The notes under the pieces: generated by a model
The model's input: only the letters and a program-made list of their open reading frames with translations
Database searches by the model: none
Told to the model about the DNA's origin: nothing
Translations under genes and position numbers: made by a program
In this document: positions 1-21,006 of the stretch, in pieces
How the letters are laid out: each line of letters opens with the position of its first letter
How positions within the stretch are numbered: position 1 is the first letter of the stretch
Source of the DNA: a virus
Direction: 5' to 3' (one strand)
Virus record (IMG/VR): IMGVR_UViG_3300009425_002189
Coordinates: 1-21,006 of that record
DNA: 21,006 nucleotides

Positions 1-15
1 AACAAGGATAATAAC

Positions 16-456
16 ATGAAGAACATACTTAAAAATACAAATAAAGGATTCACTTTGATTGAGTTGATAATGACTACAATCATATTGGGTATCTTAGCTG
101 CAGTTGCAATACCAAGATATCAACAAACACTTGAAAATGCTGAAGCTGCTACAGAAAAAGCATTTGTAAATATGGTGTGGGCTGGATTAGAAGAAGAATC
201 ACATAACAGATTGCTGGCAACAGGTCTTGCATCCTGGCCTTACAATCCACTATCAGTAATTGGTAGAAGTCGTAACATAATTATAACAATGTACGATGGT
301 GTTCCTGATGAAGATGATGAGTGGCAATTTAGTGTGGATGCACTTGATGAACCATCATTATTTCACTATAGGCGTAATGATGAAATATATTATTTCACAT
401 ATGATTCAACCACATTTGAATTATCAGAAGTGGCTGTTTTACACAATGTTGAATAG
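16..456 (+). CDS. Type IV pilin-like (pseudopilin) protein
   Basis: This 146-residue protein starts with a class III signal sequence: a short basic leader of 11 residues ending in Gly11, then FTLIE, with Phe12 as the methylatable residue and Glu16 at the conserved +5 position. A hydrophobic helix follows to about residue 34 and ends in AVAIPRY, which is classic for type IV pilins and type II secretion pseudopilins. The rest (35-146) would be the globular head and resembles nothing I recognise. An AAGGA site at 4-8 supports the ATG at 16. Such proteins are cleaved by a host prepilin peptidase and sit in the inner membrane or a pilus fibre. No peptidase, ATPase or secretin is encoded nearby, so it would depend on host machinery. 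It is followed without a gap by two more envelope-type genes. The N-terminal signature is clear; the role in a phage is unknown. Confidence 0.85.
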   Translation: MKNILKNTNKGFTLIELIMTTIILGILAAVAIPRYQQTLENAEAATEKAFVNMVWAGLEEESHNRLLATGLASWPYNPLSVIGRSRNIIITMYDGVPDEDDEWQFSVDALDEPSLFHYRRNDEIYYFTYDSTTFELSEVAVLHNVE

Positions 457-882
457 ATGATTATCGAAGAAAAACTGGAATACGGACTCATCACGGCCAT
501 TGTGGTCGTGTTGGGTTTTGTATTTTTCAAAGAAGATGATACTCCATTTGTACCTAAAGGACTAACCCACGAAGAGTTTCTAATTTATCCAGTAGATGCA
601 TGGCAAACCACCGATAAGCAAGGTGGGGAGTGTGTAAAGATAAAGTATCTTGTGGGTAGGGATAACACTAAACTATATATGTTTGATAGAAACAATAAAG
701 TAGTACATTCACAACCATTAACATTAAGTCCACATAAAGATGGTAGAGAACGGATTGAAACCTATGTGTGGAGATTATACAGAACTGAATGGACAGATAG
801 AATTACACCAGGTCGGTATCAAGTAATAGTGGGGACATCATTTGATAAGAGAGGACTTGGGGTAGAAATAGAAATCATATGA
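457..882 (+). CDS. Membrane-anchored protein of unknown function
   Basis: This 141-residue protein is not recognised. Residues 9-24 form one hydrophobic segment suited to a membrane anchor or uncleaved signal. It is followed by a charged linker and a domain rich in short beta-type stretches, ending in a PGRYQVIVG-like strand pattern. The ATG directly abuts the stop codon of the pilin-like gene (TAG then ATG) and no good ribosome site is visible, so it is probably translated by coupling to the upstream gene. Its end overlaps the next start by four bases (ATGA). The likely arrangement is a short cytoplasmic tail and a periplasmic domain. Membership of the pilin-like unit is the main clue to function; a minor pilin-associated or envelope partner is conceivable but only inferred. 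Confidence 0.75.
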   Translation: MIIEEKLEYGLITAIVVVLGFVFFKEDDTPFVPKGLTHEEFLIYPVDAWQTTDKQGGECVKIKYLVGRDNTKLYMFDRNNKVVHSQPLTLSPHKDGRERIETYVWRLYRTEWTDRITPGRYQVIVGTSFDKRGLGVEIEII

Positions 883-1241
883 AACTGATATTAATTTTAC
901 TTTGTCTGAACTTCATGTTAAGTTATAGTCAAGATGAAGAGTTAGATTTAGATGTCATGTGGGAAAATGTTATTTGGGAAGAGATAGTAGAGATGGGTGA
1001 AGATAAGATATATGAAGTAGATAACATAACGCACGTGGCTGGTGTTCGTGGTGCAGAAGCAGAGGATGAAGCATTAGCATTATTATATTATAGACGAAGT
1101 ATGAACGGATTATCTAAATTAGATTTACAAAAAGCATTAGGTAAGTTGATTATGAAACGGCAGAAGATGTCTGATGATAGTGATACAAAAAAGATAGATG
1201 GTTATATTTATCAATTAAAAATAAAATTGAATAAAACTTAG
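879..1241 (+). CDS. Small secreted protein of unknown function
   Basis: The 120-residue product begins with a typical Sec signal peptide (about residues 1-17, hydrophobic LILILLCL core, cleavage probably after Ser17 and just before Gln18). The mature part is acidic at first, rich in Glu and Asp over about residues 19-45, and more basic and probably helical toward the end (LQKALGKLIMKRQKM). No known domain is apparent and no Cys remains after the signal. It overlaps the upstream gene by four bases (ATGA) and is the last gene before a strong terminator, so the three genes form one transcription unit. An exported partner of the pilin-like protein is a reasonable guess but no more. Confidence 0.75.
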   Translation: MKLILILLCLNFMLSYSQDEELDLDVMWENVIWEEIVEMGEDKIYEVDNITHVAGVRGAEAEDEALALLYYRRSMNGLSKLDLQKALGKLIMKRQKMSDDSDTKKIDGYIYQLKIKLNKT

Positions 1242-1251
1242 ATGTAGTAAT

Positions 1252-1290
1252 AAAAAAAAGGGGGGGAAATTAATTTTTTTCCCCCTTTTT
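1252..1290 (+). terminator. Strong intrinsic terminator after the pilin-like unit
   Basis: A run of A (1252-1259) and seven G (1260-1266) is followed by AAATTAA and then a T run, five C (1281-1285) and five T (1286-1290). The A/G arm pairs with the C/T arm to give a G:C stem of at least five pairs extended by A:T pairs and ending in a U tract. It closes the unit that begins at 16. Confidence 0.9.
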
Positions 1291-1315
1291 AATATACTTT
1301 GCCATATTTATTAGT

Positions 1316-1741
1316 ATGGAAACATACAAACAACACCCAAGATATACAACATATGAGATTTCCGATAAAGGAAATATTCGTAATATAAAAACTAAACGAG
1401 TTATGAAAGTTAGAGTTAGTGGAAAAACACCTTATCCTAAAATAAATCTACGATTGGATAAGAAATCAATAACTCGACAAGTTCATAGATTAGTTGCAGA
1501 AGCGTTTTATGGTATTATACCAGAAGGAATGGTAGTAGACCATATTGATAGAGATAAAACAAATTTTAATAAATCTAATTTAAGAATTGTTACATCATCA
1601 GGAAATGCTGCTAATAGAATTCTCATTAGTGAAAAAATACCACATATCATATACAATCAACTTGAGAACGCTTTTCAAGTTAATGGAACTATTGTAAAAG
1701 ATAAAAGGGAAGCTTTAAATCTTTTTCAAGAATCTATATAA
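1316..1741 (+). CDS. Free-standing HNH homing endonuclease (NUMOD4/HNH_3 type)
   Basis: The 141 residues match the phage HNH homing-endonuclease layout. An N-terminal NUMOD4-like stretch (about 5-50: YEISDKGNIRNIKTKR...) is followed by RLVAEAFYG (58-66), the HNH core with VVDHIDRDKTNFN (73-85) containing His76, and SNLRIVTSSGNAAN (87-100). A short C-terminal segment of about 40 residues may be DNA-binding. These enzymes make a site-specific DNA cut and spread by recombination into the break. It lies outside any recognisable intron and between two terminators, as a selfish insertion often does. No ribosome binding site is obvious upstream of the ATG. It faces the minus-strand gene that follows. 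Family assignment is firm; the target site is unknown. Confidence 0.88.
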   Translation: METYKQHPRYTTYEISDKGNIRNIKTKRVMKVRVSGKTPYPKINLRLDKKSITRQVHRLVAEAFYGIIPEGMVVDHIDRDKTNFNKSNLRIVTSSGNAANRILISEKIPHIIYNQLENAFQVNGTIVKDKREALNLFQESI

Positions 1742-1751
1742 CTTCCCTTTT
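1703..1751. terminator. Bidirectional terminator between convergent genes
   Basis: AAAAGGGAAG (1703-1712) and CTTCCCTTTT (1742-1751) are a perfect 10-bp inverted repeat with a 29-base loop. Because the stem begins with A and ends with T, it can end transcription of the HNH gene on the plus strand and of the small gene ending at 1765 on the minus strand. The left arm lies inside the last HNH codons. Confidence 0.6.
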
Positions 1752-1764
1752 TATTTTTATAAGA

Positions 1765-1962
1765 TTACTTAGAACCGATAAATTTGCTAAAGAAGCCTTT
1801 TTTCTTCTTTTTGCCTTTCTTACCAATTTTCTTTTTCTTACTCTTCTTCTTTTTCTTTACTTCTTCCATACCAGCTTTTTCACTATAATTCATAGATGAT
1901 AGTGTTGGTACTGCTCCAAAGAAAATGAAAAGTGAAAGTATACCTGTTAGTATAGTTTTCAT
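1765..1962 (-). CDS. Small exported lysine-rich protein of unknown function
   Basis: The ATG at 1962 is preceded by a GGAG site and is preferred over a TTG at 1974, giving 65 residues. Residues 1 to about 23 form a signal peptide or membrane segment (ILTGILSLFIFFGAVP core). After a short acidic linker comes a tail of about 30 residues of which more than half are lysine, ending in GFFSKFIGSK. It is the only minus-strand gene recognised in the window. The product would be sent to the inner membrane or periplasm with a strongly cationic end that could bind lipopolysaccharide, peptidoglycan-linked acidic polymers or nucleic acid; all of these are inferences. Low-complexity content means homology will be hard to judge. 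Signal peptide, ribosome site and shared terminator make a real gene likely. Confidence 0.65.
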   Translation of the reverse strand: MKTILTGILSLFIFFGAVPTLSSMNYSEKAGMEEVKKKKKSKKKKIGKKGKKKKKGFFSKFIGSK

Positions 1963-1996
1963 AATACACTCCAAAACAACGCGTTTGAATTAACTC

Positions 1997-2025
1997 ATAA
2001 TCGGTTAACTATATATAAATATCAA
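1997..2025 (-). promoter_or_regulatory. Possible promoter for the lysine-rich gene
   Basis: Read on the minus strand, TTGATA (2025-2020) and GATTAT (2002-1997) are separated by 17 bases, a sigma-70-like arrangement about 35 bases before the ATG at 1962. The match is moderate and the region is AT-rich, so it could be chance. It overlaps a plus-strand TATAAATA. Confidence 0.35.
2014..2021 (+). promoter_or_regulatory. TATAAATA, T4-type late promoter box (candidate)
   Basis: An exact TATAAATA, the consensus of T4 late promoters recognised by the phage sigma factor gp55, lies in the non-coding gap and points toward the structured RNA region. The gap is very AT-rich and no clear late gene follows, so this is only a candidate. 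Confidence 0.25.
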
Positions 2026-2084
2026 GTTTTTTTCAGTTATTTACCTTTTTTTTTAAATAAAATGTATTTTGGGGATTTATATAC

Positions 2085-2103
2085 ATATATATTAATGTAT
2101 CAA
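2085..2103 (+). repeat. Upstream element, copy 1 (before the structured RNA)
   Basis: ATATATATTAATGTATCAA recurs with one mismatch at 2656-2674, upstream of gp32. Both copies are followed within 12-17 bases by TTGACAA (2121 and 2687). Copy 1 also begins a dyad, TGTATCA-ATTA-TGATACA (2096-2113), which copy 2 lacks. A shared phage promoter or activator site is the simplest explanation. Confidence 0.55.
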
Positions 2104-2143
2104 TTATGATACAAAGTTTTTTGACAATTTGGATTTTTAAAAA

Positions 2144-2530
2144 GTACAGGGAGTTATAAACTCTGTATGGAATTGACCGAACAATGGGTATCCTTTAGAA
2201 GCCCATAAGGTAATCCAAGATGAGTTCGTGGTGAACCTACAAGGCCGAATGGTTAAGTAGTTGAGACATCAATCATCTAATGTACTTTCTGAACACATAA
2301 AGAAGCAATTCTTTAGACCTTGTTGTGGGTAAGGGTAAAACTGAAATCCCACTTAATGGCTGAATCAATCTAAACTCAGAGAGATAAGGCAATAACACAG
2401 AGGTTGTACTCACTTCGATAGTCTTAACCAGACAGAGAAGAATCATCATAACTGATGGGTGTTAGGTACAAGGGGCAATAAAATCTGAGCAGAAAGTTGT
2501 AGGTATGCAAATCCTACATTCCTAAAAATT
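2144..2530 (+). ncRNA. Probable structured non-coding RNA, family not recognised
   Basis: This stretch has no plausible protein gene, appears richer in G and C than its flanks, and holds many complementary segments. They are: a 9-bp hairpin 2145-2167; an H-type pseudoknot (ATGGG 2184-2188 with CCCAT 2202-2206, CCTT 2192-2195 with AAGG 2207-2210); GTTC/GAAC (2224-2227/2233-2236); a 6-bp closing stem ACAAGG/CCTTGT (2239-2244/2318-2323); a 7-bp stem capped by a GCAA tetraloop (2298-2315); GTGGG/CCCAC (2325-2329/2348-2352); a long-range stem CTCAGA/TCTGAG (2375-2380/2484-2489); GTCT/AGAC (2421-2424/2430-2433), whose loop can pair with GGTT at 2402-2405; and TGTAGG/CCTACA (2498-2503/2513-2518). 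A terminator-like hairpin follows. The hallmark sequences of tmRNA, RNase P RNA and group I or II introns were not found. The ends are estimated. Confidence 0.65.
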
Positions 2531-2540
2531 TCCAACTTAT

Positions 2541-2613
2541 AAAAAAAAGGTTCTCACCGATTTTTAGTTTCCACTTATGATAGACTTAAAAACAAAATGA
2601 ACCTTTTTTTTTT
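2541..2613 (+). terminator. Terminator-like hairpin after the structured RNA
   Basis: AAAAAAAAGGTTC (2541-2553) pairs with GAACC plus a T run (2599-2611), giving a 13-bp stem and a U tract to 2613. The 45-base loop holds a smaller inner stem (TTTTTA near 2561 against TTAAAAA near 2587). It would separate the RNA unit from gp32. Confidence 0.65.
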
Positions 2614-2655
2614 ATAAAAAACTTAAAATATATTACATTTTAGCAAATTGAATTG

Positions 2656-2674
2656 ATATATATTATTGTATCAA
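2656..2674 (+). repeat. Upstream element, copy 2 (before gp32)
   Basis: ATATATATTATTGTATCAA matches the element at 2085-2103 in 18 of 19 positions. It lies 54 bases before the gp32 start, with TTGACAA at 2687-2693 between them. Its placement suggests that it is part of the gp32 promoter. Confidence 0.55.
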
Positions 2675-2728
2675 GGTTACACTTGATTGACAAATGAAAA
2701 ATAAACATAAACAAATGGAGAATATGAA

Positions 2729-3502
2729 ATGGATTTAAACGCAATAAAAAAACGCCTCGGGCAGTTACAAACAACTAACAATCGGACTTCCAGTCTTTGG
2801 AAACCACAACCAGGTAAAACTCAAATCCGCATCGTACCTTACGCTTTCAATAAAGAGAATCCTTTTATTGAATTATTTTTTCACTACAATCTGAGCAATC
2901 GCTCTTATTTATCACCAATTTCTTTTGGTAGACCAGACCCTATTGAAGAGTTTGCTCAAAAACTAAAAGCAAGTGGTAATAAGGAAGATTATCAGTTATC
3001 ACGTAAACTTGAAGCAAAAATGAGAACTTTTGCTCCAGTTATAGTTCGTGGTGAAGAATCGCAAGGTGTGAAGTTTTGGGGATTTGGAAAGACAGTTTAT
3101 CAAGAACTTCTTTCAGTAATCGCAGACCCTGATTATGGTGATATTACAGACCCAATTAATGGTCGTGATATTTCGGTAGAGTTTATCTCAGCCGAGGAGA
3201 GTGGAGCAAGTTATCCAAAAACTAACATTCGCGTCAAACCTAATCAATCACCGATTTCTGATGAGCCAGATGTACTTGAAAAAGTAAAGAAACAACAGGA
3301 CATTACAGAAATCTATCAAGAGTTATCATACGATGATATGACAGATATATTAAATACATGGTTAAACCCTGATGGTGATGCAACTGAAGAAGATTCAGAA
3401 GTATCAACAACAGCAAAAGCCGTTGAAGGAAATGTAGCTGAACTTGACAAATCTAAGGTAAGTAATACTGGTGATGCTTTTGATGAGTTATTTAACTCGT
3501 AA
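2729..3502 (+). CDS. 32: Single-stranded DNA-binding protein, gp32-like
   Basis: The 257-residue protein has the gp32 layout: a short basic N-terminus (IKKRLGQL, 5-12) of the sort that drives cooperative binding, an OB-fold core (about 22-210) with KPQPGKTQIRIVPY, FHYNL, SPISFGRPDPIEEF and KFWGFGKTVYQELL, and an acidic, low-complexity tail ending DAFDELFNS. It coats single-stranded DNA in replication and recombination and docks partner proteins through the tail. T4 gp32 has 301 residues and a His-Cys3 zinc site; here His52 aligns roughly with the zinc histidine, but the protein contains no cysteine at all, so the zinc site is absent. A GGAG site (2717-2720) supports the start. It leads a replication cluster with uvsX next. 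Confidence 0.88.
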   Translation: MDLNAIKKRLGQLQTTNNRTSSLWKPQPGKTQIRIVPYAFNKENPFIELFFHYNLSNRSYLSPISFGRPDPIEEFAQKLKASGNKEDYQLSRKLEAKMRTFAPVIVRGEESQGVKFWGFGKTVYQELLSVIADPDYGDITDPINGRDISVEFISAEESGASYPKTNIRVKPNQSPISDEPDVLEKVKKQQDITEIYQELSYDDMTDILNTWLNPDGDATEEDSEVSTTAKAVEGNVAELDKSKVSNTGDAFDELFNS

Positions 3503-3514
3503 ATAAAAACCCCC

Positions 3515-3582
3515 GTTAATGTGTGGCAACATACAACAAAAGTAGAGATGGGTGTTATTGTATTCCCTAACTACACATTAAC
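3515..3582 (+). promoter_or_regulatory. Long inverted repeat in the uvsX leader
   Basis: GTTAATGTGT (3515-3524) and ACACATTAAC (3573-3582) are perfect 10-bp complements enclosing 48 bases, with a smaller GGG/CCC pairing inside (3550-3552/3565-3567). The element fills the gp32-uvsX gap and ends about 8 bases before the uvsX ribosome site AAGGAG. No U tract follows, so a leader control structure fits better than a terminator. Confidence 0.5.
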
Positions 3583-3602
3583 AATTTGATAAGGAGAAAT
3601 GA

Positions 3603-4703
3603 ATGTCATCAGTACACGATGTATTGGCCGATACTTTGGCCGACAGTTTAAATAAGAAATTTAAAGATAATAAAGTAGCATACTTTCTGGATGGTACGGA
3701 TAATACACCTACAGATATCTCAGATTTTATCTCAACAGGTAGTTCTATGTTAGATTTAGCAATATCTAATAGACCAAATGGTGGAATTGCAGTTGGTAGA
3801 ATTACAGAAATCAATGGATTAGAATCAAGTGGTAAATCACTACTTGGTGCACACATCTTAGCAGAAACTCAAAAGAAAGGTGGGGTTGCAGTTTATATAG
3901 ATACTGAAACTTCAGTTTCTCAAGAGTTTATGTCAGTTATTGGAATTGATATGGGTAAGATGTTGTATCTACACTTAGAGACAGTAGAAGATGTTTTTGA
4001 AGCGATTGTAGAAATTATAACTAAAGTTAGGGAATCAGATAAAGATAGATTAGTAACTATTATGGTTGATTCACTCGCTGCAGCTACTACGAAAGTAGAG
4101 TTGGAAGCAGATTTTGATAAAGATGGTTGGGCTACTACAAAAGCAATCATTATATCAAAAGCATTGAGAAAGATTACTCAAATGGTTGGTAGGCAACGAG
4201 TAGCACTTGTGTTTACTAATCAATTAAGACAAAAACTCGGAGTAATGTTCGGAGACCCTTGGACAACAAGTGGTGGTAAAGCATTACCATTCCACGCTTC
4301 AACACGAATTAGGTTGAAGAACATGGGGCAAATCAAAGATACAGCAAAAAATGTATTGGGTATGAAGTGTAGAGCACAGATTGTGAAGAACAGACTTGGT
4401 CCACCTTTAAGACATGCCGATTATCATATGTACTTTGATAGGGGTATCGATAACTACGGAGCTTGGTTGACAGTTTTGAAAGAACATAAGTTGATTAAAT
4501 CAGGTGGGGCGTGGTACACTCTTACAGACCAAAATGGTAAAGACCATAAGTTTTTATCAAAGGATTGGGAAGAGTTAATTACTAAAGATGATGAGTTGAA
4601 AGACTATGTCTATGGTATCATTTGTGATAAGGTTATATTAAAATACAAAGAAAAACTTGGTATTGATGATGTAGAGTTCACAGATGAGGTCTTAGGTGAT
4701 TAA
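3603..4703 (+). CDS. uvsX: UvsX-type RecA-like recombinase
   Basis: The 366 residues carry a RecA-fold ATPase: Walker A GLESSGKS (72-79), the catalytic glutamate in DTET (about 100-103), Walker B VTIMVDS (151-157) and the TNQLRQK motif (205-211) before the L2 region GGKALPFHAS. T4 UvsX is 393 residues. It forms filaments on single-stranded DNA displacing gp32 and drives strand invasion for recombination-dependent replication and repair. The start follows AAGGAG (3591-3596); another ATG at 3599 is out of frame. Its end overlaps the next gene by eight bases. gp32 upstream and the exonuclease downstream place it in the recombination and replication operon. No uvsY is visible in the window. Confidence 0.93.
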   Translation: MSSVHDVLADTLADSLNKKFKDNKVAYFLDGTDNTPTDISDFISTGSSMLDLAISNRPNGGIAVGRITEINGLESSGKSLLGAHILAETQKKGGVAVYIDTETSVSQEFMSVIGIDMGKMLYLHLETVEDVFEAIVEIITKVRESDKDRLVTIMVDSLAAATTKVELEADFDKDGWATTKAIIISKALRKITQMVGRQRVALVFTNQLRQKLGVMFGDPWTTSGGKALPFHASTRIRLKNMGQIKDTAKNVLGMKCRAQIVKNRLGPPLRHADYHMYFDRGIDNYGAWLTVLKEHKLIKSGGAWYTLTDQNGKDHKFLSKDWEELITKDDELKDYVYGIICDKVILKYKEKLGIDDVEFTDEVLGD

Positions 4704-5760
4704 TCAAAAACATTTATCTATACTCGAAGAAATAAAAAAATCTGGCGGAAAGGTTGATGGTGGAGAACCAAATGACTCGGTTTTATTGATTGATGGTTTA
4801 AACACTTTTATTAGAGTGTTTACCGCAGTACCTACTACCAATGAGGATGGGGTTCACATTGGTGGAATAGTAGGTTTTTTAAGGTCAATTGGATTCGCTA
4901 TTAATATGGTAAGACCCACAAGAACTATCATAGTATTTGATGGTAAAGGTGGGTCTAACCGCCGTAGAAAAATATTTCCAGAGTATAAAGCAGGAAGAAA
5001 GATGTCTCTTCGGTTGAATAGAACAGATGGAATATCGTTAACTCGTGGAGATGAACATAAAATGATGATTGCTCAATTAAATAGAGTAATCGAGTATTTA
5101 GAACTATTACCTTTAACTATTACTACTGCTGAAAACATAGAAGCAGATGATGTGATTGGTTATTCAGCAAAACATGTCTTTAAGGATAAGGTTACTATAA
5201 TGTCAACCGATAAAGATTTCTTACAATTGGTGGATGATAGAATTTCAGTTTGGTCACCTACTAAGAAGAAGATGTATGACCAAGAAAGAATATTGGAAGA
5301 GTATGGTATAAGTTCTACAAACTTTTTATTATTTAGAACGATGGATGGTGATAAATCAGATGGGATACCTGGTATTAAGGGTGCTGGAATAAAAACACTT
5401 TTAAAGTTATTCCCTTGGCTTGAATCTCCGCATAAGTTTACAATAGAAGATGTTCTGAAAAGTGCAGAATCTAAAAAGAAACAATTTAAACTATGTGAAG
5501 TAATTTCAAATTCTTCAGACCAATTACTCTTAAATAAGAAACTGATGGATTTAGATGAGATAAACATATCTGGAAGTAGTAAGTTAAAAATACAAGAGAT
5601 ATGTGGGAATCCTATACAGCGTTTAGTGAAACATATATTTCAAAAGAAATTTTTGGAAGATAAATTGTACACGGCGTTACCTAATTTAGATAGTTGGTTA
5701 CACACAACATTTAACAGATTAAACTTTATGGCAGAGAAAACACATGGGACGAAAACGTAA
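4696..5760 (+). CDS. rnh: 5'-3' exonuclease / RNase H (T4 Rnh-like, FEN family)
   Basis: This 354-residue FEN-type nuclease shows the metal-binding acidic residues in order: Asp33 in LLIDGLN, Asp82 in VFDGKGG, IEADD (148-152), STDKDF (170-175) and the helix-3-turn-helix MDGDKSDGIPGIKGAG (216-231). In T4 the equivalent enzyme (305 residues) removes RNA primers and flaps from the lagging strand. It starts with GTG inside the end of uvsX, with GAGG at 4685-4688, so the two are translationally coupled. The first 25 residues or so precede the usual nuclease start. Its last 17 bases overlap the small basic gene. Family assignment is secure. Confidence 0.9.
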   Translation: MINQKHLSILEEIKKSGGKVDGGEPNDSVLLIDGLNTFIRVFTAVPTTNEDGVHIGGIVGFLRSIGFAINMVRPTRTIIVFDGKGGSNRRRKIFPEYKAGRKMSLRLNRTDGISLTRGDEHKMMIAQLNRVIEYLELLPLTITTAENIEADDVIGYSAKHVFKDKVTIMSTDKDFLQLVDDRISVWSPTKKKMYDQERILEEYGISSTNFLLFRTMDGDKSDGIPGIKGAGIKTLLKLFPWLESPHKFTIEDVLKSAESKKKQFKLCEVISNSSDQLLLNKKLMDLDEINISGSSKLKIQEICGNPIQRLVKHIFQKKFLEDKLYTALPNLDSWLHTTFNRLNFMAEKTHGTKT

Positions 5761-5932
5761 ATACCATACCGATAAAGAACGTCAGAAAGCTCAAAGAAAG
5801 TGGCAGATGGAACATTATATGCGTAATGCTGACGATTTAAAAGCAAAAGCACGACAAAGGTATCGTGATAAGAAAAGAAAAGAATTTTATGATAAAAAAG
5901 TCCAAGATTTGTACACGAATCTGGATACTTAA
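5744..5932 (+). CDS. Small basic protein of unknown function
   Basis: The 62-residue product begins MGRKRKYHTDKERQKAQRK and is Lys/Arg-rich throughout, with Arg, Lys and aromatic residues spaced as in a long amphipathic helix or short coiled coil (RNADDLKAKARQRYRDKKRKE). No known domain is evident. It overlaps the exonuclease gene by 17 bases and ends 11 bases before gp41. This position in a packed replication operon supports a real gene and hints at a nucleic-acid-binding or helicase-associated role. That is inference from charge and neighbourhood. It is far shorter than the T4 gp59 helicase loader (217 residues) and does not resemble it. Confidence 0.65.
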   Translation: MGRKRKYHTDKERQKAQRKWQMEHYMRNADDLKAKARQRYRDKKRKEFYDKKVQDLYTNLDT

Positions 5933-5943
5933 TATAGGTTATA

Positions 5944-7305
5944 ATGAGCGAAAATTTAATACAATATGGAACATCGTTCCAGTCAAAAATAATTACAAGT
6001 TTATTACTTGATAGTAAATTTACAAAACAAATTATAGAAATATTAGAAGTAAGTTATTTTGATACGGATTCTAATAAATATCTGATAAAATCTATCAAAG
6101 AATATTTTGTTAAATATAAAACACCACCAACAATGGAAGCAGTTAAGGTTATAATGGAAGAGGTAGATAATCCTACATTAAAAACCACAATTGTTGATTC
6201 ATTACGAAATGCTTGGAATCATAGAGAAGCAACAGATTTACCATTTGTTCAAGAAAAAACATTAGAGTTTTGTAAGAACCAAGTTGTTAAGGGTGCGATT
6301 ATGCAATCAGTTGAATTATTAGAATCTCATCGATATGATGAAATCAAAGGTATAATTGACAAAGCAATGACTGCTGGTATGGAACGAGATATCGGACATG
6401 AATATATTACTGGGTTTGAAGAGAGAATGAGTCAACAAGCAAGAATAGTTATGCCAACCGCATGGGATAGTGTTAATGATTTGATGGATGGTGGTTTAGG
6501 TGGTGGAGAGCTTGGAGTGATTGTTGCTCCTGCTGGTATTGGTAAATCTTGGACACTACAAGCAATAGGTGCTCATGCAGTTAAACAAGGTAAGACAGTA
6601 ATCCATTATACATTAGAGTTAAATGCTCAGTATGTTGGGTTACGATATGATACAATTGTTAGTGGACAACCAACGGGTAACTTACAATATTATAAAGAAG
6701 AAGTGCAGAAAGCAATAGATAAATTAAAAGGTAACTTAATCATCAAGTATTGGCCAACGAGAACTGCAAGTGTAAATTCAATCGTAGCACATTTACAACA
6801 ATGTGAACTACAAGGTATTAAACCTGATATGGTTATTGTGGATTACGCAGATATTATGAAATCAACATCTAACTTCACAGAAAAAAGACACCAAATCGGA
6901 CACGTTTATGAAGAACTAAGAGGTATGGCAGGAGAATTTGAGATTCCAGTATGGACTGCATCACAAGCAAATCGTTCTGCGTTAGAAGAAGATGTTATTG
7001 ATGCGAGTAAAGTTAGTGAAGATTATTCAAAGGTTATGACTTCAGATTTTGTAATGAGTATGAGTAGAAAAGTAGAAGATAAGATAGCAAATACAGGTAG
7101 ATTCCACGTTATTAAAAATAGATTCGGGCCTGATGGAATTACATTTCCAGCAACTATCAACACAAACACAGGGTTCATTCAGATATATGAAACCAGTTCA
7201 CAAGGTGGAAAAGCGGCCCAAGGTAAAATGAATAATGCAGATGAGTATCTACGTAAAACCTTGGCACAAAAGAAAAAAGATTTTGATGGTGAAGGGTTTG
7301 AATAA
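5944..7305 (+). CDS. 41: Replicative DNA helicase, gp41/DnaB-like
   Basis: The 453-residue protein has a helical N-terminal domain (about 1-150) and a RecA-like DnaB C-terminal ATPase domain: Walker A APAGIGKS (195-202), the TLEL catalytic glutamate near 225, Walker B MVIVDYAD (296-303), and TASQANRSALEE, characteristic of gp41/DnaB motifs. T4 gp41 has 475 residues. It forms a hexamer that unwinds the fork 5'-3' on the lagging strand and works with a primase. No primase gene is seen in the window. The ATG follows a weak AGG 12 bases after the preceding stop. The C-terminal tail is charged and probably flexible. Confidence 0.92.
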   Translation: MSENLIQYGTSFQSKIITSLLLDSKFTKQIIEILEVSYFDTDSNKYLIKSIKEYFVKYKTPPTMEAVKVIMEEVDNPTLKTTIVDSLRNAWNHREATDLPFVQEKTLEFCKNQVVKGAIMQSVELLESHRYDEIKGIIDKAMTAGMERDIGHEYITGFEERMSQQARIVMPTAWDSVNDLMDGGLGGGELGVIVAPAGIGKSWTLQAIGAHAVKQGKTVIHYTLELNAQYVGLRYDTIVSGQPTGNLQYYKEEVQKAIDKLKGNLIIKYWPTRTASVNSIVAHLQQCELQGIKPDMVIVDYADIMKSTSNFTEKRHQIGHVYEELRGMAGEFEIPVWTASQANRSALEEDVIDASKVSEDYSKVMTSDFVMSMSRKVEDKIANTGRFHVIKNRFGPDGITFPATINTNTGFIQIYETSSQGGKAAQGKMNNADEYLRKTLAQKKKDFDGEGFE

Positions 7306-7380
7306 AACTTCAAAGATAATCTTTTTAAAACTATGAATAAAATGTATATATTGCTAATATAAGTTAATATATATCATACA

Positions 7381-7395
7381 TATAATAGGTATAAT
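7381..7395 (+). promoter_or_regulatory. Possible AT-rich promoter before the ribonucleotide reductase
   Basis: Two exact TATAAT hexamers (7381-7386 and 7390-7395) sit about 30-40 bases before the reductase start in the longest non-coding gap of this operon. No convincing -35 element is spaced correctly, and the area is very AT-rich, so support is weak. Confidence 0.3.
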
Positions 7396-7422
7396 TAAGT
7401 TAAAAAAATGGAGAGTTTTAGA

Positions 7423-9444
7423 ATGGGTAAGTATAAGTTTAAATTATCAGAAAATTTTATTAATAAGTATAAAAGAAAGAAAGCTCCTTTTGGTTTCAAT
7501 GGTTTAGGAGAATTGGTTTATATGAGAACATATTCTCGTATTAAAGAAGATGGAAAAAATGAAAGATGGTGGGAGACGGTTCAACGGGTTGTAGAGGGAA
7601 CTTATACAATGCAAATGAATTGGATTGAAGGCCATCAATTAGGTTGGAATCCGTGGCAAGCACAAAAGTCCGCACAAGATATGTATGAGCGAATATTTAC
7701 AATGAAATTTCTACCACCAGGTCGTGGTTTATGGGCAATGGGAACAGCAATCACAGAAGAAAAGGGATTATATGCAGCCCTAAACAATTGTGCATTTGTA
7801 TCAACAAAAACAATCAAAGAAGATTATGCTAAACCTTTCTGTTTCCTTATGGATGCAAGTATGTTAGGGGTGGGCGTAGGATTCGATACAAAGGGTGCTG
7901 GTGAGATAGTAGTTAAGGGCGTTGATACAGATAGAGCACCAACAACATATGAAATACCAGATACTCGTGAGGGTTGGGTTGAATCATTACAACACTTATT
8001 AGAAAGTTATTTTCACGGAACTGCACCAATAGAGTTTGATTATAGTTTAATTAGATTAGTTGGTGAACCAATTAAAGGTTTTGGTGGAGTAAGTTCGGGT
8101 CCCGAACCACTACAAGAAGTACATGAAAGTGTTAGCAAAATGTTAGATAAGAATGTTGGAACACCAATCACTATTACAACAATCGTAGATATTATGAATA
8201 TGATTGGTAAATGTGTAGTAGCAGGTAATGTTAGGCGAACAGCAGAAATCGTATTCGGTGAACCAGATAACGAAGAATATTTAGATTTAAAAAATTATAA
8301 AGTTAACCCACATAGAGAACAATATGGTTGGACTTCTAATAATTCAATATTTGCAGAACTTGGTATGGATTATACAGAAGCTGCAAAAAGAATTAATGAT
8401 AATGGTGAACCAGGTTTTGCTTGGTTAGAAAATATGAGAAAATATTCTCGTATGAAAAATGGTGGAGATGATAAAGACCATAGAGTAATGGGTGGTAATC
8501 CTTGTTTAGAACAATCATTAGAAAGTTATGAGTTGTGTTGTTTAGTAGAAACATTCCCAAACAACCACGATTCATTAGAGGATTATCAGAGAACATTAAA
8601 GTATGCTTATTTGTATGCAAAATCAGTAACATTAGGTAAGACACATTGGTCAGATACTAACAGAGTTATGTTGAGAAATAGACGAATAGGTTGTTCAGTA
8701 AGTGGCGTTGCACAATTTGTTACAAACCGAGGATTGCATGAACTAAAAGATTGGTTAGAACAGGGATATGATACAATACAAGAATGGGATAAGATGTATA
8801 GTGATTGGTTCGCAATACCAAAATCAATTAAAACCACAAGTGTTAAACCAAGTGGGACAGTATCTTTGTTAGCAGGAGCAACACCTGGATTACATTATCC
8901 AGAATCAAGATTCTATCTTAGACGAGTAAGATTATCAAAACAATCAGAATTAATAGAACCACTACAGAAAGCGGGATATAAAGTAGAACCTGCATTTGGT
9001 TCAGAAGATACAACTATGGTTGTAGAAGTTCCAGTTGATGTTGGTGAGGGAATAAGAACAGTCGGTGAGTTATCTATATGGGAACAATTTAGTTTGGCTG
9101 CTTTCTTACAAAGACATTGGGCAGACAATCAAGTAAGTTGCACCGTCACATTTGACCCAGAAACCGAAGGTGAAATGATACCACAAGTCTTAAATTATTA
9201 TCAATATCAGTTAAAGGGAATATCTCTTTTACCGAGACATGAATTGGGTGCATACAAACAAATGCCTTATGAAGCTATTGATGAAAAAGAATATAACAAA
9301 CAAGTTAAGAAACTTGGAAAATTATCATTTGGGGTAATAAAAGCAGAAGAAGCAAATGTTGAAAAATTTTGTGATGGAGACTTTTGTGATATTGAAGTAA
9401 TACCCACTACTGGTGATAATGATGACCAAGATTACGTTAATTAA
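7423..9444 (+). CDS. nrdJ: Adenosylcobalamin-dependent ribonucleotide reductase (class II, monomeric NrdJ/RTPR type)
   Basis: Reduces ribonucleotides to deoxyribonucleotides with a radical made from coenzyme B12. From the ATG at 7423, which has GGAG 9 bases upstream (an ATG at 7408 would include that site in the coding region), it has 673 residues. Visible motifs are NNCAF with Cys123 and NPCLEQ (359-364) with Asn359, thiyl Cys361 and Glu363. ELCCLVETF (371-379) supplies the second active-site Cys (Cys372 or 373), SVKPSGTVSLLAGATPG matches the phosphate-binding segment, and a C-terminal CDGDFC pair (650, 655) reloads the enzyme. This matches the single-chain Lactobacillus leichmannii type (739 residues) and needs no NrdB or activase. 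It follows gp41 after a 117-base gap and precedes the outer-membrane receptor gene. Confidence 0.9.
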   Translation: MGKYKFKLSENFINKYKRKKAPFGFNGLGELVYMRTYSRIKEDGKNERWWETVQRVVEGTYTMQMNWIEGHQLGWNPWQAQKSAQDMYERIFTMKFLPPGRGLWAMGTAITEEKGLYAALNNCAFVSTKTIKEDYAKPFCFLMDASMLGVGVGFDTKGAGEIVVKGVDTDRAPTTYEIPDTREGWVESLQHLLESYFHGTAPIEFDYSLIRLVGEPIKGFGGVSSGPEPLQEVHESVSKMLDKNVGTPITITTIVDIMNMIGKCVVAGNVRRTAEIVFGEPDNEEYLDLKNYKVNPHREQYGWTSNNSIFAELGMDYTEAAKRINDNGEPGFAWLENMRKYSRMKNGGDDKDHRVMGGNPCLEQSLESYELCCLVETFPNNHDSLEDYQRTLKYAYLYAKSVTLGKTHWSDTNRVMLRNRRIGCSVSGVAQFVTNRGLHELKDWLEQGYDTIQEWDKMYSDWFAIPKSIKTTSVKPSGTVSLLAGATPGLHYPESRFYLRRVRLSKQSELIEPLQKAGYKVEPAFGSEDTTMVVEVPVDVGEGIRTVGELSIWEQFSLAAFLQRHWADNQVSCTVTFDPETEGEMIPQVLNYYQYQLKGISLLPRHELGAYKQMPYEAIDEKEYNKQVKKLGKLSFGVIKAEEANVEKFCDGDFCDIEVIPTTGDNDDQDYVN

Positions 9445-9453
9445 TAAAAACAA

Positions 9454-9512
9454 TATGTGTATGATTTCACATACGCAGGCAGTTGACACACCTGGTAAAA
9501 AATGTGTCATAA
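9454..9512 (+). promoter_or_regulatory. Promoter-like and structured leader of the receptor gene
   Basis: TTGACA (9483-9488) is followed after 18 bases by TCATAA (9507-9512), a weak promoter match. The same bases form TGACACA (9484-9490) and TGTGTCA (9503-9509), a perfect 7-bp inverted repeat. CAGG (9476-9479) can pair with CCTG (9491-9494), which interleaves with that repeat as an H-type pseudoknot. A hairpin TATGTG/CACATA (9454-9459/9468-9473) precedes them. It may be an operator at a promoter or an RNA control element before the GAGGAG ribosome site; the sequence alone does not decide. Confidence 0.45.
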
Positions 9513-9537
9513 ACAAAACAAACAGAGGAGACGATAA

Positions 9538-12276
9538 ATGAAGATTAATCGTAAACTAATAATAGTATCACTAATGATGATGACAGGATTGTTCGCACAA
9601 TCTATTGTTGGAGTTGTCAATAGTGGTGAAGAACCATTGATTGGAGCTAATGTAGCTGTCGAAGGAACTGATAAAGGTGGTGTAACAGATAATTCTGGTT
9701 CATACACTATCGATGTTGGAGCCGAAGGCACATTCACATTAACTGCTTCATTCATTGGATACTCATCTACAACACTTGATGTTGTGGTGGGTGATATAGT
9801 TGGAACACTCAACTTCAATTTAGAAGAAGATGTTTTAATTATGTCAGATGTTGAGGTATTGGCTTCAAGAGCTGGCAGAAATACACCTGTTGCTTACACG
9901 ACAGTTAGTAAAGAAGAAATGGAGATACGACTTGGAAGTCAAGATATCCCTATGGCTTTAAATACTACACCAAGTGTTTACGCAACTCAACAAGGTGGTG
10001 GTGCGGGTGATGCTCGTATCAATGTTCGTGGATTTAACCAACGGAATATAGCAGTAATGATAAATGGTGTTCCCCAGAATGATATGGAGAACGGATGGGT
10101 TTATTGGTCTAATTGGGATGGTGTTGGTGATGCCACATCTTCTATTCAGATGCAACGAGGACTATCAGCTGTTAATTTAGCTACACCTTCAATTGGTGGA
10201 ACAATGAACATCATTACAGACCCAGCATCCTTAGAAAAGGGTGGTAAGTTCAAACAAGAATCAGGTGGTGGTGGTTTTCTTAAAACTACTTTGAACTATA
10301 ATTCAGGTTTAATTGGTGATAAATTAGCATTAAGTGGTACGATTGTTCGTAAAACTGGTGATGGTATCATTGACGGAACTTGGACAGATGCTTGGGCTTA
10401 TTATTTTGGTGGTTCTTATGCAGTATCTGATAAACAACGATTTGAGTTGTATGCAATCGGTGCTCCACAAAGACACGGACAGAACCTATACAAACAGAAT
10501 ATCGCTACTTACTCACAAGAGTTAGCTGGTGAAATTGATGGATTCGATACTGATGCATTTGCAGAAGGTAATAAATTCGAAACCGAAGCTGGTAGGTTGT
10601 TCAATCAAAATGTAGCACCAATCGATGCATCATATACAGGTGAACAATACTGGTATATGTATGGAGCGAGAACTACTAAACGATACAATTCCGACTTTCT
10701 TAATGAGAGGGAGAACTTTTTCCATAAACCATTAGTGAATTTAAATCACTTTTTACAAATAAATGACAAGATGAAATTATCATCAGTTGCTTATTGGAGT
10801 GGTGGTTCTGGTGGTGGAACAGGTACGTATGGTAGTGTAATGAGAACACCTGCTGTAGTAGATAATGCTTGGTATTCAAGTTCACCATGGGCTTGGGATT
10901 GGAATGGCGAGATTGAACAGAATCGTACAAATGTAGATGCCGATTATTCGGAATCAGAACATCGTTCTACGGGTATTCTTAGAAACTCAATCAATAGACA
11001 AGATACATATGGATTAATTTCTAAACTAAACTTTAAAGTTAGTGATGATTTAGAGATTCAAACTGGTATCGATTGGAGAACTGCTAGTATAGAACACGCA
11101 CGTGAAGTTCGTGATTTACTTGGTGGAGATTACTACGTTGATTTTGCAGATAAAAATGTACCAGATGGTAAAGTAGTTAAGTTAGGTGATATAATCGCGT
11201 ATCATAACGAAACAACTGTCGACTGGTTAGGTGGATTTTTACAAGGTAACTACACGAGAGATAATCTAAATGTATATGGAATGGGTGGAATATCATCTAT
11301 TGGATATACATATAAAGACCATTTCTCTACAGACAATAGTGTAGTTGTGGCTGATAACATTACTACTTACCAAGTTAAGGGTGGAGTATATTACGATTTT
11401 GGTGAGGGAGTTACTACATATGCTAATACAGGGTATGTTGAAAAAGCCCCAATTCTTGATAATGTAATTGATTATTCTGGTACGGTCGCATCCAACCCAG
11501 ATAATGAGAAATTCTTATCAACAGAAGTTGGTGCTGGATATTCTAACGACAAGGTTGCCGTTAAAGTATCTATATATGCCACAGATTGGAAAGATAGAAA
11601 CCTTACTCGTAATGTTGACACAGGTCAAGGCGATTCGGGAGATACAGATGTAATCTTTCTAAAGGGTGTAAATCAGAAACATCAAGGTACAGAACTTGAA
11701 GTGAAAGTAAAACCACATGATTTGGTTGAACTTGACTTTGTTGCTTCTTTCGGTGGTTGGAAATTCGATGGTGATGCCAGTGGTACTTACCAAGAAACAG
11801 AATACAACGAAGAAGGCCAAGGAATTGGTTATACAACAACGGAATATGCTTACGCACTTGATGGGTTGTATGTTGGTGATATGCCACAGACATCTTATAC
11901 CTTTGCTTTGACTGTTAAACCAGTAAGTGGATTAAGAGTTACGGCATTGTACAAAATGTATGATAAGAACTATTCTGATTGGAGTCCTGCTTCGAGAGAA
12001 ATCGAGGATGGAACAGCTGATAGGACACAAGTTTGGGAAGCCGATGGTTACTCTAAACTTGATTTACACGCATCCTATAAACTTCCAAGTGTCGGTGGTT
12101 TAGATTTGACTTTAACTGGTCACATCTTCAACGCACTTGATGAAGTATATGTTCAAGATGCGGTTGATAACTCACAATACAATGGCTATGGTGATAAACT
12201 TCACTTAGCACAGAACGCCGAGGTATTCTTAGGAACACCACGATATGCTAACATTGGCTTGTCAGTAGCATTTTAA
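9538..12276 (+). CDS. TonB-dependent outer-membrane receptor with carboxypeptidase-regulatory-like domain
   Basis: This 912-residue protein starts with a signal peptide (1 to about 20, ending GLFAQ). A CarboxypepD_reg-like beta domain follows (about 22-97; PLIGANV, GGVTDNSGSYTIDV), then a TonB-box-like DVEVLAS (104-110), the plug (about 117-228; RINVRGFNQRNIAVMINGVP and PSIGGTMNII) and a beta-barrel to the end. The C-terminus, ANIGLSVAF with terminal Phe, is a proper outer-membrane insertion signal. Such receptors import siderophores, cobalamin or glycans using TonB energy; the ligand cannot be told here. The frame is intact and full length. GAGGAG (9525-9530) gives a good start. It is a single-gene unit with its own leader and terminator inside a phage replication cluster, as expected for an acquired accessory gene. 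Domain style suggests a Bacteroidota/Marinimicrobia-like donor. Confidence 0.92.
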   Translation: MKINRKLIIVSLMMMTGLFAQSIVGVVNSGEEPLIGANVAVEGTDKGGVTDNSGSYTIDVGAEGTFTLTASFIGYSSTTLDVVVGDIVGTLNFNLEEDVLIMSDVEVLASRAGRNTPVAYTTVSKEEMEIRLGSQDIPMALNTTPSVYATQQGGGAGDARINVRGFNQRNIAVMINGVPQNDMENGWVYWSNWDGVGDATSSIQMQRGLSAVNLATPSIGGTMNIITDPASLEKGGKFKQESGGGGFLKTTLNYNSGLIGDKLALSGTIVRKTGDGIIDGTWTDAWAYYFGGSYAVSDKQRFELYAIGAPQRHGQNLYKQNIATYSQELAGEIDGFDTDAFAEGNKFETEAGRLFNQNVAPIDASYTGEQYWYMYGARTTKRYNSDFLNERENFFHKPLVNLNHFLQINDKMKLSSVAYWSGGSGGGTGTYGSVMRTPAVVDNAWYSSSPWAWDWNGEIEQNRTNVDADYSESEHRSTGILRNSINRQDTYGLISKLNFKVSDDLEIQTGIDWRTASIEHAREVRDLLGGDYYVDFADKNVPDGKVVKLGDIIAYHNETTVDWLGGFLQGNYTRDNLNVYGMGGISSIGYTYKDHFSTDNSVVVADNITTYQVKGGVYYDFGEGVTTYANTGYVEKAPILDNVIDYSGTVASNPDNEKFLSTEVGAGYSNDKVAVKVSIYATDWKDRNLTRNVDTGQGDSGDTDVIFLKGVNQKHQGTELEVKVKPHDLVELDFVASFGGWKFDGDASGTYQETEYNEEGQGIGYTTTEYAYALDGLYVGDMPQTSYTFALTVKPVSGLRVTALYKMYDKNYSDWSPASREIEDGTADRTQVWEADGYSKLDLHASYKLPSVGGLDLTLTGHIFNALDEVYVQDAVDNSQYNGYGDKLHLAQNAEVFLGTPRYANIGLSVAF

Positions 12277-12282
12277 AAATGG

Positions 12283-12318
12283 TAAAATTGGGGGATTGGA
12301 AAATATCCCCCATTTTTT
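12283..12318 (+). terminator. Intrinsic terminator after the receptor gene
   Basis: TGGGGGAT (12289-12296) pairs perfectly with ATCCCCCA (12305-12312) over an 8-base loop, with an A-rich stretch before and six T after (12313-12318). It isolates the receptor gene from the polymerase gene. Confidence 0.9.
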
Positions 12319-12340
12319 CAAAAAAAAAGAAAGAAAGTAC

Positions 12341-12369
12341 TTGACTTGTATAGGGTTTTATGGTTATAT
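12341..12369 (+). promoter_or_regulatory. Sigma-70-like promoter for the DNA polymerase gene
   Basis: TTGACT (12341-12346) and TTATAT (12364-12369) are separated by exactly 17 bases. They lie between the receptor terminator and the polymerase ATG at 12403, where a fresh promoter is needed. Fit is good but not perfect. Confidence 0.5.
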
Positions 12370-12402
12370 TCACATATGATAAATTCGGAAATTAGAACAT
12401 AA

Positions 12403-14907
12403 ATGTATCAAAATGTTTTTTATGAAAAGAGAAAAAATAGAGTGCATGTTTGGGATGATAAACGAGGTCATCTTGTTATACCTTATAAGAAATATGCATA
12501 TGTAAAACATTCAAGTGGTTTACATCATACACTTGATGGTAGTAAAGTTAAAAAGGTGTACACTTGGGATGAGGATGACCCAGGTTTATATGAGAGTGAT
12601 GTACCAATCACAACAAGATTTTTAGTTGACCAATATACAGATTCAGATAATGTCGCAGAGGGAAACCGAACATTTTATTTTGATATAGAGGTGGAAGTAG
12701 TTGATGGTTTCCCAGACCCCGAAAAAGCAGAAACTGCCATTACATCAATCGCGTTTTATGATGAACTACTGAAGAGTTATATATGTTATACTTTAGACAA
12801 AAAAGATACCATTCAGAATTATGAAACGGGTGATACTAAAGTAACATTATTTAAAACCGAACATGAGTTATTAACTCAATTTTATAGAAAATACGCAGAG
12901 ATATCACCAACAATATTAAGTGGTTGGAATATTGATTATTTTGATATACCTTATTTATACAACAGAACAGTCAGAGTTTTAGGTGCAGAAGTTGCAAATA
13001 TGTTATCCCCCATACGACATGCATACTATAACGAATACAAAAAGAAGTTTGTTATTGCAGGGGTTAGTGTTTTAGATTACCTTGCATTATATAAAAAGTT
13101 CTCACCAATCCAACAATCAAGTTATCGTTTAGATTATATTGGTGAAGTTGAAGTTGGTATGAAAAAGATTGAGTATGATGGAACACTTACTGATTTGTAT
13201 GAAAATAACTTACAAAAATTTATAGATTATAATATCCGAGATGTTCGTATTCTTGTAGAGTTAAATGATAAGTTGGATTTCATAGGAGTTGCGTGTGGTA
13301 TAGCACACTTAGGACATGTTCCATATGAAGATGTGTTTATGAGTTCACGATATCTTGAGGGTGCTATTTTAGTTTACTTAAAAAAGATGGGTATTGTTGC
13401 TCCAAACAAACCAAGAAATCCGAAGCGGAGAGGTGATGATGAAAAATTTGCAGGAGCATATGTACAAGACCCTATCCGAGGTAAACACGAATGGGTTTAT
13501 GATTTAGATATTACCAGTATGTATCCAAGTGTTATTCGTACACTCAACATATCACCTGAAACTAAGGTTGGACAAGTTATGGGTTGGGATGCAGATGAAT
13601 ATTTAAAGGTTGGACACAAGAAAACTTATTCTATGATTAATACTAAGGGTAAGGAACTTCAGAAGATAGATAACATAGCATTAAAAGAATATTTAGAAGA
13701 AACAGGTTTGAGTATTGCATCGAATGGTGTAATGTATCGTACAGATAAACAAGGGTTGATTCCTGCTCTACTTACAAAGTGGTTTAAAGAACGAGTAGAG
13801 ATGAGAAAACTTGTAAAGAAGTTCAATGAATCAGGTGATAAAAAGAAAGAGGATTATTTTGATAGGAGACAATATCTACAAAAGATTCTACTAAATTCAT
13901 TGTATGGTGTGTTAGGTTTACCAGTATTTAGGTTCTATGATTTAGACAATGCTGAAGCAACCACACTAACAGGTCAATCATTGATTAAGTTCAGTAAGAA
14001 GATTACTAACCACTTTTATAATAAAGAGTTAGGTACAGATAAGGATTATGTTATCTATATTGATACAGATTCCATTTTCGCATCCGCAGTTCCATTAATA
14101 GAGAAGAGATTTCCAAATCAAAAATTAACTGAAACAATGATGACACAAAGAATTATGGAAGTGTGTGGTGAAGTACAAGATTATTTGAATGAAAGTTATA
14201 ATTATTTTGGTAAGAAATTCCTTAATGTTGATAAACACGAGTTTGATATCAAACAAGAGGTAATCGCAAAGACAGGTTTATTTGTAACTAAGAAACGATA
14301 TGGGTTACGAATTATTAACGATGCTGGTCGGAAAGTAAATAAAACACAAGTAAAGGGATTAGATACAGTCAGAAGTAATTTTGCTCCCGCTATGAAAGAT
14401 TTACTAAAACACGTATTGGATGATATATTAGCAAATGTTCCCAAAGAACAGATTGATGAAAGAATCAGTAAGTTTAAGAGGAATCTACATATGCTACATT
14501 ATAGTGTATTGGCAAATCCAATTGGTGTAAAGGGGATTGGTAAATATATTTCTAAAGATGAAGAGTCATCATTCAGTAAATATAAAAAGGGTGCACCAGT
14601 CCATGTTAAAGCAGCAATAAATTATAATTCTATATTACACCATTGGTTTGAAGGTAGAAAGTATGAGAAGATTACTAATGGTAATAAGATTAGGTGGGTT
14701 TACCTAAAGAATAATGAATATGGGTTTGATGTAATTGGTTATAAAGGATATGAGGACCCGCCTCAAATATTAGATTTTATTAAAATGAACATTGACCATA
14801 CTAAGATGTTTGAACAAGCAATGAGTAAAAAGATAGGAATGTTCTATGAAAGTTTGGGATGGGAAGCGGTCGTAGATAAACAGCAAAGTATAGAAAGATT
14901 TTTTTGA
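12403..14907 (+). CDS. 43: Family B DNA polymerase, gp43-like
   Basis: The 834 residues (T4 gp43 has 898) hold a 3'-5' exonuclease with Exo I FDIEVE (Asp94, Glu96), Exo II GWNIDYFDIP (Asp178) and Exo III YNIRDVRIL (Asp280). The polymerase domain has motif A DITSMYPS (Asp369), motif B KILLNSLYG (494-502) and motif C YIDTDS (Asp554, Asp556), then TKKRYGLRI. Both active sites look intact. It is the replicative, proofreading polymerase. The last eight residues, QQSIERFF, match the PIP-box pattern Q-x-x-h-x-x-F-F for docking on the sliding clamp, encoded next. The start has only a weak CGGAA about 12 bases upstream. It has its own likely promoter after the receptor terminator. Confidence 0.94.
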   Translation: MYQNVFYEKRKNRVHVWDDKRGHLVIPYKKYAYVKHSSGLHHTLDGSKVKKVYTWDEDDPGLYESDVPITTRFLVDQYTDSDNVAEGNRTFYFDIEVEVVDGFPDPEKAETAITSIAFYDELLKSYICYTLDKKDTIQNYETGDTKVTLFKTEHELLTQFYRKYAEISPTILSGWNIDYFDIPYLYNRTVRVLGAEVANMLSPIRHAYYNEYKKKFVIAGVSVLDYLALYKKFSPIQQSSYRLDYIGEVEVGMKKIEYDGTLTDLYENNLQKFIDYNIRDVRILVELNDKLDFIGVACGIAHLGHVPYEDVFMSSRYLEGAILVYLKKMGIVAPNKPRNPKRRGDDEKFAGAYVQDPIRGKHEWVYDLDITSMYPSVIRTLNISPETKVGQVMGWDADEYLKVGHKKTYSMINTKGKELQKIDNIALKEYLEETGLSIASNGVMYRTDKQGLIPALLTKWFKERVEMRKLVKKFNESGDKKKEDYFDRRQYLQKILLNSLYGVLGLPVFRFYDLDNAEATTLTGQSLIKFSKKITNHFYNKELGTDKDYVIYIDTDSIFASAVPLIEKRFPNQKLTETMMTQRIMEVCGEVQDYLNESYNYFGKKFLNVDKHEFDIKQEVIAKTGLFVTKKRYGLRIINDAGRKVNKTQVKGLDTVRSNFAPAMKDLLKHVLDDILANVPKEQIDERISKFKRNLHMLHYSVLANPIGVKGIGKYISKDEESSFSKYKKGAPVHVKAAINYNSILHHWFEGRKYEKITNGNKIRWVYLKNNEYGFDVIGYKGYEDPPQILDFIKMNIDHTKMFEQAMSKKIGMFYESLGWEAVVDKQQSIERFF

Positions 14908-14920
14908 TTTTGAGATTTCT

Positions 14921-14938
14921 TGTATATATGTATATACA
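14921..14938. promoter_or_regulatory. Dyad upstream of the sliding clamp gene
   Basis: TGTATATA-TG-TATATACA is a perfect 8-bp inverted repeat with a 2-base centre, 44 bases before the clamp start, in the 75-base gap after gp43. It may be an operator or promoter part, but alternating T/A sequence makes such dyads easy to form by chance. Confidence 0.3.
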
Positions 14939-14982
14939 TAGGAAAGCATAAGTAATAACTATTAACAAAGGACAATAAGGTT

Positions 14983-15714
14983 ATGAATAAAACAAAACTA
15001 ATTCGTTTTATCGACAAGTATTCGCTTGGTGGTGAAATTAAATCAGTAAAATGGTCATCCAATGGAAAACAATTGGCGACAAGGTTCATTAGTGGTGATA
15101 AATCATTAGTGGGGTCGGTAGTATTGGATAACTTCGATGATGTAGAAACATCAGATATTGGAGTTTATAACACTCCGCAATTAGTATCACTACTATCCAT
15201 CTTAGAAGAAGATGTAGATTTTAGTTTACAAAAAATGGGTGATAAGTTTGTGAGTGTTAATATGAAAGATTCTCAACATGGTACGCACTCGAAGTATATG
15301 TTGAGTGATTTATCAGTTATACCAACACCACCAGAGTTGAAGAATTTACCTTCAACATTTGGGTTGGAATTGAAGATTGATTCATATTTCATTAACACCT
15401 TTATTAGTGGAAAATCTGCATTACCAGATACCGATACATTTACTATCATCGCAAAAAATGATACTGCAAATGTAATAATTGGATTCAGTAATGTTGCTAC
15501 TAATCGAGTAACCATACCAGTTGAGTGTGAGGTGTTTAGTGATACTGAACCAATTTCATTTAACGCAAATATGTTTGCAAATATTTTGACTGCAAATAAA
15601 GAATGTGAGAAAGCTATATTGAAAGTTAGTTCAGATGGATTAGCTACAATTAGTTTTAATATCGATGATTATAAATCAGAATATTTTTTGGTTGCAACTC
15701 AACAAGTGACATAA
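14983..15714 (+). CDS. 45: DNA polymerase sliding clamp, gp45-like
   Basis: At 243 residues this is close to T4 gp45 (228). It follows the same pattern of two repeated clamp domains: SLGGEIKSVKWSSNGKQLATRF and the YNTPQLVSLLSIL helix in the first half; FNANMFANILTANKECEKAILKVSSDGLATISF in the second, the last part resembling the conserved clamp ending. Such clamps trimerise into a ring around DNA and tether polymerase and other proteins. AAAGGA (14967-14972) lies 10 bases before the ATG. The neighbours gp43 upstream and gp44 downstream agree with the assignment, though three unrelated genes separate it from gp44. Sequence identity to T4 is evidently low, so the call rests on pattern and context. 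Confidence 0.82.
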   Translation: MNKTKLIRFIDKYSLGGEIKSVKWSSNGKQLATRFISGDKSLVGSVVLDNFDDVETSDIGVYNTPQLVSLLSILEEDVDFSLQKMGDKFVSVNMKDSQHGTHSKYMLSDLSVIPTPPELKNLPSTFGLELKIDSYFINTFISGKSALPDTDTFTIIAKNDTANVIIGFSNVATNRVTIPVECEVFSDTEPISFNANMFANILTANKECEKAILKVSSDGLATISFNIDDYKSEYFLVATQQVT

Positions 15715-15724
15715 GGAGTCAATA

Positions 15725-16228
15725 GTGGCAAATAATATACTTGATAAAGCCCAATTAGGGATTCATACTGCAAATAAACGCGGTAAGAAACTTGAAGATA
15801 GAGTAGAAGAATACCTTAATGATAAAAAGATACACTACACTTATACACCAAATAGGGGTATAGATTTTCGAATCAGTACTAAGTTTGGTAGGGTGTATTT
15901 GGATTGTGTAAGTACTGGAACTGCTGGAAGTATAGATGAGAAGATAGCAACCAAAGTAGATAAGTATGTACGAAAGTATGAACTTGCTGGTGGTTCTATC
16001 CATATCTTACATCCATATAGTGGTTTAAGTAAGGAAGTTAAGGAATCTATTCATAGTATGGAACGATTACACGATTGTGAAGTACATATATTGGATTGGT
16101 TTGAGTTTGAAGAGTTGTTGAGTGATAATTATATCCCAACACCTAAACAGACTGCAACCAATGGTAGTAATTGGGTTACACCAGATTCTGCAGCAATGAG
16201 GAAGTTTTTTAATTTCGAGAAATCATAA
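15725..16228 (+). CDS. PD-(D/E)XK nuclease-like protein with a clamp-binding-like tail
   Basis: GTG start, 11 bases after the clamp gene, with AAGGAG at 15713-15718. The 167-residue protein has an early helix with Glu24 (KKLEDRVEEYL), then a short strand with Asp47 (RGIDFRI) and a second strand VYLDCVSTGT with Asp60, followed by SIDEKIATKVDKYVRKY. This order resembles the PD-(D/E)XK nuclease core (E...D...(D/E)-x-K), but the usual lysine position holds Val62, so the site is either degenerate or uses Lys73 instead. Near the C-terminus, SAAMRKFF (155-162) looks like a PIP box lacking the initial Gln, suggesting clamp tethering. Its stop shares one base with the next gene's ATG. Nuclease activity is inferred; a structural relic or a recombination partner is possible. 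Confidence 0.55.
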   Translation: MANNILDKAQLGIHTANKRGKKLEDRVEEYLNDKKIHYTYTPNRGIDFRISTKFGRVYLDCVSTGTAGSIDEKIATKVDKYVRKYELAGGSIHILHPYSGLSKEVKESIHSMERLHDCEVHILDWFEFEELLSDNYIPTPKQTATNGSNWVTPDSAAMRKFFNFEKS

Positions 16229-17451
16229 TGTATTTAGAATATTTTGACAAATTTAAAGGTATGACTCCTTATCTTGAAATAGATGAGAGAGAATGGGAGT
16301 ATATCAAAGAAACATTCGAAAAGGATGATGTCAAAGAAAGTCTTGCTAAAGTTGCAATGACTTATGAAATTCCATACGCCAATATATCAGAAAAAGATGC
16401 CTATAAAGCTTTACAAAAGTTAAAGGGTATGAGACATAATGATTTATTGGTAGATGGTGAGTGGTTTGCTCGTGAGGGAACTGCATACAAATATGATTTA
16501 AAGTTTGAAGGTAAACAACAATACTTTAGAAGAGTTAATATAGGTAATGCTGCAAGTAATTTTTTTCAACAAGAAAATCGATGGAGTGTGGATGGAACAA
16601 TATCCCCAGGCCCGAAGAGAACTTGGGAAACTGAAAAATATATGACATCATTGATGGGTGCAGCATATACTCTAAAATTATCTAAAATAACTGCGGGTAA
16701 TCTTAGAATTATGTTAAGTTTACGGAAGTATATTTGTTCACAATTTAAACCTAATGTGTCAAAAGTACTATACGATAAGTTAGGTAGTGAAAACATATTA
16801 GATTTCTCTGCAGGTTGGGGGGATAGATTAGCAGGATTCTATGGTAGTGAAAGTGGTAAGTATTATCTTGGGATAGACCCACGAAAAGAAAACCATCCTA
16901 TTTACAAGGAACAAAAAGAGTTCTATGAAAAACATAGAAATATGTTTTTTGAAGTTGATAAGGATGCACAATTTATAGTATCCCCAGCAGAAGATGTGGA
17001 TTTCAAAGAGTATGAAAATATATTTGATACGGTCTTTACATCACCACCATATTTTTCAGTTGAACGATATAGTTATGATGATACTCAAAGTTGGGTACGA
17101 TATAAAACCATTGAAGAATGGAATGAGAAATTTTTACAGGCAACTATTAAAAAATTATGGTGTTCTATAAAAAGTGGTGGATATTTATTAGTGAATATAT
17201 CAGATGTATATGCAAGTTCTAAGGGTGGTAAAGATTGGTTGGAGATTTGTAATCCTATGAATGATTTCCTAAGTACATTTGGTGATTCAGAATATCAAGG
17301 TTGTATTGGTATGGAAATGGCAAAACGTCCTAATAGTGGTGGAGCAGGAACTGCCGCAGAAGATAGGTTTAAGGATGAAACATTAGAACTTGCCGAGAAA
17401 ACCAAAGATAAAACTTTTTGTGAACCAATTTGGATATGGAAAAAACTTTAA
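16228..17451 (+). CDS. SAM-dependent DNA methyltransferase-like protein (SPPY type)
   Basis: The 407-residue protein has a novel-looking N-terminal part (about 1-170) and a Rossmann methyltransferase domain: SAM-binding motif I ILDFSAGWGDRLAGFYG (190-206), the acidic motif II GIDPRKE (215-221) and catalytic motif IV TSPPYFSVERY (271-281). SPPY is typical of amino-methyltransferases making N4-methylcytosine or N6-methyladenine. No C5-methyltransferase Pro-Cys signature is present. The C-terminal part (MEMAKRPNSGGAGTAAEDRF...) ends EPIWIWKK, a strand common at the end of such domains. Its start overlaps the nuclease-like gene by one base and its end overlaps the oxygenase gene. It could modify phage DNA against host restriction; the target site is unknown. 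Confidence 0.78.
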   Translation: MYLEYFDKFKGMTPYLEIDEREWEYIKETFEKDDVKESLAKVAMTYEIPYANISEKDAYKALQKLKGMRHNDLLVDGEWFAREGTAYKYDLKFEGKQQYFRRVNIGNAASNFFQQENRWSVDGTISPGPKRTWETEKYMTSLMGAAYTLKLSKITAGNLRIMLSLRKYICSQFKPNVSKVLYDKLGSENILDFSAGWGDRLAGFYGSESGKYYLGIDPRKENHPIYKEQKEFYEKHRNMFFEVDKDAQFIVSPAEDVDFKEYENIFDTVFTSPPYFSVERYSYDDTQSWVRYKTIEEWNEKFLQATIKKLWCSIKSGGYLLVNISDVYASSKGGKDWLEICNPMNDFLSTFGDSEYQGCIGMEMAKRPNSGGAGTAAEDRFKDETLELAEKTKDKTFCEPIWIWKKL

Positions 17452-18086
17452 TAAGTAATGATAATCCTTTATTTACTAAGGAAGAGTGCTTAGAGATAAG
17501 AAGTTGGGCAAGGTTAAAAGTTCAATGGATGGATAACTTCGACCCCTATACTGATGAATATGTTCCGATGTGCTCTAAAATGTTATCAAGTATTATACAT
17601 TGGGATGAAGATGAGAAGTATAAGTGGGTGCATGATAAGATATTTGAGTGGGGTAAATCATTAGATATTGGAATTAAAAGATTAGGTACGCCGAAGTTGA
17701 GAACAAATTGGTTTATGATTAATAATTACCCAAAGGGAACTTTCTTCAAACCGCATTCTGATAAGACAGGAAACTATGGTGAGTTAGATGATAAGGATAA
17801 GAATGGTGGTAGTGCGGTATATGTTGAGAATGAAAAAAATATACGAATTGCAACTTTTGTTACACAATTATCAGAGCCCAACGAGTATGAAGGTGGAGAG
17901 GTAGAACATGATACAAATTCAAAGGGCCAGTTTAAAAATAGTATGAATAAAAAAGTAGTAAGAAAGAGTCAAGAAATCGGACACACATCAATACATAGTT
18001 CAGATTTAATACATTGGGTTAATCCCATAACATCTGGTAACAGATGGAGTTTACAAATATTTTTAGAAAAGGATAGTTTCGTATGA
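17436..18086 (+). CDS. 2-oxoglutarate/Fe(II)-dependent oxygenase (prolyl 4-hydroxylase-like)
   Basis: The ATG at 17436, inside the end of the methyltransferase gene, is preferred over a TTG at 17430, giving 216 residues. The double-stranded beta-helix motifs are clear: FKPHSD with His107 and Asp109, the strand RIATFVTQLSEP with YEGGEVE, then SDLIHWVNPITSGNRWSLQIFL with distal His193 and the 2-oxoglutarate-binding Arg203. This completes an HxD...H iron site plus the Arg. Such enzymes hydroxylate proteins, nucleic-acid bases or small molecules; P4H-like copies are common in marine T4-like phages, usually with unknown substrate. Overlap with the methyltransferase (16 bases) and gp44 (4 bases) shows cotranslation within the replication operon. 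A role in DNA or replisome-protein modification is inference. Confidence 0.87.
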   Translation: MEKTLISNDNPLFTKEECLEIRSWARLKVQWMDNFDPYTDEYVPMCSKMLSSIIHWDEDEKYKWVHDKIFEWGKSLDIGIKRLGTPKLRTNWFMINNYPKGTFFKPHSDKTGNYGELDDKDKNGGSAVYVENEKNIRIATFVTQLSEPNEYEGGEVEHDTNSKGQFKNSMNKKVVRKSQEIGHTSIHSSDLIHWVNPITSGNRWSLQIFLEKDSFV

Positions 18087-19006
18087 CAGAAATAAAAAAT
18101 ACCCTATGGGTAGAAAAATATCGGCCGCAATCACTTGACACTTACATTGGGAATGAACATCTCAAAAGTAAAGTCAAAGTGTATTTGGAGAGTGGCGATT
18201 TACCACACCTTTTACTTTATGGGCGTGCTGGTACAGGTAAAACCACTCTCGCAAAAATACTCGTTAATAATATAGATTGTGATTATCTTTATATTAACGC
18301 TTCAGATGAGAATAGTGTAGATGTAGTTCGTGATAAAGTAAAGAATTTTGCATCAACACTTGGATTTTCAGAGATGAAGATTATAATCTTAGATGAGTGT
18401 GATTATATCACACCAAACGCACAGGCTGCACTTCGTAATCTAATGGAAACATTTTCAAGACATTGTAGATTTATTCTAACGTGTAATTTTGTTGAGAGGA
18501 TAATTGACCCAATCCAATCCAGATGTCAATCCTTTCAAATTATCCCACCAGATAGAAAACAAGTTGCACTACATATGTCTACTATTTTACAACACGAACA
18601 GATAGAAGCTAAAGTAGATGATATCGTAACGATAGTAAATAGTGGTTATCCAGATATTAGAAGGGTTATTAATGCATCACAGAGACAAGTGGTAGATGGT
18701 AAACTTATTATAGATGAAGCGATGAGTACACAAAATGATTACAAGTTAGAAGTGTTAGAAATCTTGAAAACCCAAGATAAGAAAAATGCTTTCAAAAATA
18801 TCAGACAACTTTTAGCTGATTCTAAAATTACTGATTATAGTGATATGTTTAGATTGATGTTTGACACTGTCGATAATTGGGGTAGTGGATACCTTGCAGA
18901 ATGTATATTAATATTAAGTAAGTATCAACAAAGTGATGCAGTAGTAGTAGATAAAGAAATAAATGCTATGGCAATGTTTGTTGAAATAATAGGAACAATA
19001 AAATGA
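18083..19006 (+). CDS. 44: Clamp loader ATPase large subunit, gp44-like
   Basis: The 307-residue AAA+ protein (T4 gp44 is 319) opens with LWVEKYRPQSLDTYIGN, the typical clamp-loader start. It then has Walker A GRAGTGKT (47-54), Walker B ILDECD (102-107), sensor 1 ILTCNF (131-136) and the SRC motif with arginine finger (146-148). In T4 four gp44 and one gp62 load the gp45 ring onto primed DNA. The ATG overlaps the oxygenase stop (ATGA) and its own stop overlaps the next ATG the same way. No recognisable gp62 follows; a small zinc-ribbon protein takes the place. Identification is firm. Confidence 0.93.
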   Translation: MTEIKNTLWVEKYRPQSLDTYIGNEHLKSKVKVYLESGDLPHLLLYGRAGTGKTTLAKILVNNIDCDYLYINASDENSVDVVRDKVKNFASTLGFSEMKIIILDECDYITPNAQAALRNLMETFSRHCRFILTCNFVERIIDPIQSRCQSFQIIPPDRKQVALHMSTILQHEQIEAKVDDIVTIVNSGYPDIRRVINASQRQVVDGKLIIDEAMSTQNDYKLEVLEILKTQDKKNAFKNIRQLLADSKITDYSDMFRLMFDTVDNWGSGYLAECILILSKYQQSDAVVVDKEINAMAMFVEIIGTIK

Positions 19007-19269
19007 ATATGAAAGCACAGAAACCAATAAAAAACCCACAGCAGAAAGTAGATTTAGCTAAAGCAGATACACTAAATTGTCAGGCGTGTGGTAATTATTT
19101 GTTTATAACATCAACGATTATAAAAAAGATATCTGCAATAATGTCACCAAATGGTCAAGAAGGATTAGTTCCAATTGAAGTATTTAGTTGTGGTAATTGT
19201 GGACAAGTACCAACCGAGATGTTAAAAGGAACAGGTCTTGAACCCGCAGAACCCGCACTGGACTCATAA
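19003..19269 (+). CDS. Small four-cysteine zinc-ribbon protein
   Basis: The 88-residue product has CQAC (26-29) and CGNC (63-66), two Cys-x-x-Cys knuckles 33 residues apart with predicted strands between (YLFITST, VPIEVFSC). That is the layout of a zinc ribbon, usually a DNA-, RNA- or protein-binding module. The first 20 residues are basic and probably flexible. It overlaps gp44 by four bases and occupies the position where T4-like phages often encode gp62, but it is shorter than gp62 (187 residues in T4) and shows no evident similarity. A replisome or transcription accessory is possible. Its last 32 bases overlap the next gene, whose ribosome site lies inside this one. Confidence 0.75.
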   Translation: MNMKAQKPIKNPQQKVDLAKADTLNCQACGNYLFITSTIIKKISAIMSPNGQEGLVPIEVFSCGNCGQVPTEMLKGTGLEPAEPALDS

Positions 19270-19951
19270 AGAGTTTGATATATTTGATGATTTAAAATCA
19301 AGAAAGAATCAAACACATAAAACTGTCGGCGGAGATAAAACTGGTAGAGTAGTTGGTGGATATACATTTAATGAACTTGGATTTAGGGGAGATGATTTAG
19401 AAACTTATTTTTCATCAAAATCTAAGTTACTTACTTTTGGATGCAGTCATACATTGGGGGTAGGTGTGGGAAATGAGGAAACATGGCCACATTTATTAGC
19501 AAACAAAATTCAACACTCACATATTAATTGTGGTATTCAAGGAATATCTAATGATACAATTAGTAGAGCAGTTCTATCATATACAGAAATTTTAAAACCA
19601 GATTTAATTGTTGTTTTATATACTTATCCACATAGGAGAGAGTACACCACATTGGATGGTAGGAAATGCTCCTTTAAACCTGATGGTAAATGGGATTATT
19701 GGGAAACTGATGATGGGTTGTTAGCTCACGATTCACTTGTAAATTTACAGAACGATGAATATGATAATGACAATCTATACAGAAATCAATTACTGATTAA
19801 GAATTATTTGGAAAATAAAGGAATTAGATTACTAACAAATGTTATAGATGAATATCTTGGGTGTTGGGAAGATGAGGCAGTTGATGGTAACCACGCTGGA
19901 GTTTTATCTAACGAATTATTTACCAAAAATTTATATGAGAGATATTTATAA
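19238..19951 (+). CDS. SGNH/GDSL hydrolase-like protein
   Basis: The 237-residue frame has no internal Met codon; the TTG at 19238 is preferred because AAAAGGA (19223-19229) sits 8 bases before it inside the zinc-ribbon gene. Block I is LLTFGCSHTLGVGVG with putative nucleophile Ser70. GISNDTISR (102-110) supplies the Gly and Asn of the oxyanion hole, and DGNH with Asp216 and His219 completes the triad at the usual C-terminal position. The first Asp of the classic GDS is Cys69, a variation seen in phage relatives. Such enzymes are esterases or deacetylases on glycans or lipids; in phages they may act on surface sugars or tail glycans. It stands between the replication genes and the next large gene. 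Active-site reading is good; substrate unknown. Confidence 0.7.
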   Translation: MNPQNPHWTHKEFDIFDDLKSRKNQTHKTVGGDKTGRVVGGYTFNELGFRGDDLETYFSSKSKLLTFGCSHTLGVGVGNEETWPHLLANKIQHSHINCGIQGISNDTISRAVLSYTEILKPDLIVVLYTYPHRREYTTLDGRKCSFKPDGKWDYWETDDGLLAHDSLVNLQNDEYDNDNLYRNQLLIKNYLENKGIRLLTNVIDEYLGCWEDEAVDGNHAGVLSNELFTKNLYERYL

Positions 19952-19969
19952 TATATATAGGAGAACCTT

Positions 19970-21006
19970 GTGTCAATAACAATATTTAGTCAGAAATCAG
20001 ATGTAGAAACAAAGTTAGAATCACTATCTAATTACATTACAGGTAGTGCTGGCGGTTGGCCTGATTCATCTTACGCAGGAATACTTGCGTGTTATGATTT
20101 TACAATTGAAAGTGGTAGTGATGATGTAAAGGTATTCGAGATGAATACTGCAATCAATAGTACTCAGATGAGTAGTCTATATGGGAATATATATGATGAT
20201 ATTGCACAATACGCCTCAACACAAAGTTATTCAGATGTACAGATATATGGTAGTTTTCAATTTGGAACATTTAATCCACCTACTGCAAAACAACCTACAA
20301 TATCTGCAAGTTTTGCTCAACATAATATTAGTTCATCATTTAATAATGCGAATCAAGCACAATACTTAGCAAAAAGAGGTACTGCATCTAATTCAGGTAG
20401 TTTTCATTTATTCGTAGCTACACCAAATAATACAGATGATACTTTGTATCAGATATCAAGTGGTTCATTTACTAAATCAAGTTTTAGAACTATACTTGGA
20501 GCATCACCAATTGGTGGTGATTCTTTAATTGGGACATTTAATTCAGCATCAATAGCAGCAAATAAAGGGGTTAGTGATTATCCAGATTATGTTTTAAAAG
20601 ATTTGGCTAAAGATGCATCATTTATGGTTACTGCCGAGGGTTCTATTTCATTTAATTCATACATCAGTAGTGCAAACCAACGAACACTTGTAAGTGGGAG
20701 TGATGGAGACTATAACTGGACTTGGTCAACACACGAGAACGAAAGTATGCAATACCTTTATGATGCAGATATGGCAACTGGAACACAAAAGTATGTAGAA
20801 GATTATATTATTTCATCGGGTAGTGATGATGGTTCAAGAAAATTTATAGGTAATGGTAGGAGTGTACAATTATTAACACCCGAAAAAGTAATTACACTTG
20901 GTACTTACTATAGTAGTAAGTTTTCATTGTTAAACGCCCCAACAGGTGTAAGTTCATCTCTGAATAATGATTGGTATGAGTGGAAATTAAAACCCTACCA
21001 AGGCCC
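19970..21006 (+). CDS. Large Ser/Asn-rich protein of unknown function, cut by the window end
   Basis: A frame beginning at GTG 19970, with AGGAG at 19959-19963, stays open to the last base, giving at least 345 residues. It opens MSITIFSQKSDVETKLES and is rich in Ser, Asn, Thr and Gly, with alternating hydrophobic and polar stretches. Recognisable phrases include KVFEMNTAINSTQM (about 54-67) and KGVSDYPDYVLKDLAKDA (about 200-217). There is no signal peptide, membrane segment or cysteine cluster. The composition suits a virion protein such as a tail or neck component. The NT..., D-YVLKD pattern could alternatively belong to an ATP-grasp-like enzyme; I cannot decide. It starts 18 bases after the SGNH gene. 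Being 3'-truncated by the window, its full size is unknown. Confidence 0.7.
   Translation, partial: MSITIFSQKSDVETKLESLSNYITGSAGGWPDSSYAGILACYDFTIESGSDDVKVFEMNTAINSTQMSSLYGNIYDDIAQYASTQSYSDVQIYGSFQFGTFNPPTAKQPTISASFAQHNISSSFNNANQAQYLAKRGTASNSGSFHLFVATPNNTDDTLYQISSGSFTKSSFRTILGASPIGGDSLIGTFNSASIAANKGVSDYPDYVLKDLAKDASFMVTAEGSISFNSYISSANQRTLVSGSDGDYNWTWSTHENESMQYLYDADMATGTQKYVEDYIISSGSDDGSRKFIGNGRSVQLLTPEKVITLGTYYSSKFSLLNAPTGVSSSLNNDWYEWKLKPYQG

Follow-up and report, generated by a model that had tools for sequence, protein, structure and literature searches.

Homology and covariation point to a tandem manA RNA with exchanged P5 strands upstream of gp32 in a T4-like marine phage

In the genome of a T4-like marine phage, a stretch of about 380 bases between an HNH homing endonuclease gene and the gene for a gp32-like protein has a G+C content of 39%, against about 20% in both flanks, and raises the question of what kind of RNA it specifies and whether that RNA is a leader of gp32 or a gene in its own right. 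The DNA analysed, referred to here as the window, is the whole 21,006-nucleotide stretch of IMG/VR record IMGVR_UViG_3300009425_002189. The initial annotation of the locus had remarked on the unusual base composition, which is confirmed, and had proposed a large structured non-coding RNA of unrecognised family, either a new class or a divergent member of a known one, with GOLLD as a possibility. We find a compact structured RNA at about 2144-2524 on the + strand with covariation among its homologues, as described below, and without a conserved reading frame in them (median length of the longest + strand open run, 33 codons); insertions and deletions among the homologues are mostly not multiples of three, and the folding of the window RNA is better than that of shuffled sequences (z -2.1). 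The family is a recognised one, in that an Rfam scan of the whole window returned RF01745 (manA) as its sole family, with the 3' half of the RNA passing the gathering score (62.2 against 55.2 bits), and it is the notion of a divergent member that holds. Covariance models of GOLLD and ROOL gave no match to the window, even at E values up to 10, which removes GOLLD as the family. No Rfam model for tmRNA, RNase P RNA or introns reached threshold in the window and ARAGORN found neither tRNA nor tmRNA in it, in agreement with the initial view that the RNA belongs to none of these.

The surrounding genes form a T4-like replication block encoding the gp32-like protein, UvsX/RecA, an exonuclease, a DnaB-like helicase, a B12-type ribonucleotide reductase, a clamp and a clamp loader. 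Within this block is a 912-residue TonB-dependent receptor-like protein (9538-12276; CarboxypepD_reg and Plug domains), which is uncommon for a phage and could reflect a host that is Bacteroidota-like or related. Upstream of the RNA, the HNH_3/NUMOD4 homing-endonuclease-like gene (1316-1741) is matched in just two RNA-bearing loci, one of them the window, and is therefore probably a recent insertion; a pilin-like protein with an N-terminal methylation motif (16-456) has matches in 24 loci, likewise upstream of the RNA.

A nucleotide search of the window RNA against named phages gave chance-level matches only, and homologues were therefore gathered by way of the neighbouring recombinase gene, which provided 80 marine viral loci, and by way of the terminator loop, which provided more. 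Full-length homologues of the RNA number about 127 in marine viral contigs, 72 of them distinct, with a mean pairwise identity of 69% and a minimum of 45% (reduced set, n=60), and conservation spans the entire 2144-2524 region, beyond the half matched by Rfam. The 5' half has no RF01745 match in the window itself, where its score is below the reporting level, and was assigned to manA by alignment to eight related records in which RF01745 matches both halves in tandem at full model length. The 5' halves in these records score 25.9-44.7 bits (E 1.8e-7 to 6e-13), under the gathering score, and the tandem matches overlap by a shared hairpin in all but one of the eight; scores for the 5' and 3' halves are, for example, 39.3 and 53 bits in G009, 44.7 and 54 in G011 and G016, and 39.3 and 66.1 in G018. 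The parts of the 5' half follow the order of manA, with CYGAAUAA-hairpin-UAAGG, a multi-hairpin junction with a GUGGU loop, and a GGUA...AAUCC terminal hairpin. A model built from the 5' halves points in the same direction, although its matches are weak singly: its best non-self match is a cyanophage manA, in register, and in a second set four of its five best matches lie on manA. When only a portion of the 5' half is modelled, single manA is found weakly, at E values of 0.08-0.28. On this evidence the 5' half represents manA a second time, in diverged form, and the window RNA carries two manA domains in tandem in one molecule. The probable origin of the double form is a single manA that was duplicated in tandem, with strand exchange following.

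We examined the secondary structure using an alignment of 33 diverse sequences (A1); 94.2% of the cells of a 109-pair structure are paired in it, compared with at most 43.5% in slid controls. Cells with two-sided changes number 661, against 198 in shuffles, and 72 of the pairs carry such changes, so that gathering homologues from marine viral contigs and checking them for covariation, as the initial annotation had suggested, gave a positive answer, and a far stronger one than the comparison of the window fold with shuffles. Seventeen column pairs lie above every value of a tree-based null (5.4 million values), and 16 of them are canonical; the test was written for this analysis on the pattern of R-scape, its null is simple, and an exponential tail leaves 10 pairs at E below 0.05. 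Hairpin A2 was lost to RNAalifold alone because a nested fold cannot hold it together with the pseudoknot; the y helix was overlooked as well, and both were tested via a hand-written structure. Helix counts are taken from A1 because a larger, 60-sequence alignment apparently misplaces some of the y columns, which are 73.8% canonical there. The features of the locus are collected in the table.

Features of the RNA locus, with positions in the window and the evidence for each
Feature	Position	Strand	Evidence
Conserved upstream block, candidate promoter region	2086-2143	+	homologue alignment
Parts of upstream block	TATATATTAATGTATC box 2086-2101; GTATC..GATAC inverted repeat; TTGACA 2121-2126	+	
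5' hairpin, 8 bp	2144-2168	+	97% of cells paired; 5/8 pairs with two-sided changes
First manA copy, D1	2169-2352	+	RF01745 matches to aligned homologues in 8 records; covariation
Parts of D1	c1 2169-2173; module A 2176-2211; multi-hairpin module B 2218-2278; x 2285-2291; y' 2317-2323; terminal hairpin T1 2325-2352		
Second manA copy, D2	2324-2524	+	RF01745, 62.2 bits; covariation
Parts of D2	T1 (common with D1) as 5' hairpin; A2 2359-2390; B2 2394-2463; y 2468-2474; x' 2490-2496; T2 2499-2517; closing strand c2' 2518-2522		
Closing helix c, 5 bp, joining the copies	2169-2173/2518-2522	+	covariation-supported
Inter-copy helix x:x' (strand-swapped P5)	2285-2291/2490-2496	+	6/7 pairs with two-sided changes; 90.7% canonical
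Inter-copy helix y':y	2317-2323/2468-2474	+	95.6% of cells paired; 4/7 pairs with two-sided changes
Pseudoknot, A2 hairpin loop with 3' strand	2375-2380/2484-2489	+	100% paired; 4/6 pairs with two-sided changes
Putative kissing loop	2403-2407/2448-2452	+	98% canonical; no two-sided changes
GCAA-capped hairpin C1	2298-2315	+	present in window; 54-83% of cells paired in homologues
Intrinsic-terminator-like hairpin and T-run, separate element	2541-2613	+	fold z -3.2 (2541-2611); conserved loop CGATTTTTAGTTTCCAC
Second box TATATATTATTGTATC, upstream of gp32	2657-2672	+	exact pattern match
gp32-like single-stranded DNA-binding protein, downstream neighbour	2729-3502	+	Pfam gp32 PF08804, 6.6e-13; phrog_1192

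Several of the individual elements proposed from the window alone look different in this light. The GCAA-capped stem is present but poorly conserved among the homologues. A long-range 6-bp stem was right in kind, and it is three helices (c, x:x' and y':y) that the alignment supports. The H-type pseudoknot placed near the 5' end was not confirmed; the covarying pseudoknot is the one that joins the A2 loop to the 3' strand, in which the pair 2378:2486 individually exceeds the null maximum. The kissing loop, lacking two-sided changes, is weakly supported.

The arrangement of P5 distinguishes this RNA from an ordinary manA. A local P5 hairpin within one domain is canonical in only 26.9% and 35.1% for the two copies and does not hold as a member of the structure, and the Rfam alignment of the 3' half displays the P5 pairs as broken. 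The P5 strands pair between the copies, not locally, and the RNA is therefore a manA variant rather than a plain member. Helices x and y are, from the alignment, best described as manA P5 with its strands exchanged between copies. Because of this swap, and of the single 5-bp helix that closes the whole RNA, the molecule looks like a single-chain dimer, and homology and covariation together support a covalent, pseudo-twofold 'dimer'. Two descriptions fit it: two manA copies fused as a strand-swapped dimer, or a circularly permuted manA inserted in the P5 loop of a second one. The structure of manA has already been revised by CaCoFold and in Rfam 14 (PMC7657543, PMC7779021), and we therefore do not claim as new any structural detail of single manA beyond that in Rfam.

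We then considered the flanking signals in relation to gp32. The initial annotation had noted promoter-like regions and a terminator. The upstream block with its TTGACA at 2121 is indeed conserved, but a consensus scan of the + strand of the window found no sigma-70 site. Exact copies of the box TATATATTAWTGTATC occur in the window only before the RNA and before gp32, and related boxes with the GTATC..GATAC inverted repeat precede gp32 in many homologous loci; the box is probably a type of phage promoter or operator. The terminator, for its part, is present as a terminator-like hairpin (2541-2611). Its loop, CGATTTTTAGTTTCCAC...ACTTAAAAAC, is long and conserved far beyond the needs of a terminator. 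In about 12 further loci of marine viruses the hairpin stands behind unrelated genes, without the manA RNA; it is an element of its own, mobile or shared, and we rejected the loop as part of the RNA since it is found without it. No RNA match to the terminator strands was found when own and foreign RNAs were compared, the terminator stem varies, and a mechanism of anti-termination is unsupported by this comparison. The RNA adjoins gp32 in 138 of 141 loci of the window's clade, and as to whether it constitutes the 5' UTR of a controlled gene, it lies upstream of gp32 with the terminator and gp32's own box intervening. In relatives with a gp32 65-81% identical no RNA was detected, and often fewer than 100 nt precede gp32. 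Given the terminator after the RNA, gp32's own box, the lack of an anti-terminator and these RNA-less relatives, the RNA thus appears as a removable cassette.

The contexts of single-copy manA bear on the same question. It was published in 2010 as a cis-regulatory riboswitch candidate (PMC2864571), a label that later cyanophage papers repeat, and no transcript data or function for manA were found in the literature searched. Of 72 single manA loci, 65 have a predicted sigma-70 promoter that matches at 11 or more of 12 positions and sets the transcription start at the 5' hairpin of manA, whereas shuffled upstream DNA satisfies the same criterion in 0.3%; this placement holds whatever gene comes downstream, and the other named cyanophages first examined have a TTGACA/TATAAT-type promoter directly upstream of manA. 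In Synechococcus phage S-CREM1 manA exactly fills the gap between tRNA-Leu and tRNA-Asn, in ACG-2014f it occupies the gap between tRNA-Arg and tRNA-Asn, and a tRNA is directly 3' of manA in five further contigs, one of which shows the order promoter, manA, tRNA-Asn. The genes near manA are functionally unrelated and include tRNA-Asn, tRNA-Gly, gp32, a capsid neighbourhood, transaldolase, PurL and oxygenases. The next reading frame is on the same strand in 57 of 58 single manA loci (median distance 80 nt), and a clear terminator or T-run follows in just 23 of the 58. Taken together, these loci argue strongly for autonomous starts but give a mixed picture for autonomous ends.

Two observations from these loci extend beyond manA. 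Directly 3' of many cyanophage-type copies (L260, L283, L287, L292, L293, L299 and others) is a conserved block, AGACCTAAGATGCAACTC..AGAG..TGGGGCA, which is perhaps another small RNA or a leader. A single tRNA cluster of S-CREM1 (L084, 1246-2144) holds the wcaG, manA and abiF RNAs, so the cis-regulatory label of wcaG may call for a check as well.

We favor the interpretation, with a probability of roughly 0.6, that the T4-like marine phage carries here an autonomous gene for a trans-acting double manA RNA. It builds on the homology, the tandem copies, the strand exchange, the non-coding nature and the promoter linkage of single manA demonstrated above. The product would be a transcript of about 380 nt in which two tandem manA domains share the middle hairpin, exchange P5 strands and are closed by one terminal helix; it would be transcribed on its own as a discrete RNA that ends at the intrinsic terminator before gp32. 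Such a stable folded RNA most likely acts in trans, presumably binding a host or phage factor during infection, and the single-copy manA of cyanophages would act likewise. As manA is placed between tRNA genes in some phages, a partner might be sought first in the translation or tRNA machinery. Speaking against autonomy, a start at the first hairpin also fits a leader RNA, nearly all single copies are followed by a same-strand frame, fewer than half have clear terminators, and the double form is almost always beside gp32.

These same points lend themselves to a cis-regulatory reading, in which the RNA is a tandem riboswitch in the gp32 5' leader whose two manA domains bind ligand cooperatively and control the terminator. 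That proposal would agree with the published candidacy of manA and with a terminator placed behind the RNA, but we think it improbable: the neighbours of manA have no common function, the terminator exists without the RNA and its stem varies without a matching anti-terminator, gp32 carries its own upstream box, and relatives with a gp32 of 65-81% identity show no RNA. A role of the RNA at its locus in DNA replication, for instance as an origin or primer transcript beside gp32 and uvsX, is very unlikely; the RNA does head the replication gene block in the window's clade, yet cyanophage manA is located at unrelated sites, and a primer needs no elaborate covarying fold.

An RNA scaffold in which single manA is a strand-swapped homodimer, and the window RNA its single-chain version, is a tentative suggestion, possible rather than probable; it is a sharper form of the autonomous-gene interpretation and compatible with it. 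The swapped x:x' and y':y helices are strongly supported and their local alternatives are not, the same helix in single manA can be drawn as a local hairpin, and OLE, ROOL and GOLLD are precedents for homo-oligomeric natural RNAs (PMC12286853); on the other hand, the helix can form inside one single-manA molecule. The further proposition, that manA is a phage trans-acting RNA working as a dimer by P5 swap, two copies of which became permanently fused in the window's clade, is one that we consider doubtful.

In the literature searched we found neither the double, strand-swapped form nor a systematic case against manA being a simple leader. The family has been listed among cis-regulatory riboswitch candidates since 2010, and its promoter, tRNA and terminator contexts make the view of manA as an autonomous RNA testable. 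The double form is a natural experiment in which the exchange of strands between copies fixes part of the three-dimensional arrangement, and this exchange raises the possibility that manA acts as a dimer. The double form also shows that manA, a family familiar chiefly from cyanophages and marine metagenomes, is common in doubled form in another marine phage group.

Among known systems, GOLLD and ROOL are likewise large ornate phage RNAs, and as with some manA copies, they are often near tRNAs and are homo-oligomeric in their own case (PMC12286853). The window RNA differs from them in being smaller, in having no covariance match and in showing no sign of a cage, and the likeness, drawn by analogy, is one of life style only. 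The rnaC and rnaD RNAs of T4 (species 1 and 2) are comparable in being small and stable and in lying within the tRNA cluster of this T4-like phage, beside tRNA-Arg; kinship of either with manA is not supported, T4 having no RF01745 match at E values up to 1. Tandem riboswitches of the glycine type also have two homologous aptamer-like domains in tandem, but in the window RNA the domains exchange helix strands, and no expression platform was found. The closest comparison is with manA (RF01745) itself, whose covariance model matches both halves (the 5' half in relatives of the window) and whose order of 5' hairpin, closing helix, CYGAAUAA-hairpin-UAAGG module, multi-hairpin module and GGUA..AAUCC terminal hairpin is retained. 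In contrast to single manA, the window RNA consists of two copies with a common hairpin, exchanged P5 strands and one closing helix for both, and it is positioned upstream of gp32, in another marine phage group, with its own terminator.

Follow-up and report, generated by a model that had tools for sequence, protein, structure and literature searches.

The window is the whole stretch of DNA analysed here, a viral record of 21,006 bases that holds a T4-like replication cluster. Pfam and sequence matches identify gp32, UvsX, a 5'-3' exonuclease, a DnaB-like helicase, a class II ribonucleotide reductase (RNR) and a TonB-dependent receptor in this cluster; a B-family polymerase, a clamp-like protein and an RFC-like loader are further members. 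The phage is classed as T4-like on gp32, UvsX, the DnaB-like helicase, the B-family polymerase, the clamp, the RFC-like loader and the gp23 capsid protein; of 13 related contigs, two have gp23 above cut-off and most of the others are fragments. The nearest isolate to the window polymerase is Microcystis phage Mel-JY01, at 44.6%; with no cultured member close to it, the phage represents a deep branch. The features of the receptor locus are as follows.

7408-9444, plus strand: class II (B12-dependent type) RNR, upstream neighbour of the receptor
9475-9508, plus strand: H-type pseudoknot leader RNA of 34 nt, conserved and covarying
9475-9479 with 9491-9495, plus strand: pseudoknot stem 1, four of five pairs formed in the window
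9480-9484, plus strand: pseudoknot loop CAGTT
9485-9490 (GACACA) with 9503-9508 (TGTGTC), plus strand: pseudoknot stem 2
9496-9502, plus strand: A-rich pseudoknot loop TAAAAAA
9526-9530, plus strand: Shine-Dalgarno sequence AGGAG, behind an A-rich spacer
9538-12276, plus strand: TonB-dependent receptor (TBDT), 912 aa, ATG start, TAA stop
Receptor residues 1-20: signal peptide MKINRKLIIVSLMMMTGLFAQ, read from the sequence
Receptor residues 25-107: CarbopepD_reg_2 domain (Pfam, E 9e-16, above cut-off)
Receptor residues 106-111 (E106-R111): TonB-box-like EVLASR, by position and conservation
Receptor residues 114-222: Plug (Pfam, E 1e-13, above cut-off)
Receptor residues about 235-912: beta barrel (AlphaFold2 model)
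12289-12318, plus strand: intrinsic terminator 3' of the receptor gene, TGGGGGAT-loop-ATCCCCCA, then TTTTTT
12341-12370, plus strand: sigma-70-like promoter of the polymerase gene, TTGACT-18-TATATT, which recurs in relatives
12403-14907, plus strand: T4-type B-family DNA polymerase, downstream neighbour of the receptor

Elsewhere in the window, a manA RNA (RF01745, 62 bits, over its cut-off) lies at 2324-2524, within a 1-kb non-coding stretch 5' of gene 32. A 2OG-Fe(II) oxygenase gene and an ORF that resembles an SGNH-type hydrolase by eye (17430-18086 and 19238-19951) flank the RFC-like loader gene.

The preliminary description of this DNA claimed a complete TBDT and proposed a structural search. 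The claim holds up: the protein has a signal peptide, a TonB box, a Pfam Plug and a C-terminal aromatic residue (Phe, read from the sequence), and the AlphaFold2 barrel matches the TBDT structures Fiu, YncD/PqqU, FhuA and FecA in the PDB with E down to about 1e-21. The model has a mean pLDDT of 72.8 and shows a large beta barrel with a poorly modelled plug; plug and barrel together indicate that the receptor is probably a TonB-dependent transporter. EVLASR is unchanged at the TonB-box position in 94 phage and host sequences. A SusC/RagA identity is rejected (TIGR04056, 57 bits versus a cut-off of 368), and no SusD-like neighbour is recognised in the phage by Pfam or in host loci by eye.

The window RNR contains the class II insertion domain (Pfam), and RNR and receptor are probably co-transcribed. 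The terminator is the only one detected on the plus strand within 7300-15000, and its hairpin is seen again 3' of most phage receptor copies. Since the polymerase gene has a promoter of its own which recurs in relatives, it is probably transcribed separately from the receptor gene.

Receptor relatives are encoded by 322 viral stretches in a scan of viral contigs. In the best 80 of these 322, RNR lies less than 400 nt upstream of the receptor in 76, polymerase lies downstream in 72, and the full order RNR-TBDT-polymerase is found in 69. A second set of loci was retrieved by polymerase, which avoids selection by receptor, and was required to have at least 1.5 kb of upstream sequence; the receptor is present at 52 of 53 such loci. 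The sole locus lacking it has a polymerase that is just 45% identical. The receptor is therefore a core gene of this phage clade at a fixed site and no one-off insertion, although the contigs behind these comparisons are mostly fragments. This overturns the earlier label of an acquired accessory gene; the accompanying statement that such an importer lies outside the classical T4 core is correct.

The same comparisons bear on whether the locus is an assembly chimera, or host DNA wrongly assigned to a virus. A contig from a different assembly (L002) differs from the window by a single mismatch across 12,168 compared bases. The RNR and polymerase flanks recur on both sides in the 69 contigs above, and the phage-specific leader is missing from the host loci searched. 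Both junctions, which had been singled out for testing, are thus found again in independent assemblies, and chimerism is refuted; an artefact of either kind is extremely improbable. Two contigs binned as Flavobacteriales (L082) and Euryarchaeota (L128) contain the phage cluster and are probably mis-binned phage. Variant arrangements are also seen: in L052-L054 the receptor is followed by tRNA genes and the polymerase is distant, of 27% identity, while L057 has receptor and leader with a tRNA gene after the receptor and no RNR nearby.

Almost all cellular relatives of the receptor belong to Neomarinimicrobiota (Marinimicrobia), and 122 of 245 genomes of this phylum match it at E <1e-100. In each of the six host genomes examined, the 12-19 TBDT-like matches include a single full-length orthologue (60-67% identity); this indicates that one particular importer was taken. 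In trees, the phage receptors group inside the Neomarinimicrobiota orthologues, as expected from the host origin proposed earlier. Constraining them to a phage-only clade gives a log-likelihood 36.6 better and is not rejected (AU p 0.73), and a single ancient capture is probably the simplest reading of these sequences. A near-identical host gene was searched for among cellular sequences and not found; the best cellular match is 67-70%. Together with the many phage carriers, this disposes of the case in which an identical host gene exists and phage relatives lack it.

One cellular contig, L083 (JAFMFP010000048.1), has two tandem TBDT genes, the first of which is 69-70% identical to the phage protein. 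It sometimes drops into the phage clade, on a long branch, and it does not have the phage leader; it represents either a sequence near the donor lineage or a phage-to-host transfer.

The Neomarinimicrobiota orthologues (e.g. L085, L087 and L229; 57-70% identity) resemble the phage copy in domain order, TonB box, plug and loops. They differ in that the gene is solitary in the bacteria and has no pseudoknot leader. In several host genomes the orthologue adjoins the same MCGRKT-type ORF, which by eye we take to be an SOS-response peptidase; the neighbours examined give no hint of a substrate. RNR was also considered as a clue to the host, but it has no match at E 1e-50 in 61 genomes of the phylum and was set aside for this purpose. 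These uncultured ocean phages probably infect Marinimicrobia, an assignment drawn from one gene, the receptor. The receptor is a host-derived gene that is carried and conserved in phage genomes, and in this sense it is an auxiliary metabolic gene.

The reading frame is intact in all full-length phage copies, and pairwise receptor dN/dS is about 0.08-0.31; the copies are under purifying selection. Pooled dN/dS is 0.056 for the plug, 0.17 for the barrel, 0.20 for the extracellular loops and 0.42 for the signal peptide and N-terminal domain; these regional values are approximate, as loop limits are taken from a moderate-confidence model. Phage and host consensus differ at 3.5% of plug sites. The extracellular loops are conserved about as much as the barrel, and no site, loops included, is fixed differently in phage and host at the level of at least 90% in both groups. 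Low dN/dS, a near-identical plug and the lack of fixed differences form the pattern expected from selection for the same transport function; on these sequence comparisons, a working importer appears likelier than an altered receptor. Among the functions put forward in the preliminary description, nutrient uptake fits best, given also the invariant TonB box. Masking of the receptor or a change of surface antigens would be expected to alter the loops; this is not seen, and receptor camouflage is less likely.

Exchange between these phages is apparently more frequent for receptor alleles than for the replication core. Receptor dS is sharply different from that of its neighbours in several close phage pairs, being lower in some and higher in others. 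The receptor tree has 4-5 of 20 splits in common with replication genes and 7 of 20 with RNR, while replication genes other than RNR have 6-11 in common among themselves. This controlled comparison shows a milder excess of exchange than a quick receptor-versus-polymerase comparison (1 of 31 splits shared), which was set aside because it relied on a fast search and because one of its members, L052, has a polymerase that is no close orthologue. No recent replacement of the receptor from a host is seen. Many contigs (L173, L175-L186 and similar) end inside or right beside the receptor gene; exchange of this gene among co-occurring phages would make assembly graphs branch there and so produce such ends.

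The receptor gene was said to have its own leader and terminator, and the leader proves to be a conserved pseudoknot. Aligned phage upstream sequences give the consensus ACAGG-CAGNN-GACACA-CCUGU-NNAAAAA-UGUGUC. The element is present in every phage copy with enough upstream sequence and ends 19-39 nt 5' of the ATG. The spacer that follows is 49% A over 68 leaders and, judging from composition alone, is apparently unstructured. In 48 distinct leader sequences, 96% of cells pair. There are 41 double-change cells versus 9.1 in shuffles (0 of 500 shuffles, which ignore relatedness, reach this number), and the covariation score is 0.258 versus at most 0.080 when partners are slid. Four inner pairs vary; they change from one pair type to another, and pairing is lost in no cell.

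A covariance model built on stem 2 plus sequence has exactly one strong match in each large phage contig (13 of 13), always at the receptor gene. It has no strong match in the host loci searched; in 199 host genomes it gives 10 weak matches (best E 4e-4), which is about chance level. An independent pattern scan finds 77 further instances: 70 are directly 5' of a receptor gene and the other seven lie immediately after RNR where the contig runs out, and are followed by a start codon. In L057, where the receptor lies away from RNR, the pseudoknot is retained; this shows that the element belongs to the receptor gene. A search of Rfam 15 with window 9400-9600 gives no plausible match at E up to 10, and a known riboswitch or Rfam family is rejected. 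The leader is thus a previously undescribed element, specific to the receptor gene. Directly 5' of the pseudoknot, many (not all) phage copies have a TTTCACATAC element (window 9465-9474); similar CACATACC strings are also seen upstream of certain host orthologues (L085, L091 and L100), and the element is possibly a remnant of host regulation.

The two stems could instead be interleaved inverted repeats in a DNA operator that is bound by a transcription factor. Each stem does double as a DNA inverted repeat, and in the window a TTGACA overlaps stem 2; however, TTGACA is not kept in relatives. Loop 1 varies from 4 to 5 nt and loop 3 from 4 to 9 nt, which would upset helical phasing on DNA. Stem 2 includes G-U intermediates, and conservation extends to unpaired bases, namely CAG and the A-rich loop. 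A DNA operator is accordingly quite unlikely, and an RNA pseudoknot is preferred.

The leader resembles the T4 gene 32 operator, in which an H-type pseudoknot is followed by an unstructured stretch, rich in A or in A+U, that contains the ribosome-binding site (PMC3014915, PMC535899). Both occur in T4-type phage and share the layout of pseudoknot followed by A-rich ribosome-binding region; the T4 element is 5' of gene 32, whereas the present one is 5' of the receptor gene. The receptor pseudoknot is absent 5' of gene 32 in this clade, and so does not occupy the position of an autogenous gene 32 element. Gene 32 has a different leader here: a recurrent hairpin-like GATAC...GTATC, ATCAAGGTTACACTTGAT, precedes its A-rich ribosome-binding region (e.g. 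window 2590-2728); it differs from the receptor pseudoknot and may serve as a gp32 operator.

A second TonB-related protein is found in part of the clade. A TonB_C domain is above cut-off in 5 of 13 large phage contigs; the protein is about 100-122 aa and has a signal peptide with no evident inner-membrane anchor. From these features it looks like a TonB competitor more than a helper, and it might compete with host TonB. In two contigs its gene is beside a small envelope cluster 5' of gene 32. This cluster (window 16-1241; L006 496-2183; L023 771-2535; L063 521-2519) encodes prepilin-like proteins with an N_methyl motif, a protein with an N-terminal membrane segment and a secreted protein; in L006 and L063 it also has the secreted TonB_C domain. 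No TonB_C is found in the window's envelope cluster; where L006 and L063 have the TonB_C gene, the window has an HNH/NUMOD4 homing-type endonuclease gene (1316-1741). Pseudopilin and TonB parts are uncommon in T4-like phage.

The best reading, with a probability of about 0.6, is that the receptor is a clade-core importer, probably controlled by the pseudoknot, which keeps up TonB-dependent uptake during infection. The gene would descend, probably through one capture by a T4-like lineage, from a conserved single-copy TonB-dependent importer of a Neomarinimicrobiota host, and would have become fixed between RNR and polymerase of the phage. In the infected cell, where the host has presumably ceased to synthesise outer-membrane proteins, the phage would express fresh importer and insert it into the host outer membrane. 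Driven via the conserved TonB box, this importer would keep up or raise uptake of the host orthologue's substrate. Output would be tuned post-transcriptionally by the leader, in the manner of the T4 gene 32 operator: a phage protein or a small ligand is the probable partner of the pseudoknot, which would control translation through access to the A-rich ribosome-binding region.

One explanation for the RNR neighbour is corrinoid supply, in which the importer would bring in vitamin B12 for the adjacent B12-dependent RNR and the two genes would form a nucleotide-supply unit. The close spacing in 76 of the best 80 contigs, the class II insertion domain and the 7 of 20 splits shared with RNR (4-5 with any other replication gene tested) are consistent with this. 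However, at 912 aa and with a regulatory-like domain at its N-terminus, the receptor resembles BtuB neither in size nor in domain content; a search near six host orthologues finds no cobalamin riboswitch, and the L057 gene keeps its leader with no RNR upstream. Corrinoid supply is therefore very unlikely.

TBDTs are classic phage receptors, and the gene could serve superinfection control. The outer membrane would be flooded with phage receptor and some members would also secrete a TonB_C protein as a competitor for TonB boxes; entry through host TBDTs would be closed to later phages or bacteriocins. FhuA, which is bound by T5 pb5 and blocked by Llp, is among the PDB fold matches, the secreted TonB_C protein is known from the five contigs above, and receptor alleles are apparently exchanged between phages. 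On the other hand, a masking receptor should differ in its loops, which here follow the host consensus; the TonB_C gene is not in every contig and does not adjoin the receptor. Superinfection control is possible but unlikely. A broader takeover has a similarly low standing: the phage would supply its own importer, use a new RNA class to sense a phage protein or nutrient, and reroute or block the host's other receptors with the secreted TonB domain.

Under the preferred reading of sustained uptake, one conserved host importer has been singled out as worth copying. In a phage lineage that is recovered widely and is assigned to an uncultured phylum, a core gene encodes an outer-membrane importer and has a private regulatory RNA. 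Its fixation suggests that the virus controls what the infected host takes in, and this question becomes testable. No account of this receptor in Marinimicrobia phages was found in the open-licence literature.

Viral auxiliary metabolic genes mostly encode cytoplasmic enzymes or inner-membrane and periplasmic parts. Phage PA-2, a lambdoid lysogen, carries the porin Lc, which replaces the host porin. Lc and the present receptor are both phage-encoded outer-membrane channels, but Lc is a porin and no TonB-dependent importer. In T5, Llp-mediated superinfection exclusion at FhuA likewise involves a phage product that acts at an outer-membrane TBDT; Llp, a lipoprotein, acts by blocking the receptor of the host, whereas here the phage encodes the receptor itself. 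The marine megaphage Mar_Mega_1 encodes a SusC-like TBDT which was proposed as an uptake auxiliary metabolic gene (PMC9723777). That TBDT was reported as SusC in single megaphages; the present one is a non-SusC orthologue, a core gene of a T4-like clade, and has its own RNA leader. The T4 gene 32 pseudoknot was described in a 2010 review as possibly the sole viral pseudoknot in translational autoregulation (PMC3014915); the receptor leader adds another phage pseudoknot leader to it.
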